Source of the DNA: Spirochaetaceae bacterium | GTDB lineage: Bacteria > Spirochaetota > Spirochaetia > DSM-27196 > SKKC01 | NCBI GenBank assembly: GCA_007694005.1 | Contig: RECN01000047.1 | Coordinates: 1-59,516, forward strand | Direction of reading: 5' to 3' | DNA: 59,516 nucleotides | Shown here: positions 1-59,516 of the stretch, piece after piece | How positions within the stretch are numbered: position 1 is the stretch's first letter | Layout of the letters: each line of letters starts with the position of its first letter | Translations under genes and position numbers: made by a program | The notes under the pieces: generated by a model | Told to the model about the DNA's origin: nothing | What the model saw: the letters and a program-made list of their open reading frames with translations, nothing else | The model's database searches: none

Positions 1-551
1 ATCGGGAGTGGATACTCGTTATTAAGCATCCGGATAGCTCCGCTGCGAAACGTCAGCACGTTGCCATTCCGGGAACGCGTACCTTCAGGAAACACGACCG
101 GACTGACCGAATCAGTCCTCGCGAGCCGTCCGAGTCGGCGAAGTTCCGACATGCCTATATGCATGTTGTTTTTCCGGGGAACGAGCGCGTGCCGGCCCAC
201 CCGAAGCGCTGTCGAGACTCCGGGAAAACCCCACTTAAGCTCTTTTTTTGCGACAAATCTGAGCTTCAGCTCTGGCAGAGCGGCGCGGATTATCGCTATG
301 TCGGCCAGGCTCTGGTGGTTGCAGACTACAAGGTACTGCTTTTTTTCGGGTGTATCGATACCAGAGCTGAACTCGACACCGAGCCCTGTGAAGAACCGGG
401 CGAGCAGGAACAGCTGACGCGACATTCGTGCGATTCTCCGGTCTACCCACTGTGCAGACCAGTCATGACTGAACAGCAGCCGGATTTTCATCTGTGCGTC
501 CCAGTACACGAGCAATGCAAGGAGAACTATGATAAACAGTATTCCACCCAC
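1..551 (-). CDS. plsC: 1-acyl-sn-glycerol-3-phosphate acyltransferase (PlsC family), cut by the window edge
   Basis: Transfers an acyl chain to the sn-2 position of lysophosphatidic acid at the inner membrane, giving phosphatidic acid. Reading the minus strand, there is a hydrophobic N-terminal segment (about residues 3-14), then the PlsC catalytic block NHQSLAD (the NHx4D motif) and further on FPEGTRSRNG (motif III, phosphate binding). The reading frame is open to base 1, so the C-terminus lies outside the window. No ATG is available after the in-frame TGA. I chose GTG at 551, with a weak AAGGA about 11 nt upstream. The gene diverges from rpsT. The family call is firm. Substrate position and the exact start are less certain. 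Confidence 0.85.
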   Translation of the reverse strand, partial: MGGILFIIVLLALLVYWDAQMKIRLLFSHDWSAQWVDRRIARMSRQLFLLARFFTGLGVEFSSGIDTPEKKQYLVVCNHQSLADIAIIRAALPELKLRFVAKKELKWGFPGVSTALRVGRHALVPRKNNMHIGMSELRRLGRLARTDSVSPVVFPEGTRSRNGNVLTFRSGAIRMLNNEYPLP

Positions 552-640
552 GTCTTTCCACTTCCTTGTTCAAGTTGATGTACACATCAGGTTCACACAC
601 TGTATATGTATGAGGATGAAAATGCAAAATGCCTTAAGCA

Positions 641-669
641 TTGACTTGAAAGAATTTATCTGGTAGCGT
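641..669 (+). promoter_or_regulatory. putative sigma70 promoter of rpsT
   Basis: TTGACT at 641-646, a 17-nt spacer and TAGCGT at 664-669. The -35 is good and the -10 poor. It sits in the divergent plsC/rpsT gap. A strong SD (GGAGG, 713-717) lies just before the GTG of rpsT. Confidence 0.4.
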
Positions 670-726
670 TCGCTTCCGCTTAACGAATACACACGTATTT
701 GTCTGCAATTTTGGAGGATTAGAACC

Positions 727-993
727 GTGGGAAAGAGTTCGGCGCAAAAGCGCCACGATCAGAGTGAAAAGCGTCGTATCCGCAACAAAGCTGTTCGCAG
801 CAGGGTGCGTACGGGAATCAAGAACTTTCGCAGCGCCGTCGCGCAGTCAGACACCACTACCGCCGAGACGTCGTACCAGTCTGTAACCCGCCTTATGGAT
901 GCCGCTGTCTCAAAAGGCGTATACCACCGGAATACCGTTGCACGTCTGAAATCGCGTCTCTATAAGCGTCTGAGCACGATACAACAGTCATAA
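727..993 (+). CDS. rpsT: 30S ribosomal protein S20 (bS20)
   Basis: Primary 16S rRNA-binding protein of the small subunit. The 88-residue, very basic product opens with the typical S20 pattern (KSSAQKRHDQSEKRRIRNKA) and ends with AVSKGVYHRNTVARLKSRL, which is the conserved C-terminal helix. Length matches the family (about 85-90 residues). The start is GTG with a GGAGG Shine-Dalgarno 9 nt upstream. It has its own promoter region and is followed by a hairpin. bS20 is often encoded by a lone gene, as here. Confidence 0.97.
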   Translation: MGKSSAQKRHDQSEKRRIRNKAVRSRVRTGIKNFRSAVAQSDTTTAETSYQSVTRLMDAAVSKGVYHRNTVARLKSRLYKRLSTIQQS

Positions 994-999
994 TTCTGC

Positions 1000-1027
1000 C
1001 TGAGACCGACCTGCACACTGGTCTCAG
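1000..1027 (+). terminator. hairpin after rpsT, possible weak terminator
   Basis: Perfect 8-bp stem CTGAGACC (1000-1007) / GGTCTCAG (1020-1027) with a 12-nt loop, starting 7 nt after the rpsT stop. No T-run follows, so it could be a transcript-end stabiliser or a Rho-assisted stop rather than a classical intrinsic terminator. Confidence 0.4.
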
Positions 1028-1113
1028 CGTATTGTTGCGGTGCCTGGTGTGGTTCGTGGGGATGCCCGGGAACATGCCGTAACAGCAGTAGAAGTAATGA
1101 ATCTGGGGGTATC

Positions 1114-1422
1114 GTGAGCAGCCGGAACGACAAACTGACGAAGGCCGAAATCGTTGAACGAATCGCTGAAACGTCTGAATGCAGTAAGAAGGATATTCAG
1201 TGCATCGTCGATGAGTTTTTCACGCTCGTGAAAGACGCCCTCGTACAGGATCGAACCATCGAATTCCGTGGTTTTGGAACCTTCGAAATCCGCACCAGAA
1301 AAGGGCGGGAGAAAGCCCGTAATCCGAAAACGGGTGAGACGGTTGCCGTTCGTAATCACGGAGTTGTTGTGTTCAGGCCGGGAAAAGAGCTTAAACAGGC
1401 CGCCTGGCCGCTCCGCGAATAG
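1114..1422 (+). CDS. HU/IHF-family DNA-binding protein
   Basis: Small nucleoid protein that bends DNA as a dimer. The 102-residue product has the N-terminal helical pair (LTKAEIVERIAETSECSKKD) and the family signature GFGTFEIRTRKGREKARNPKTGE, with the beta-arm Pro in RNPKTG that intercalates into DNA. The N- and C-termini are a few residues longer than E. coli HU (90 aa). The start is GTG with GGGGG upstream. It lies 18 bp before lnt and may be cotranscribed. Whether it behaves as HU (non-specific) or IHF (specific) cannot be told from sequence. A sigma54 promoter elsewhere in the window could use such a bending protein. Confidence 0.93.
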   Translation: MSSRNDKLTKAEIVERIAETSECSKKDIQCIVDEFFTLVKDALVQDRTIEFRGFGTFEIRTRKGREKARNPKTGETVAVRNHGVVVFRPGKELKQAAWPLRE

Positions 1423-1440
1423 ACCGCACGGGAGCATTAT

Positions 1441-3105
1441 ATGTTGGCAGCGCGTCGCGATACCGCACCGGTCTCAGGATCGAAGTACTCGAAAAAAACC
1501 ATCCTGACCGACCTTGGTATCCTTTCGGGATCCGCCCTTGTTTTTACCGCAAGTTTTCCGAGCTTTCTCAGTGATGCGGGGTGGGGTCTGCTCGCCTACG
1601 TTGCCCTCGTCCCGGGTATACTGATCGTAAACCGGGTTTCGCTGAAGCACAGCTGGTGGTACGGCGCGTACTACGGCTTTGTGACATATCTCCTGCATAA
1701 CTACTGGCTCGGTAACTTCCATCCGCTCGCCATACTGATTGTGCCGCTGATCTATGCGGTCTACTACGCACTTCTTTTCCCTCTGCTCGCGGTCATGCAC
1801 CGGAGCTTTCCCCGTTTCGGCTATCTCGCGCAGGCGGTCGTGTGGCTCGCGTATGAGTATCTGCGGACGCTCGGGTTTCTTGGATATGCCTACGGGATAC
1901 TTGGCTACACGCAGTACCGGATACCCGCGTTTGTCCGTTTTTCCAGCGTTACCGGCATCTGGGGCGTATCGTTCATCGTCGTCCTGCCTTCAATGCTGAT
2001 CGCCGCCGTGCTGACGCGGCATGCGGCTGGGTCTCCCGCAGCGCTGTCGTCTGGCCTCAGGCGTCTGTACGGGTCTGCGAAATACTATGCCGTTGACGCA
2101 GCCCTTTACGCAGTCCTCGTTTCAGCCGTTCTGATCACGGGCGGTATCTTCCTTCGTACTGACTACAGCGAGTCCCGTATGTGGCGCGTTGCCCTTGTGC
2201 AGCAGGATGTCGATCCGCATCAGGGCGGAATTACGGCGTATCGCGAGAGTCTTGACCGGTCCATGCGCCAGAGCAATATGGCGCTTGCGACAGACCCGTC
2301 CATCGATGCAGTCATATGGTCGGAGACGAGCTTCGTTCCGCCTATCACCTACCATCTGCAGTTCAGACCGAATCCGGAAACGTTTCAACTCGTGCGTCGT
2401 ATACAGGATTACATGGCTCGTCAGACGGTACCGTTCATTATCGGTAACTCGGATGCGGTACGGGTTCGTGGTGGCGACGGTGTTGTCCGTCGGGTGGATT
2501 ACAACGCCGCCGTGCTGTTTGAGCAAGGGCGGATCGTCGAAACCTACCGAAAGATCCATCTTGTTCCGTTCACCGAGCATTTTCCGTTTCAGCGGAGCCT
2601 TCCCTGGGTGTATAATTTACTTCTGGAGTTTGACACGAACTTCTGGGGTGAAGGCAAAGAGTACACGGTATTCGAGACATCCGATGGCGTTCGATTCTCA
2701 ACACCGATCTGTTTTGAAGACACCTTCGGGTATCTGTCTCGTGGATTCGTGAGGGAAGGTGCTGATGTGCTCGTCAATCTGACGAATGATCGCTGGGCGG
2801 AGTCGGTCCCTGCAGCCATGCAGCATATGGCTATGGGGGTCTTCAGGTCCGGCGAGAACCGGCGCACCACCGTGCGCGGAACCAACGGCGGTATGACCGC
2901 GGTGATCAGCCCGAACGGTGTGATAACCGAGATGCTCGAGCCTCTGATAGAGGGTCACCTTATCGCGGATGCACCGGTGTACAATGGATCGACAACGATT
3001 TACACTCGCTTTGGTGACTGGGCCGCATATCTGTTTGTTTTTGCGGCGCTTATTCTGTCCGGTCTTGGCGTTGGCCGCATATTCAGGGCAGGACGAGCCG
3101 AATAG
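1441..3105 (+). CDS. lnt: apolipoprotein N-acyltransferase (first of two)
   Basis: Adds the third acyl chain to the N-terminal cysteine of lipoproteins in the inner membrane. The 554-residue protein has several N-terminal transmembrane helices (about residues 25-230), then a nitrilase-like CN-hydrolase domain with the catalytic triad visible: E295 in WSETS, K371 in YRKIHLVPF and C424 in ICFED. A final membrane helix follows (about 525-545). Start ATG with GGGAG 6 nt upstream. It is the first gene of a run with the response regulator, TPR protein and bactofilin. A second, diverged lnt lies at 7076-8668. Both keep all three catalytic residues. Confidence 0.93.
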   Translation: MLAARRDTAPVSGSKYSKKTILTDLGILSGSALVFTASFPSFLSDAGWGLLAYVALVPGILIVNRVSLKHSWWYGAYYGFVTYLLHNYWLGNFHPLAILIVPLIYAVYYALLFPLLAVMHRSFPRFGYLAQAVVWLAYEYLRTLGFLGYAYGILGYTQYRIPAFVRFSSVTGIWGVSFIVVLPSMLIAAVLTRHAAGSPAALSSGLRRLYGSAKYYAVDAALYAVLVSAVLITGGIFLRTDYSESRMWRVALVQQDVDPHQGGITAYRESLDRSMRQSNMALATDPSIDAVIWSETSFVPPITYHLQFRPNPETFQLVRRIQDYMARQTVPFIIGNSDAVRVRGGDGVVRRVDYNAAVLFEQGRIVETYRKIHLVPFTEHFPFQRSLPWVYNLLLEFDTNFWGEGKEYTVFETSDGVRFSTPICFEDTFGYLSRGFVREGADVLVNLTNDRWAESVPAAMQHMAMGVFRSGENRRTTVRGTNGGMTAVISPNGVITEMLEPLIEGHLIADAPVYNGSTTIYTRFGDWAAYLFVFAALILSGLGVGRIFRAGRAE

Positions 3106-3133
3106 AACTTACTCGCAGCTGGTGGAGAAACGT

Positions 3134-3877
3134 ATGGATAAGCGCGAACGTATTCTGATAGTAGACGATGAGCAGATCAATCTCGAGTTTTTCGAGGTGA
3201 TGTTGTCCAAACTTGGCTTCACCGTTGATACCGCTGTGGACGGCGAAGAGGCGCTTGACCGCGTACTCGATCTGAAACCGGATCTTATCATACTCGACAA
3301 CATCATGCCGGGAATGACCGGATGGGAAGTAACCAGAGCGTTAAAGCAGGCGCCCGAGTACGAGGCGGTCAGAGACACGCCTGTGGTCATGTTCTCGGCC
3401 ATGGACGATGTACAGGACAAGATTGAGGGATTCGAACTCGGTGTTGAAGACTACATTACCAAGCCTTTCAACTTCTCGGAAGTTCTTGCACGTATCAAGG
3501 CTGTGCTTCGTCATCGGGATATGTCGGAAGAGGTTCGAAAGCGCGAACACCGCCTCAAGCTCGTAGAAAGTCTCAACGAAGCGCTTTTGAAGTTTGCGGT
3601 GAGTGTCTCTGAACGGCTTTCGCTCATACATTCTCAGGCCGAAGCGGTCGATACCGAAGAAGCCGATCAGGTGCGAAGCTTTCTTGATGCCGTTCTCGCG
3701 GAGACAACCGGTACACAGGAAGAACTGGTAGATCTTCGACGGAGAACGGACAACCTTAAAGAAGAGCAGGATACGATCAAGAATCTTGAAACGACCGTCG
3801 ATCAGGTGGAACAACGGTATCGGGGTCGTTTTGAGGGGATCTCGTCGGAAAACGCCAGTAATGAGAGTACGGTATGA
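3134..3877 (+). CDS. response regulator receiver protein with coiled-coil output region
   Basis: Two-component signalling protein of 247 residues. Residues 5-125 are a CheY-like receiver with acidic pocket D11/D12, phospho-acceptor D55 (ILDNIMPG), S88 and K110 (ITKPF). The rest (about 130-247) is helical, rich in charged heptads (VDLRRRTDNLKEEQDTIKNLETTVDQVEQRY) and carries no recognisable DNA-binding, GGDEF or HD domain. Start ATG with GGTGGAG upstream. Its stop overlaps the ATG of the TPR gene (ATGA), so the two are translationally coupled. No kinase is nearby. With the bactofilin two genes on, a role in cell-surface or cytoskeletal signalling is possible but not shown. Confidence 0.88.
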   Translation: MDKRERILIVDDEQINLEFFEVMLSKLGFTVDTAVDGEEALDRVLDLKPDLIILDNIMPGMTGWEVTRALKQAPEYEAVRDTPVVMFSAMDDVQDKIEGFELGVEDYITKPFNFSEVLARIKAVLRHRDMSEEVRKREHRLKLVESLNEALLKFAVSVSERLSLIHSQAEAVDTEEADQVRSFLDAVLAETTGTQEELVDLRRRTDNLKEEQDTIKNLETTVDQVEQRYRGRFEGISSENASNESTV

Positions 3878-4095
3878 TCACGGAAACGAAGCAGAAAGTC
3901 CTTGAGCTCTTTCATCAGGGTAGAAACCACTATAAATTAATGGATTTCGACAAGGCGATCACGTGTTTTGATGAAGCACTTGAGCTTGATCCGGAGGACG
4001 GCCCCTCACAGGTCTATCTTGAACGATGCCGCCACTATCTCGAGACTCCTCCCGAACCTGACTGGGACGGGGTGTTCGTCATGCAAACCAAGTAA
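3874..4095 (+). CDS. small TPR protein
   Basis: A 73-residue protein made of about two tetratricopeptide helix pairs (LFHQGRNHYKLMDFDKAITCFDEALELDPED). It ends in PPEPDWDGVFVMQTK, a tail I associate with the C-termini of TPR-bearing adenylate/guanylate cyclase-type proteins in spirochaetes. Here it is free-standing. The ATG overlaps the stop of the response regulator gene by 4 nt (ATGA), which suggests the two products work together, for instance TPR docking to the regulator's helical output region. That is inference. Confidence 0.75.
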   Translation: MITETKQKVLELFHQGRNHYKLMDFDKAITCFDEALELDPEDGPSQVYLERCRHYLETPPEPDWDGVFVMQTK

Positions 4096-4111
4096 ACAGG
4101 GGTCATCTGAC

Positions 4112-4537
4112 ATGGCACGAAGTACGCAGAACAAAGTACCTAAGACGTCAACGCGTCTTGGAGTCAGCACGCAGCTGTCCGGGAAACTGCGTTTCAAGGA
4201 TTCATTGAGAGTCAGCGGTAGTTTCGAAGGTGAGATCGATTCCGAGGGGTTTCTGTACGTCGATGCGGGCGCCGTGGTCAAAGCCGATATTCGGGCCCGA
4301 TCGGTTGTCCTCGGAGGTACGGTGCGCGGTAACGTGCACGCATCGGAACGCGTGGAGTTGCTGCCATCGGCCCGTATGTACGGTAACGTCAGGGCCGCAC
4401 GGGTCCGTATTGGCGAAGGGGTCGTGTTCGAAGGGCAGTGCGAGATGATACGGAACGCTTCAACGGTCGATGTGTTTGCCGTTCCGGCAAACCAGCTCCG
4501 AAAAAGCGTTCAGGACATTTACGAGTCAGAACTATAG
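4112..4537 (+). CDS. bactofilin (polymer-forming cytoskeletal protein)
   Basis: Bactofilins polymerise without nucleotide into filaments and often position cell-wall enzymes. The 141-residue product has a short disordered basic N-terminus, then a right-handed beta-helix core with repeating hydrophobic/Gly turns (SGKLRFKDSLRVSGSFEGEI, ... GAVVKADIRARSVVLGGTVRGNVHASERVELLPSARMYGNV ...), typical of the DUF583/CcmA family. Start ATG with GGGG 8-9 nt upstream, 16 bp after the TPR gene. It ends the lnt-regulator-TPR-bactofilin run. Spirochaete bactofilins are implicated in cell shape. Confidence 0.9.
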   Translation: MARSTQNKVPKTSTRLGVSTQLSGKLRFKDSLRVSGSFEGEIDSEGFLYVDAGAVVKADIRARSVVLGGTVRGNVHASERVELLPSARMYGNVRAARVRIGEGVVFEGQCEMIRNASTVDVFAVPANQLRKSVQDIYESEL

Positions 4538-4843
4538 TCGGATGCGCTTGTCTGCGGCTGTGTTTCCTCGCGGTTGACAGCCGCATGGTGAGCGTCTATA
4601 GTCAGATACCGGTCTGGATGCGCGGAATCTCGATACGGACATCCCAGCAATCCAGATTATTCAGTTCAAGTTGAAACTGTTGTGTGCATCTCACTGGTGA
4701 CCTGTGCACGACGCAAGCGTACAAACACATACTGTGTATTACCCAAAACCTGACAATAGAACGTACAGTAAACCAAAAGCTAATTCACAGCGCTCATTGT
4801 GGCAGCCCGACGCGAGCAGGCAAACCACCGCGGAGATTTTTTC
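4538..4843. other. 306-bp gap before rho: promoter and long leader
   Basis: Apart from a strong promoter (next entry) I see no gene here. The transcribed part would be a leader of about 235 nt that is AC-rich and poor in G near its 3' end (4690-4795), a composition that suits Rho-dependent autoregulation of rho, as known in other bacteria. There is no obvious hairpin-plus-T-run attenuator. Confidence 0.5.
4574..4602 (+). promoter_or_regulatory. sigma70 promoter of rho
   Basis: TTGACA at 4574-4579 (perfect), 17-nt spacer, TATAGT at 4597-4602 (5/6). This is one of the best sigma70 matches in the window. Transcription would start near 4609, leaving a long leader before the rho ATG at 4844. Confidence 0.7.
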
Positions 4844-6685
4844 ATGGCAATAATTCGAAAGAAGCGATCCCAGGATTCCTCAGAAACCGGATCCGACGAC
4901 ACGCAACTGGAGTTCGGCTCAACTGAGAAGACACAGCAGACCGAGACCCCGGATAGCAGCGGGGACGTGCGAGCCGCATCGGCTCAATCGACCGAAAGTG
5001 ATGCGGATGGATCACAGGGCAGCGAATCTGCTCCCAAAAAGAAAAGGGTAAAGGCTTCGTCGCCTCCGAACACAGAGACAAACACCGACACGAATACCGA
5101 ACGGGCATCTTCGAGCAGTGATACGTCCGAGAAACCGTCCGATGCTTCGTCCGGAAACGACTGGCGTTCCGGAAACAACAGCTCGTCGAACTCGAGTTCG
5201 AACTCGAACTCGGATGATTCGAACAACGGATCGCGACGCTCTGGTAAGCGCAGCAACAACAAGCGGCGATCCGGCCGGAGCAGTAATGACGGGGGGCGAC
5301 CAAATCAGCGAAGTCCCCGTGGAGGAAACGAGGACAAGGGGCGCAGCGAGAGCACACTTGCTTCAGCAGGTGATTATCGGGCACTCGCCGGGAGCGAAAC
5401 GAACGACGGGAAAGCACTCTCGATTAACGACCTGATCTGGATGAACCTTCGGGATCTTCGGGAGTTTGGTACGACCTTCGGTATGGCACACGACGATCTC
5501 GTGGCAATGAAAAAACAGGAAGTAATTTTCGACATCCTGAAAGCCCATACCGAGCGAAACGGTACCATATACGCCTACGGTTCACTTGAAATCCTCCCCG
5601 ATGGCTACGGCTTCCTGCGCAGTCCCCAGAACTCGTATCTTTCCGGACCCGACGATATTTACATTTCTCCGTCGCAGATCCGGCTTTTTAATCTCAAGAC
5701 AGGTGATACGGTCTACGGTCAGATTCGTCCGCCGAAAGAAGGCGAACGATTCTTTGCGATGCTACGCGTGGAGACCGTTAACTTCGATGCACCGTCGGTT
5801 GCTCAGAACCGGATACCGTTCGACAACCTTACACCGCTGTATCCTGATCAGCGCCTGAACATGGAAACTGAAAGCCTGGATCCGGCGACCCGCATGATCA
5901 ATCTCTTCTGCCCCATCGGAAAAGGTCAGCGCGGACTCATCGTCAGTCCTCCGCGGACAGGTAAGACGGTTCTGCTTCAGAAGATTGCGAACTCCATAAC
6001 CACCAATCATCCCGAAGTCTACATGATTGTCCTGCTTATCGATGAGCGTCCGGAAGAAGTCACGGATATGCAGCGCAACGTAAACGCCGAGGTCATTGCG
6101 TCAACCTTCGACGAACAGGCGACCCGTCACGTACAGGTTGCCGAGATGGTTCTTGAGAAAGCGCGACGCCTCGTAGAGCACGGCAAGGACGTGGTCATCC
6201 TTCTTGACTCCATTACGCGTCTTGCGCGTGCGTACAACCAGACCGTTCCTACGAGTGGAAAGATTCTTTCCGGTGGTGTGGACTCCAACGCGCTTCACCG
6301 ACCGAAGCGGTTCTTCGGTGCCGCACGCAATATCGAAGACGGGGGAAGTCTTACCGTCGTTGCGACAGCCCTGATCGAGACGGGAAGCCGAATGGACGAG
6401 GTCATATTCGAAGAGTTCAAGGGTACCGGTAACATGGAAATCAACCTTGATCGCAGGCTTTCAGACCGCCGGCTGTTCCCCGCCATCAATATAAAGCGCT
6501 CCGGCACGCGTCGCGAGGATCTGCTGCTCACGGAGGAGGAACTCAATAAAATGTGGGTGCTCCGGAAGGTTATCAATCCCATGGATGATGTTGAAGTCAT
6601 CGAGCTGCTTATTGACAGAATGCGTAAGACTAAGAACAATGAAGCCTTCCTGAGATCTATGAACACTTCGTCGGTATCCGAGTAG
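4844..6685 (+). CDS. rho: transcription termination factor Rho with long disordered N-terminal region
   Basis: Hexameric RNA-dependent ATPase that ends transcription. It has 613 residues against about 420 in E. coli. The excess is an N-terminal low-complexity region (about residues 1-185) rich in Ser, Asn, Asp, Lys and Arg ([19 protein letters not shown] and similar). Then come the Rho N-terminal helical domain ([17 protein letters not shown]), the cold-shock-like RNA site with GYGFLR, and the RecA-like motor with Walker A PPRTGKT (K374), Walker B VVILLDS, and the R/Q-loop region. Start ATG at 4844 with GGAG 8 nt upstream. A GTG at 4799 would add 15 residues but has no SD. Similar insertions occur in Rho of Actinobacteria and Bacteroidetes. 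Confidence 0.96.
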
Positions 6686-6772
6686 GGCGGAAACCGGATA
6701 GATTCGCTGGGGCCTTTCGGCTACGATACGCTCTGGCGCTTTAGTCAGGCAGGAAAAGGAGATCACGTTTTT

Positions 6773-7021
6773 ATGAAGAAGGATATACATCCAAATTATC
6801 GTCCCGTGGTATTCAAGGACAGTGCATCGGGAACGACGTTTCTTACACGGTCCACCGTTGAAACGTCAGCGACCATCGTGTACGAGGACGGTAAAGAATA
6901 TCCCATGTTCGAGGTTGAAATCTCGAGCGCCTCACATCCGTTTTATACGGGCAAACAGCAGCTGGTGGACACCACCGGTCGCGTCGAGCGGTTCAAGAGA
7001 CGATACAACATCAAGAACTGA
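6773..7021 (+). CDS. rpmE: 50S ribosomal protein L31, zinc-free type B
   Basis: bL31 bridges the two ribosomal subunits. The 82-residue product starts [16 protein letters not shown] and contains no cysteine, so it is the C-minus (type B, YkgM-like) form that needs no zinc. In many bacteria this form is switched on under zinc limitation beside a zinc-binding paralogue. Only this copy is in the window. Start ATG with AGGAGAT 5-8 nt upstream. It lies 87 bp after rho and is followed by an intrinsic terminator, so it may share the rho transcript. Confidence 0.95.
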
Positions 7022-7040
7022 TAGCGACGAGCGTTTATCG

Positions 7041-7074
7041 AAGGCGATGGTTACCACACCATCGCCTTTTTTTT
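7041..7074 (+). terminator. intrinsic terminator after rpmE
   Basis: Stem AAGGCGATGG (7041-7050) / CCATCGCCTT (7059-7068), 8-nt loop, overlapping a run of eight T (7067-7074). It ends plus-strand transcription right where the minus-strand lnt stops (7076). Confidence 0.9.
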
Positions 7075-7075
7075 G

Positions 7076-8668
7076 CTATTCGACAGTCTCGGGCCGACGA
7101 CAGGTCTGTATCAGGGCCACCGCGGTGAGCAGAAGCATGAGCACCGCGAAGCTGTCCCCGATGGTTGAGTACACGGTCAGGCTCTGCTCCCTGAAGATCT
7201 CGATCTCCGCGTACAGAACGCCCTCCTCGAACATCGGAAGCGACTCCTGTAGTCTGCCGTGACGGTCAATAACAGACGTGAGGCCTGCATTGGTCGAGCG
7301 TACCATAGGCAGGCGCGTCTCTATGCTTCGGAAGCGGGCTGCCGTAAAGTGCTGGGTCTGGGCCGAGTCCGTTTCCGACCAGGCATTGTTTGTCAGGTTG
7401 ACGAGGACCTCTGCTCCGGCGCGGTGAAAGTCCCGGACTACTCCGGCAAAAGCGTCTTCAAAACAGATCGGGGCGGCGGCGAAGACCGGGCCGTCCATAG
7501 CGGATAGTTCGAAGATCGTAATCTCATTACCCGGCTCCCATACCGCCTGTATGCCTACAATATCGAGATAGAATCGCCGCATGGCCTGCCACTCCCAGAA
7601 TGGTACGCTTTCGGCAAAGGGCACGAGCTGACGCTTTCCGTAGACTCCGGATATCTCACCGTCGGGTTGGATCAGAAGGGCGGCGTTCCACGCTGCACCA
7701 CCGGCGCCACCGTGCTGGTAGGGAGAACCGGTCAGAAGCGGTACCGGTGAGGCTCTGAGAAAATCGCGAAATGATCGCCCTCGCGGAACCTGCTCATACC
7801 AGCCGTCCGCGTATGAGGCGTAGGGTACCCTTAGTGACGTTTCGCTCCAGACCAGAAGATCGGCATCGTGACGACTCAGCGCGTCTTCAGAAAGCCGAAT
7901 CAGCGTTTCGAGAGTCTCTTCCTCGTTCCCGAATGCCCAGGAGTCCGTGTTCTGCTGCACCAGAAGCACACGGAGGTGGGTGTCTGCCTCTCTGTCATCA
8001 GCCAGGCGATAAACACCATAGGAGGCAATACCGGCGAGCAGAAGAAGCGCGAAAACGCCGTGTGCGATCATACGGGAGGGCCCCATCGATCGCGGGTACG
8101 GACCGGAGATTCTATCGCGCGCGCGCGGGTAGCCCGAGAGCACAAGGCTCAGTTCGCCAATCAGCGCCTGCAGATACACCGCCATGAAGGTCAGTCCGTA
8201 CACGCCGGTGACATCTGCGATCTGAGTAAATGCCGATAGCCCGGCGAAGGGGTACGCAGCGAGTCCCCAGGGGTATCCCAGGTAACCGATGCTTTTCAGA
8301 AACTCGTAGGCCGTCCATACGACGGCGAACAGGGCAGGCCGAAGGTTTGCGTCAAAGCGACTCACCGCGTACAGAGCGACCGCAAGAAGGCCGTTATAGC
8401 CGATGTAGCCCAGAATAGGACCTCCCAGGGTCCACGCGCTGAACTCACCGAAGTTCGCAAGCCAGAAGTTCCCCAGTGCGGTCGATACCGCACCGAATAC
8501 CATGCCGGCGTATACAGCGCTGCGTCTGTCCCGGGCGAACACGAATGCGAGGTACAATGGACTCAGCGACACAAGTCCAAGGAGGGGACTTCCAAAATGG
8601 AAGACTTCGTTCGGGAGGGCGAGAGGAAAAAACAGACCTGAAGTGAGTGCAAGGAAGATGGCTTTCAT
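7076..8668 (-). CDS. lnt: apolipoprotein N-acyltransferase (second copy)
   Basis: A second 530-residue Lnt-type protein: N-terminal membrane helices (about 1-200), then a CN-hydrolase domain with E276 (VWSETS), K345 (YGKRQLVPF) and C402 (ICFED), and a final hydrophobic helix near the C-terminus. All catalytic residues are present, so it should be active. I chose ATG at 8668, giving MKAIFLALTSGLFFPL, because GGAG lies 9 nt upstream. The frame stays open further back without a good SD. It stands alone between the rpmE terminator and a divergent GHMP-kinase gene. Possible roles are a different acyl donor or lipoprotein subset, or the related nitrilase-type acylation of another substrate. Confidence 0.88.
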   Translation of the reverse strand: MKAIFLALTSGLFFPLALPNEVFHFGSPLLGLVSLSPLYLAFVFARDRRSAVYAGMVFGAVSTALGNFWLANFGEFSAWTLGGPILGYIGYNGLLAVALYAVSRFDANLRPALFAVVWTAYEFLKSIGYLGYPWGLAAYPFAGLSAFTQIADVTGVYGLTFMAVYLQALIGELSLVLSGYPRARDRISGPYPRSMGPSRMIAHGVFALLLLAGIASYGVYRLADDREADTHLRVLLVQQNTDSWAFGNEEETLETLIRLSEDALSRHDADLLVWSETSLRVPYASYADGWYEQVPRGRSFRDFLRASPVPLLTGSPYQHGGAGGAAWNAALLIQPDGEISGVYGKRQLVPFAESVPFWEWQAMRRFYLDIVGIQAVWEPGNEITIFELSAMDGPVFAAAPICFEDAFAGVVRDFHRAGAEVLVNLTNNAWSETDSAQTQHFTAARFRSIETRLPMVRSTNAGLTSVIDRHGRLQESLPMFEEGVLYAEIEIFREQSLTVYSTIGDSFAVLMLLLTAVALIQTCRRPETVE

Positions 8669-8857
8669 AGTAAGATTCTCCGACGGCAGTTCTGACGTCG
8701 TTGGCGTAAGCATATCCCGAAGTACCCATGTGCATGCAACTGCCACGATCTGTATTTTTTATTCGATTAATAAGAGATTTTGTCGAGAAGCGACCTTAAG
8801 TGGCGTTTTTCTGTTACTATGACAGCATAATAAATTCGAAGGAAAAGTGAGCTCTGT

Positions 8858-10090
8858 ATGAACGATATCGTTGCTCTTCACCGTGCCGAGTATGGGAGGG
8901 AGCCGGAAGTTACTGCCTCGGCACCCGGTGTGGCACATCTTCTTGGTGAGCACATCGAAGACGCAGGATTTCCTACCCTGTCTATGGCAACCCATATGTC
9001 TGTTCACGTCGCTATGAGCCGTCGGAAAGACCTGAGTCTCCGGTTCTTTGCGCCCGACATAGGCGAGCGTCGGCGAACGGGTGTATCCAGTATCAAGCCG
9101 CGCGACGAGGACAGGTGGGCGAATGTACCGAAAGGTATTATCGCCTTCGTGCTTTCGCGCGGACATCGCATGAAAGGCGTGGACATCACCATTGCCGGAG
9201 ATATACCCCGCGAACGCGGCCTTGGCGCGAGTTCGGCAGTCTGCGTGGCAACAGCACTCGCTATGGAACGCCTGCTTGACCTGCCCCGGGGAAGTATCGA
9301 CCCGGTAGCCGCATCGGCCTATGCGAAGTCCCGCTACGGGCGCCTGCCGGTCAGCGACAGCGATGCAACCGTCAGCGCCTTTGCGCGGCCGGGTTTCCCG
9401 GTGCTCTATCGTGTCGGACAGAGGGATCTTCAGGAACTTCCCGGACCCGCCGCGCCCTATCAACTCGTCCTGACCGACAGCGGTCTCGAACCCGAGCGTC
9501 TCGACGAAGAAGAGCGGGACGTGTACGGGCATGTATTGCAGGGTTGTGCCGACGAGGACGACGAAGACGAACTGGATGAAGACGAAGAACACAATCCTTC
9601 ACCGGGTCCGTGGACTGTTTCTCCCACCGAACGACGTCGCGTTCCGATCTCGAACAGCAAGGATGCGAAGGAGGAGTTCAGCGATACGCTTGAACTCCTG
9701 GATACCATGGCACGCAGGACCTGTCAGCACGTCATGGGTGAACTTGAGCGAATCGAGCACGCGGTAGAAGCGCTCCGGTCCGGGGATGCCGCATCCCTGG
9801 GAAAGACGCTGTTGCGCAGCCAGGAGAGTCTTCGTGATCTGCTTGAGGTGAGCTGTCCGGAACTGGACTGGCTCGTGAAACGGGCCGTCGAAGTTCCAGG
9901 GGTCATTGGCAGCCGTCTGTCCGGTCCCGGACTCGGGGGCTTTACCGTTACGCTTCTGACCCCCGATTCGGCCGCTGATTACGGAGAACGACTCGAAGAG
10001 TACGAGCGTATCTTCGGGTTCAAGCCGCAGCAGATCGTGCTCCGCGAAGGGCCGGGGGCATCGGTTCACGAGAAGCGAAAAATGGAATAG
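8858..10090 (+). CDS. galactokinase-like GHMP-family protein with altered sugar-site residues
   Basis: The GHMP fold is clear in 410 residues: an N-terminal motif APGVAHLLGEHIEDAGF that aligns with galactokinase APGRVNLIGEHTDYN, the nucleotide loop GLGASSAVCVATA, and the third motif RLSGPGLGGFTVTLL. The invariant catalytic Arg of galactokinase (human R37) is Val25 here, and the sugar-binding Asp (human D46) is Glu34. A run of Asp/Glu (about residues 225-240, EDDEDELDEDEE) is inserted in the middle. So true galactose phosphorylation is doubtful. It may act on another sugar or be non-catalytic. No other Leloir gene is nearby. It heads a plus-strand run with surE. Confidence 0.8.
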   Translation: MNDIVALHRAEYGREPEVTASAPGVAHLLGEHIEDAGFPTLSMATHMSVHVAMSRRKDLSLRFFAPDIGERRRTGVSSIKPRDEDRWANVPKGIIAFVLSRGHRMKGVDITIAGDIPRERGLGASSAVCVATALAMERLLDLPRGSIDPVAASAYAKSRYGRLPVSDSDATVSAFARPGFPVLYRVGQRDLQELPGPAAPYQLVLTDSGLEPERLDEEERDVYGHVLQGCADEDDEDELDEDEEHNPSPGPWTVSPTERRRVPISNSKDAKEEFSDTLELLDTMARRTCQHVMGELERIEHAVEALRSGDAASLGKTLLRSQESLRDLLEVSCPELDWLVKRAVEVPGVIGSRLSGPGLGGFTVTLLTPDSAADYGERLEEYERIFGFKPQQIVLREGPGASVHEKRKME

Positions 10091-10125
10091 ACTTCGGGTA
10101 TCAGTACTGGGAAGTGCAGGGGAAC

Positions 10126-10872
10126 ATGAATATTTTACTTACAAATGACGACGGGATAGACAGCCCCGGACTTCGGGCTCTCGAGCAGGCTTTCTCGGTC
10201 AAGCACTCCGTGTGGGTCGTTGCGCCCGACGGCGAGCGCAGCGGCATGTCTCACTATATCACGATGAAGCTTCCGGTTCGTGCGCAGCACCGCGGCGAAA
10301 ACCGCCTGGCTATCAGCGGATCGCCGGCTGACTGTGTCATCCTCGCGCTTCATGGAGCGATCGGTGTCCGACCCGACGTCGTTATATCAGGACCGAACCT
10401 GGGAGCAAATCTCGGAACCGACGTCGTGTATTCGGGTACGGTTGCTGCGGCACGTCAGGCTTCATTCGCCGGCGTACCTGGTATCGCGCTCAGCGTCGAC
10501 TCGTACAGCCCTCCGTGGCATTTCTCTCCGCTGGTCGACTTCGTAACCGAACATATCGACGAACTTGTGTCGCTGTGGACGCCTGATCACTTCCTGAACA
10601 TAAATGCGGCCAACCTTGATAACGGTGCGCTTCCCGTGGCTCTTACCGCGCTGGGCCGTCGTACCTACAGCGACAGACTCTATGAGTACGAGGCACCATC
10701 GGGTGACCGATACTTTTTTCTTGACGGTGCCCCGGATGATTCTGCCGTTCATCCCGAGAGTGATGTATCATTCGTGAAGTCAGGCGGAATTGCTGTGACT
10801 CCGGTTTCGATCTTTCCGAACGAGCAGTGTGATTTCTCCCAATACGAGGGCGCATCATTCTTGCGAAGGTAG
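10126..10872 (+). CDS. surE: 5'/3'-nucleotidase SurE
   Basis: Metal-dependent nucleoside monophosphatase of stationary-phase survival. The 248-residue product starts MNILLTNDDGIDSPG with the metal ligands D8 and D9, followed by the conserved SGSPADC and SGPNLGANLGTDVVYSGTVAAA segments. Length matches the family (about 250). I took the ATG at 10126. A GTG at 10114 is also in frame and would add four residues, but the family starts at MNILLTNDDG and AGGGG lies right before the ATG. It is followed after 6 bp by a TPR gene. In proteobacteria surE often sits near rpoS, but here it lies far from the sigma factor. Confidence 0.95.
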   Translation: MNILLTNDDGIDSPGLRALEQAFSVKHSVWVVAPDGERSGMSHYITMKLPVRAQHRGENRLAISGSPADCVILALHGAIGVRPDVVISGPNLGANLGTDVVYSGTVAAARQASFAGVPGIALSVDSYSPPWHFSPLVDFVTEHIDELVSLWTPDHFLNINAANLDNGALPVALTALGRRTYSDRLYEYEAPSGDRYFFLDGAPDDSAVHPESDVSFVKSGGIAVTPVSIFPNEQCDFSQYEGASFLRR

Positions 10873-10878
10873 CAGGAC

Positions 10879-11541
10879 ATGGAAGAGGGCATTCGGCTCT
10901 ATAACGAAGGAAAATATCGCGAGGCGCTTGATGTCTTCCTGAACCTGAATGTGGAAACCGATGAGTATACCGAGCTCGCGTACCACCTCGGGCTGTGTTA
11001 CACCAAGCTCCGGCAGTACGACGAGGCGGTGCTCTACCTTGAGCAGGTCGTCACATCGGATGAGGCCTTTGCGACCGCATATCAGAGCCGGATGATCCTT
11101 GGCTATATCTACTCGATCACCGAGCGGCATCGCCTGGCAGAGTTCGAGTTTTCGCGACTCATCGAGGACGGTTATGAGTCGCCAAAAGCCTACGCCGCGC
11201 TCGCGTATACACAGTATCACCAGAAGAACATCGCCGCAGCCGTGCGAAACCTTCAGAAGGCAATCGCTATGGATCCGGATAACGTGACGGCGCTCAACAA
11301 CATCGGCTTCATCCTCGCAGAGGAGGGGTCAAATCCTGATATTGCGCTTCGATACTGTCGAAGAGCTGTTGACCGCAGTCCTGAAAACCCGTCGTATCTT
11401 GACAGTCTCGGCTGGGCGTATCTGAAATGCGGGCGTTTCTCTGAAGCTCGGGGATACCTGAAAAAAGCGCTTCGCCTCAGACCGGATGATCTCGAAATAC
11501 AGAACCACGTGCGTGTTCTCGAGAAGAAGGAGGCGCGGTAG
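10879..11541 (+). CDS. TPR-repeat protein
   Basis: 220 residues, nearly all tetratricopeptide repeats (LYNEGKYREALDVFLNL, LGLCYTKLRQYDEAVLYLEQ, LGWAYLKCGRFSEARGYLKKALRLRPDD and others, about five to six units). There is no signal peptide, so it is probably cytoplasmic. It lies 6 bp after surE, and its stop overlaps the GTG of the next gene by one base, so it is coupled to the secreted NHL protein. The partner is unknown. Confidence 0.85.
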   Translation: MEEGIRLYNEGKYREALDVFLNLNVETDEYTELAYHLGLCYTKLRQYDEAVLYLEQVVTSDEAFATAYQSRMILGYIYSITERHRLAEFEFSRLIEDGYESPKAYAALAYTQYHQKNIAAAVRNLQKAIAMDPDNVTALNNIGFILAEEGSNPDIALRYCRRAVDRSPENPSYLDSLGWAYLKCGRFSEARGYLKKALRLRPDDLEIQNHVRVLEKKEAR

Positions 11542-13568
11542 TGAAACGTGTCCTGGCCCTCACAGTATTGTACCTCGGTTGCGTCCTCTCGGTAACGTTC
11601 GCACAGTCGGTTGATTTTGATGCCCTGCAGGCCGACGAGGAGTTTGGCTTTGGCGTACGAGCCTATCACGAAGGGTATTTCGAAGACGCGGTGCAGAGTT
11701 TTCTCCGGGCACTGAGTCTTCGTCCGACAGACGATCGGACACGGGAGTGGCTTGGCAACGCGTATTACCGGATCGGACTGGAACAGGCAGCTCTCAGCGA
11801 ATGGATCGATGTCGCTTCGCGTGGCAACGCTTCGGAATATCTGCAAAGCCGGATCGAACGGCTGCGCCTCGATACCGGCACGGCACCGGATGCGGTCGCT
11901 CGAGAACCCTACGTGTACTCCCGAAACATCGAAGGCATGCGGGGCGGCCTTTCCGTTTTTCGCAGACCGAGCTCGATCTATCCCCTGCCCACCGGCGGTT
12001 ACCTCGTGGTGTCGTTCTCCTCGCACGAAATTATCGTGCTGGATGTGAACGGAAATCGTCTGGGACGCTGGGCCGGTGGTGTGCTCGGCTTTGACGCTCC
12101 CTTTGGCCTTACCTCAAGCGGTGGACAGTATTTTCTCACTGAGTTTGGCGCCGACAGCGTGTCGGTTCTCAACAACGCCGGCGCACGGGTAGCGCGCTTC
12201 GGCGGCAGTGGAAGCGGTGAGGGTGAACTCCTCGGACCACAGTACATCGCAGCAGACGGCCAGGGTTACCTGTACGTCAGCGACTGGGGCAACCGTCGCG
12301 TCGTCAAGTTTGACGAGTCCGGGGAATACATTCTTTCGTTCGGCAGACGTACTGCAGGTTTCGATGGTCTGCAGAGTGTGACCGGTCTTCTGTATTACGA
12401 TAATAGAGTGTTTGTCGGAGATGAAGCCGGTAACGGCGTACGCGTGTTCGATGAGAGTGGAAACTACCTCGAAACGCTTGGAAGCGGACGTTTAGGGCGC
12501 GTTGAAGGTCTGTCCCTGTATGGACCAGGAGAGATCCTCATTTCGGCTGGTTCAGAACTGCAGGTTCTTGACGTAGACATGGATACGCTGCGACGGCTGA
12601 GTGATTTTCAGGGAGGAGCAGCCCGTATCGTGCATGCGATACGCGATGCAAACGGTGAAATTGTAGCGGCTGACTTCGACAGATCGCAGCTCCATGTGCT
12701 TACGGAACGCCCCGGACTGTATACAGGTCTGAGGGTATCCGTAGAGCGAATCGATACGAGGGACTGGCCGGTCACGCTGGTCGATCTGCGGGTGGAGAAC
12801 CGCAGCGGAGACCCGGTCGTCGGTCTTCGCGCTGCGAACTTCATTCCAACTGAGGGTGGGGTCGCGGTCGATGGGAAGCAGCTCGTCTACGTCGCAGATC
12901 GGAACATGCATCCTCACGTTTCGCTTCTGGTTTCCGGAGCACTCCCGGGTTCGTCCGGGCATGACCTTGTGGAAGACATAGCCCGTGGCGTTCATCAGAC
13001 AGTTCCTGCAGCCGGTTCGCTGAGGCTTGTGAGCGGCGGAACCGAGCCGTACGTTGTCACAGGCCCTGGTACCGGTGTGGAGACCTTTGTGGCGAACGCT
13101 GCCGGTCACACGGTCTCGGGAAACACCGACCGCTTCGACCTTGCGGTACGGCTTGCTGCAGGGGAGCTTTTACGGTCACGCGGCCCCCGATCGGTCGCAT
13201 TTGTGTCTTCGGGACGCCTTGGTTCGCAGGCTTTTACCGACTATGAGATAGATGACCTTGCCGCGTATCTCAGAAACAACGGTATCCGCTTTGATCTGCT
13301 GGTAACCGGATCAGCCGGGATTGATCCTGATCTTGACTACCTCGTTTCGGAGACAGGAGGCGGTATATTCCGCCCGCAGGATGCATTGGGTATGCTTCCC
13401 TATCAACGCGCCATTGCCTCGCGGACGACAGGACGTTATACCTTGTGGTACAGGTCAAACAGATTTGGTGATTTTGGCAGGGCTCTGATACCTGTTGAAG
13501 TGGAAGTAGTCCTGGGGCGCATGACCGGTCGCGGTGAGAGTGCATATTTTTCACCCCTGGAGTTCTGA
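11541..13568 (+). CDS. secreted TPR plus NHL beta-propeller protein
   Basis: 675 residues: Sec signal peptide (VLALTVLYLGCVLSVTFAQS), a short TPR region (about 35-115), then a six-bladed propeller of NHL-like repeats (FRRPSSIYPLPTGGYLVVS, LGPQYIAADGQGYLYVSDWG and YILSFGR are typical; about 130-400), and a C-terminal domain (about 420-675) with alternating beta/alpha pattern (SVAFVSSGRLGSQAFTDYEIDDL) that resembles a von Willebrand A fold. It probably works in the periplasm as a binding scaffold. GTG start, one-base overlap with the TPR gene before it. The cysteine at 14 could be read as a relaxed lipobox, but I favour cleavage after Ala21. Function not known to me. Confidence 0.75.
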   Translation: MKRVLALTVLYLGCVLSVTFAQSVDFDALQADEEFGFGVRAYHEGYFEDAVQSFLRALSLRPTDDRTREWLGNAYYRIGLEQAALSEWIDVASRGNASEYLQSRIERLRLDTGTAPDAVAREPYVYSRNIEGMRGGLSVFRRPSSIYPLPTGGYLVVSFSSHEIIVLDVNGNRLGRWAGGVLGFDAPFGLTSSGGQYFLTEFGADSVSVLNNAGARVARFGGSGSGEGELLGPQYIAADGQGYLYVSDWGNRRVVKFDESGEYILSFGRRTAGFDGLQSVTGLLYYDNRVFVGDEAGNGVRVFDESGNYLETLGSGRLGRVEGLSLYGPGEILISAGSELQVLDVDMDTLRRLSDFQGGAARIVHAIRDANGEIVAADFDRSQLHVLTERPGLYTGLRVSVERIDTRDWPVTLVDLRVENRSGDPVVGLRAANFIPTEGGVAVDGKQLVYVADRNMHPHVSLLVSGALPGSSGHDLVEDIARGVHQTVPAAGSLRLVSGGTEPYVVTGPGTGVETFVANAAGHTVSGNTDRFDLAVRLAAGELLRSRGPRSVAFVSSGRLGSQAFTDYEIDDLAAYLRNNGIRFDLLVTGSAGIDPDLDYLVSETGGGIFRPQDALGMLPYQRAIASRTTGRYTLWYRSNRFGDFGRALIPVEVEVVLGRMTGRGESAYFSPLEF

Positions 13569-13672
13569 GTCCCAAAGGACAGATGAATCGTAGGGCTTAC
13601 TCTTTTCGGTCGGGGTCTTGCGTCAGTATATTCATCAAAGAACCTAAGATTATCAGGCAGGGAGAGTTCTCC

Positions 13673-13987
13673 ATGGCGAAAACCGGTGCGGAGTGGGATG
13701 GCCGGCTCAAAGAAAAACGCGACGAAAAACTGAAAGAGCCTGATATGTTCAGGGTAGTTCTTCACAATGATGACTACACGACACAAGAGTTTGTTGTTGA
13801 AGTGCTGGTTAAAGTGTTTCATAAAAGCGTTGTCGAGGCGACACGCATAATGCTCAACGTTCACAGGCAGGGTACTGGTCAGGTGGGCGTATATACCTAC
13901 GATATCGCGGCAACCAAGGTTCGGCAGGTTACACAGATGGCACGGGAACGGGAATTTCCGCTCAAGTGTTCGATGGAAAAGGCCTAA
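13673..13987 (+). CDS. clpS: ClpS, N-degron adaptor of ClpAP
   Basis: Binds proteins with destabilising N-terminal residues (Leu, Phe, Tyr, Trp) and hands them to ClpA. In the 104-residue product the substrate pocket residues are visible: N32, D33, D34 (HNDDYTTQEFV) and H64 (NVHRQGTG). The flexible N-terminal tail that engages the ClpA pore is present (residues 1-24). Start ATG with AGGGAGAG 7-10 nt upstream. An earlier in-frame ATG at 13583 would add 30 unrelated residues and is less likely. clpA follows after 12 bp and aat after that, giving a full N-degron cassette. Confidence 0.95.
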   Translation: MAKTGAEWDGRLKEKRDEKLKEPDMFRVVLHNDDYTTQEFVVEVLVKVFHKSVVEATRIMLNVHRQGTGQVGVYTYDIAATKVRQVTQMAREREFPLKCSMEKA

Positions 13988-13999
13988 ACAGGAATAAGT

Positions 14000-16300
14000 A
14001 TGAGAGTTAATCAGGAAGTTCAGGATGTGCTCAATGCCGCGTATCAGGAAGCTCGACAGCGGAATCATGAATATCTGACACCAGAGCATGTCCTGTACGC
14101 GGCGCTGCATTTCGAGTATCCCCGGGAGATCATAGTCGAGTGCGGATCAGACGCCGACCAGTTACGGTCGCTGATCGACGAGCATCTGAAGACGAAGGTT
14201 CCCACCGTCGAAAGTATCGAACCGACACAGAGTGTCAGTTTTCAGAATATTATCGAGCGGGCAGTGTTTCATACACAGAACGCCAGTAAGGATGAAGTCG
14301 ATCTCGGCGACATCCTCGTTTCGATTTTCGACGAGGATCAGAGTTTCGGCAGTTATTACCTGAAGAAACAGGGCATATCGCGACTCGCGCTTCTGGAGTC
14401 GATTTCGCACGGGGTCGACAGGGATGAGATTGATGATGCGGACGTGGATTCCGAAGAAGATGATCTTGACGACGACAGCGAGTCACCACGGCGGAAGACG
14501 AAAAAAGATCCGCTTCTTCAGTTCACCGACAACCTTACGGAAATGGCCGCCAAGGGTAAGCTCGAACCGGTCATCGGTCGTGACGACATTATTGAACGAA
14601 CTGTGCAGGTCCTGTGTCGGCGCATGAAGAATAATCCTGTCCTTCTCGGCGATCCGGGGGTCGGAAAAACGGCTATTGCCGAAGGACTCGCCCAGCGGAT
14701 CGCCGAGGAGTCCGTGCCGGCTATTCTGAAGGGCTACACCATTTTCAGTCTCGACATGGGTCGTGTTCTCGCAGGAACCCGCTATCGCGGTGACTTCGAA
14801 GAGCGTATGAAGAAAGTAATCGCAGCCCTTCAGAAGAGAAGCAAAGTCATTCTGTTCATAGACGAAATCCACACAATAGTCGGAGCCGGAGCTGTTTCAG
14901 GTGGTGCGATGGATGCTAGCAACATGCTCAAGCCCGCACTCAGTGCCGGTGACATACGGGTCATTGGATCGACGACCTATGAGGAGTACAAGAAGTACTT
15001 CGAAAAAGATCGTGCCCTCAGCCGCCGTTTTCAGAAGATCGAAGTACCCGAACCGAGCGAAGCCGACACCCTCGAGATCCTCAAGGGACTCAGGAGCAAG
15101 TACGAGGAGTTCCACAACGTCCGGTACTCCGACGAAGCCATGGAGGCCGCCGTTCATCTGAGCGCGCTCTATATCACCGACCGGCATCTTCCGGACAAGG
15201 CAATCGACGTTATGGACGAAACAGGTGCGTTTATGCGCATGAAGTCGTTCCGCGATGGCGAGGAGGATGCTGATCCTGTAACGATCATCGAGGCTGATAT
15301 CGAAAAGGTCGTCAGTAAGATTGCGAAGATCCCCGAGCGCACGGTTAACCAGAGCGAAGGAATGCGTCTGAAGACCCTCAGCGAGGATCTGAGTCGCGCC
15401 GTCTTCGGACAGGAACCTGCGATCGAAGCGGTTGTCGATGCGGTCAAGAGATCACGAGCCGGGTTTCGGAAAGCGACGAAGCCCGTTGCGAACTTTCTTT
15501 TTGTCGGTCCGACCGGTGTAGGAAAGACGGAGCTCGCAAATCAACTCGCCTCGACCATGGGCGTTACGCTTCATCGCTTTGACATGAGCGAGTTTCAGGA
15601 AAAACACACCGTCAGCCGCCTTCTCGGTTCGCCGCCGGGTTACGTCGGCTACGAGGAAGGTGGACTGCTGACCGACGCTATACGGAAGACCCCGCATTGT
15701 GTGCTTCTGCTCGACGAGATAGAAAAAGCACACTCTGATATTTTTAACATTCTTCTGCAGGCGATGGACTATGCGACTATTACCGATAACACCGGGCGAC
15801 AGGCTGATTTCCGGAACACGGTTATCATCATGACCAGCAACGCTGGCGCGCGCGAGATCGGCAAGCCCATGATAGGATTCGGTGAACGCTCGGTTACGTC
15901 GCAGGCCATCGATGACGCCGTAGAGAAGATTTTTTCTCCTGAGTTCAGGAACCGACTGGATAAGGTGGTTGTGTTCAATCCTCTATCGCCATCGGTAATT
16001 GAGGACATCGTGCGCAAGGAGCTGATCGAGTTCAATGAGCAGCTTTCCGAGAAACAGGTCGTCCTTGAGGTCAAGCCGGACGCGGTCGCCTGGATAGCCC
16101 GACACGGGTACTCGGAAGAATTTGGAGCTCGGAATATATCCCGACTCATAGAAGACAAAATCAAAGGGTTCTTTGTCGATGCAGTGCTCTTCGGGTCCCT
16201 GTCTCAAGGTGGTACGGCCGTAGCGGATGTGGTCGATGACGATATTCATATTACGACCGAAGTTCCGGAGCCTGTATCAGAAGCAGAGCCGACAATTTGA
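14000..16300 (+). CDS. clpA: ATP-dependent Clp protease ATPase subunit ClpA
   Basis: AAA+ unfoldase that feeds the ClpP chamber. 766 residues: Clp N-domain (about 1-140), an acidic linker ([18 protein letters not shown]), AAA1 with Walker A DPGVGKT (K223) and Walker B LFIDEIHT, and AAA2 with Walker A GPTGVGKT (K509) and Walker [11 protein letters not shown]. The ClpP-docking loop I625-G626-F627 lies in PMIGFGERS, so it is ClpA and not a ClpB-type disaggregase (it also lacks the long coiled-coil middle domain). ATG start, 12 bp after clpS and 28 bp before aat. clpP is not in the window. Confidence 0.97.
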
Positions 16301-16328
16301 TCCTCGCGCCCAGGCAATCAGGGAAGGA

Positions 16329-17069
16329 ATGAGCAACAATCCGGAGCTGCCGTATCTCTTACCGGATCAGCGGATCAGTTTTCCTCACCCCTCCACAGCG
16401 GACTTTGAGGGGGTTGTTGCCGTAGGCGGTAATCTGAGTCCCGGTGTGCTTCTGTCCGCCTACGAGCAGGGAATATTCCCGTGGTACGAGGACGGCTTAC
16501 CATTATTGTGGTGGTCACCTGATCCGCGTTTCGTGCTGTATCCCGAAAACCTTCACATTCCCAGACGGATCAGACGTGTGATCAGGAACGGACGCTTCAG
16601 TGTTTCGTTTGACGCCAGTTTTGACGAGGTCATTTCACTGTGCAGCCGCGCCCCACGACGCGGGCAGCATGGAACGTGGATTACAAACGCGATGATGCGA
16701 TCGTACCGGGAGTTACACAAACTCGGATTTGCGCATTCGGTAGAGGTGTATCGCGACGATCTGCTGGTCGGAGGACTGTACGGCCTGCTGTTCGGGAGGG
16801 TTTTTTGTGGAGAAAGCATGTTCTCGCTCGAACGTGATGCGTCAAAAGTCGCCTTTGTTCATTTCATGCTGCGGGCCGCTTCGCCGGAATCGCCCCTGAA
16901 TTTGCACCTGATTGATTCTCAGATGGAGACACAACACATGAAGGCCTTCGGTGCGGAATGCATACCGCGCGACGCCTTTCTGAACCTGGTCTCAACGCAC
17001 CTGGTCGCAGAACCTGCTGCTGACGCGTGGAAAATGCTGAACCTGATCCCTACAGATATCAGTAGCTGA
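16329..17069 (+). CDS. aat: leucyl/phenylalanyl-tRNA--protein transferase
   Basis: Adds Leu or Phe from tRNA to proteins beginning with Arg or Lys, creating the N-degron read by ClpS. The 246-residue product has the family signatures FPWYEDGLPLLWWSPDPR, GTWITNAMMRSY and GLLFGRVFCGESMFS, and length equals E. coli Aat (about 234) plus a short tail. I chose ATG at 16329, preceded by GGGAAGG. Third gene of clpS-clpA-aat. Its last 11 bp overlap the 3' end of the convergent TGS-kinase gene. Confidence 0.96.
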   Translation: MSNNPELPYLLPDQRISFPHPSTADFEGVVAVGGNLSPGVLLSAYEQGIFPWYEDGLPLLWWSPDPRFVLYPENLHIPRRIRRVIRNGRFSVSFDASFDEVISLCSRAPRRGQHGTWITNAMMRSYRELHKLGFAHSVEVYRDDLLVGGLYGLLFGRVFCGESMFSLERDASKVAFVHFMLRAASPESPLNLHLIDSQMETQHMKAFGAECIPRDAFLNLVSTHLVAEPAADAWKMLNLIPTDISS

Positions 17070-18723
17070 ACGCGCTGTCGCCGATGAACTCACGCAGAAT
17101 GCTCTGATCCGGAACGTCCGCCGCGTGAATCGGCGTGAAGTTGTCAAGGAAACCCATGAGCCGGACTGCTTCGTGGTAGACCGAATCGTATGGTTTTACT
17201 TCGCGCAGCAGTGGTTCAGCGTAGTTCCGAAGTATGGACAGTTCGTAGTCAAGAGCAGAGTTGAATGCACTGTTCGCCTCGTTCTGATAGGGAAAAATAT
17301 TCCGACGCTCACCGCGGCGTACGCTTGGCCACATTTCCAGCGTTTCCTTCGCGCTGTACCCCCTGAACTGCGCATCGCGCACCATCCTGCGGATCAGTCG
17401 GTTGTCCGTTGTAGACACCCGGGTATGGTCATCAAGATTCAGCTGCGTGAGGGCCGACACGTAAATCTTGAACTTCTGTTTCTCGGAGATGCGCGGGGTG
17501 AGGCCGCCGTTGAGTGCGTGTATGCCCTCCATCACTATGATTCCACGTTCGGGCAAGTGGACGAAACGGTCCTCGTAAACCCGTGTGCCGCTCTTGAAAT
17601 CGAAGGTCGGAAGGTTCACCTCGTTTCCGTCGGCGAGCTTGAGCAGATCATCGTTCAGAAGGTCAATGTCTATGACTTCGAGCGCTTCAAAGTCAGGTTT
17701 TCCTTCCTCGTCAAGCGGAACGTCAGCACGGTTGATGAAATAGTCGTCAAGGTTAATGGTCACCGGCTCGAGACCGATCACGCGCAGCTGTATTGCAAGC
17801 TTCTTCGTGAAGGTTGTCTTCCCGGATGAGCTTGGTCCGGCAATCAGGACAATGCGGACAGACTCATAGCGTTCTGCAATCCGGTCGGCTATTTCCGCGA
17901 TCTTCTTGTTATGGAGTGCTTCGGCTGTCCATATGAAGTCCTTGATCTTTGGTGATCGCACGAGTTTGTTCAGCTTACCTGCACTCGTAATGCCGAGAAC
18001 CTCTCCCCACTCCTTATACTCTTCGTAGATCGAAAACAGAAGCGGAACGTCTTCGAACGCTGACATCTCCATCGGGCTGTTAGAACTCGGATAGCGCAGA
18101 AGAAAACCTTCCCCGTACCGCATGAGTTCGAAATGTTTGAGCACGCTGGTGTTCGAAACAAGAGGTTCGTGTCCGAGGTCAATGAAGTCGCCGCACTGAT
18201 ACACGGGAATTTTGTGATCGTTCCGGTTTTCGAGCAGACGCGCCGTATCGGCCATCCAGTGGGTGTGGAAGTAGTCCAGCGCGTCCTGGTAGCCGAGAAT
18301 TCGTCGTTCGATCGCGTGATCTTCCTCTACAAGGGAGTTCATTCGCTGCGTGAGTCGTTCAATGGTCTCGTCGCTTACCTCATCATCATCGTCGAACATA
18401 TAGTAGTAACTGTCACCGAGACTGTGACCGATCACCATTCTACGGTCGGGCAGCACTTCGCGAGCAGCGATAGCCAGGATAAAGCTCAACGACCGCCGAT
18501 AGACCCTTAGTCCCTCCGGGGACCCGAGGACGGTGGGTTCAACCACGGAGTGAACCTCAAGCGGGTAACTCAGGCTGGCGATGTAGTTGTTCACCTTCGC
18601 AGCAACGATGGGCTGACCTTTGTGGGTCTTCTCAAGAAGGTCTCCAACACAGGTCCCCACAGGAACCACTGTTTCCGAGCGATCGGGAAATGTAACCGTA
18701 ATTGCATTGTGCTTCTGTTCCAT
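17059..18723 (-). CDS. TGS-domain / uridine-kinase-like fusion protein
   Basis: 554 residues. The N-terminus is a TGS domain (about 1-65, VPVGTCVGDLLEKTHKGQ), followed by a region like the second additional domain of threonyl-tRNA synthetase (about 70-240, with GHSLGDSYYYMFDDD and HTHWMAD). Then comes a phosphoribulokinase/uridine-kinase P-loop domain with Walker A GPSSSGKTT (K302), NLDDYF and a lid region (about 290-500). This fusion is known from Thermotoga, clostridia and spirochaetes and is usually annotated as uridine kinase or nucleoside kinase. The role of the synthetase-like half is not clear. Start ATG with AGGA 8 nt upstream. It lies 15 bp downstream of the HD-GYP gene on the same strand. 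Confidence 0.88.
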   Translation of the reverse strand: MEQKHNAITVTFPDRSETVVPVGTCVGDLLEKTHKGQPIVAAKVNNYIASLSYPLEVHSVVEPTVLGSPEGLRVYRRSLSFILAIAAREVLPDRRMVIGHSLGDSYYYMFDDDDEVSDETIERLTQRMNSLVEEDHAIERRILGYQDALDYFHTHWMADTARLLENRNDHKIPVYQCGDFIDLGHEPLVSNTSVLKHFELMRYGEGFLLRYPSSNSPMEMSAFEDVPLLFSIYEEYKEWGEVLGITSAGKLNKLVRSPKIKDFIWTAEALHNKKIAEIADRIAERYESVRIVLIAGPSSSGKTTFTKKLAIQLRVIGLEPVTINLDDYFINRADVPLDEEGKPDFEALEVIDIDLLNDDLLKLADGNEVNLPTFDFKSGTRVYEDRFVHLPERGIIVMEGIHALNGGLTPRISEKQKFKIYVSALTQLNLDDHTRVSTTDNRLIRRMVRDAQFRGYSAKETLEMWPSVRRGERRNIFPYQNEANSAFNSALDYELSILRNYAEPLLREVKPYDSVYHEAVRLMGFLDNFTPIHAADVPDQSILREFIGDSAFSY

Positions 18724-18738
18724 GAAATATCCTGTCGG

Positions 18739-19938
18739 TTATCCGGCCTTATGCGTACTCGAAGCTTTTTCAAGATGCTTGATCGCTTCGATCTCTTTTG
18801 GTTGCAGTGCACGCTGTATGCGGTAGTTCTCGGCTGAAGTCCGAACGGTTGGGGGGTCCATATAGCGCTTCCCCTCAGGGCTCATGATGACTCGAACGAA
18901 GGGCTGACGCGCGTCTTCCGGATTGGTTTCGACGACAATTCCCTTGCTGCCTGACTGCAACTCGACGTAGGTTCCGACCGGGTACACCGACATAAGCTGG
19001 ATTATTATGCGAAGAACCTGGTCATCGTAGGCTGTGCCGCGTTCCTTTAGAAGTTCAAGAATACTCGCGTGGCCATCCCGTGCTTCGCGGTATGGCCTGC
19101 GTGAAACCTGCGCACTGTACGAGTCAGAGGCGGTAATGATACGGGCGTGCATGGAGATTTTCTCCCCCGGAAGCCCCCGAGGATATCCCTTTCCATCGAT
19201 TCGTTCGTGGCTTTCGAGGACGGCGAGACAGACGGGCATAGGAAAGGAGAGGCTGCGGAGAATCTTGAAACCGAGCACGGGGTGCGCGGTGATCGCTTTC
19301 CGCTCCTGTGGATTCAGGGGCTGGTCGGACAGATAGAGTTTCTGAGGAAGCCTCACCATTCCGATCTCATGAAGAAGTGCTGCCGTTCCGAGTTCAAGCA
19401 GCCGGTGCGGGGGAAGTTTCATGTTCTGACCAACCGCCAGACAGAGGACCGTCGACTTCACGGTATGCATGACGATGTAGTTGCGCTCTGTACCCCGGAT
19501 CTCCGAGAGGCGAAGCATGTGCCCGCGATAGTTTCTGAGGTTTTCGATGGTCTCTTTAATCTTGTCCGAGATTCTGGTCTGGGGCAGTTCCTCTTTTGCG
19601 ACAAAATGAGCGAAGAGTTTCTCGGTAAAGTCCGAAAGGTCCGAATAGATGTGCCGCACTTTGCTCCAGGTTTCCTGGTCCTTGACGGCGTCGTCGATCG
19701 TTGCCGTTGCGACAAGATCGTCCCCGGCGTCGTCAATTGCGCTGCTTGACGGTGAATCAACTTCGGCTCCGTCCGTGTAGACGGCCTTGTATTCCCATTT
19801 CTGTAAGAGCTTCTTCAGCTCCTCACTCAACGGAGATTCCGGACTGAGGAGGATGTATTTATCGTCGAGGTACACCGGCGCATCGAAGTACTGCCCCGGC
19901 TTGATCGTTGATACTGCTATTTTCCGTCTTTCCGGCAT
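18739..19938 (-). CDS. HD-GYP domain protein with altered metal ligands
   Basis: 399 residues: an N-terminal DUF3391-like segment (about 1-60, STIKPGQYFDAPVYLDDKYILLS), a helical linker, and an HD-GYP domain (about 155-330). The GYP motif is intact (DGKGYPRG) and so are MHTVKSTVL and HPVLG. However, the HD pair reads HE (LLHEIGM) and the HHE triplet reads SHE (LESHERIDG). Since these positions bind the di-iron/tri-metal centre, cyclic-di-GMP hydrolysis may be lost or altered, leaving a sensor-like role. The C-terminal 70 residues form a small beta domain (YVELQSGSKGIVVETNP), as is common in this family. ATG start. The gene diverges from the membrane protein at 20001. Confidence 0.85.
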   Translation of the reverse strand: MPERRKIAVSTIKPGQYFDAPVYLDDKYILLSPESPLSEELKKLLQKWEYKAVYTDGAEVDSPSSSAIDDAGDDLVATATIDDAVKDQETWSKVRHIYSDLSDFTEKLFAHFVAKEELPQTRISDKIKETIENLRNYRGHMLRLSEIRGTERNYIVMHTVKSTVLCLAVGQNMKLPPHRLLELGTAALLHEIGMVRLPQKLYLSDQPLNPQERKAITAHPVLGFKILRSLSFPMPVCLAVLESHERIDGKGYPRGLPGEKISMHARIITASDSYSAQVSRRPYREARDGHASILELLKERGTAYDDQVLRIIIQLMSVYPVGTYVELQSGSKGIVVETNPEDARQPFVRVIMSPEGKRYMDPPTVRTSAENYRIQRALQPKEIEAIKHLEKASSTHKAG

Positions 19939-20000
19939 TACCGTTGACCGCCTCTTTTGCTTTCTCTTAGACTTACCGGGTAAGTATAAGGTACTACGAC

Positions 20001-20813
20001 GTGAAATTTAAGATATTATTCGGAATCTTTAATGTCATCATTATTGTCGCATTCGTCTCCATACTCCTGCTGCCGGTTTTTCTGGTTGGTTCGGATTATG
20101 CGCTTCTGTTCTGGCAAAGTAACTGGATCCTCATTATCGCCTTTTTGCTCGTACTTGCCGGCGTAAACGTCTATTTTCTTAGAAACTGGAAGCTGTTTAC
20201 CTATCTTGAAGCTGAAAACTGGTCTGGTCTGAAAGAATACCTCGAACACGAAATAACGAAACGGGGACGAGCCGGCCGACAGAAAGTACAGCTCTTTCTG
20301 CACGCTGCGGTGCTTACCTCCGACATCGGGGGCATAGAGCGGCTTGAGACACATCTGACTCAGACGAATCCCGGGCTGGTCGCGCGCTTTGCAGGAGACT
20401 TTTCTCTTCCTCATCTTCTCAGCGCGGAACCTGAGCGCATCCTGTCGTTTGCCGAGTCATATCTTCCGGAGGTTTCCGGTGACGCGTCCGAATGGCTTTC
20501 GTTCTGTCGGGGTTTTGCATACACACTCAAGAACGAACCGGAGCAAGCGAAAGAGTCGCTGTTGGGCAATGTGCGCACCGACAAAAATGACGTCGTCGCG
20601 TCTATGGCCTTATATCTCGTGAAACAACTCCCCCTGGCACTTTCTTCTCAGGAAGAGCAGGTGGTACGCGATACCCGGAACCGGATCAGAGACCGCTATA
20701 CCCGAGAGAAATGGCACGAGATGGTGGAGCGCGAGTCCCGGCAATTGTATATACTTGCATTCAGGGGTTTACTGAACGATGTTGAAGAAAGCCTCTTTGC
20801 CACGGAAGGATAA
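20001..20813 (+). CDS. two-TM membrane protein with cytosolic helical domain, function unknown
   Basis: 270 residues. Two hydrophobic helices at about 5-30 and 42-62 with a short outside loop, then a charged, mostly helical cytoplasmic part (about 65-270) that looks like a degenerate TPR-like solenoid (LSFCRGFAYTLKNEPEQAKESLLG). I do not recognise the family. GTG start. There is no clear SD, but TATAAG (19985-19990) ends 10 nt before the GTG, so the transcript may have almost no leader. alaA follows after 5 bp. Confidence 0.7.
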   Translation: MKFKILFGIFNVIIIVAFVSILLLPVFLVGSDYALLFWQSNWILIIAFLLVLAGVNVYFLRNWKLFTYLEAENWSGLKEYLEHEITKRGRAGRQKVQLFLHAAVLTSDIGGIERLETHLTQTNPGLVARFAGDFSLPHLLSAEPERILSFAESYLPEVSGDASEWLSFCRGFAYTLKNEPEQAKESLLGNVRTDKNDVVASMALYLVKQLPLALSSQEEQVVRDTRNRIRDRYTREKWHEMVERESRQLYILAFRGLLNDVEESLFATEG

Positions 20814-20818
20814 TCCAC

Positions 20819-22036
20819 ATGCCACGTGAAATTGCCAAATCGCATAAGCTCTCGGGAGTCTGTTACGACATTCGTGGACCGGTTTTTGCGGAAGCTCGCC
20901 GGCTTGAAGAAGAGGGTTATCGCATATTGAAGCTCAATATCGGAAACACCGCCCCGTTCGGCCTCGACGCTCCGGATGAACTCTTCCACGATGTCATCGT
21001 GAATCTTCGGGACTCTCAGGGATACTGTGACAGCAAGGGGCTGTTCAGCGCCAGAAAAGCCGTTATGCAGAAGACGCAGCGGCAGGGTGTTGCAGGGGTC
21101 GAGGTCGAAGATATCTACATTGGCAACGGTGTGAGCGAGCTCATCGTCATGAGCATGCAGGCTCTTCTCAACGACGGGGATGAGATCCTGATCCCGGCTC
21201 CTGATTATCCGTTGTGGACCGCCGCCGTGAACCTGTCCGGCGGCACTGCCGTGCACTATCTCTGTGACGAAGCTTCAGACTGGTATCCGGACACGGATGA
21301 TATCCGGAAGAAGATAACGCCACGCACGCGCGGAATTGTCATCATCAACCCGAACAATCCGACCGGAAGTGTCTATCCCCGTGAGGTGCTGGAAACGATT
21401 CACGACATTGCAGCTGAGCACGATCTGATTGTTTTTGCCGATGAAATCTACGATCAGATCACGTATGACGGGACGGAGCACGTGCCAATGGCATCTCTGT
21501 GCGACGACCTGATCTGTCTCAGTTTCGGAGGTCTCTCCAAGGTATACCGGGCCCCGGGATTTCGTGCCGGCTGGATGGTGTTAAGCGGTCGTATACACAG
21601 GGCAAAAGACTATCGAGATGGTCTTGATATTCTGGCCAACATGCGTTTGTGCAGTAATGTTCCGTCACAGTTTGCGATACAGGCAGCCCTCGGTGGGTAC
21701 CAGAGTATCAAGGACCTCATACTGCCGACCGGACGGCTCGGACGCCAGCGGGATGTCGCACATCAGATGTTAAACGCCATCCCCGGTGTCAGCTGTACGC
21801 TGCCGAAGGGCGCATTGTATCTGTTTCCTCGTCTTGATCCGAAGAAGTTCAACCTCAAGGACGATCAGAAGCTGGTGCTCGATCTGCTCCGAGAGGAGAA
21901 GATGCTGCTTGTACAGGGGTCCGGCTTCAACTGGCCAAGTCCGGATCATCTTCGCATCGTATTTTTGCCGAACGTTCTTGAGCTGACCGATGCGATGCAG
22001 CGTCTGACACGCTTTCTCGAGTGGTACGCGCAGTAG
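20819..22036 (+). CDS. alaA: pyridoxal-phosphate aminotransferase, AlaA type
   Basis: Fold-type I aminotransferase expected to make alanine from pyruvate and glutamate. 405 residues, the same size as E. coli AlaA, with the family pattern KLNIGNTAPFGLDAPDE near the N-terminus, NPNNPTGSVYP, FADEIYDQITYD, and the PLP lysine K241 in GGLSKVYRAPG. Conserved R follows in GFRAGWM. ATG start 5 bp after the membrane-protein gene, so probably one transcript. Substrate is inferred from family resemblance. A close relative in the same fold could use other amino acids. Confidence 0.87.
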   Translation: MPREIAKSHKLSGVCYDIRGPVFAEARRLEEEGYRILKLNIGNTAPFGLDAPDELFHDVIVNLRDSQGYCDSKGLFSARKAVMQKTQRQGVAGVEVEDIYIGNGVSELIVMSMQALLNDGDEILIPAPDYPLWTAAVNLSGGTAVHYLCDEASDWYPDTDDIRKKITPRTRGIVIINPNNPTGSVYPREVLETIHDIAAEHDLIVFADEIYDQITYDGTEHVPMASLCDDLICLSFGGLSKVYRAPGFRAGWMVLSGRIHRAKDYRDGLDILANMRLCSNVPSQFAIQAALGGYQSIKDLILPTGRLGRQRDVAHQMLNAIPGVSCTLPKGALYLFPRLDPKKFNLKDDQKLVLDLLREEKMLLVQGSGFNWPSPDHLRIVFLPNVLELTDAMQRLTRFLEWYAQ

Positions 22037-22043
22037 TGCTTGC

Positions 22044-22073
22044 TTGACCCCCCAAAAAGCCGAAAGCTATACT
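22044..22073 (+). promoter_or_regulatory. sigma70 promoter of the gltX-glyS-tyrS operon
   Basis: TTGACC (22044-22049), 18-nt spacer, TATACT (22068-22073). It gives a leader of about 44 nt with GGAG 6-9 nt before the gltX ATG. I see no T-box (no conserved AGGGTGGNACCGCG-type element) in the short leader. Confidence 0.65.
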
Positions 22074-22123
22074 GCCTTCCTGAAAGCAATCACATCCCGA
22101 ACCGGGAATAAATTCGGAGTATT

Positions 22124-23581
22124 ATGAGTATTCGTGTACGCTACGCACCGTCGCCGACGGGACTGCAACATATCGGCGGACTGAGAACTGCGCTGTTTAA
22201 CTATCTCCTTGCGAGAAGCTCTGGAGGCTCGTTCATCCTCAGAATTGAGGACACGGATCGGGAGCGCTTCGATGAACGCTCTCTGCAGGATATTTACGAT
22301 ACATTCAGGTGGTTTGGAATACAGTGGGACGAAGGACCGGATGTCGGGGGGCCCTTTGCCCCCTACGTACAGAGCGAGCGGGTAACACGATACCAGGAGT
22401 TCGCACAACAGCTCATGGACTCCGGCTTTGCCTACGAGGCTTTCGACAGCGCGAATGAGTTGCGTGAAGCGCGCGAGGAAGGGAAACAGGGATACGATCC
22501 GGTGTTTCGCGATATGCCCGAATCGGAGAAGCAGCGGTATCGCGATCAGGGCGTTCAGCCGGTAGTCCGGTTTCGAACTCCGGACGAAGGGACTACCGTA
22601 TTTGAGGATGCGGTTCTCGGTCGGGTTAAGCGAAAAAACAGGGATATCGTCACCGATCCGGTTCTTCTGAAGTCGGACGGATTTCCGACCTACCACCTCG
22701 CCGTCGTGGTCGATGATCATCACATGGAGATCTCTCATGTCCTCCGCGGGCAGGAGTGGGTTCCCACAACCGGCCTGCATGTTCTGCTCTACGAGGCGTT
22801 CGGCTGGGAACCACCGACGTTCTGTCATCTGCCCATGGTGCTCGGGAAGGACGGTCAGAAGCTTTCCAAACGCCACGGAGCAACCAGCGTCGTAGAGTTC
22901 AGAAACGCAGGCTATCTGCCCGAAGCGGTCATGAATTACCTGTCCCGTCTCGGTTGGTCATACGATGACAGTCGGGAGTTTTTCAGCAAGGACGATCTTG
23001 AGACACTTTTTGACGTGGAGAAGCTGAGCAAGAGCCCTGCTGTCTTCGATTATCGCAAGCTTGACTGGTTTAACGGCAGTTACATTCGTGAGAAGTCAGA
23101 CGCTGAGATTCATGATCTCATACTGCCGTTTCTGCTCCAGTCGGGGCTTGTCAGCGATCCGCCGGAACCCGATCAGCAGAGCACGATACGTAGCGCCGTG
23201 CCACTCATCAAGGAACGGATGCGGGTGCTTTCGGATGCGCCGGATCTCCTGCGTTTTGTGCTCGCCGATATCTCTGAATGGAATGTCGACGATCTCGTGC
23301 CGAAGAAAACCCCGGCAGCAGACGTCCCTCTGTACCTTGAGCGGGCCAGAGAGCTGATACGCGATGCAGATATGGTCACCGACGAAGTTCTGGAGGAGCG
23401 GTTCCGTGCGACAGCATCCGAGCTTGGAGTGAAACTCGGGAACCTGCTCATGCCACTCCGGGTTGCGATAACCGGCAGTACAGCTTCACCGCCGCTGTTT
23501 GGTGCGATCCGTCTGCTAGGGATTGACACGAGCATCGCACGCGTCGACGCGTGTATTGCTCTGTTACACAAGAATACGTGA
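22124..23581 (+). CDS. gltX: glutamyl-tRNA synthetase
   Basis: Class I synthetase charging tRNA-Glu (and, in organisms with GatCAB, also tRNA-Gln). 485 residues. The HIGH signature reads HIGG (H16-G19), which is usual for this enzyme, and KMSKS reads KLSKR (246-250). RIEDTDRERF is the family motif after the Rossmann start. ATG start with GGAG. First gene of gltX-glyS-tyrS, whose members are spaced 17 bp and -1 bp. No glutaminyl-tRNA synthetase is seen here, so it may be non-discriminating. That cannot be decided from the sequence alone. Confidence 0.97.
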   Translation: MSIRVRYAPSPTGLQHIGGLRTALFNYLLARSSGGSFILRIEDTDRERFDERSLQDIYDTFRWFGIQWDEGPDVGGPFAPYVQSERVTRYQEFAQQLMDSGFAYEAFDSANELREAREEGKQGYDPVFRDMPESEKQRYRDQGVQPVVRFRTPDEGTTVFEDAVLGRVKRKNRDIVTDPVLLKSDGFPTYHLAVVVDDHHMEISHVLRGQEWVPTTGLHVLLYEAFGWEPPTFCHLPMVLGKDGQKLSKRHGATSVVEFRNAGYLPEAVMNYLSRLGWSYDDSREFFSKDDLETLFDVEKLSKSPAVFDYRKLDWFNGSYIREKSDAEIHDLILPFLLQSGLVSDPPEPDQQSTIRSAVPLIKERMRVLSDAPDLLRFVLADISEWNVDDLVPKKTPAADVPLYLERARELIRDADMVTDEVLEERFRATASELGVKLGNLLMPLRVAITGSTASPPLFGAIRLLGIDTSIARVDACIALLHKNT

Positions 23582-23598
23582 ATAGAGAGGAGTTGCAG

Positions 23599-24939
23599 AT
23601 GAGTATGAGTAAGCCGGTCAGCATGGAAACCATTGTCAGTCTTGCGAAGCGACGAGGCTTCGTTTTTCCTTCATCCGAGATCTATGGAGGGCTTGCTTCA
23701 GCCTGGGATTACGGTCCGCTCGGCAGCGAGCTGAAGAATCGCGTGCAGCGAAAGTGGTGGCGTGAAATGACACAGCTCCACGACAACATTGTCGGGCTTG
23801 ACGCGTCCATTCTCATGCATCCACGGGTCTGGGAGGCGTCCGGTCACGTCGATAACTTCTCAGATGTCATGGTGGAAGATACCGTTACAAACGAGCGCTT
23901 TCGTTGGGATCACCTCACCGAAGAACAGCGCGAGACCAGAACGAGTCCTGCCGGAAACCCCTTGAGCGAGCCGCGCGCGTTCAACCTCATGTTCGAGACG
24001 CACCTCGGACCGACGAGCAGCGGCCAGAAAGTCTACCTGCGACCGGAGACGGCGCAGGGTATATACGTGAACTTCAAGAATGTGGTGCAGACATCGCGAC
24101 TCAAGATACCATTTGGTATCGCACAGGTCGGAAAAGCGTTCCGGAATGAGATCGTAACCAAGAACTTCATTTTCCGGACCTGTGAGTTCGAGCAACTGGA
24201 AATGCAGTACTTCGTCAAACCCGGCGAAGACGAGAAATGGTTCGAATACTGGAAAGAACAGCGAATACGGTACTACGATTCGGTTGGAATCAGACCCGAC
24301 CGCCTGCGCTTCAAGCCACACGGGCCGGACGAACTGGCGCATTACGCCAAGGCAGCCTTTGATATCGAGTACGAATTCCCGTTCGGGTGGCAGGAACTCG
24401 AAGGTATACACAATCGTACAGATTTTGATCTTACTCAACATTCGGAGTTCAGTGGCAAGGACCTGCGCTACCTCGATGAGGAACAGAAGGAACGCTATCT
24501 TCCCTATATCGTCGAGACATCAGCAGGCCTTACGCGAAGTGTTCTCATGGTCCTCTGTGACGCCTATGACGAAGAGGAGGTTGCCGATGGTGATGTACGA
24601 ACGGTCCTGCGCTTTCATCCCGATCTCGCGCCGATCACCGTCGGCGTGTTTCCACTGGTAAAAAAGGACGGTCTGGCCGAACTCGCGCGTGAAATCGAAG
24701 CGGAGCTCCGCGATGATTATACGACCTTCTACGACCAGGGCGGCGCTATCGGACGACGGTATCGTCGGCTGGACGAAGTCGGTACACCGTTCTGTGTCAC
24801 CGTAGACTACGACTCAAAAGACGACGGTACAGTGACACTCAGGTTCAGGGACAGCATGGAGCAGGTCCGTGTTCATCGCAGCGAGCTTTCAGAACGCATT
24901 CGGGCCGAGATAAAAGCGTACCGGCGGGTAGGGGTGTAA
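23599..24939 (+). CDS. glyS: glycyl-tRNA synthetase, single-chain (eukaryote/archaea-like) type
   Basis: Class II synthetase of the alpha2 type (446 residues), unlike the alpha2beta2 enzyme of E. coli. Visible are AKRRGFVFPSSEIYGG at the start, motif 2 around FRNEIVTKNFIFRTCEFEQLEMQYF, and motif 3 SAGLTRSVLMVL. The C-terminal anticodon-binding domain spans about 350-446. ATG at 23599 with GAGGAG 7-11 nt upstream. Its TAA overlaps the tyrS ATG (TAATG). This type is standard in spirochaetes and Gram-positives. Confidence 0.96.
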   Translation: MSMSKPVSMETIVSLAKRRGFVFPSSEIYGGLASAWDYGPLGSELKNRVQRKWWREMTQLHDNIVGLDASILMHPRVWEASGHVDNFSDVMVEDTVTNERFRWDHLTEEQRETRTSPAGNPLSEPRAFNLMFETHLGPTSSGQKVYLRPETAQGIYVNFKNVVQTSRLKIPFGIAQVGKAFRNEIVTKNFIFRTCEFEQLEMQYFVKPGEDEKWFEYWKEQRIRYYDSVGIRPDRLRFKPHGPDELAHYAKAAFDIEYEFPFGWQELEGIHNRTDFDLTQHSEFSGKDLRYLDEEQKERYLPYIVETSAGLTRSVLMVLCDAYDEEEVADGDVRTVLRFHPDLAPITVGVFPLVKKDGLAELAREIEAELRDDYTTFYDQGGAIGRRYRRLDEVGTPFCVTVDYDSKDDGTVTLRFRDSMEQVRVHRSELSERIRAEIKAYRRVGV

Positions 24940-26165
24940 TGTCGGACGTATTTGATCTGCTGTCCTCCCGTGGATTTGTTTCCCAGGTCACGGATGAGGC
25001 GTCGCTGCGCAAGGCCCTTTCCCAGTCCCGGGTATCACTGTACGCAGGTTTTGACCCAACCGGGAAAAGTCTTCACATAGGGCATCTTGTTCCCCTCTAT
25101 GCCATGGCGCATCTCGCGCGTGCCGGACACGAGGCTTTCGCGCTTGTCGGTGGGGGTACCGCGTCTATCGGGGACCCTTCTGGCAAAACCGAGATGCGAA
25201 AAATGCTTACCGTCAGTCAGATCGATGCGAATGCAAGCGCGATCGCCGATCAGATACAGCGCTTTTTTTCGGTTGCGGGGGCAAGCGCACGGATCGTAAA
25301 CAATGCTGACTGGCTGCGCTCGCTAAACTACATCGATTTCCTGCGCGATGTCGGACGGCACTTTTCGGTCAACCGTATGCTGTCGTTTGAAACCTATAAA
25401 ATGCGTCTTGAGACTGGCTTGAGCTTTATCGAGTTCAACTATCAGCTCCTGCAAAGCTATGATTATCTGGTCCTGCACCGCGAGCACGGAGTCGGTCTGC
25501 AGATTGGTGGCGATGATCAATGGGGAAACATCGTAGCTGGTGTTGATCTGATACGACGCATGGACTCAGCTGAAGTTGAAGGAATGACCTTTCCCCTGGT
25601 AACGCGAGCGGACGGGAAAAAGATGGGAAAGAGCGAGCAGGGGGCCATATTCCTGGACCCCGGTCTGTGCAGCCCGTACGATTTCTTTCAATACTGGCGC
25701 AACGTGCCGGATCAGGATGTCGAGAAGTTTCTGAAGCTGTACACCTTTCTTGAGCTCGATGATATCGCAGCGATTGTTGATCCTGCTGCCGATATTAATC
25801 GTGCGAAAGAACGTCTCGCCTGGGAAGTTACAGCGCTCATTCACGGAGAGGAAGAAGCGACTTCGGTACAGGCGGCAGCACGCGCCGCGTTTACGGGAAG
25901 CGGTGGAAATCTTGACGCGATGCCAAGGACTGAGTTCGCAAAAGCGGACATGGAGTCGGGCATCACCGCCGTCGAGCTGCTCGAGCGAACAGGTCTCGTT
26001 GACTCGAGAAGCGCAGCGAGGCGCTTAATTGCTCAAGGCGGAGCGCGGGTCAACGACCGCAAGGTGGAGACTATCGACGACGTGGTCGACCTGTCCTGGG
26101 CGGTCGATGATCATCTGATCGTCCGCGCCGGGAAGAAGCGGTACCACCGTGTCGTTCTCGTTTGA
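24939..26165 (+). CDS. tyrS: tyrosyl-tRNA synthetase
   Basis: Class I synthetase of 408 residues: HIGH motif H46-H49, the second signature KMGKS (228-232) as in many bacterial TyrRS, and a C-terminal S4 RNA-binding domain (SRSAARRLIAQGGARVNDRKV). The start ATG overlaps the glyS stop. Last gene of the synthetase operon. Its final 95 bp overlap the 3' end of the convergent methyltransferase gene. No T-box leader is present because the gene is internal. Confidence 0.97.
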   Translation: MSDVFDLLSSRGFVSQVTDEASLRKALSQSRVSLYAGFDPTGKSLHIGHLVPLYAMAHLARAGHEAFALVGGGTASIGDPSGKTEMRKMLTVSQIDANASAIADQIQRFFSVAGASARIVNNADWLRSLNYIDFLRDVGRHFSVNRMLSFETYKMRLETGLSFIEFNYQLLQSYDYLVLHREHGVGLQIGGDDQWGNIVAGVDLIRRMDSAEVEGMTFPLVTRADGKKMGKSEQGAIFLDPGLCSPYDFFQYWRNVPDQDVEKFLKLYTFLELDDIAAIVDPAADINRAKERLAWEVTALIHGEEEATSVQAAARAAFTGSGGNLDAMPRTEFAKADMESGITAVELLERTGLVDSRSAARRLIAQGGARVNDRKVETIDDVVDLSWAVDDHLIVRAGKKRYHRVVLV

Positions 26166-27144
26166 TCCCGGCTGGCAATTTTGACATATCGAACAGCCAT
26201 GCCTGATGGGGCCTGCTTCGCGCAAAGTCCTCAGGCATGGTCTCGTTTGTGAGGCTTACCGGCCGCGGCGTGTCAGCCTTCGGGACCGACAGCCGGAAGT
26301 TTCGAGCATTCGACGAAAACAGCAGCATGCCCTGGGCGCTGAGAAGCGACAGACAGCTTTTGATTAACGCAGGATGGTCGCGCCCTATATCAAAGGTTCC
26401 TTCCATCGCCCGGCTGTTGGAGAATGTAGGAGGATCGCAAATGATGAGGTCGTACCGCGTATTCGTCTGTTGTTTTTCACGCAGAAACGTGCTGACATCC
26501 TGCTGAACAAACTGATGCATGCCACCGATGGCACCGTTTGCTTCCATGTTTTCCTGAGCCCATTTGAGGTAGTTTCCCGAAAGATCAACCGATGTCGTCG
26601 ACGCCGCGCCGCCGGCGGCCGCATATACGGAAAAACTGCCGGTATAACTGAAAAGATTGAGCACGTTCTGGTTCATTGACAGATCCGCGACCATGCCACG
26701 GGTGATTCGGTGGTGGAGAAAGAGTCCCGTGTCCAGATAGTCCGTCAGATTGACTTTGAAACGCAGGCCTGCCTCCTCAATCCAGAGTTCTATGCGACTT
26801 TCGGGCAGAACTGCTTCGTCTGTTCCCTCGCCGCCACGTCGGCGGGGTCGGAGTTTTGTCGCCGTACGACTCATAGGTACCCCGAGGGTGCGGGCGGCGA
26901 CATCAGACATAACGAGCCGCCATTCAGGTCCATAGATCGCAGAACCGGCGTCCTCGCGTTCGATCTCGCATACGTGCAGAAAGTTGCCGTATACGTCAAT
27001 CTCGAGCGGAATGTCTCCCTGGTCCGCGTCGTAGAGTCTGAAGGCTTCAATATTGTATCGTTTTGCCCACGGCCAGAGATGTCGTTGCCTGCGCTTGATT
27101 GCCTGTATGAGCGCGTTCTTCTGTCCTTCCCGAATAGCGCTCAT
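26071..27144 (-). CDS. class I SAM-dependent rRNA methyltransferase, RlmK/RlmI-like
   Basis: 357 residues. Resembles the C-terminal RlmK half of E. coli RlmKL: FKVNLTDYLDTGLFLHHR, the SAM-binding motif NLFSYTGSFSVYAAAGGA, acidic residue in TSVDLSGNYLKWAQEN, and the catalytic loop IICDPPTFSNSR. Likely product is a methylated base of 23S rRNA. The last about 30 residues (from KRERHGGTASSRRGRSDDHR on) are read antisense to the tyrS S4 domain and look like an extension after loss of an earlier stop. Start ATG overlaps the rex stop (ATGA), so rex and this gene are coupled. Confidence 0.85.
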   Translation of the reverse strand: MSAIREGQKNALIQAIKRRQRHLWPWAKRYNIEAFRLYDADQGDIPLEIDVYGNFLHVCEIEREDAGSAIYGPEWRLVMSDVAARTLGVPMSRTATKLRPRRRGGEGTDEAVLPESRIELWIEEAGLRFKVNLTDYLDTGLFLHHRITRGMVADLSMNQNVLNLFSYTGSFSVYAAAGGAASTTSVDLSGNYLKWAQENMEANGAIGGMHQFVQQDVSTFLREKQQTNTRYDLIICDPPTFSNSRAMEGTFDIGRDHPALIKSCLSLLSAQGMLLFSSNARNFRLSVPKADTPRPVSLTNETMPEDFARSRPHQAWLFDMSKLPAGIKRERHGGTASSRRGRSDDHRPPRTGRPRRR

Positions 27145-27785
27145 GTGTCCTGTGCGTTCTGAATCCCGACCTTCACACTCAGGACTGCATACCCCGAACT
27201 CAGGTCCTCTTTCTGCACTATGACATGTGGCGGTACTTTGAGCTTCACGTTCGTGAAATTCCAGATCGCCTGAATGCCGGCCTGTATCAGAAGATCACTG
27301 ACAACCTGCGCGTGTTCGCCCGGAACGGTAAGAATAGCCAGACGCACACCGAGCGCCTGGACCCGATCCTGCATCTGATGTAAGGAGTGCACCTGAACAC
27401 CGTTCATGTGTGTACCCGCCTTCTTTTTGTCCGGATCGAAGGCTGCAACTATGTTCAGACCGTGCTTCCGGAACTCTCCATATCCCAACAGTGCGGTCCC
27501 GAGGTTACCCGCACCAACGAGAACCGCGTCGGTCTGCTGGTTCCACCGCAGAAAGGAGTTAATGCACTCAATGAGTTCACGGACAGGAAAGCCCCTGCGG
27601 GGTGTTCCGACAATTCCGGTTACAGCAAGATCTTTTCGCACCTGTATCGGTTCAAGCTCGAGCTCGTCTGCGATGACGGTGCCGGAAATGTACTCCTTAC
27701 CTTCACGAAGGGCGGCCTCAACGATATGCAGATACGAAGGTAAACGTTTGACAGTCGGGAGACTTGCGGGCTTATGCTGTGCCAT
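27141..27785 (-). CDS. rex: redox-sensing transcriptional repressor Rex
   Basis: Senses the NADH/NAD+ ratio and represses fermentative and respiratory genes. 214 residues: N-terminal winged helix (YISGTVIADELELEPIQVRKDLAVTGIVG), then the Rossmann domain with GAGNLGTALLGY and the C-terminal swap helix. Start ATG at 27785. There is no SD, but TATACT (27795-27800 on this strand) ends 9 nt before the ATG, so the mRNA is probably leaderless or nearly so. The rRNA methyltransferase follows with an ATGA overlap. The gap to the divergent propeller gene is under 60 bp. Confidence 0.94.
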   Translation of the reverse strand: MAQHKPASLPTVKRLPSYLHIVEAALREGKEYISGTVIADELELEPIQVRKDLAVTGIVGTPRRGFPVRELIECINSFLRWNQQTDAVLVGAGNLGTALLGYGEFRKHGLNIVAAFDPDKKKAGTHMNGVQVHSLHQMQDRVQALGVRLAILTVPGEHAQVVSDLLIQAGIQAIWNFTNVKLKVPPHVIVQKEDLSSGYAVLSVKVGIQNAQDT

Positions 27786-27794
27786 AAGTAAGGG

Positions 27795-27824
27795 AGTATA
27801 GCGCAATTCCGGCCGTATTGTGTA
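27795..27824 (-). promoter_or_regulatory. putative rex promoter, start nearly at the ATG
   Basis: On the minus strand: TACACA (27824-27819), 18-nt spacer, TATACT (27800-27795), then 9 nt to the rex ATG. Expected 5' UTR 2-3 nt. Confidence 0.5.
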
Positions 27825-27842
27825 CTCTAATATGTGAACAAT

Positions 27843-29549
27843 ATGCATGAACCGAGCCTGAACTACATGTCTGCACTCACGATTCGAGTATTGTCTGCCA
27901 CGCTCCTGCTGTTCATGGTGGCCGTGCATGCAAACGGGCTGCAGGGTGAGGTGTGGCGGCGGGTAACATCCGGAGCGCCTTCGGACCCGGTTCTTGTTCA
28001 CGACGACGGAAGTATTTCGGTCCTCGCTGACGACAGAAATCTGTATCGCTTTGCCGGCGACGGTACACTGGAGTTTCGACTTGCGCTTCGAACGAGAAAT
28101 GACAGGCTCCTGTCGGGACTCTCAGACGGCTCGGTACTTGTGTCCCGTGAGGACGGGTCGGTAACCCGGGTATCTCACCGGGGGGCAATCGCGTGGTCGC
28201 TTCTGCCTAGCGATTCCGTCGTCGAGCGAGCCGCTGTCTCCGATTCCGGTTTCATCGTTCTTACCTACACCGGCGGCGGACTCCGCATGGTCACGTACGC
28301 GGGACACGAGATCTGGTCGCGAAACGTCGGTGCCGGGGTCAGTTTCGGTCCCTTTATCGACAGACGGGCGAGATTATTGCTGATAAGCGATGATCGCGAG
28401 CTTCTCGTCCTTGGACCGGGGGGAGATGTGCGCTACTCCTACGACCTTGAATCGCTCCCGACGCACGCTGCGCTGCAGCCGGACGGGGCGATTCTTGTTG
28501 CCGGGAGCGATGGACGTGTGTCGGTCATCGATCCGGATTCGGGAAGCGAAGAGATAATTTCAACGGGTTTTTCGGGTATCAGAAGCCTGCAGATTGACTC
28601 TTCAGGTCTTCCGGTTGTTCTCCATGGTGAAACGCTCAGCAGGATACACTCTGATGGTACGGTGCAGCGTCTGGCTTCCGGTGTGCGGTCGGCAGTCGCC
28701 GCCGGGGAGGATAGATACGTTCTCGTCAGAACGGACTCCAGGATCGAAATCATTGACGGCACCGGCCACACGAGTGCGTCAATCCGTGTGGACGAAGCAG
28801 GGCAGCTTTCTGTGCCGTATGCGGGCAGGGGCGGGCACGTTGTGTTGACAGGTGCTCGCTGGGTTGTATACGGATTTCGGGTGCGGGCGCCGGATCGCAA
28901 TCTCTGGACCGGCGACGCCGGGTCCGGAGCGCGGGACTATCGTTCGGGCCCGGTTCGTGGCGAGGACCGCTCCGTCTGGAGACGAAATACCGAGTTCCAG
29001 TTCTTCGAAGCTCTGGCCTCCAGTGGAATACAGGCCGAGCAGCAGCGGGTACTTGAAGAGATTGAGTCCCGTGTGTCGCGTGGTCACCTCGGTGCGGCCT
29101 ACTCCTATGCGTCCTACGTCCTCGGCATTCTCGTCGCCGACTCGCAGACACAGGGTCTCGTGAGAACCGCTACGCTCGACATGGTACGACGGGGTTACGA
29201 GCTTCTCGCGTTGATCGGTGATACGCACGCGCACTCCGTTATCGATCGGGGCGTTGCGCTGTACCGTGACGATGCGCGAATAGAGATTCTTATGCTCGCG
29301 GTGGCAGATATCGGTTATTCGCATCGCGTCGCCCGGGAGGATCTTCTTCTCACGCTTTTTCGACGCAGCAGTGAGTCGGCGCGGGTACAGACTGCATTCA
29401 TCGAAGCCTTGCGAAGAATACACAGCCAGGGCTACGAGCCATCGCAGCAGGGTATACAGGTTCTCAACAGCCTCTCAGTAGTCGGCGGCAATGCTGCTGT
29501 TCGGGACATGGCGCGTGATCTCATTCGAGACGTGTCGCGAGCAAATTAG
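27843..29549 (+). CDS. secreted PQQ/WD40-like beta-propeller protein
   Basis: About 568 residues. An N-terminal signal peptide (MSALTIRVLSATLLLFMVAVHANG) is followed by a propeller (about 40-340) of repeated short strands with D/G-rich turns (DPVLVHDDGSISVLADDRNLYRF, LLSGLSDGSVLVSREDGSVTRVS, AALQPDGAILVAGSDGRVSVIDP), then a helical C-terminal domain (about 375-565, HEAT-like). Start uncertain: GTG 27834, ATG 27843 and ATG 27867 are in frame and none has an SD. 27867 gives the neatest signal peptide. TAATAT at 27828-27833 stands 9 nt before 27843. Probably periplasmic. Function unknown. The P83/100 gene follows 45 bp on. Confidence 0.72.
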   Translation: MHEPSLNYMSALTIRVLSATLLLFMVAVHANGLQGEVWRRVTSGAPSDPVLVHDDGSISVLADDRNLYRFAGDGTLEFRLALRTRNDRLLSGLSDGSVLVSREDGSVTRVSHRGAIAWSLLPSDSVVERAAVSDSGFIVLTYTGGGLRMVTYAGHEIWSRNVGAGVSFGPFIDRRARLLLISDDRELLVLGPGGDVRYSYDLESLPTHAALQPDGAILVAGSDGRVSVIDPDSGSEEIISTGFSGIRSLQIDSSGLPVVLHGETLSRIHSDGTVQRLASGVRSAVAAGEDRYVLVRTDSRIEIIDGTGHTSASIRVDEAGQLSVPYAGRGGHVVLTGARWVVYGFRVRAPDRNLWTGDAGSGARDYRSGPVRGEDRSVWRRNTEFQFFEALASSGIQAEQQRVLEEIESRVSRGHLGAAYSYASYVLGILVADSQTQGLVRTATLDMVRRGYELLALIGDTHAHSVIDRGVALYRDDARIEILMLAVADIGYSHRVAREDLLLTLFRRSSESARVQTAFIEALRRIHSQGYEPSQQGIQVLNSLSVVGGNAAVRDMARDLIRDVSRAN

Positions 29550-29559
29550 TGTCCACGCA

Positions 29560-29588
29560 TGGACGTGGATTCGAAGAGCGACTATCAT
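29560..29588 (+). promoter_or_regulatory. putative promoter of the P83/100 gene, 6 nt before its ATG
   Basis: TGGACG (29560-29565, 4/6), 17-nt spacer, TATCAT (29583-29588, 5/6), then 6 nt to ATG 29595. The predicted start of transcription coincides with the start codon. Confidence 0.45.
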
Positions 29589-29594
29589 AACAGT

Positions 29595-31202
29595 ATGAAT
29601 ACCTACGGTTCTGCTTTTTCGGTTTTCACGCGTAAGGCGCTGCTGTGCCTTCTGCTTGCAGCGCTGGCGATACCCCTGGCGGCGCTGGACGTTGCCGAAG
29701 ACGAGCTCAGACGGGTGGAAGGGGCGGATATTCAGTTTGTGAACTTTGAGGGGCCTGTTGAATCTCCGCAGTCGCTTGCGGAAATTACCGGTATTGGTGA
29801 GTACCTCGCTGAGCACGGTAGTTATTTTGGCCGTTATCGTCTGATTCGGGCCGCCGATCCGTCAGTACCTGCCGGTCTCGATGCCGACATACTCTACATA
29901 CTTCCCGAAGCCCGCGTAAACCACATAAACAATCTCCGGGCAATACTCGCAGGTTACGTGGTGACGAGGTACGGATACACCAGCGCAACAGCATCGCTCA
30001 TTGCACGTCTGACGACGATCTATAACGCAGTGAACCGGCAGGACCTGGATTTTTTTGAGGACCGGTACAAACCGGTGGTCCTGCAGAATCTCTCGGCCGA
30101 AGGGGTCGGAATATCACTCCTCTACAGCGAGTGGGCCGGTAATACCGAGCTGGTGCTGCCGTTGCGAAGCGACCGTGACATTGTCGATCCTTTTGCTCTG
30201 GCTGATGAACGGGTTATCGAGGATCTTCGGGCGCGACAGGATATGGGCATAGAGGACCGTCGGCAACTCGTTGACCTCATGGACGAGGTGATCATTCGCG
30301 ATGCCGAGGAGATTTCGGAAGAACAGGAGCGGATTGCGGGAGAACTCCAGGATCTTGAAGAACGTGAGCGGGAACTGCTTGAGCAGGAAGAACGCCTGCG
30401 CGCCGAGAGAGAGGACATTGCCGAGCTGCCGGAGGAGGAGCGCGCGGAGCGCGAGGCAGAGCTCGCCGAGCAGGAAGCGGAACTCGCCGAGCAACGCGAG
30501 GCCATCGACGCCGAGCGTGACGATGTTACCGCGGAGCAGGAGACGCTTGAGGAACGCGATCGCGAGCTTGCAGAGCGGGAAGAGCAGGCGCAGGCCGTGC
30601 GCGATGGAGTCGCTGAGGATCAGCAGCAGATGATGGCAGACGAAGAGGTGACAATCGCTGCGGTCCCCGATGACGAGATTCCTGAAGAAGACGCGCTGGT
30701 CGTTGAGCCGCGTACCGTCGTTGGGCTCCAGGTGCACGAAGAACGCGACGAAGGTTCGCGCAGCAGAATCGTTCGCATCGACGCGGGGACCGGTGAGATA
30801 ACAGAAACTGCCGATGTCGATCGAATCCTGTCCCGCTCGCTGGTACCGTTCGGTCCTGAAAACGAGTTTGTACTGCTGCGAGAATCTTCGGACGGGAGCG
30901 CACGTCTGTCCCTGGTCGAGAGCAATACCCTGAGTGAGGTTCATGTATCCGGCGATCAGATGTTTCCCGGGACCGCCCTGGTGTTCGCCGAAGACCACGT
31001 ATACGCAGTCGCCCGGATCGACGGTTCCTACCGACTTGCACGTTACGATCGGGGGCTGGAGCGGGTGTCGCACTCCGATGTCACGGTAGTCCCGGCGGCC
31101 ATTCCGCTCATCGACGGAGATCGGATTATCATACAGACTGGTATGGAGAGTTTTGTGGTCGTGGCAGCTGACACGCTCGTGCAGCCTGGAAACGGCGATT
31201 GA
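29595..31202 (+). CDS. P83/100 family protein (spirochaete antigen)
   Basis: 535 residues. Signal peptide (MNTYGSAFSVFTRKALLCLLLAALAIPLAA), a globular N-terminal part with the P83/100 pattern (IQFVNFEGPVESPQSLAEITGIG, YVVTRYGYTSATASLIARLTTIYNAVNR), a long highly charged coiled coil (about 220-355; ELAEQEAELAEQREA and similar heptads), and a C-terminal beta-rich domain (about 370-535). Homologues are the Borrelia P83/100 antigen and treponemal relatives; function is unknown and location is inferred to be periplasmic or envelope. ATG at 29595 is preferred over 29559 because it gives a cleaner signal peptide and a promoter-ATG fit. Its stop overlaps the pyrBI ATG (TGATG). Confidence 0.88.
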   Translation: MNTYGSAFSVFTRKALLCLLLAALAIPLAALDVAEDELRRVEGADIQFVNFEGPVESPQSLAEITGIGEYLAEHGSYFGRYRLIRAADPSVPAGLDADILYILPEARVNHINNLRAILAGYVVTRYGYTSATASLIARLTTIYNAVNRQDLDFFEDRYKPVVLQNLSAEGVGISLLYSEWAGNTELVLPLRSDRDIVDPFALADERVIEDLRARQDMGIEDRRQLVDLMDEVIIRDAEEISEEQERIAGELQDLEERERELLEQEERLRAEREDIAELPEEERAEREAELAEQEAELAEQREAIDAERDDVTAEQETLEERDRELAEREEQAQAVRDGVAEDQQQMMADEEVTIAAVPDDEIPEEDALVVEPRTVVGLQVHEERDEGSRSRIVRIDAGTGEITETADVDRILSRSLVPFGPENEFVLLRESSDGSARLSLVESNTLSEVHVSGDQMFPGTALVFAEDHVYAVARIDGSYRLARYDRGLERVSHSDVTVVPAAIPLIDGDRIIIQTGMESFVVVAADTLVQPGNGD

Positions 31203-32764
31203 TGAGCGTCTTCAGCGGACGGAGTATACAGATTGTCCGGGATCTTTCTGTAGACGAACAGGTCTTTCTGTACGAGCAGTCCCGGAATCTGAAACAGGCA
31301 CTGCAGGAACGAGGCAATGTCGACGCGTATCGGATTAATGATCCGGAAGTCGCCGTGTACCTTCTGTTTCTCGAAGATTCAACCCGGACAAAAGAGAGCT
31401 TTCGCAACGCGGCGAAGTTTCACGCGGTTCGAGTTAACGATTTCAGCGCACAGGGTTCCAGTCTCAAGAAGAATGAGAGCATTACCGATACCGTCCGTAT
31501 GTTAGTCGGGTACAGTTCCCGAAGCATATTCGTGGTACGCAGCCGTCTGGAAGGGGTATGCCGGTGGCTGGAACGGGTCATCGGCGATTACACGGACAAG
31601 CTGGGACTGCCAAGAGCCTCTTTTATCAACGCCGGGGACGGTAGACACGAGCACCCGACACAGGAGTTTCTGGACGAGTTCAGTTTTCTGCAGCAACGCG
31701 GCTGGGACCGCAGCCATCTTCACCTGGCCCTTGTTGGCGATCTGTTCCACGGACGGACCGTACACTCAAAAGTCGACGGCATGAGAGTGTTCAGGGAAGT
31801 GCAGGTTGACCTTGTCGCTCCTCCCGAGCTTGCGATGCCTGTTCATTACGTGGATCAGATGCGCGAAAACGGTTTTGAAGTACGGCTGTTCCCGTCCATA
31901 CGCGCCTACCTCGATGCCGGCAACGTCGCGCCATCCTGGTACTTCACCCGACTTCAGCTTGAACGTATGGGTGACCAGCTTCTCGAAAAGGCGGATTCGC
32001 TCCGGAACTCCGTCACGTTTCAGCAGGACTATATGTCGCGAGTGCCGGAAGACTGTCGTTTTTTTCATCCTTTGCCGCGTCATAGTGTCACGCCGACGAT
32101 CCCTTCGTTTCTCGATCGCACCTCACTGAACGGATGGGACGAGCAGAGTATGAACGGGTATTTTACCCGCATTGTGCAGATTGGTATGCTCGGCGGTTCT
32201 ATAGGCGAGGGCTTTGAGGGGCAGGTGGCAACGCCGCTCAGTTATCCGGACGACTTCGTAGAAGAAGCGGCGACGCGCACCAGCCCGAAACCCGACTACA
32301 AAATCGGAATCAAACCGGTTGCTTCAGGAATGGTCATTGACCATATCGGGACAGGAAAGACGGTAGAGCAGATATGGGATCACATATTCAAGATTCGAAA
32401 CATACTCGGGCTGCACGTCGTCGGTTCCCAGGGCGTGTTCCTTTCCGGGCAGACCGGAATCCATAAGGGGCTGATTTCGCTGCCGAACGTTGCTGAGTTC
32501 GACGAGCGTCTCGTGAAAATGCTCGGTGCGATCGCACCAGGCTGTACCCTGAACATAGTGGACAACGCGCATGTGGTACGGAAGTACCGACTTCACATGC
32601 CCCGGCGGGTCTACGATTTTGATCAGATTTCGTGCAAGAATGAGGCCTGTGTATCACATCCGGACAATTACGAGCACGTAATTCCAGAGTTTTTGCGTAG
32701 TGGTGCGACGACCTTCGTGTGCAAGTACTGTGAGAAGCCACACGATTTTCAGGATATCTGGTAG
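31202..32764 (+). CDS. pyrB: aspartate carbamoyltransferase, catalytic and regulatory chains fused (PyrB-PyrI)
   Basis: Second step of de novo pyrimidine synthesis. 520 residues: PyrB half (about 1-340) with the carbamoyl-phosphate motif DSTRTKESF, GDGRHEHPTQ and HPLPR, then a PyrI-like half (about 350-520) with IGTGKTVEQIWDHI and four zinc cysteines (CKNEAC and CKYC), as in E. coli PyrI. Such fusions are known in Thermotoga and Treponema. Allosteric control by nucleotides is therefore likely. ATG at 31202 overlaps the P83/100 stop by one base. A TTG one codon earlier is less likely. carA-carB, which supply carbamoyl phosphate, are in the same window at 55-59 kb. Confidence 0.94.
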   Translation: MSVFSGRSIQIVRDLSVDEQVFLYEQSRNLKQALQERGNVDAYRINDPEVAVYLLFLEDSTRTKESFRNAAKFHAVRVNDFSAQGSSLKKNESITDTVRMLVGYSSRSIFVVRSRLEGVCRWLERVIGDYTDKLGLPRASFINAGDGRHEHPTQEFLDEFSFLQQRGWDRSHLHLALVGDLFHGRTVHSKVDGMRVFREVQVDLVAPPELAMPVHYVDQMRENGFEVRLFPSIRAYLDAGNVAPSWYFTRLQLERMGDQLLEKADSLRNSVTFQQDYMSRVPEDCRFFHPLPRHSVTPTIPSFLDRTSLNGWDEQSMNGYFTRIVQIGMLGGSIGEGFEGQVATPLSYPDDFVEEAATRTSPKPDYKIGIKPVASGMVIDHIGTGKTVEQIWDHIFKIRNILGLHVVGSQGVFLSGQTGIHKGLISLPNVAEFDERLVKMLGAIAPGCTLNIVDNAHVVRKYRLHMPRRVYDFDQISCKNEACVSHPDNYEHVIPEFLRSGATTFVCKYCEKPHDFQDIW

Positions 32765-32806
32765 GAAGAAGCGTTGATTAATGTCGGGTGTAGCGACAAC
32801 GTGGCC

Positions 32807-33223
32807 TTACGAGCGCCGTCTGCGTCGGAATAAGCGGTTCCAGAGCGAAACGATCCACATCCAGAATCGTTTCCCGCGCCCGGGATTGCGAAGTTTGTCC
32901 AGTCTCTGATACGCCTCAGCCACCTCGTCGGTCGCCAGAGGTCTCCGCTGGTTGTTCTCGTCTATTTCCATCTCAAGCAGTTCAGTTTCGTCGTGTTTGT
33001 CCATAACGCGGACGGTGATGGATGTCCACCCGAGCTGTCGGGCCGACTCGAGTCGCCGGTGCCCGGCAATCAGTACTTTTTCGGGCGTGATCACGACAGG
33101 ATTCATGAGTCCATGCGACTTCATGCTCTCTTTCAGCGACGCGAGATCACCGAGATTCTTTCGTATTCGTTTCTTTAATACAATTTCGTGAATTGGTACC
33201 TGCATAATGTGTCCCGGTTCCAT
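32807..33223 (-). CDS. small ParB/Srx-fold protein with basic, tryptophan-rich tail
   Basis: 138 residues. Residues 7-100 form a ParB N-domain-like fold: PIHEIVLKKRIRKNLGDLASLKESMKSHGLMNPVVIT, GHRRLESARQLGW (equivalent to the ParB GERRxRA CTP/DNA motif, with His for Glu) and IDENNQRRPLATDEVAEAYQRL. There is no HTH or dimer domain, so this is not the chromosome-partition ParB. The C-terminus (FWMWIVSLWNRLFRRRRRS) looks like an amphipathic or membrane-touching helix plus five arginines. The ATG overlaps the stop of the PBP gene by one base (TGATG), so it is coupled to cell-wall synthesis. A second ATG (33205) is possible. Function unknown. Confidence 0.78.
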   Translation of the reverse strand: MEPGHIMQVPIHEIVLKKRIRKNLGDLASLKESMKSHGLMNPVVITPEKVLIAGHRRLESARQLGWTSITVRVMDKHDETELLEMEIDENNQRRPLATDEVAEAYQRLDKLRNPGRGKRFWMWIVSLWNRLFRRRRRS

Positions 33224-35781
33224 CAGTCGAGAAGCGGATTACCGTCTCCTTCGTCGTCAATGTCGTCTTCAAACCGTGCATCATCAAAGTCGATATCGGC
33301 GTCAAAATCAAAATCGCTATCCCACGTATCGCCAGGGCTGCTGTCACCGAGAAGCTCGTCGAGCGTGGGAATCGCGGAGTCAAGCTGCGCGCGACTCGGA
33401 ATGAGCGCCTCACTGGTGGCGATGCTTCTGAGACGGTCGGACCGTTGTGACGCTTCTGCCGCAGTCTCTTCAAGCGATGGAGCAAACTCTCGCGGTTCGG
33501 TTCCTGGTATAAACAGCTCGGTTCTGCGGCGGCCGGTATATCCGCTCGGTGCTCTCAATCCGCTCGGGATTGCTATTTCGACTTCAACGAGACCATCGGG
33601 TCGCTCGAAATCGATCGATGGGAGATCTTGATGAATCGTGTTCATGTATCCGCCCCAGACAGGGCCAGCTAATGCAGCTCCATACTGATTGGTCCCGAGG
33701 CTTCGGCCGCCGCGGTCAAATCCGTACCAGATCGTGGTTGTATAATACGGGGAGTACCCCACGACCCATCCGTCAGACCAGTTCTGTGTTGTTCCGGACT
33801 TAGCCGCCATAGGCATAATGGGATTCTGGGCCCGGAGGGTTCCGTCCGTGAAAACACCGCGCATGAGATCGGTCATGATGTAGGCCGCTTCGGGGCTGAC
33901 AATCTGACCCGCGGCACCACGTCGTTGCTGTTCGATACGAAGGTCCCGCTCAGGCTCGGCGATAACGCGGCCGCGCTGGTCTTCGATATACCGGACGGCG
34001 ATGGGGTCGACCTGTCGGCCACCTGAGGCAAACGTTGCGTATGCGCGGGTCATTTCCAGAGGACTCACCGAGGAAACTCCCAGCGCTACCGGATAGCGTC
34101 GCTCAAGGCCACGTCCGGCCATGTCTGATTCAGGAATACCCAGAAGGGCGGCTGAGACACCGAGCGCAGTGGTGAAACCCGTCCGGTGGAAGACGCGGAC
34201 TGCAGGGATGTTCAGCGAGCGATTAAGCGCCTCGCGAACGAGCATGGGGCCGTTCCAGTTACCCGCATAGTTGCGCGGTGTGTACATGCTGCCGTCTTCG
34301 TTACGGAATACGACGGGCGAGTCGTAGAGCATGGTCGCGGGGGTGATGGCCTGCGAGTCGATGGCGGCAGCGTAATACAGGGCCTTGAACGCTGAACCCG
34401 GAGTTCGCCGCCCCGAAACGGCGCGATTCAACTGATCGATGCGTTCAAACTGCGCGCCACCGATCATGGCCGTGATATGGCCGTCGCGGTTATCGAGTGT
34501 GACCAGCGCGCCCTGCACCTGATCCTGCTGCTGCGTCGAACGTCTCGTAATCTGATTCATGCGAGTCGCGTGATAAATACCGTCCGAGACGTTCGGTGAG
34601 AAAAGCAGCGAAGTCATGCTGACGATGGGAGCGATGCGTTCGTCGTAGAGTTCCTGTGCGGCTCTGCGATTCTGCAGACCGGAAACCTGCAGATCCGGGA
34701 GGTCAAACGCGAGGCCCAGAAGATCGAGGAGCGGGACTATGTCGCGCGAAGCCCGCGAGGTTGCAACCTCGCGCGCCCGGCGGACACTTGCGTTCGCTCT
34801 TTCGAGCCCTTCGCGAAGATACTGTTCACCCTGTCTCTGATGGTCAAGATCGAGGGTCGTGTGGATCACGAGGCCAGCTCGGTTGATGTCCACCGGTCGA
34901 CCGAGAAGAATATCTCCCTGTAACTGTCCACGGACATACTCGCTGAAATAGGGAGCTTCGTCCGAGCGGTCGAGAAACGCGCTCGATATGTTCGACCGCG
35001 TAAAGTCATAGTTCGCCCAGTATTCCTCAAAGGAGAAATCAGCTTCGCTGCGACTGATATACCCTGCGTTCACGACCGCGTTGAGAATGACCCTCTGCAT
35101 GTTACGAGCACGTTCAGGATTGCGCAGCGGGCTGTACCGCGAGGGGTTCGCCAGCTGAATCACGAGCATTACCGACTCGGCAGGGGTGAGCTCCCGAGCC
35201 GAGTGACCAAAGTAGAACTGACTTGCGGCTTCAACACCGTATGTGTTGTGACCGAAATACATGCGATTGAGATAGGCTTCGATAATTTCGTGTTTCGTCC
35301 AGGTGCGCTCCAGCTGGAACGCCCACCAGAGTTCCCGGAGTTTTCGTGCAACCGAGATATCGTCCCGGTCGTCGAACATGTGCCCGGCGAGCTGTTGTGT
35401 TATCGTGCTCCCGCCCGACACATAACGCCCGGCGAAGATGTTCCATGCCGCACGTACGGTTCCCCGTACGCTGAATCCGTTATGACGAAAAAAATCCTGA
35501 TCTTCGCGAACGATCAGGGCGTAGATGAGATGGTTTGGAAGTTCGTCGATTGAGACAATGTCTCGTCGCTCGGCCGAAAAGAATTCGGTGATCAACCGGC
35601 CGTGACGATCGAGGACCTGGGACGGAAGGGCGAGCTCTCCGTCACCGAACTCGTCAATATTACGAATATTTCGGGTGGAGGCGAGCGCGAGACCAAGTCC
35701 GATACCAACCGTTATCGCTATAAAGGCAGCAAAGGCTATAAGAACGTTCAGAAGCACCTTGCGACTACGAGGAAGGTTCAT
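33223..35781 (-). CDS. bifunctional penicillin-binding protein 1A (GT51 and transpeptidase)
   Basis: Polymerises and cross-links peptidoglycan in the periplasm. 852 residues: TM helix (about 10-33), GT51 domain with catalytic E93 (EDQDFF) and GGSTITQQLA, a linker (about 300-420), and a transpeptidase domain with S463 in SAFK, S522-L-N524 and K661-S-G-T. The C-terminal tail (about 750-852) is disordered and ends in an Asp/Phe-rich acidic stretch (DSDFDFDADIDFDDARFEDD). The start ATG has no SD. The -10 box of a strong promoter lies 6 nt upstream, which implies a leaderless mRNA. The ParB-like gene follows with a TGATG overlap. Confidence 0.95.
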   Translation of the reverse strand: MNLPRSRKVLLNVLIAFAAFIAITVGIGLGLALASTRNIRNIDEFGDGELALPSQVLDRHGRLITEFFSAERRDIVSIDELPNHLIYALIVREDQDFFRHNGFSVRGTVRAAWNIFAGRYVSGGSTITQQLAGHMFDDRDDISVARKLRELWWAFQLERTWTKHEIIEAYLNRMYFGHNTYGVEAASQFYFGHSARELTPAESVMLVIQLANPSRYSPLRNPERARNMQRVILNAVVNAGYISRSEADFSFEEYWANYDFTRSNISSAFLDRSDEAPYFSEYVRGQLQGDILLGRPVDINRAGLVIHTTLDLDHQRQGEQYLREGLERANASVRRAREVATSRASRDIVPLLDLLGLAFDLPDLQVSGLQNRRAAQELYDERIAPIVSMTSLLFSPNVSDGIYHATRMNQITRRSTQQQDQVQGALVTLDNRDGHITAMIGGAQFERIDQLNRAVSGRRTPGSAFKALYYAAAIDSQAITPATMLYDSPVVFRNEDGSMYTPRNYAGNWNGPMLVREALNRSLNIPAVRVFHRTGFTTALGVSAALLGIPESDMAGRGLERRYPVALGVSSVSPLEMTRAYATFASGGRQVDPIAVRYIEDQRGRVIAEPERDLRIEQQRRGAAGQIVSPEAAYIMTDLMRGVFTDGTLRAQNPIMPMAAKSGTTQNWSDGWVVGYSPYYTTTIWYGFDRGGRSLGTNQYGAALAGPVWGGYMNTIHQDLPSIDFERPDGLVEVEIAIPSGLRAPSGYTGRRRTELFIPGTEPREFAPSLEETAAEASQRSDRLRSIATSEALIPSRAQLDSAIPTLDELLGDSSPGDTWDSDFDFDADIDFDDARFEDDIDDEGDGNPLLD

Positions 35782-35787
35782 GGAATC

Positions 35788-35816
35788 AAATTACGTGGGG
35801 GCGTAAGTTTTGTCAA
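35788..35816 (-). promoter_or_regulatory. strong sigma70 promoter of the PBP gene; predicted leaderless start
   Basis: On the minus strand: TTGACA (35816-35811, perfect), 17-nt spacer, TAATTT (35793-35788), then 6 nt and the ATG at 35781. The usual +1 position (7 nt after the -10 box) is the A of the ATG. Confidence 0.7.
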
Positions 35817-35854
35817 GACAAGCACCTGCGGCGGTCTCCGCTCAGGATAAGGCC

Positions 35855-35885
35855 AAAAAAAGGGCCGGTTCTGCAGAACCGGCCC
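35855..35885 (-). terminator. intrinsic terminator of the mla operon
   Basis: A perfect 24-bp palindrome (35862-35885; arms of 12 bp, centre CTGCAG), followed on the minus strand by seven T (35861-35855). It ends transcription coming from the PEGA-protein gene about 145 nt upstream and insulates the PBP promoter just beyond. Confidence 0.9.
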
Positions 35886-36030
35886 AACCGTTCGGTGTCG
35901 GCGTACTATAGTAAACTGGGAGGGGAACTAAAGCAGCCGACATACATGATTATCGTCTCCCGACGAGAATCCTTAACTAAATTCTTACTCCGATTTTTGC
36001 CGTTCGGCAAGGCCCCTGATACACGCCGGA

Positions 36031-37065
36031 TCAATCCTCGTTGGGGGCCGATTCCTGCAGCTCGAGAATGTCGAGCAGAAGGCTCAAATCCGCCTGATAT
36101 GACCGGCCGGATTCGGCGACAAAGTCCTGACTGACACTGCGGTCGCCAATCTGAAAACGCAGGGTATTCGGACCCGGCTCTACGTCGATTGTCGTGCCGA
36201 TGCTGCCGGTCAACAATCTCCCGTTGAGAGTAACCAGTGCACCGCGAGGGCCTGAAATCGTCAGACGGGCCGGTAAGGGCTCGAGCACCAGCTCGAGGGG
36301 CCGAATCCGTCCGCGTTCGACAGCGGTGGTCCTGGTGACGACCTGATACCCTTCGGGTATGAACTCGACGCTGCGGAAGCCGGAAGAAAGGAAGACGCGT
36401 GACCGTTCGTCGGGACTAACGGGTTCGCCGTCCACGCGCAGCTCGTAGTCTATCTCTGATAATGAAATCGTTTCACCTGATCTGTCAACGAGATCAACTC
36501 TGAAGGCACCGATATCACGAGTGTATGGTTGGATCCTCAGCTGTATTTCCTCGTCCTGAAGGTATTCGGGAAAGGTTTTGCCGACAGGGAGGAAGGTTAC
36601 GGCAAGCGGGTAGCCGTCGGGCCCTGGAATACGCTCCGGTCGGGTGGTTGCTGCAACCCGAATGCGTGGGTCTTCCTGCACTGGAATCCTGATCCTGGTG
36701 TTCGCGCGACTGATAAATGGTTCGAAATGAAGTCTCTGACCGCTGGTCGTGACCGGGCCTTCAGACTGCGGAACTGTGGCCAGACTTCCGTACAGGAGAA
36801 TTGCGATAGTCAGGTCTGTTCTTGAGGCGACGGAAGGTGGCAGTTCAGCGTGTATCTCGATAGCTTCGAAAAAAAGCGGCTCGTCGATCTCAATCAGGAC
36901 TATGTCCGCGAGTCTCAGGGACAGTTCTATTGGCTGTGGATCTGCGGCACGCACGAGACTGGTTCCGACGTAGCGACCGACCACGGTCTCCGACGCGGTG
37001 ACAGGTAAACCGGTGAACAGCAGTATTGTGATGGCGCGCATTAACAATCGGGGTCTGCTGATCAT
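36031..37065 (-). CDS. secreted protein with C-terminal PEGA-like domain
   Basis: 344 residues. Signal peptide (MRAITILLFTGLPVTASE, with the longer start MISRPRLL preferred because AGG lies just upstream), then two or three beta-sandwich-like regions, and at about 265-335 a PEGA-type repeat (ARLTISGPRGALVTLNGRLL ... VEPGPNTLRFQIGDRSVSQDF). No enzyme motif. Probably periplasmic or surface-bound. Last gene of the seven-gene mla operon, 49 bp after the M23 peptidase, and followed by the palindromic terminator. I do not recognise the N-terminal family. Confidence 0.72.
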   Translation of the reverse strand: MISRPRLLMRAITILLFTGLPVTASETVVGRYVGTSLVRAADPQPIELSLRLADIVLIEIDEPLFFEAIEIHAELPPSVASRTDLTIAILLYGSLATVPQSEGPVTTSGQRLHFEPFISRANTRIRIPVQEDPRIRVAATTRPERIPGPDGYPLAVTFLPVGKTFPEYLQDEEIQLRIQPYTRDIGAFRVDLVDRSGETISLSEIDYELRVDGEPVSPDERSRVFLSSGFRSVEFIPEGYQVVTRTTAVERGRIRPLELVLEPLPARLTISGPRGALVTLNGRLLTGSIGTTIDVEPGPNTLRFQIGDRSVSQDFVAESGRSYQADLSLLLDILELQESAPNED

Positions 37066-37114
37066 TTACCTGAGCCATCCTGTGCGACAGAAAAATACGC
37101 GATGTAGCTTATAC

Positions 37115-38140
37115 TCACCGAAAGCCGTGAAGAAACTGTACCGGATCACGGGCCGTCCCTCGAACGCGAATCTCAAAGTGCAGATGCGGCCCCGTACTCA
37201 GTCCTGTGTTTCCTACTTCACCTATAATCATACCTGAAGTAACGTTCGCGTTCAACTCGCTGTGTATGCTACGTAAATGCCCGTAAAAGCTCGTGAATAT
37301 CTCATCGTGTTCGATGATAACGTAGTAGCCGTAGACTGGATCCCATCCGGCCGCTGCTACCGAACCCTCGCGTGCCGCGCGTACCGGAGTACCTTCTGGT
37401 GCGACCAGGTCGACACCGGTATGGTAACTCGGTCGGTTCGTGAACGGGTGGATTCGTGCTCCGAATGCCGATGACATGCGGGTGAACTCGACGGGACTTC
37501 GGAACAGCACCCCCAGAAAGGCTCGTCGTTCGTCCGCAGAAAAGTCAGTTCCCGGGAAGAAGGCAAATCGCAGACTCTCGTTTCTGACCGTGATGGTCAC
37601 GAGCTGGTAGTGATCGCGAGGATCGCCGGAGCCCTCTGCCACACCGTTCCTGTCGGGATCCTGCGGAGGCAGGAAGGGGTCGTTCTCGGTAAGGAATGGA
37701 TTCTGCTGTTCTTCGACGTCTTCCGGTGAAAGCCGCGCTGAAAGCATGTACTCGAGGTCGGTATGCGGCTGCAGGGGCACGAATACCCCCGGCTGGTTTG
37801 GTATCAGTATGGCATCGATATCGGTCGGTAAATCGGCGGAGCGGAGGCGATTAATCGTTGCAAGCGTCGACTGGGGCAGGGTGGTTCGGGAAGAAAGCCG
37901 AAAAAAGCTGTCATCAGGCTGAAGATTGTAACGGAACAGAAAAAGCGGCGGACGGTCGCTACCGCGTTGAGATGCCTGACGCGACCTCTGTATGTCCTCC
38001 TGCAACTGAGCAAAGAGAAGATCTGAGCGATTCAGTTCTTCGATTAGCGGGTATTCTCCATACACAGGCGAGAGAGACACGAGAACGAGACATGTGACCA
38101 GTAGCGTACGCCGAAAAAAATCGACCCCGGGATCATTCAC
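37115..38140 (-). CDS. LysM-like / M23 peptidase (murein hydrolase family)
   Basis: 341 residues. N-terminal signal or anchor (RRTLLVTCLVLVSLSPVYGEY), a LysM-like domain (about 70-125, YNLQPDDSFFRLSSRTTLPQSTLATINRL), a linker, and a C-terminal M23 domain (about 225-340). The metal ligands appear in YHTGVDLVAPEGTPV (H and D) and in GPHLHFEIR (HLH), so it is predicted to be active on peptidoglycan cross-bridges. I chose GTG at 38140, which overlaps the upstream gene by 8 bp and has GGAGG 11 nt before it. Part of the mla operon. Confidence 0.87.
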   Translation of the reverse strand: MNDPGVDFFRRTLLVTCLVLVSLSPVYGEYPLIEELNRSDLLFAQLQEDIQRSRQASQRGSDRPPLFLFRYNLQPDDSFFRLSSRTTLPQSTLATINRLRSADLPTDIDAILIPNQPGVFVPLQPHTDLEYMLSARLSPEDVEEQQNPFLTENDPFLPPQDPDRNGVAEGSGDPRDHYQLVTITVRNESLRFAFFPGTDFSADERRAFLGVLFRSPVEFTRMSSAFGARIHPFTNRPSYHTGVDLVAPEGTPVRAAREGSVAAAGWDPVYGYYVIIEHDEIFTSFYGHLRSIHSELNANVTSGMIIGEVGNTGLSTGPHLHFEIRVRGTARDPVQFLHGFR

Positions 38141-38552
38141 GACCAGTGCTCCCTCCTCCAGCGGCGAATCCGATGGAAGCAACGAGGGCGGCGAGCAGGG
38201 GGAGTGCACCGGCCAGTCCTGTGTAGCTGTATACGAGCAGCGTTGCATAGGCGCCGACTGCGGCCAGTCCGGTTGCAATCCACACCGCGCCCGATCTACG
38301 CCTTTGATGCGACGAACCGTGACTGTGACGGCGAAACTTCCCGAGCAGCCAGACGGTGAGTGCGGCTGCGCTTACGGTGAGCACGACGACACCGTATACA
38401 GCAGGTGCCCGGGTGGCTGCAAACCAGAGGGGGAGTACAATGCCTCCAGATATGATAATAATCGCTGCAAAGGCGATCATGGGAGCGGCGAGGGTTTTCC
38501 CGATGCGGTGCCATCCACGCGCGATCCTCAAACGGATACGTTTCTGTTTCAT
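38133..38552 (-). CDS. four-TM membrane protein, function unknown
   Basis: 139 residues with a basic N-terminus (MKQKRIRLRIARGWHRIGK) and four hydrophobic helices (about 22-48, 52-72, 88-107 and 112-130) separated by a basic loop (GKFRRHSHGSSHQRRRSG). No family recognised. It lies between the TPR lipoprotein (5-bp gap) and the M23 peptidase (8-bp overlap) in the mla operon, which suggests a membrane partner of one of these. Confidence 0.68.
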   Translation of the reverse strand: MKQKRIRLRIARGWHRIGKTLAAPMIAFAAIIIISGGIVLPLWFAATRAPAVYGVVVLTVSAAALTVWLLGKFRRHSHGSSHQRRRSGAVWIATGLAAVGAYATLLVYSYTGLAGALPLLAALVASIGFAAGGGSTGRE

Positions 38553-38557
38553 GAAAA

Positions 38558-39493
38558 CTATCTGGTCCTGATCGATGATGTCTGAAGCGCTTCGCGCCTC
38601 TGTGCGAAGCCTTCTGATGCCTCGAGATTACCCGTCGCGTGAGACAGGTCCTCGAGGGCTGAAAGTGCCTGTATCATCCCACTGGCCGAAGAGATACTCT
38701 CGTACACCGCGAGTGAACGCGTCAGGTAATCGAGTGCATCCTCCATCCGTTCCATGCGGAAGGATATCATTCCAAGAGCATACAGATCGGATGCGATCCC
38801 GCGGGGATTCTCCATAGCACGATCCAGATCGAGAGCCTCTTCGGCAAACGCAAGTGCTACCTCGTAGTTTCCCCGTCGAGATTCAACCGATGCGAGCATA
38901 AACAGGTTTGCAGCCAGTTCGCGTCGTCGGTTCAGCTGCCTGTTTATCGACATCGCTTCTTCAAGAAGAACGCGCGCGTCGTCAAGACGGCTTGAGGATG
39001 CCTGTGTGCTTCCGAGGTTGTGTAGTACCACGGCCCGTTCAGCCACGCTGTCGGTTTCGTTGAAAAGCTCAAGCGATGTCTCAAATAAGGCGAGTGCCTG
39101 ATCGAAATTACCCTGTTGGAGGTTGAGCTCTCCCTGATTGTTTATGGATAGTGCGCGCACGCGCGTGCTTCCGATCCGCTGTGCGATCTGTTCTGCTCGC
39201 GCATACTGTTCGGCGGCCGTTTCGAAATCTCCCTGCGCCTGCCAGGTGCGGCCGATGGAGTTATGCATGTCCGCAACACCTTCGCGCTCATCGACCGACG
39301 TGTTCAGGGTCAGTGCCAGCTCGAAAAATGCTCTCGCCTGCTCATAGTCGGCGCGATCGAAGGCTGCATTCCCGTAACCGGCGAACTGTGCCGCACGATT
39401 CCGGGTGAGCCGTACCTCATCCGGCTCGCGAGGTGTGCTTGAGCAGGAAAAAAACAGGGGAAACAGCAGTGAAAGAATGATCAGGCGTTTCAT
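38558..39493 (-). CDS. TPR lipoprotein
   Basis: 311 residues. Lipoprotein signal with relaxed spirochaetal lipobox LFFSC (C17), then six or seven tetratricopeptide units (GYGNAAFDRADYEQARAFFELAL, NSIGRTWQAQGDFETAAEQYARAEQIAQ, NNQGELNLQQGNFDQALALFETSLELF and so on). The ATG overlaps the mlaD stop (TGATG), so it is coupled to the MCE protein. It may dock MlaD or the M23 enzyme in the periplasm. That is inference. Confidence 0.85.
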   Translation of the reverse strand: MKRLIILSLLFPLFFSCSSTPREPDEVRLTRNRAAQFAGYGNAAFDRADYEQARAFFELALTLNTSVDEREGVADMHNSIGRTWQAQGDFETAAEQYARAEQIAQRIGSTRVRALSINNQGELNLQQGNFDQALALFETSLELFNETDSVAERAVVLHNLGSTQASSSRLDDARVLLEEAMSINRQLNRRRELAANLFMLASVESRRGNYEVALAFAEEALDLDRAMENPRGIASDLYALGMISFRMERMEDALDYLTRSLAVYESISSASGMIQALSALEDLSHATGNLEASEGFAQRREALQTSSIRTR

Positions 39494-40557
39494 CAGAATT
39501 GTGCCTCCCGGAAGCTTTCGACGTTCGACGGTTGATCGATTCGTTCGGGAATTCCTCCGCGAAGCAGGGGATTATTCCGCAGACCGGTAAGCACATCCTG
39601 TCCGACAATGATTGCTTCGCGCCCCTCTTCAATGATCGCCGCAAACTGAGGCGTCTGTGACCCGGCGAATCGGGCTACCTCGTTCAGTTCATCGAGGGTA
39701 GCGTTGATCGAGGTGAAAATGTCGAGTATCTCGTCGAAGAGTACGTTATCGTCGTCAAACAGGGTCGCAAGTGTTCCGCTCGCACCGAGGAGCCGCGGTA
39801 CAATGCCGGCAGGATCCCGGAACTCGTCGCTCGCGGCTGCTGCGTTGTCGGCGATGCGATTGACCGAAACAAGAAGGTCATCGCTGCCTGCAAGCAGCGA
39901 CTCGGTCTGCTCAAGACGAGCTTCGACCGTGGCAAGCAGACTCAGCACCTGCGTAACGGTCTCGGCAATAGGACCCTCAGTGACCGTTCCATCGAGCGTA
40001 CCGGCGAGGGTGTCGAGAATCAGTTCCGTCGACCCGAGAATCTCCGAGATGCTGTTGAGCAGGGGGTCGAGCTCGGCGAGCAGGGTCGAAATGGGGTCGG
40101 GCGGTTGCGATCTCTCTACGAAACCTACCTCCCGAATAGCACGGCCGATGTCGCTGTTCCATTCCGGAATCACGCTGAACTGCTCCAGCGGCTCGCTCGA
40201 CCGCGTTCCTCGATGAAGGACGAGTGTTCCGCCAAGGATGGGGTTTGAGGCCAGCTCGACAAGCGACCCTTTCGTTACGAGGTGTATATAGCGCTCCCGA
40301 ATGTTGAAGGTTACATCGACGTTGTTGTCTTCGTTGAGGGTGATATTGGTAACGCGGCCAACCTCAAATCCGCGGAAGTCGACCGACATGCCGATATTCA
40401 GACCGCTCGCCGAGCTGAGTTCTGTTGAGTACTCATATCGAGGCTCAAACCAGCCCTGACCTCTGCCGATCGCGACCATAAGGACGATGACAAACACGAC
40501 CGCGAGAATGGTAAACGCGCCGACGATCTGTGTGGCAAAGCGTATTCTGAACTTCAC
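39493..40557 (-). CDS. mlaD: MCE-family lipid-transport protein (MlaD type)
   Basis: Periplasmic, membrane-anchored lipid-binding ring subunit of an Mla-type ABC system. 354 residues: one TM helix (about 10-30), the MCE domain (about 40-120; SGLNIGMSVDFRGFEVGRVTNITL is typical), then a long helical C-terminal region (about 150-340) longer than in E. coli MlaD (183 aa), perhaps forming a needle-like tube. I chose GTG at 40557 because AGGAGG lies 8 nt before it. A TTG at 40587 would add 10 acidic residues. Order mlaE-mlaF-mlaD is typical, but mlaB and mlaC are not here. Confidence 0.9.
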   Translation of the reverse strand: MKFRIRFATQIVGAFTILAVVFVIVLMVAIGRGQGWFEPRYEYSTELSSASGLNIGMSVDFRGFEVGRVTNITLNEDNNVDVTFNIRERYIHLVTKGSLVELASNPILGGTLVLHRGTRSSEPLEQFSVIPEWNSDIGRAIREVGFVERSQPPDPISTLLAELDPLLNSISEILGSTELILDTLAGTLDGTVTEGPIAETVTQVLSLLATVEARLEQTESLLAGSDDLLVSVNRIADNAAAASDEFRDPAGIVPRLLGASGTLATLFDDDNVLFDEILDIFTSINATLDELNEVARFAGSQTPQFAAIIEEGREAIIVGQDVLTGLRNNPLLRGGIPERIDQPSNVESFREAQF

Positions 40558-40605
40558 GCTGTCATCCTCCTCGACCTCGCGTGCCAATTGTTGCTGAACG
40601 CGTAA

Positions 40606-41415
40606 CTATCCCTCATCATCGATTTCTCCTAACAGCGACAGGATATCACTGTCGAATGTAGCCGCCTGATCGAGCACATCGGACACGATATCACGGACGA
40701 CCGGATTATCTGAAGCGGCCACCTGGTCCGTACTTCCGTGTATCAGCAGTTCGCCTTCATCGATCACGATAATTTCGTCTGCGAGCTGGGACACCACGGT
40801 GGCGTTATGGCTGACGACGACGAGGGTTGTGCCGGCGTCCTTCAGCTGCCGTAGCATACTCAGAATGCGATCGACGCCGGTCCGGTCGACGAAGGTGGTG
40901 GGTTCATCAAGAATGAGCAGTTTCGGCTCGGTAAGAATAGCCCGCACGAAGGCAACGAGTTTTGCTTCTCCGGCGCTCAGGGACGCGGGTCTGAGATTCA
41001 GGTCGTCGGTGAAGCGGATTCGTTCGACGGCCCGCCGGATCTTCTTGTCCCGTTCAGCGTTGCTGAGTTCCGGATAGTGCTGTTCCAGCGGCAATGCCAG
41101 ATTTCGGTACACACTCATATTCTGCCAGAGCGCCGCATCCTGAAAAACGAAACCGCAGACTTTCCGGAGTCGTCGGAGCTCCCGGTTGTTCAGGGGGCCG
41201 AGCAGGCGACCAAAAACCCTGACCTCGCCCGATGTCGCGGGAATGACACCCGAAGCCGCCTTGATAAAGGTAGACTTGCCCGACCCGGAACGTCCCATGA
41301 CTGCGACCGTGCTGCCCTCGCGTATCTTTACGGAAATGCCTCGTACCGGTGTGAAATTCTCGAATTCCACTATCAGGTCTTTCGTGTTCAGTGCCACTCC
41401 TGCATCATCTGCCAT
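40606..41415 (-). CDS. mlaF: ABC transporter ATP-binding protein (MlaF type)
   Basis: Cytoplasmic ATPase that drives lipid movement through MlaE/MlaD. 269 residues with Walker A GRSGSGKST (K47), Q-loop VFQDAALW, signature SLSAGEAKL (Ala for the second Gly of LSGGQ), Walker B LLILDEP and switch His VVVSHN. The D-loop reads FVDRTG. The C-terminal 40 residues are acidic and extend beyond a plain ABC domain. ATG 12 bp downstream of mlaE. Confidence 0.93.
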   Translation of the reverse strand: MADDAGVALNTKDLIVEFENFTPVRGISVKIREGSTVAVMGRSGSGKSTFIKAASGVIPATSGEVRVFGRLLGPLNNRELRRLRKVCGFVFQDAALWQNMSVYRNLALPLEQHYPELSNAERDKKIRRAVERIRFTDDLNLRPASLSAGEAKLVAFVRAILTEPKLLILDEPTTFVDRTGVDRILSMLRQLKDAGTTLVVVSHNATVVSQLADEIIVIDEGELLIHGSTDQVAASDNPVVRDIVSDVLDQAATFDSDILSLLGEIDDEG

Positions 41416-41427
41416 TGCGGTCTGCTC

Positions 41428-42210
41428 CTACAGGTAACTCACGAGGGTTATGGCAGCATTCGCAATCACCGTGAGCGTGATGCCCTGTCCGACCGCTTTA
41501 ATGGCTCGGATCGGTACTTCGGTTCCCGCCCGCTCAACCGAAAGCCCCTGATACGTTGCAACGCTCCCTATGATCATCCCAAAGATAATGCTTTTCGCGA
41601 AACTTGCGACGAAATCCCGGAGCGTTACTGAACCATAGAGTCCGAACAGGTATTCCTCCAGGGCAAGCGGCTGTACAAGCTGCGTAACAAGAAATGAACC
41701 GACAAGACCGAAGAAGTTGAAGTAGATGTTCAGGAGTACGAGTGAAATGACCACGCCGAGAACCCGTGGCACCGCGAGGTAGGTGATCGGATTCAGACCC
41801 GTGGCCATATACGCCTCGATCTGATGATCAACAACCATTCCGCCGAGTTCGGTCGAAATCGCCGTGCCGGAGCGCGCGATCACGATGAAGGCTGTCAGAA
41901 TAGGTCCAAGTTCACGGGTAATGACCGCAATCAGTATTGTGTATATGAGCTGTCCCTGCCCGAGCTGTGGCAGAATTGACAGCCCCTGTATGATGATTAC
42001 CGCACCGATGGCAAGACTGAGTACCGCAACGATGCTGAGCGCGTTGACACCGGTGAACAGGATCTGCATCTTGAGCACGCCGCCGCCGCCGCCACGGCGC
42101 TGCATCTGGAAGTATGCAGGTATGTTGCGGACTATTTCGACCATGAATCCGAGAGCGTACAAGAGCTCTTTCGGCGCGCGCAGAACGCGCTCGCCTACTG
42201 CTTCAAGCAT
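41428..42210 (-). CDS. mlaE: ABC transporter permease (MlaE type)
   Basis: Inner-membrane permease for phospholipids. 260 residues with the MlaE features: an N-terminal amphipathic helix (about 1-30), five or so TM helices, and the conserved segment ITRELGPILTAFIVIARSGTAISTELGGMVVDHQIEAYMATGLNP, which holds the coupling-helix E-x-G-x-M region. ATG with AGGAAG about 7 nt upstream. First gene of the mla operon. It diverges from the Crp-TPR gene. Confidence 0.94.
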   Translation of the reverse strand: MLEAVGERVLRAPKELLYALGFMVEIVRNIPAYFQMQRRGGGGGVLKMQILFTGVNALSIVAVLSLAIGAVIIIQGLSILPQLGQGQLIYTILIAVITRELGPILTAFIVIARSGTAISTELGGMVVDHQIEAYMATGLNPITYLAVPRVLGVVISLVLLNIYFNFFGLVGSFLVTQLVQPLALEEYLFGLYGSVTLRDFVASFAKSIIFGMIIGSVATYQGLSVERAGTEVPIRAIKAVGQGITLTVIANAAITLVSYL

Positions 42211-42252
42211 GGAACTTCCTTTTTTGCATATGATCCTGATACTGCGTTTTCC

Positions 42253-42281
42253 ATAATACGTGGCTGTGCGTGCTGCGGCAA
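42253..42281 (-). promoter_or_regulatory. putative promoter of the mla operon
   Basis: On the minus strand TTGCCG (42281-42276), 17-nt spacer, TATTAT (42258-42253). Leader about 35 nt with AGGAAG before the mlaE ATG. Confidence 0.5.
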
Positions 42282-42344
42282 CACGTAATTACTGTCCGCG
42301 ACTCCCGTGACGATGCAGGAATCCCGGACCCGAGATATGCAATC

Positions 42345-42373
42345 TTGCAATTCCTTCGTGACGCGTTTAGACT
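42345..42373 (+). promoter_or_regulatory. putative promoter of the Crp-TPR gene
   Basis: TTGCAA (42345-42350), 17-nt spacer, TAGACT (42368-42373). Leader about 25 nt with AGGAGA before the GTG at 42405. Confidence 0.45.
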
Positions 42374-42404
42374 TTCGATTGTTCGTGATAGGAGAAATCA
42401 AGAC

Positions 42405-43379
42405 GTGCCCCGAGCAATGACCTACAAACCCGGTTCCGTCATATATTTCAGGGGTGATGTCGGCGATAAAATTTATGTTCTCAAGAACGGACGCGTTATG
42501 TTGACGTCAGAGGACATTGAAACCGGCGAAGAGATTCAGGAGCGTGTCGGGGTAGGCGAGTTTTTCGGCGTGAAAAGCGCGTTCGGGAAATATCCCCGGG
42601 AGGAGAACGCTCAGGTGCTGTCGCCTAGCGACGTCATCATTTTTTCGGTTTACGAGTTTGAACAGTACGCTGCCGCCAACACCCGTGTCGTTCTCAAGAT
42701 GTTGAAAGTGTTCAGCACGCAGCTCAGGCGGATTCACACGAAGGTCACCAATCTCCTCGATCAGGCGGAACAGGTTGATCCGGAACTCGGGCTGTTTCGC
42801 ATTGGCGAGTACTATCACCGACGACGACAGTACAGCCAGGCCACGTACGCGCTTGAGCGGTATCTGGCGATATATCCAAACGGCCGAAGCTCGAAGCAGG
42901 CACGCGATCTTCTTTCAGAGGTTTCGTCCCACGCCGAGCGCTACAGCAGCGAGCAGACGACCTCGGGCGGACACGGCGAGACGGACGAACTGTCCGATCT
43001 TGGCAGGCGTTACCTGAAAGCTGTGAATCAGTACGGAAACGGCGACTTTGATGCCGCTTTCAATCTGTTTCGTGCGGTTGGACAGGAATCGGGCGAGCAT
43101 GGTGAGTACGGCCTGAAGAGTCTGTACGAAGCGGGGCGCTGCCTTCACGCACTCGGGCGACACGACGAGACCATACGACATTTCACCGCGCTGCTGCAGA
43201 AATTTCCGAAAATGGAGCAGTTACCGTGGGCTCTTTATTTTATTGGAATATCGTACAAAGAAAAGAACGAAAACGACCGCGCCTTGAGTTTCCTCCGAAA
43301 GGTACAGAGTATGGCGGGTAACGACGCGGAATTACGCAAAAAAGCTTCGAACGCGATAAACGCGCTGGAGTCGGAGTAG
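42405..43379 (+). CDS. cyclic-nucleotide-binding domain fused to TPR repeats
   Basis: 324 residues. Residues 1-120 form a cNMP-binding beta-barrel (YKPGSVIYFRGDVGDKIYVLKNGRVML, GVGEFFGVKSAFGKYPREENAQVLSPSDV). The phosphate-binding cassette keeps G and E-F-F-G but lacks the canonical R-x-A-x-V, so ligand binding is uncertain. The rest holds TPR-like repeats (GEYYHRRRQYSQATYALERYL, NGDFDAAFNLFRAV, LGRHDETIRHFTALLQKFP). There is no HTH, so it is a sensor or adaptor and not a transcription factor. GTG start with AGGAGA 9 nt upstream. A true Crp-type regulator follows 3 bp on. Confidence 0.82.
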   Translation: MPRAMTYKPGSVIYFRGDVGDKIYVLKNGRVMLTSEDIETGEEIQERVGVGEFFGVKSAFGKYPREENAQVLSPSDVIIFSVYEFEQYAAANTRVVLKMLKVFSTQLRRIHTKVTNLLDQAEQVDPELGLFRIGEYYHRRRQYSQATYALERYLAIYPNGRSSKQARDLLSEVSSHAERYSSEQTTSGGHGETDELSDLGRRYLKAVNQYGNGDFDAAFNLFRAVGQESGEHGEYGLKSLYEAGRCLHALGRHDETIRHFTALLQKFPKMEQLPWALYFIGISYKEKNENDRALSFLRKVQSMAGNDAELRKKASNAINALESE

Positions 43380-43382
43380 ATA

Positions 43383-44030
43383 ATGAACACGAATCTACCG
43401 GCATTTGAACGATTTGCAGTGTATTTCGAGCCGGGACAGATCATATTCTGTGAATACGAGCCAGGGGATTCCTTTTACCTCATTCAGGAGGGCAGGGTAC
43501 AGATCACCAAAATTATGGGGGATCTGGAAAAAACCATCGACGTGCTGAACCCGGGCGAGATTTTCGGTGAGATGGCGATACTGGAAGACTCTCCCCGTTC
43601 GGCAAGCGCCGTTTCCGTTGACCGGGTAAAGGCGCTGCATTTCAACAAGGCAAATTTTGAGATCCTCATGCAGGGGCAGCCACAGATTGCGCTGAAACTG
43701 CTCAAGCTCTTTACAAAGCGTATCTACGATCAGAGACGCCGTTTTATGATTCTGACCCTGTCTGATGTCAGCGCCAAGGTGGCAGACGTGTTTCTCATGC
43801 TCGATGAGACCGGCATGGCCACAGAGGCCGACGAAGAGCGGCGGGTCTTCCGTGTCAGCATTGACGATGTTGCGCATTGGGCCGGCATAAACACCGATCG
43901 TTGCCGGGAGGTGCTTCATCAGTTTTCGACGCAGCGGCGCGTCATCCTCGGAAAATCCAGTATTACCGTGAGTAACATCAACGAGCTGATCCGCTTTGTT
44001 TCCACGAGGCGCAAGAAAGACGGCTCATGA
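43383..44030 (+). CDS. Crp/Fnr-family transcriptional regulator
   Basis: 215 residues. The cNMP domain (about 10-115) contains FGEMAILEDSPRSASAV, which keeps the G-E and R-S of a cAMP-binding phosphate cassette. A dimer helix follows (LKLFTKRIYDQRRRFMI), then a winged HTH (about 150-210; VSIDDVAHWAGINTDRCREVLHQFSTQRRVIL). No FNR-type cysteine cluster. So a cAMP- or cGMP-responsive regulator is likely. It lies 3 bp after the Crp-TPR gene and just before the EAL gene. Confidence 0.88.
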   Translation: MNTNLPAFERFAVYFEPGQIIFCEYEPGDSFYLIQEGRVQITKIMGDLEKTIDVLNPGEIFGEMAILEDSPRSASAVSVDRVKALHFNKANFEILMQGQPQIALKLLKLFTKRIYDQRRRFMILTLSDVSAKVADVFLMLDETGMATEADEERRVFRVSIDDVAHWAGINTDRCREVLHQFSTQRRVILGKSSITVSNINELIRFVSTRRKKDGS

Positions 44031-44052
44031 CCTGATCTTGCCGCAGTCTGTA

Positions 44053-44080
44053 TTGACAACGCCGGGTAAGCGCGTAGGCT
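44053..44080 (+). promoter_or_regulatory. putative promoter of the EAL gene, 6 nt before its GTG
   Basis: TTGACA (44053-44058, perfect), 16-nt spacer, TAGGCT (44075-44080, 3/6), then 6 nt to GTG 44087. Same layout as at the PBP and apt genes. Confidence 0.4.
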
Positions 44081-44086
44081 TAACGT

Positions 44087-45997
44087 GTGAGTATCATCGA
44101 CAGTATAGGGACGGCGTGCAGACGGTTGCCCGCGTGCCTTTTTTCGACTCATCGTGATTCCGAGCTGGCTCCCGTACAGGTGCGTGTAACGCTCATAGCC
44201 TTGTACAGCATCGTCATCGTCAGTCTGCTTGCCGCTCCCTACAACATCGTAATGGACCTGCGCGAGGAAGAGTTTTTTCTCGCGTTCACACAGATTCTGT
44301 ATCTCGGTATTCTGATTTCGGGCCTGATCTCGTTCTGGTACAGCGGGCAGGTCAGAGCGATACGCTCATCATTCACCGTCGCTGTGTTCATTCTGATCGC
44401 CGGAATTGGCGTCGGTGGCGGTGGGGTGCGGGGACTTGGTTTCCTGTACATCATTGGCAGTTATGGTGTGCTGTTCCTCATACTCGGCCGTCTCGGGGCC
44501 ATGATCGTGCCCGCCCTGGTGTTTCTCGCTGCTCTGCTGAACGTCGTGTTCGCCAACTACGGACCGCTTTCCTATCTGAACGATCCGGAGTTTGCCCTCC
44601 GGTATCTGATCATAATCGGGGCCTCTTCATCGCTCGGTGTTGCGACAGCGCATTATCAGCACCAGATCTTTCGCTTTTTTTATCATCTTGCGTATACGGA
44701 TGAAACGACCGGGCTTGCAAACCGCAGTCGCTTTGAAGCGCGCCTCGAACGTGAGATTCTGAAGCAGCATCGCCTTGAGTTTCCCGGATTCAGCCTGGTC
44801 GGGCTTAAGCTGCTCGACTTCGCCCGTATCAATACCTTCCACGGCTCTGAGTACGGCGATGCGCTGTTGTCGGAGCTGGCGTACCGCATTCAGACCCTTT
44901 GCGGGAGTCACGGTGTGCCTTCCCGTTACAGCGGGACCGTCTTTCTCTGTCTTGTTCCGTGGACCGAGCCGTATGAGCTTGAGGATTTCGGTCGGAAACT
45001 CGTCGAGTCCGTACAGCGCACCTTTTCGAGGGGCACGCAGTCTGTCAGCGTCCAGGCACTCGCATCAGTGACCATCTATCCCAAGGATGGAGAATCGGGC
45101 GCCAAGCTGATCGCGAATCTCATGGGCAGCTTTGTACATCTGAGAGATTATCCCGGTTTCGTAGCGTTTTTTGACGAAAACCTGTATCGACTTGAGGCTC
45201 ATCGCTATGCAGTCGTTCAGCAGCTACGCGGCGCGATAGAGAACCAGGAGCTGACGCTCCGGTTTCAGCCGAAACTGCTCGTTGAGGACGGCAGCTGTCG
45301 GGGGGCAGAGGTGCTCCTGAGGTGGAAAAACTCAATACTCGGAGACATTGGGCCCGATGTGTTTATACCTCTCGCCGAACAGGCAGGTTTCATAAACGAC
45401 ATTACGCGCTGGGTGATCCGCACCGCCGTGAATGCGGTCGAGCGCGTGTATCGTGAGCTCACGGCGGATGTCCTCGGCCATGGCTTTGTTCACGCCATCA
45501 ATCTTTCGCCACTTGATCTTGGGGATCCGGATTTTCCCGACTTCATTGCCGGTATTCTCGAAAACACCGATCTTCCGGCCGGAGCCCTGGAGTTCGAAAT
45601 AACCGAAGGCGTGATGATGGACGATAATCCTGCGATTCAACGTTCGCTCGAGTGCATTCGGGAAAACAGGTTCCGGCTGGCGATCGATGACTTCGGAACG
45701 GGTTACTCGAGTCTGAGTTATTTACACCGGCTGCGAATTCAGAACCTGAAGATCGACAAGAGCTTTGTCGCCGGTCTCTCCGAAGAGAACCCGGATTCAC
45801 CGGTGATTGATGCCATGCTTGCAATGGCTCGTTCCCTGAATGTAGAAACGACAGCCGAAGGAATAGAGACCGAGTTTCAGCAGGACTATCTGAACGAGCG
45901 GGGGTGTACCTTCGGTCAGGGCTGGCTGTACGCGAAACCGCTCGATACCGAAGCGTATATCGTCTGGTTGAAAGAAAAAGCCAGAAGTGGGAATTGA
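44087..45997 (+). CDS. membrane GGDEF/EAL protein, probable cyclic-di-GMP phosphodiesterase
   Basis: 636 residues: six or so TM helices (about 30-200, in a 7TM/MASE-like sensor), a degenerate GGDEF domain (about 205-365; TDETTGLANRSRFEARL is normal but the active loop reads RYSGTVF instead of GGDEF), and an EAL domain (about 375-625). The EAL motif reads EVL (GAEVLLRW) with the key Glu kept. DDFGTGYSSLSYL, KIDKSFV and TAEGIET are intact, so hydrolysis of c-di-GMP is plausible while synthesis is not. GTG start without a good SD. Its last 19 bases lie opposite the 3' end of the tRNA-Thr gene. Confidence 0.9.
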   Translation: MSIIDSIGTACRRLPACLFSTHRDSELAPVQVRVTLIALYSIVIVSLLAAPYNIVMDLREEEFFLAFTQILYLGILISGLISFWYSGQVRAIRSSFTVAVFILIAGIGVGGGGVRGLGFLYIIGSYGVLFLILGRLGAMIVPALVFLAALLNVVFANYGPLSYLNDPEFALRYLIIIGASSSLGVATAHYQHQIFRFFYHLAYTDETTGLANRSRFEARLEREILKQHRLEFPGFSLVGLKLLDFARINTFHGSEYGDALLSELAYRIQTLCGSHGVPSRYSGTVFLCLVPWTEPYELEDFGRKLVESVQRTFSRGTQSVSVQALASVTIYPKDGESGAKLIANLMGSFVHLRDYPGFVAFFDENLYRLEAHRYAVVQQLRGAIENQELTLRFQPKLLVEDGSCRGAEVLLRWKNSILGDIGPDVFIPLAEQAGFINDITRWVIRTAVNAVERVYRELTADVLGHGFVHAINLSPLDLGDPDFPDFIAGILENTDLPAGALEFEITEGVMMDDNPAIQRSLECIRENRFRLAIDDFGTGYSSLSYLHRLRIQNLKIDKSFVAGLSEENPDSPVIDAMLAMARSLNVETTAEGIETEFQQDYLNERGCTFGQGWLYAKPLDTEAYIVWLKEKARSGN

Positions 45998-46050
45998 ACC
46001 CACGACCTGCTCATTACGAGTGAGCTGCTCTACCGCTGAGCTATCCTGGC
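45979..46050 (-). tRNA. tRNA-Thr (anticodon CGU)
   Basis: On the minus strand: acceptor GCCAGGA / TTCTGGC with one G-U pair, D-arm GCTC-AGCGGTA-GAGC, anticodon stem GCTCA/TGAGC with loop CTCGTAA (anticodon CGT), T-arm GTGGG-TTCAATT-CCCAC. CCA is not encoded. It overlaps the convergent EAL gene by 19 bp. Confidence 0.93.
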
Positions 46051-46131
46051 CTCTAGACCGGCATTCCTGCCGTCGGCCGCTAATGTAGATCAAAGACGCG
46101 GTGAAGTTCAAGCGACTACAGCTGTACTCAT

Positions 46132-46158
46132 CAAGATACCGCTCGAAGAATCCGATAA
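46132..46158 (+). promoter_or_regulatory. putative sigma28 (FliA) promoter of the flgF-flgG-flgJ genes
   Basis: -10 element TCCGATAA (46151-46158), 7 of 8 with the FliA consensus GCCGATAA. A 15-nt spacer separates it from CAAG (46132-46135), a weaker match to TAAA. Start near 46165, just before the GAGGAG SD (46171-46176) of flgF. Confidence 0.5.
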
Positions 46159-46184
46159 GAGTAGCAGGAAGAGGAGAGATTATA

Positions 46185-47054
46185 GTGATCAGAGGATGGT
46201 ATACCGGCGCGAGCGGGATGCAGGCTCAACAGCGGCGTCTTGATACGGTCGCAAATAATCTCGCGAACGTGAATACGGCCGGTTTCAAACGGGATACCAA
46301 CGTTCATAAGGCCTTCCCTGAGCTGCTCATCCGCCGCCACAACGATAACGGCGTTCGAACGCTGCCGCTTTCGGGACTCGATCCCGTTCTCGGTTCATTC
46401 GATACTGCGCCGGTCGTCGGCCGGCTCGGTTCCGGGGTGGAAACGAACGAGATATATACGATTTTCGAGCAGGGAGCACTTCGAGAGACTTCGAATCCCT
46501 TCGATCTGGCGCTCGACGGTGACGGCTTTTTCCTCGTCGACACCCCTCGTGGTGAACGAATGACGCGGAACGGCAGTTTTCAGCTTGGTCCCGAGGGCAT
46601 TCTCGTTACCAACGAAGGATTTCCGGTGCTCGGGGAGAACGGGTACATCTTCATTCGGGAGAATAACTTCTACGTAGATGAAGATGGCCGCGTGTTCGAG
46701 AATCCCGAATTTGCGGATGATCCCGATCGCCTCATTTCCATGCGCGAAAATCAGTGGACGGACGCAGAGGAAGTTGACCGCCTGCAGCTGGTTTCGGTTC
46801 GGCGGGTGAGATACCTCGAAAAGCAGGGTGGCAGCCTCTGGAATACCACCTGGGAGAGCGGCGACACGCAGATCCTCCCGACGGGAAGTCGTCCGGGTGT
46901 TCTTCAGGGTTTTGTAGAAACGTCCAACGTCAATCCCGTATCGGAAATGGTGCAGATGATAGAAGTCAACCGGGCCTACGAGGCAAACCAGAAAGTCATT
47001 CAGACACACGACGAAGCGACACAGCAGCTCCTGAACACCGTGCTGCGCGTGTAA
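46185..47054 (+). CDS. flgF: flagellar rod protein FlgF (FlhO in Borrelia)
   Basis: Proximal rod component of the periplasmic flagellum. 289 residues. The N-terminus (RGWYTGASGMQAQQRRLDTVANNLANVNTAGFKRD) and C-terminus (LQGFVETSNVNPVSEMVQMIEVNRAYEANQKVIQTHDE) carry the conserved rod/hook heptad regions that form the coiled-coil core. The middle contains the FlgF/FlgG beta domain (DGDGFFLVDTPRGERMTRNGSF). GTG start with GAGGAGAG about 8 nt upstream. flgG follows 29 bp on. Confidence 0.92.
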   Translation: MIRGWYTGASGMQAQQRRLDTVANNLANVNTAGFKRDTNVHKAFPELLIRRHNDNGVRTLPLSGLDPVLGSFDTAPVVGRLGSGVETNEIYTIFEQGALRETSNPFDLALDGDGFFLVDTPRGERMTRNGSFQLGPEGILVTNEGFPVLGENGYIFIRENNFYVDEDGRVFENPEFADDPDRLISMRENQWTDAEEVDRLQLVSVRRVRYLEKQGGSLWNTTWESGDTQILPTGSRPGVLQGFVETSNVNPVSEMVQMIEVNRAYEANQKVIQTHDEATQQLLNTVLRV

Positions 47055-47083
47055 CATAACAGGCTACAGGAGATTCGAGTAAC

Positions 47084-47878
47084 ATGGTACGCAGTTTATA
47101 CACCGCAGCAAGCGGCATGAACGCTCAGCAGTTCAACATAGACACAATCTCGAACAACCTCTCGAATGTGAATACCTTCGGGTTCAAACGTAATCGGGCG
47201 GATTTCCAGGATCTGATATATCAGACCATACGCATGGCCGGAACGCCCGCGACCGAGGTGACTCTGGTGCCGGTCGGCGAGCAGGTCGGTCACGGTACTC
47301 GAGTATCGAGCACCCAGAAAATCTTTCAGCAGGGCTCACCTCGTGAGACCGGGGTTCCGACAGATTTTGCTATAGAGGGCGACGGGTTTTTTCGTGTCCT
47401 CGATTTTGACGGTGATTACTCCTACACCCGCGACGGCAGCTTCAAGATCGACTCGAACGGTCAGTTAGTCACGGCTGCGGGCTATCGCGTTGTTCCCGAG
47501 ATCATCATGCCTGAAGGTTTCATACAGGACAGTGTTAACGTAACACAGGAAGGACGTGTCTTCGTCGCGGTTCCTGAGCTCGACGACCCCATTGAGGTCG
47601 GTCAGCTGGAACTGTACAGATTCGTGAATCCAGCCGGTCTGAGCGCAGTCGGGGGAAACCTCTTTCGCCCGGGTGCGGCAAGCGGTGATGCCATTGCCGG
47701 GCTTCCCGGCTTCGACGGAATGGGGCGGATCCTTCATCGCTTTATCGAGAACTCCAACGTGTCGGTTGTCGACGAAATGGTCAACATGATTGTCGCACAG
47801 CGGGCATACGAAATGAACTCCCGTGCCATACAGACGAGCGATGACATGCTCGGTATCGCAAACGCACTCAAGCGATAG
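47084..47878 (+). CDS. flgG: flagellar distal rod protein FlgG
   Basis: 264 residues, standard FlgG length (260 in Salmonella). N-terminal VRSLYTAASGMNAQQFNIDTISNNLSNVNTFGFKR, middle GDGFFRVLDFDGDYSYTRDGSF, and C-terminal IENSNVSVVDEMVNMIVAQRAYEMNSRAIQTSDDM are all family hallmarks. ATG start. It lies between flgF and the rod-binding FlgJ homologue, the usual spirochaete order. Confidence 0.96.
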   Translation: MVRSLYTAASGMNAQQFNIDTISNNLSNVNTFGFKRNRADFQDLIYQTIRMAGTPATEVTLVPVGEQVGHGTRVSSTQKIFQQGSPRETGVPTDFAIEGDGFFRVLDFDGDYSYTRDGSFKIDSNGQLVTAAGYRVVPEIIMPEGFIQDSVNVTQEGRVFVAVPELDDPIEVGQLELYRFVNPAGLSAVGGNLFRPGAASGDAIAGLPGFDGMGRILHRFIENSNVSVVDEMVNMIVAQRAYEMNSRAIQTSDDMLGIANALKR

Positions 47879-47901
47879 AACCGTAAAAGGATTGGGACGA
47901 A

Positions 47902-48270
47902 ATGACAGGAATTGAAGCAGTACTTGCACGAACGAGAGCGTCGGGTTCGACAGCTCCCCAGGTACCGGGGTCGGGTGGTGCGGATGAACTTCGGCAGGTT
48001 GCGCAGGAGTTCGAGGCTCTCTTTATCAAGCAGATGCTCGACACCATGCGTTCTACGATCGACCGATCGGATTCTCTGCTGCACGGCGGAAAGGCGGAGG
48101 AAATTTTTGAAGATATGCTCTTTGAAGAGTATTCTGTCCTCATGTCTCGAACCCGCAGTTTTGGTCTTTCCGACATGATCTACGAGCAGCTCAGCGAAAG
48201 TACCGGGCCAACTGCGGCCGATCTGTCCCGCGCACGCGCATACGACCAGCAAATTCCATCCATAGACTGA
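47902..48270 (+). CDS. flgJ: FlgJ-type rod-binding protein without muramidase domain
   Basis: 122 residues, equal to the N-terminal half of enteric FlgJ, which caps the growing rod. The core is LRQVAQEFEALFIKQMLDTMRSTI ... YSVLMSRTRSFGLSDMIYEQL. The glucosaminidase half is absent, which is common in spirochaetes and alphaproteobacteria, so this is not a truncation. A separate wall hydrolase must open the peptidoglycan for the rod. ATG start 23 bp after flgG. Last of the three rod genes. Confidence 0.88.
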   Translation: MTGIEAVLARTRASGSTAPQVPGSGGADELRQVAQEFEALFIKQMLDTMRSTIDRSDSLLHGGKAEEIFEDMLFEEYSVLMSRTRSFGLSDMIYEQLSESTGPTAADLSRARAYDQQIPSID

Positions 48271-48290
48271 CCAATAGTCCACTAATGTGC

Positions 48291-48328
48291 ACGCGTATAC
48301 CTCAATACACGTATCAAAATGTATACAC
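48291..48328. promoter_or_regulatory. cluster of GTAT(A)C palindromes, candidate enhancer sites for a sigma54 activator
   Basis: GTATAC at 48295-48300, a partial copy (CGTATC) at 48310-48315 and TGTATACA at 48320-48327, set in an AT-rich stretch about 120-150 bp upstream of the predicted sigma54 start. That is the usual distance for activator sites. Further down, CTTATAA (48352-48358) and TTATAAG (48381-48387) form an inverted repeat. Confidence 0.35.
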
Positions 48329-48419
48329 TTGTAGCGGCATAGTGATTGCGACTTATAACGATACTATATAACTCTCTGCATTATAAGTAATTAAAAATAC
48401 AACAAGCCTTTCCGGTCAC

Positions 48420-48436
48420 TTGGCATGACGATTGCA
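48420..48436 (+). promoter_or_regulatory. sigma54 (RpoN) -24/-12 promoter of the sigma-factor gene
   Basis: The 17 bases TTGGCATGACGATTGCA match the consensus YTGGCACGrNNNTTGCW at every defined position but one (T for C in GCAC). The GG (48422) and GC (48434) are exactly 12 bp apart. Start of transcription is expected near 48447, directly before the SD AGGAG (48448-48452) and ATG 48461. No convincing sigma70 promoter is seen in the gap. Confidence 0.72.
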
Positions 48437-48460
48437 TTCATTCAAGCAGGAGAATGCATC

Positions 48461-49306
48461 ATGAACACGAAGCAGAAAACTGTCCGCTCCCAGGAAAACT
48501 CCGTACAGGCCTACTTTGATCAGATCAAGGATACGCCTCTGCTCACGTCTGAAGAAGAAGTTGAACTCTCCAAGCGTATCACGTGGGGAGACGAAAAAGC
48601 CAAGCAGAAACTTATAGAATCCAATCTTCGCCTGGTCGTAAAGATCGCGCGCTCGTATGTGACACAGGACGTTGCCTTTCTCGATCTCATTCAGGAAGGG
48701 AATCTCGGACTTCTGCGCGCCGCAGCAAAGTTTGACCACCGGAAGAATGTCCGCTTTTCGACCTATGCCTCGTTCTGGATCAAGCAGGCCATCACGCGGG
48801 CAATGTCAAACAAGCGACGCCCGATACGGTTACCTCACCGGAAAGAAGACGCGCTGAAGCGTATACAGCGCAGCTACAATACCCTGAGCCAGAAGTACAT
48901 GCGAACACCGTCGACCGACGAGATCGCGACAGAGCTGCGCATGAGTCGTGAGGATGTCGTAGAGATCCTCGGATATTCATCCGGTGTGGCGAGTCTCGAC
49001 ACCGAAATTAACGAAGACTCCGGCACGCTCTACGACGTGTGCGAGGATACCAGTTATGCGCCGGATCAGGACGTAATGAGTGGTGTCGTTCGAGACGAAA
49101 CCCGACGGGTGCTGCATCGACTAATGGAGCGCGAGAGGCAGATTCTCATGTACCGATTCGCCATCGGTGGCGGGCCGCGGTATACCCTGAAGAGAATCAG
49201 CGACGAAATGGGAATCTCACCGGAAACGGTTCGTCAGATAGAGATGCGCGCGCTTCGAAAACTTAAAGAGTACGCCGGGGAGCTTCGTGAGCTTGTGACC
49301 GACTGA
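48461..49306 (+). CDS. sigma70-family RNA polymerase sigma factor (RpoD/RpoS-like, no region 1.1)
   Basis: 281 residues: region 1.2 (NSVQAYFDQIKDTPLLTSEEEVELSKRI), region 2 with core binding and -10 recognition (LRLVVKIARSY, FLDLIQEGNLGLLRAAAKFD, FSTYASFWIKQAITRAM), region 3 (about 135-200) and region 4 HTH (TLKRISDEMGISPETVRQIEMRALRKLKEY). Length and lack of region 1.1 place it in the alternative group 2 (RpoS-like) and not as the housekeeping factor. ATG at 48461 with AGGAG 8 nt upstream. It directly follows the flagellar rod genes but has its own sigma54-type promoter. Which regulon it serves cannot be read from here. Confidence 0.92.
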   Translation: MNTKQKTVRSQENSVQAYFDQIKDTPLLTSEEEVELSKRITWGDEKAKQKLIESNLRLVVKIARSYVTQDVAFLDLIQEGNLGLLRAAAKFDHRKNVRFSTYASFWIKQAITRAMSNKRRPIRLPHRKEDALKRIQRSYNTLSQKYMRTPSTDEIATELRMSREDVVEILGYSSGVASLDTEINEDSGTLYDVCEDTSYAPDQDVMSGVVRDETRRVLHRLMERERQILMYRFAIGGGPRYTLKRISDEMGISPETVRQIEMRALRKLKEYAGELRELVTD

Positions 49307-49360
49307 CCTCTTGCATTGCTGTCTTTATTGTATCACGCTACCACCCGATAGAGCGTGTAT

Positions 49361-50404
49361 ATGGCAGACTCAAAAGATCAGACATCAGACCAGGTTCCAC
49401 AGAAAAAAAAATCACGATCCGGCACCACCGCTGAGCGAAACGCGTACCTGTTGAAGCTGTACGTGCTGCTCGGCCTGATAGCGATTTTGCTGATTGCACT
49501 CCTGTTTCTGACGCCTGATAGAAGGGCGGTTCCGGAGCTGTCGTCAGGTACCGGCGAAGCGCCCCGAAGCGATGATTCCGGCGAACGTGGGCAACCCGAA
49601 CCCGACTTTGAGGAGCCGCTACCGTCGCCGCCAGCACGTCTACCCGATCCGGTACCGACACCGCAGCCTGAACGGCAACCCGAAACACCGGAGGCACCGG
49701 CACCGGAGCCCATCCCCCCGGTAGTTGGCGACCTGTACCTGATTCTTGACGACGCGGGCTACTCCTTATGGGAGCTCGAGCCCTTTCTCGAGCTTGATGT
49801 CCCGCTTACCGTCAGCGTGCTGCCGCATCTGCAGTTTTCCTTCGAAGCTGCCGAGGCAACGTATCGCGCCGGACACGATGTCATGCTCCACATGCCCATG
49901 CAGGCGCTCGGTCGCGGTGACCCCGGTCCCGGTGCAATCGAAGTGACGCACCAGCCAGATGAGATCGCCTTGCTGGTGCAGGATGCGCTTGATTCCGTTC
50001 CGCACGTCGTCGCCGCAAACAATCACATGGGGTCCGCAGTGACCGAACAGCTTCACTCTATGCAGACCATCATAGACGTGCTTCATGAGCAGGGTGTTTT
50101 TTTTCTTGACAGCCGGACTACTGCACAGACCGTTGTCGCTGAGGCCGGAGACATGCTTGGCATACAGACGATCGAACGTCATATCTTTGTCGACCACTAT
50201 CGCGATATCGAAAGCATGCGAAACGCACTGCTCGCGGGGATAGAGCGCGCGAGATCGCAGGGTTACGCAGTTCTCATTGGACACGTGCAGACACGCGAAC
50301 TTCCTCAACTGATCCGTGAAGCTGCAGAGTTTGCGGAAACACAGGGCGTTGCATTTCGTCCGATCTCACACATCGGTGCCAGGTACGCGGGGTTGTTCCC
50401 GTGA
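49361..50404 (+). CDS. divergent polysaccharide deacetylase family protein (YibQ-like)
   Basis: 347 residues: a basic cytoplasmic N-terminus, one TM helix (about 30-50), a Pro/Glu-rich periplasmic linker (about 60-125), and a NodB-like barrel (about 128-345) with LILDDAGYS, LHMPMQAL, NNHMGSAVTE and FFLDSRTT. These are the hallmarks of the divergent deacetylase family PF04748. It probably acts on the envelope, though substrates of this family are poorly known. ATG at 49361. A GTG two codons earlier is possible. Its stop overlaps the tsaD GTG (GTGA). Confidence 0.88.
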   Translation: MADSKDQTSDQVPQKKKSRSGTTAERNAYLLKLYVLLGLIAILLIALLFLTPDRRAVPELSSGTGEAPRSDDSGERGQPEPDFEEPLPSPPARLPDPVPTPQPERQPETPEAPAPEPIPPVVGDLYLILDDAGYSLWELEPFLELDVPLTVSVLPHLQFSFEAAEATYRAGHDVMLHMPMQALGRGDPGPGAIEVTHQPDEIALLVQDALDSVPHVVAANNHMGSAVTEQLHSMQTIIDVLHEQGVFFLDSRTTAQTVVAEAGDMLGIQTIERHIFVDHYRDIESMRNALLAGIERARSQGYAVLIGHVQTRELPQLIREAAEFAETQGVAFRPISHIGARYAGLFP

Positions 50405-51411
50405 TCGTGCTCGGCGTAGAGAGCAGCTGCGACGAGTGTGCTGTTGCAGCCGTGAAAGACGGATCAGAGTTGCTCGGTCAGATCGTCCATTCCCAGATAC
50501 AGGAACACGAACAGTACCGGGGCGTCGTGCCGGAGATCGCGTCGCGGCAGCATACACAACTCATACTGCCGGTCTATCGGCAGGCAATACGTGATTCCGG
50601 TATCACGGCAGCAGACATCGACGTTGTTGCAGTTACGACACATCCTGGTCTGTCGGGTTCACTGCTCGTTGGAACGACTTTCGCCAAAGGGCTTTCGTTG
50701 GGACTCGACCGACCGCTGGTTTCGGTGAATCACATTCTTGCGCATCTGTACGCGCCACGACTCACCGGGCCTGTCGACTGGCCGTGCCTGGGGCTGCTGG
50801 TCTCCGGTGGTCACACCATGATAGTCCGCATGGACGACTGGGAGACCCTGACCGTCCTCGGAGCCACGGTGGACGACGCCTGTGGCGAGGCTTTCGATAA
50901 GGTTGCCAAGTATCACGGTTTCGGATATCCGGGCGGCAAAGCCGTCGACGAGCTTGCTGCAAGAGGCGATGAAACAGCCTATGAGTTTCCAGGCTCATCG
51001 CTGAAGGGAGACAGCCATGATCTCGATCTCAGTTACTCGGGGATCAAGACCGCTGTTACCGTTCAGGCGTCCCGGTTTCTGCGACCCGGCAAAGAGGATA
51101 GTGCCGAGAATCTCGCTGCGTCCTTCCAGCGCGTTGCAATCGGCATGATCATGAAGCGTCTCGACCGGGCCGTCCAGCAGACGGGAATACACCGCCTCGT
51201 TGTCGGGGGTGGCGTAGCTGCAAATTCGCGTCTCCGCCGTGAACTTGCCGCGCGCACGCACCTGCAGCTGGCGATTCCTCCTCTGTCGCTGTGCACTGAC
51301 AACGCGGCCATGGTCGCTGCCATAGGCTACGAGTACGCAATCAGGGGACGCTTCGCTGACCTCGATACACCGGTCGGTGCACGGGTAGCAGGGTACAAGG
51401 CGGCCTACTGA
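50401..51411 (+). CDS. tsaD: tRNA N6-adenosine threonylcarbamoyltransferase TsaD
   Basis: Makes t6A37 in tRNAs reading ANN codons, together with TsaB and TsaE. 336 residues: GVESSCDECAVA at the start, the metal ligands H111 and H115 (NHILAH), SGGHTMIV, and the C-terminal VGGGVAANSRLRREL. GTG start overlapping the previous stop. It converges with the MinD-like gene, overlapping its 3' end by 7 bp. tsaB and tsaE are not in the window. Confidence 0.96.
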   Translation: MIVLGVESSCDECAVAAVKDGSELLGQIVHSQIQEHEQYRGVVPEIASRQHTQLILPVYRQAIRDSGITAADIDVVAVTTHPGLSGSLLVGTTFAKGLSLGLDRPLVSVNHILAHLYAPRLTGPVDWPCLGLLVSGGHTMIVRMDDWETLTVLGATVDDACGEAFDKVAKYHGFGYPGGKAVDELAARGDETAYEFPGSSLKGDSHDLDLSYSGIKTAVTVQASRFLRPGKEDSAENLAASFQRVAIGMIMKRLDRAVQQTGIHRLVVGGGVAANSRLRRELAARTHLQLAIPPLSLCTDNAAMVAAIGYEYAIRGRFADLDTPVGARVAGYKAAY

Positions 51412-52370
51412 AGGGCGGCCGAAGCGACCGCGCGCAGATCATCATCATCCTGATAATAGGGGAAGCTACCCGAAGCAGGTTCGCTGATAATACGGTCGGC
51501 AACGCTGCGAAGCGCCTTCACGTACGCAGCCTGTGGATCGAGGAGCGCAATCGGGCTTCGCCGGATAATACTCGCGCTCATATGCTCTTCGTAGGGCAGA
51601 TAGCCAATGTACGACAGGTCGGTATTCAGGTTCTTTCCCGCAATCTCGCGCAGCTTCCCGCCGATCGCAATGTCACGTGAGTGGCGACCCATGTTCAGCA
51701 CCACGCGCACCTGCGCTGCCGCAAGCGCTTTTCGTGCCTGTTGAGCGCTCGCCTCCGAGATCGAAGCAAGCTGTTCGATAAGCTGTTCGACAGAGCGGTC
51801 GGTCCCCTCTATTCGTGAGGTCAGATAGCTGTGGACAAGCTCGCGCTCCGTGCTGTCCGGAGGAAACGAGCGGTACATGGAACGAAATACGACACCTTTG
51901 AGAAAGCTGTACGCGTTGAGAACGGATGTCGTTTCCGGGGTGCAGATCAGAATACCGTTCTGAGATGCGAGAAAGAAATCGATAGTATTGAATGATGATC
52001 CTGCACCGAGATCGAGAATGATGTAGTCGGCGACAAGCGCTGACAGCTCCTTCATGAGCTTGAGCTTCCGGAAATACGAGAGGTTTGCGGTGCCCGGCAG
52101 GAGCGAATCACCGGGGACAATGAACAGCTTTCGCTGTTCGGTCTCCAGCACGAGCTGTTCAAGGCTGATGTCCTTATCGTAAATGTACTGTCCGATACCG
52201 GCGTTGCTGTTTCTGACACCGAGACAGGTGTGGAGGTTCGACCCTCCAAGGTCAAGATCCACGACTATAACGGTTTTCCCTGCCTGTGCGAGGCAGACGC
52301 CGAGATTCGCGACGAATATGCTTTTTCCGACTCCGCCTTTACCGCTTGCGACAGGGATTACTGTTTTCAT
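51405..52370 (-). CDS. MinD/ParA-type P-loop ATPase
   Basis: 321 residues starting MKTVIPVASGKGGVGKS, the deviant Walker A with K11 and K16. VVDLDLGGSNLHTCLG and YIILDLGAGSSFNTIDFFLAS are switch and Walker B regions. A helical insert (about 165-235) separates these from the rest. The C-terminus lacks an obvious MinD membrane-targeting helix. No MinC/MinE or FlhF is adjacent, so cell division, flagellar placement (FlhG-like) or another positioning role are all open. ATG at 52370 has no SD. A weak promoter (TTGCAA-17-TACAGT) would put the transcript start 4-5 nt before it. Confidence 0.85.
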   Translation of the reverse strand: MKTVIPVASGKGGVGKSIFVANLGVCLAQAGKTVIVVDLDLGGSNLHTCLGVRNSNAGIGQYIYDKDISLEQLVLETEQRKLFIVPGDSLLPGTANLSYFRKLKLMKELSALVADYIILDLGAGSSFNTIDFFLASQNGILICTPETTSVLNAYSFLKGVVFRSMYRSFPPDSTERELVHSYLTSRIEGTDRSVEQLIEQLASISEASAQQARKALAAAQVRVVLNMGRHSRDIAIGGKLREIAGKNLNTDLSYIGYLPYEEHMSASIIRRSPIALLDPQAAYVKALRSVADRIISEPASGSFPYYQDDDDLRAVASAALQ

Positions 52371-52414
52371 GACTAGGGTTAACTGTATTGAGCATTGTCC
52401 AGGCTTGCAAGCTT

Positions 52415-52444
52415 TTGACACGGATGCATCGGTGAGGCTACTGT
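52415..52444 (+). promoter_or_regulatory. promoter of apt, 6 nt before its ATG
   Basis: TTGACA (52415-52420, perfect), 18-nt spacer, TACTGT (52439-52444, 3/6), then 6 nt to ATG 52451. Predicted transcript start is the A of the ATG. Confidence 0.5.
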
Positions 52445-52450
52445 TCGTCT

Positions 52451-52981
52451 ATGTCTGAATTCGATCTTGACCAGCATATACGCAAGGTTCCGGATTTCCC
52501 CAAGCCGGGCATTCTCTTCTACGATGTCACCAGTGTACTTATGAGCCCGGAGGCCTTCGGCTGGTGTATCGACGAACTCGCAGCTCCCTTTACGAGCGGC
52601 GGCATAGAGGCGATCGCGGCCATCGATGCACGCGGTTTTCTCTTCGGCGCCCCGGTTGCACGGATACTCGGGCTCCCGCTCATTCTGGTGCGAAAGCAGG
52701 GTAAGCTGCCCGGTGACAGCTTCCGGAGGACCTTTGACCTGGAGTACGGGACTGACACCATAGAGATTCACCGTGCCGATCTTAGCGAGCCGAGACGGGT
52801 TCTACTGCTTGACGACCTGATTGCGACGGGGGGGACCCTGGCCGCTGCGGCATCCATCCTTGAAGAAGCAGGCAGTACCGTAGTGGAGATAGGAGCGGTT
52901 ATCGGGCTTCCCTTCCTGAACTACGACCGTCTCCTCGGCGGGTACAGGGTGCGTACGCTCATACAGTATCACGGAGAGTAG
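52451..52981 (+). CDS. apt: adenine phosphoribosyltransferase
   Basis: Purine salvage: adenine plus PRPP gives AMP. 176 residues with IRKVPDFPKPGILFYDVT at the start, AIDARGFLFGAPVA, and the PRPP loop LLLDDLIATGGTLAAA. Length is standard. ATG start without a clear SD (GAGG 13 nt away); see the promoter entry for the leaderless layout. pabB follows with a 34-bp gap. Confidence 0.96.
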   Translation: MSEFDLDQHIRKVPDFPKPGILFYDVTSVLMSPEAFGWCIDELAAPFTSGGIEAIAAIDARGFLFGAPVARILGLPLILVRKQGKLPGDSFRRTFDLEYGTDTIEIHRADLSEPRRVLLLDDLIATGGTLAAAASILEEAGSTVVEIGAVIGLPFLNYDRLLGGYRVRTLIQYHGE

Positions 52982-53015
52982 CATCACGAGGTCCATCGCC
53001 CGGTTTTTCAGCGAC

Positions 53016-53975
53016 ATGGACGATCTCGGCAGGGAAGGGACGCCCTTTCTGTTCGTCATCGACTACGAGCTTCAGAAGCCTCTGGTCTGGCCGCTGTCGG
53101 ACCTTCCCTCGGGGGTACGCTTCTCGGTTCCCGGCACGAGTGTTGAACGTCCCGCCGGCTTCGGAACTTGGATGGTGTCGTCGGATCAGCCGATTATCCG
53201 GAACCGGCATTCTGTAACGTATGAACGCTATCTTGAAGGTTTCGCCCGCGTGCAGAATGCGCTTAAGGCGGGCGAAAGCTATCTCATGAATCTCACGTTT
53301 CCAACAGGAATTGACCTGTCGTGTTCGCTTGAAGACGTGTACGAGCTCGCGCACGCTCCGTACCGACTGCATCTACCCGGGGAATGTGTCGTGTTCTCCC
53401 CCGAAGCCTTTGTTCGCATAGAGCCGGGGAGTATTTCCACCTTTCCCATGAAAGGGACAATTGACAGCGCCGTGGATCACGCACGGGAGGTCCTGCTCGC
53501 CGACGAAAAAGAGGCGGCGGAACACGCTACGGTCGTGGACCTGCTCAGAAACGATATAGGCATGGTAGCCGAGGCGGTGACAGTGCCGCGCTACCGCTAC
53601 GTGGAAAAAATTCATCTGCAGGGCCGCTCGCTCTATGCAATTTCCAGCGAAATCCGGGGCCGACTCGCCGATGGGGCACATTATTGCGTCGGAAGTATTC
53701 TATCGGCGATGCTGCCGGCGGGTTCCATCACCGGCGCACCGAAGAAGCGCAGCTGCGAGGTCATAGCCGAAGCCGAAGGTGAGCAGCGCGGGTACTACAC
53801 CGGCGTGTTCGGTGTTTTTGATGGAGAGTGCGTTGAGTCGGCGGTCATGATCCGATACATAGAACAGTCCTCAGGTCGGTTTCGATTCCGAAGTGGCGGC
53901 GGTATCACGATATACAGTGACTGTCGCAGTGAATACGAAGAGATGAGGCAGAAAGTCGATGTTCCGGTTGCTTGA
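53016..53975 (+). CDS. pabB: aminodeoxychorismate synthase component I (PabB), short form
   Basis: Makes 4-amino-4-deoxychorismate for folate. 319 residues, the compact chorismate-binding form: FARVQNALKAGESYLMNLTFP, TFPMKGTID, DLLRNDIGMVAEAV, PAGSITGAPKKRSCEVI and RSGGGITIYSDC are all hallmarks. The start is unclear. ATG 53016 has no SD and the conserved block appears to begin earlier (IARFFSDMDDLGREG), but no ATG/GTG/TTG is in frame just upstream. A non-standard start or a few lost residues are possible. pabC overlaps by 17 bp. Confidence 0.92.
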   Translation: MDDLGREGTPFLFVIDYELQKPLVWPLSDLPSGVRFSVPGTSVERPAGFGTWMVSSDQPIIRNRHSVTYERYLEGFARVQNALKAGESYLMNLTFPTGIDLSCSLEDVYELAHAPYRLHLPGECVVFSPEAFVRIEPGSISTFPMKGTIDSAVDHAREVLLADEKEAAEHATVVDLLRNDIGMVAEAVTVPRYRYVEKIHLQGRSLYAISSEIRGRLADGAHYCVGSILSAMLPAGSITGAPKKRSCEVIAEAEGEQRGYYTGVFGVFDGECVESAVMIRYIEQSSGRFRFRSGGGITIYSDCRSEYEEMRQKVDVPVA

Positions 53976-54636
53976 GACGATCCGTGTGCGATTCTATCGT
54001 GCCGAAAACCTTTCGTTTCACTACCGGCGGGTACATCGATCCACAGGATCGGGGACGGTAGCAGCCGCGGTCCTCGAGGCAGCAGAAGAAACGCTCCGAA
54101 TGCAGACGGGTCGCGCGATCTCAAGTCCGGGCCGGCATCGTCTGCGTATCGAGTATGCCGGTACGCGTATCGTGACGGCTGAAGCCCTGTTATACAGGCC
54201 TCGACCGGTGCATGCCTTAGCCCTCATGCCACCACGCAGTACCGACGGCATGGCGATAGACTACCGACTCAAATACGCTGACCGGGCGAAGATCGATTCG
54301 ACATCCTGTATGCTGCCCCCGGGCGTGGAACCGCTGTTTTGCCACAACGGTATGGTTCTGGAGTCACGATACGCCAGCGTGGCAGTCTTTCGCGACGGTC
54401 GATGGTATACGCCGCGGACGGTCATGCATCCTGGAACCGCACGGGAACGTCTTCTTGAGCAGGGAAGACTCATTGCCGCAGACATTCCGGCAGCTGATCT
54501 CGCCTGTTGTGAGCGCATCTGTCTTTTCAACGCGATGCTCGACCCCGGGGAGGTGTGCATCGATCCATCACGTGTCTTCCTGTTCGCACCTCCCGACTGC
54601 GCGCATGCTTCGCACGCGGCAGCCCGAGGTGCTTGA
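53959..54636 (+). CDS. pabC: aminotransferase class IV protein, probable aminodeoxychorismate lyase (PabC-like)
   Basis: Releases pyruvate from aminodeoxychorismate to give p-aminobenzoate. 225 residues, shorter than E. coli PabC (269). FRLLETIR at the start, the PLP lysine in LKYADRAKID, then VLESRYASVAVFRDGRWYTPRTV and PGTARERLL, a pattern of short class-IV proteins that travel with PabB. The overlap with pabB supports the assignment. ATG start inside pabB. Confidence 0.85.
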   Translation: MFRLLETIRVRFYRAENLSFHYRRVHRSTGSGTVAAAVLEAAEETLRMQTGRAISSPGRHRLRIEYAGTRIVTAEALLYRPRPVHALALMPPRSTDGMAIDYRLKYADRAKIDSTSCMLPPGVEPLFCHNGMVLESRYASVAVFRDGRWYTPRTVMHPGTARERLLEQGRLIAADIPAADLACCERICLFNAMLDPGEVCIDPSRVFLFAPPDCAHASHAAARGA

Positions 54637-54686
54637 CATTTCCTATCCCGATCAATAGAGTCCGACCTTAAGAGACGGAACAGAAT

Positions 54687-54757
54687 TTCCCGGTGGTGTA
54701 ATGGTAGCACAACAGATTCTGGATCTGTTTGTGGGGGTTCAAGTCCTCCCCGGGAAG
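54687..54757 (+). tRNA. tRNA-Gln (anticodon CUG)
   Basis: Acceptor TTCCCGG/CCGGGAA, anticodon stem ACAGA/TCTGT with loop TTCTGGA (anticodon CTG), T-arm GGGGG-TTCAAGT-CCTCC, discriminator G. CCA not encoded. tRNA-Glu follows 11 bp on. Confidence 0.93.
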
Positions 54758-54768
54758 CGTTACAAGCC

Positions 54769-54840
54769 GGCCCCTTCGTCTATCGGCTAGGACATGAGAT
54801 TCTCATTCTCAAAAGAGGGGTTCGATTCCCCTAGGGGCTA
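54769..54840 (+). tRNA. tRNA-Glu (anticodon CUC)
   Basis: Acceptor GGCCCCT/AGGGGCT (first pair G-U), typical TTCGTCTATCGGCTAGGAC D region, anticodon stem TGAGA/TCTCA with loop TTCTCAT (anticodon CTC), T-arm GGGG-TTCGATT-CCCC. The terminator follows at once. Confidence 0.92.
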
Positions 54841-54843
54841 GCG

Positions 54844-54888
54844 ACCGGATGGGTGCCCGCAGCGGGTACCCGTACCGGTTTTTTTTTT
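54844..54888 (+). terminator. intrinsic terminator of the tRNA-Gln/tRNA-Glu transcript
   Basis: Compound stem: ACCGG (54844-54848) pairs with CCGGT, GGGT with ACCC, and CCCGC with GCGGG at the tip, followed by ten T (54879-54888). Confidence 0.9.
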
Positions 54889-54974
54889 GCTTACATACGC
54901 CGTGTGCAGGCTTTATCAGGCATTAAAAGCGCCTCATTCCTGCGCCGGTTCAAATCTGACCGGGAGCAGTGCTC

Positions 54975-56174
54975 ATGAAGGTGCGAAAACGGGTATTTCT
55001 GATTTTAGAGGACGCGAGCGTCTACGCCGGCTACGGATTCGGGGCCGAGCCACTGTCTGTGGACGATCTGCATCCTGCATCGTCTGATCTGCGCAGTGCC
55101 GGGGAAGTTGTCTTCAACACGGCTATGAGCGGGTATCACGAGGTTCTCACCGATCCCTCGTACAGCGGCCAGCTCGTGGTCATGACCTATCCCCACATCG
55201 GCAACTACGGTGCCGACCCTGCCTGGTCTGAGATCGGGCCTGACGGGGAGGGAGGGCGCAGCGTGAAGGCAGCAGGCTTCGTGTTGCGCAGTAACTACGA
55301 CGGTCCGGTACCGGACGGACGAATCACTCTCGATGAATTTCTCAAGCAGGGCGATGTACCGGGAATCACGGACATAGATACGCGTCGTCTTACCCTACAT
55401 CTCAGAGATACCGGAAGCAAAACTGGTTTGATTGTTCATAAGCCGGGTTTCGACGGTGCCGAGCTCCCCGCAGAGGATCTGTCGCGTATACAGGAGTATC
55501 TGAAGGCATTTCCGACTATGGTTGGACGAAATCTCGTTGGCATGGTCGGCTCTCCCGGGATTATCGAGCTGAATCCTGAGGGATCGCCTCATATAGCGCT
55601 GCTCGACTGTGGAAGCAAAGCGAATATCGTTCGTGAGCTTACGTCTCGGGGCTGCAGGATCACCGTCGTGCCGAGTTCTACCGGCCCGGCCGACATACTC
55701 GCGCTCGGTGCTGACGCGGTACTCGCTTCCAACGGCCCCGGAGATCCGGCGGTACTCGAAACACAGACGGAAGGGCTTGCGTCGCTCATAGGAAAGACAC
55801 CGATTTTCGGTATCTGCCTCGGGCATCAGCTGATTTCCCAGGCGCTCGGCGCAAAAACGGTCAAGATGAAGTTTGGTCATCACGGGGTTAATCATCCCGT
55901 GAGGGACGAACGTACCGGTAAGGTCTTCGTCACCAGCCAGAATCACGGCTTTACCGTCGACGAAGCGAGTCTGCCGGATGGCGTGCAGGTCTGGTTCAGG
56001 AATGCGAATGACCGGAGCGTTGAGGGTATCGCCGACGATGCGCGGAGCATCTACACCGCACAGTTTCACCCGGAAAGCGCACCTGGTCCCCACGATTCAA
56101 GCTGGATATTCGACGCATTTCTGGACGCAATTGCAGCGCGTCAGCGCACACGACAGAACGGGGAGAGCATATAG
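54975..56174 (+). CDS. carA: carbamoyl-phosphate synthase small (glutaminase) chain
   Basis: Hydrolyses glutamine and channels ammonia to CarB. 399 residues: N-terminal CarA domain (FLILEDASVYAGYGFGAE ... NTAMSGYHEVLTDPSYSGQ) and a class I glutaminase with nucleophile C281 in FGICLGHQ, then SQNHGF and QFHPES giving the His and Glu. ATG at 54975 with GGGAG 8 nt upstream. Its TAG directly abuts the ATG of carB. No PyrR, PurR or Arg box could be recognised in the 86-bp gap after the tRNA terminator. Confidence 0.97.
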   Translation: MKVRKRVFLILEDASVYAGYGFGAEPLSVDDLHPASSDLRSAGEVVFNTAMSGYHEVLTDPSYSGQLVVMTYPHIGNYGADPAWSEIGPDGEGGRSVKAAGFVLRSNYDGPVPDGRITLDEFLKQGDVPGITDIDTRRLTLHLRDTGSKTGLIVHKPGFDGAELPAEDLSRIQEYLKAFPTMVGRNLVGMVGSPGIIELNPEGSPHIALLDCGSKANIVRELTSRGCRITVVPSSTGPADILALGADAVLASNGPGDPAVLETQTEGLASLIGKTPIFGICLGHQLISQALGAKTVKMKFGHHGVNHPVRDERTGKVFVTSQNHGFTVDEASLPDGVQVWFRNANDRSVEGIADDARSIYTAQFHPESAPGPHDSSWIFDAFLDAIAARQRTRQNGESI

Positions 56175-59100
56175 ATGCCGGCACGGAAAGACATAGAGAG
56201 TATTTTGATTATCGGAAGCGGCCCCATTGTCATCGGACAGGCCTGTGAGTTTGACTACTCCGGTAACCAGGCGGTCCGTGCGCTGAAAGAAGAGGGCTAC
56301 CGCGTGATTCTCGCCAACCCGAATCCGGCGACGGTCATGACGACACCCGGCCTTGCCGACCGCATTTACATGGATCCGCTCGAAGTCGACTACATGGAAG
56401 AGATAATCAGGATCGAACGGCCTGATGCGCTTCTACCGACCATGGGTGGTCAGACTGCCTTGAATCTGACAATGGCTCTCGACAAGGCGGGCGTACTAGC
56501 CCGATACGGAGTCGAGTCGCTTGGTGCGAACGTGAACAGCATCCGACTCGCCGAAGACCGCGGTGCGTTCAAGGAAGTGATCGCGGGCATAGGCCTCGAA
56601 AGCCCCCGCAGCGCGCTCATCCACAGTTACGAAGAAGGGAAGCAGTTTATTGACGAAGTCGGTGTACCGCTCATAATCCGCCCGAGCTATACCCTCGGCG
56701 GCAGGGGTGGAAGCATCGCGAACACCGAGCGCGAGGCGAGGGAGTTCGTGCAGTGGGCGCTCGACGAGAGTCCCGTGCACGAAGTCCTCGTCGAAGAAAG
56801 TCTGCTCGGGTGGAAGGAGTTCGAGCTCGAGGTCATGCGGGACCACGCGGACAACGCGGTCGTGGTGTGTTCCATCGAAAATGTGGACCCTATGGGGGTG
56901 CACACCGGCGACAGCATTACTGTTGCGCCCATACAGACCCTGAGTGATCAGGAATACCAGATCATGCGAACCGCAGGCATAGAGATTCTGCGGGCCGTCG
57001 GTGTCGACTGTGGAGGCAGTAACGTTCAGTTTGCGGTAGAACCTGGAACCGGGCGCATGGTGGTCATCGAAATGAACCCCCGTGTATCGCGCTCGAGTGC
57101 GCTCGCGAGTAAGGCAACCGGGTTTCCCATCGCACGCTGTTCAGCTCGTCTGGCCGTCGGCTTTACGCTCGATGAGGTGATCAACGACATAACCGGAAAA
57201 ACCGTCAGCTGCTTCGAGCCGAGCCTCGACTATTGCGCGGTAAAGGTTCCCCGTTTTGAGCTCGAGAAGTTTCCGGACGGTTATGCTGAACTCGGAACAC
57301 AGATGAAGAGTGTCGGCGAGAGCCTGGCGATCGGACGAACCTTCACCGAGGCGCTGAACAAGGCGATACGCGCCTGCGAGTTCGGTTTCGACGGTCTCGA
57401 GGATCTTGAGGATCTCGATGACGCCCAGATCGCGCGCATGCTGAAACTGAGGCATCCGCGACGCATCTTCGCTGCCTACACTGCAATCAAGCGCTGGGGT
57501 TACAGCGCCATAGACCGGCTCAGCCAGCAGACGGGCTACGACCGGTGGTTTCTCTACCACATGCACGAACTCGCGGAGCTCGAAGGAGAAATCGCCGCCG
57601 TTTCGAACGTTCCCGAACCCGGGCTCATGCTTGAAGCGAAGCGAGCGGGTCTTACCGACCGGCGTATCGCCAAACTGTGCGGGGGACAGGCAGACGCGGT
57701 CACGCAGGCGCGCACCGCCGCGGGTATACGGGCGAGCTATCACTTTGTGGATACCTGCAGCGGTGAGTTCTCCGCGGATACCCCCTATTTTTACAGTACC
57801 TACGGTGAGATCGATGAAGGCGCGCCTTCGGAAGGCAAAACGGTACTCATTCTCGCAAGCGGTCCGAATCGCATAGGCCAGGGGCTCGAGTTTGACACCT
57901 GCTGCACCTTGAGCAGCATGGCGTACCGGCGTCTCGGCGTGAAAACAATCATCGTGAACTCCAATCCGGAAACCGTAAGTACGGATTTCAACGTCTCAGA
58001 CCGGCTGTACATCGAACCGCTGACACCCGAAGACGTCAAAGAGATCATGCATAAAGAAGGTGTCACCAACGTCGTCGTTCAGCTCGGCGGCCAGACACCG
58101 CTGAACATGGCCGAAGAACTGGAGGCCGCGGGGGCAAGGGTCATAGGCACGAGTGTCTCAAGCATACTCGACGTCGAGGACCGGGGCCTGTTTTCGACGC
58201 TCGTGCGCGAGGCAGGGCTTGCACAGCCGAAGAACCGCATGGCGGGGACGCTGGAAGACGTGTACGCGGCGGCGACTGAAATCGGATATCCCGTGCTCCT
58301 GCGCCCGAGTTTTGTGCTTGGCGGTCGCAGCATGGGTATCGCGTTCAGTCAGGACGAACTCGAGGACTTTATCGCCAAAGGCATCCGTATCTCACCCGAG
58401 GCTCCCGTTCTTGTCGACCAGTTCCTCGAGGATGCCTACGAGTACGACATTGATGCGCTGTGCGACGGCGAGAACGTCTACATAGCGGGTATCATGCAGC
58501 ACATCGAGGCAGCCGGGATACATTCCGGTGACTCAGCGTGCGTGTTCCCGCCGCATAAGAGTGATCCCGCGATGCTCGACGCCATGATACAGGCAACCGC
58601 CGTCATGGCCCGCAAACTCAAGGTCCGGGGATTCGTGAACGTTCAGTACGCGGTGAAGAACGGTCAGGTGTATGTCATCGAAGTCAATCCCCGTGCCAGC
58701 AGGACGGTACCGTTTCTGAGCAAGACGAGCGGGGTCGACCTCGTCGAGGCGGCGGTTCGGGTCTGGGAAGGTGAAACGCTCGCCGAACAGAATCTCATCG
58801 ACGGTATAAAGGGCGATGGAATCGGTCTCGGCGAGTGCATAGTCGGATGGGCGGTAAAAGAGGCCATGTTCAGCTTTGACCGCTTTCGCGGGACAGACCC
58901 TCTGCTTGGGCCTGAAATGAAGTCGACCGGTGAGGTCATTGGCATCGGAGCGACCTTTGGTGAGGCTTTTGTGAAAGCCCAGATAGCAACCGGAAGTCAG
59001 CTCCCGACATCCGGCCGGGTGTTTGTGAGTGTGCACGAAGACGATCGGAAGTCCATTCTTCCCATTGTCAGAGAGCTTCAGAGCCTTGGTTTTCACATCG

Positions 59101-59444
59101 CAGCCACTCGTGGCACCGCTTCCTTTCTCTTTGAAAACGACGTATTTGCCGAGGTGATACTCAAGGTTCATGAAGGCCAGCCGAATATCGTCGATCATAT
59201 GAGGTCACACCGCATCGATCTCGTCATTAACACGCCGCTTGGGCGTTACACGCAGCGTGACGACGACTACATTCGTATCGAGGCGGTCAGATCCAAGATT
59301 CCATATACCACGACGACCAGTGCGGCTGAGGCAGCCGTTGAAGGTATTCGATATCTGCTTACCGGTGAAGTGGCGGCACGCGCGCTACCGGAAAAAGGAG
59401 CGGGTGCCAGAGCCGACGAGCGGGCGCAGGAAGCGAAATCCTGA
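56175..59444 (+). CDS. carB: carbamoyl-phosphate synthase large chain
   Basis: Makes carbamoyl phosphate from bicarbonate, ammonia and 2 ATP for pyrimidines and arginine. 1089 residues, full length: first ATP-grasp half (about 1-400; [33 protein letters not shown]), oligomerisation region (about 400-550), second half (about 555-935; [29 protein letters not shown]), and the C-terminal MGS-like allosteric domain (about 940-1070, ending LPEKGAG). ATG right after the carA stop. Together with pyrBI at 31-33 kb, two pyrimidine steps are covered. Confidence 0.98.
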
Positions 59445-59455
59445 CGCCCACCGCC

Positions 59456-59516
59456 GGGCGCTGACGGTTGCCGTGGGGGCCCGCCCGGGCGTGGTGCTGA
59501 TGGTTGCCGTTAGGGC
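59456..59516. repeat. direct repeat at the right edge, incomplete
   Basis: CTGACGGTTGCCGT (59461-59474) and CTGATGGTTGCCGT (59497-59510) are 13/14 identical with a 36-bp period, each flanked by GGGC. The window ends inside the region, so copy number is unknown. A minus-strand reading would give a 12-residue period (TATVS / TATIS). Confidence 0.45.

Follow-up and report, generated by a model that had tools for sequence, protein, structure and literature searches.

The mlaEFD locus and its gene starts

We analysed a window of 59,516 nucleotides, which is the whole of one contig (C121) of a 3.9-Mb assembly of a Spirochaetaceae bacterium. Seven genes run in tandem on the minus strand from position 42210 to 36031, in the order mlaE-mlaF-mlaD-TPR lipoprotein-4TM-M23-PEGA. 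This run had been read from the letters alone in a first-pass annotation, and it was recovered in the ORF list; Pfam searches bore out the identities given to the MlaE, MlaF, MlaD, TPR and M23 proteins. The nearest named records are Spirochaetales MAGs, SKXQ01000082 (MlaD of 97% identity) and SKKC01000378 (83%). The features are as follows, modules 1 and 2 being the two blocks of genes distinguished below.

41428-42210, minus strand: mlaE, ABC permease, module 1 (PF02405, E = 1.2e-53; order conserved)
40606-41415, minus strand: mlaF, ABC ATPase, module 1 (PF00005, E = 9.3e-30)
39493-40587, minus strand: mlaD, module 1, with a TM helix, one MCE domain, helices and a tail (PF02470, E = 1.4e-15)
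39493-39576, minus strand: C-terminal tail of MlaD, candidate docking peptide, NNPLLRGGIPER..QP...FREAQF, residues 338-364 and stop (alignment of 45 orthologues and tail survey)
38558-39493, minus strand: TPR lipoprotein T, module 1 (TPR_12, E = 1.8e-31)
38133-38552, minus strand: four-TM protein X, a frequent but not constant member of module 2 (four hydropathy peaks)
37115-38140, minus strand: LysM-like/M23 peptidase M, module 2 (PF01551, E = 1.4e-29)
36031-37065, minus strand: PEGA-like secreted protein P, module 2 (weak PEGA match; conserved family)
35862-35885, minus strand: intrinsic terminator, perfect palindrome GGGCCGGTTCTGCAGAACCGGCCC followed by T7
33223-35781, minus strand: PBP1A-type transpeptidase/transglycosylase, last gene of module 2 (TIGR02074, E = 1.7e-167, above cut-off)
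42411-43379, plus strand: C1, cNMP-binding and TPR protein, divergent neighbour (PF00027, E = 2.7e-13)
43383-44030, plus strand: C2, CRP-like protein, divergent neighbour (PF00027, E = 1.7e-23)

The mlaD and T genes meet in a TGATG junction with a 1-nt overlap, as had been described, and 5 nt separate T from the 4TM gene. The 8-bp overlap noted between the 4TM and M23 genes holds with the M23 start at GTG 38140; an in-frame TTG at 38278 is an alternative start upstream, where the frame is also open. The start of mlaD is probably a GTG near 40557, approximately 30 nt past the TTG at 40587, as this matches the starts of its orthologues. The perfect-palindrome terminator was found at 35885-35862, and is the sole inverted repeat of at least 12 bp with arms within 60 bp in the 7.2 kb scanned. 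A promoter scan of the locus performed no better than shuffled sequences.

Four hydropathy peaks agree with the four membrane spans claimed for X, a protein with no firm Pfam match. The zinc motifs of M23 peptidases, HxxxD and HxH, are present in the window protein as HTGVD and HLH, and 82 of 94 orthologues match a strict pattern for both. The domain label given to the PEGA protein fell below the cut-off for PF08308 (13.6 bits against 20.8, E = 0.067), but P is a member of a conserved family, since a profile built for it (A3) recovered 137 strong members from 248 genomes of class Spirochaetia.

By Pfam matches and gene order, an MlaE permease, an ABC ATPase and an MCE-domain protein are encoded in one operon, which places the locus in the MCE/MlaEFD superfamily. 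The reported absence of mlaB was confirmed, as MlaE carries no STAS domain and the operon no STAS gene. That of mlaC was also confirmed: MlaC (PF05494) was found in 0 of 61 related genomes, with positive controls detected. None of 61 genomes had an above-cut-off match to MlaA (PF04333); one sub-threshold stretch was seen, in G031.

The conserved neighbourhood proved wider than first described, reaching the PBP1A gene (33223-35781) on one side and the divergent CRP-like pair (42411-44030) on the other. C1 of this tandem pair carries TPRs, and both genes diverge from the operon. Past the pair, at 44087-45997 on the plus strand, lies a 636-aa membrane protein that reads by eye as GGDEF/EAL-type.

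Two separable modules across Spirochaetia

We surveyed approximately 160 neighbourhoods, in which genes were called by a simple ORF finder and by profiles built from the locus. Many of the genomes are MAGs, and absence calls at contig edges, being unreliable, were set aside where seen. Among 61 relatives, mlaD, M and P were co-located across the order and in several further families of the class, and gene order was kept over many families, beyond what chance would give. The first-pass annotation had staked its reading on the four downstream genes staying next to mlaD in related genomes. A general separation was not seen, because these genes often remain beside mlaD, and to that extent the comparison across relatives agreed with it; the only inseparable partner of mlaD, however, was T.

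We examined 134 loci of this mlaD type across the class, 123 of which had room downstream. T lay directly 3' of mlaD in 121 of the 123, in 63 genera and 30 families by assigned codes, and in most of them the spacing was -1 or -4 nt. The two remaining loci are explained by faults of ORF calling: one (L139) is a read-through ORF, where a profile search places T beside mlaD, and the other (L185) is a frameshifted mlaD followed by T. Outside the class but within the phylum, the pair was found as well (L106, L108-L111), and T was retained in families where module 2 is absent or distant (f24, f25, f27 and f75). A profile of T was then searched against 51 genomes, 15 with mlaD and 36 without, a full-length match being one of more than 120 bits. 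Full-length T lay beside mlaD in 13 of the 15, and the remaining two carried a diverged T at the same place (57 bits in G247, 50 bits in G179). Among the 36 mlaD-less genomes, the one with such a T match was G394; the match begins right at the end of a contig, so that mlaD may simply be missing from the assembly. This MCE protein thus very probably has T as its dedicated partner.

Two f27 genomes carry a further mlaE-mlaF-long mlaD set directly downstream of mlaEFD-T (L101:8759-11709 and L103:7396-10313). The MlaD of this extra set has a long C-terminal region, possibly a barrel like that of Veillonella MlaD.

The genes downstream of T behaved differently. In 81 loci with enough room beside mlaD, M followed in 59 and P in 54, and both were missing in f24, f25, f27, f75, f2 and f5. 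The 137 strong members of the P family were distributed over 102 genomes with this mlaD and 35 without. Of the 102 genomes that have both modules, 62 carry them no more than 9 kb apart, over many families; in five (G010, G250, G267, G352 and G409), some of which are near-complete, they lie far from each other on one contig, and in 35 further genomes they are on different contigs, partly through assembly breaks. Across genomes, mlaD and P co-occurred with an odds ratio of 22 (p of approximately 1e-24), uncorrected for shared ancestry. All 20 separate P loci have M with P; most also have PBP1A, many have X and several have the CRP-like pair. X accompanied M23-PEGA without MCE genes in L087, L089, L204 and L206-L209. 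A PBP1A gene is found 3' of P in most loci. In the stand-alone layout C2-C1 diverges from (X)-M-P-PBP1A, which leaves mlaEFD-T as a second, separable block. The seven genes are, then, two conserved neighbouring modules. Their frequent adjacency may reflect co-regulation or a functional link, and the CRP-like pair may regulate the wall genes, because it stays by M23-PEGA-PBP1A in several MCE-free loci.

The TPR lipoprotein and the MlaD tail

All 119 T proteins aligned (effective number 97) carry the lipobox cysteine, with serine at position +2 in 96%, and residues D224 and E228 are conserved in 100% and 99%, respectively. Pfam matches were to TPR families only, and no PF03886 (ABC_trans_aux) lipoprotein was found within the mlaEFD-T operon. 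The AlphaFold2 model of T is a seven-TPR solenoid (pLDDT 94.7), and the solved folds closest to it are the TPR domains of LGN and kinesin light chain, both of which bind peptides. Conserved groove residues cluster in TPR4-5 (H158, an aromatic at 198 (Y198), S202 and S205), although conservation in the groove as a whole was only marginally higher than at other non-signature positions (p = 0.04).

The MlaD profile matched Mce1 chains and YebT/LetB among solved structures, and the match extended along the needle-bearing Mce1 chain 8fed_B. In the monomer model, a TM helix (residues 9-44) is followed by MCE strands (50-127), putative needle helices (165-337, pLDDT approximately 50-70) and a disordered tail, with pLDDT below 50 at 355-364. 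No strand was predicted past residue 127. A Veillonella-type C-terminal beta-barrel was not found in this model, which has the disordered tail instead, and a barrel formed by the tail was rejected on the same ground.

Few parts of the protein are as conserved as the tail (NNPLLRGG...R...F). In an alignment of 45 orthologues (A1), N338, P340, G345 and R360 were invariant and F364 was conserved in at least 90%. Over the wider set, the full motif was present in 106 of 134 loci; several others were truncated or variant, and R360 was lost in several f30 loci. T-bearing loci outside the class (L108, L110 and L111) have an MlaD without the motif, and the tail was rejected as a universal ligand of T because those loci carry other tails.

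The genome has a second MCE locus (G000:C166; L094:7290-10705), which encodes MlaD2, a PF03886 PqiC-type lipoprotein, an MlaE with a STAS domain, and MlaF. The PqiC-type gene directly follows mlaD2, where T sits at the main locus, and MlaD2 ends soon after a similar LLRG motif, with no extra tail. Since the tail of the main MlaD is conserved and MlaD2 has no such extension, we infer from these sequences that the last 15 or so residues of MlaD are a candidate ligand for T. PF03886 genes were found at one per genome in 17 of 61 relatives, and at none of the mlaEFD-T loci. T appears to take the place of a PqiC-type lipoprotein, because the PF03886 protein is found at the second locus and never at mlaEFD-T. 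One PqiC-type lipoprotein, in G010 (L096:4742-6778), is 678 aa long, with a long C-terminal extension that gave a weak, sub-threshold DUF481 match; similar long frames were seen at the PF03886 matches of G008, G038 and G042. The extended protein may join an outer-membrane barrel to the dock.

A proposed docking model, its alternatives and related systems

We lean towards an explanation in two modules, with mlaEFD-T as a four-gene transporter in which T would serve as the outer-membrane dock for the MlaD needle. MlaE and MlaF, in the inner membrane, would drive lipid movement through an MlaD hexamer, whose MCE ring and helical needle would span the periplasm. The lipid anchor of T would probably sit in the inner leaflet of the outer membrane, and its concave groove would grip the conserved C-terminal tail of MlaD, so docking the needle there. 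T would stand in for MlaA and MlaC as well as for the PqiC-type ring, and the cargo would be phospholipid, not linked to LPS. Module 2 would be a wall-synthesis and remodelling set, often co-located with module 1. The docking role itself, drawn by analogy with MpcA and with PqiC, which takes up the C-terminus of PqiB at the outer membrane (PMC10897342), we consider an even call. We propose more tentatively, at somewhat short of even confidence, that this is a solution of the Spirochaetota's own, in which a lipid-anchored seven-TPR clamp reads the C-terminal peptide of MlaD for bulk phospholipid traffic in LPS-less diderms.

The face on which T works could be the inner membrane instead. T would then be an assembly factor, scaffold or regulator on the periplasmic side of that membrane, and MlaD would reach the outer membrane alone, its C-terminal tails perhaps assembling into a small hexameric barrel. 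TPR proteins act as scaffolds in many settings, the lipoprotein +2 rule may not hold in these spirochaetes, and the MlaD tail is not conserved in every T-bearing locus; moreover, Grasekamp et al. predicted tiny six-stranded barrels at the ends of some barrel-less MlaD hexamers (PMC10665443). However, T holds the gene slot that a PqiC-type lipoprotein occupies at the other MCE locus, and the monomer model predicts no strand in the tail. We judge this alternative unlikely, though it deserves weight. Still further from our preference is the possibility that the bond between T and mlaD is operon inertia and that T has an unrelated envelope role. Short, overlapping, translationally coupled genes are hard to separate, but T is lost along with mlaD, it stays with mlaD where module 2 lies elsewhere, and full-length T away from mlaD was not found in the genomes searched, apart from the one contig-edge case. 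We therefore give this reading very little credence.

The first-pass annotation had proposed a single machine of seven genes: the M23 hydrolase would make an opening in the peptidoglycan for the MCE tunnel, and the PEGA and 4TM proteins would form a scaffold. Linkage of the modules at 9 kb or less in 62 of the 102 genomes with both, over many families, and the strong co-occurrence of mlaD and P (odds ratio 22, p of approximately 1e-24, phylogeny uncorrected) speak for it. Against it, five genomes have the two modules on one contig but well separated, and 35 have module 2 without this mlaD; in the 20 stand-alone loci M23 and PEGA are never parted and PBP1A or the CRP pair usually accompanies them, and module 1 is intact with module 2 not nearby in f24, f25, f27 and f75. 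As an obligate unit the machine was rejected on account of these genomes, and in any form we think it improbable. What survives of the proposal is an MCE transporter that lacks MlaB and MlaC and has a constant extra envelope partner; a built-in hydrolase found no support, M23 being part of a 4TM-M23-PEGA-PBP1A set that is separable from mlaEFD-T and occurs where this mlaD type was not detected.

The locus shares MlaE, MlaF and MlaD homologues with the E. coli Mla system (MlaFEDB-C-A), but has no MlaB, MlaC or MlaA, a long MlaD and an added TPR lipoprotein, in a class without LpxC. The periplasmic protein of Sphingobium LinKLMN is of the MCE type, and LinN is a PqiC-type lipoprotein. As at mlaEFD-T, LinKLMN encodes a permease, an ATPase, a periplasmic protein and a lipoprotein together, although its role is linked to hexachlorocyclohexane use (PMC4289293). 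Brucella abortus MpcEFDA, a Mla-Pqi chimera that lacks MlaC and whose MpcA co-purifies with MpcE, MpcF and MpcD, is similar in its four genes, its MlaE/F-type ABC core, its lipoprotein and an MlaD with a long helical C-terminus (here in a monomer model, helices at pLDDT approximately 50-70); unlike T, its lipoprotein is PqiC-like and not a TPR solenoid, and MpcE bears a STAS domain (PMC12436622). The Mpc system resembles the second MCE locus more closely than mlaEFD-T. In E. coli PqiABC an MCE needle spans the envelope and a lipoprotein holds it at the outer membrane, as we propose for mlaEFD-T, but PqiB has three MCE domains, PqiA takes the place of the ABC core, and PqiC is an octameric toroid whose fold differs from that of T (PMC10897342). 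Veillonella parvula MlaEFD also lacks MlaA, MlaB and MlaC and has an elongated MlaD, which ends in a beta-barrel, whereas the spirochaete protein has a disordered tail and a constant T (PMC10665443).

A search for work on MCE proteins with TPR lipoproteins or in Spirochaetes, covering open-licence papers, returned nothing relevant, and we found no paper describing mlaEFD-T with its TPR lipoprotein, though one may exist. A 2025 preprint has mlaDEF already in the last spirochaete common ancestor, and a search of its text for MCE terms found no partner (PMC12236494).

Grasekamp et al. tied the missing Mla of Borrelia and Treponema to missing LPS (PMC10665443). LpxC (PF03331) was found in 0 of 248 genomes of class Spirochaetia, with positive controls detected, which, LPS status being judged by this one marker gene, is consistent with a class-wide lack of LPS. 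This mlaD was present in 115 genomes of the same sample. A role in LPS-linked asymmetry is unlikely for this MCE system, because MlaC and MlaA were not found in the 61 relatives and LpxC in none of the 248 genomes, and yet the system persists. The presence of mlaD in 115 genomes of an LpxC-free class counts against the published idea that the absence of Mla follows that of LPS, and points to a more general role in phospholipid transport. The position of the wall genes is accounted for by two modules without invoking a combined machine. For lipid passage across the periplasm in bacteria without MlaA, MlaC or LPS, T is a concrete and testable candidate for the outer-membrane end: its fold is unlike that of PqiC, and almost all loci examined have it next to this MCE protein.
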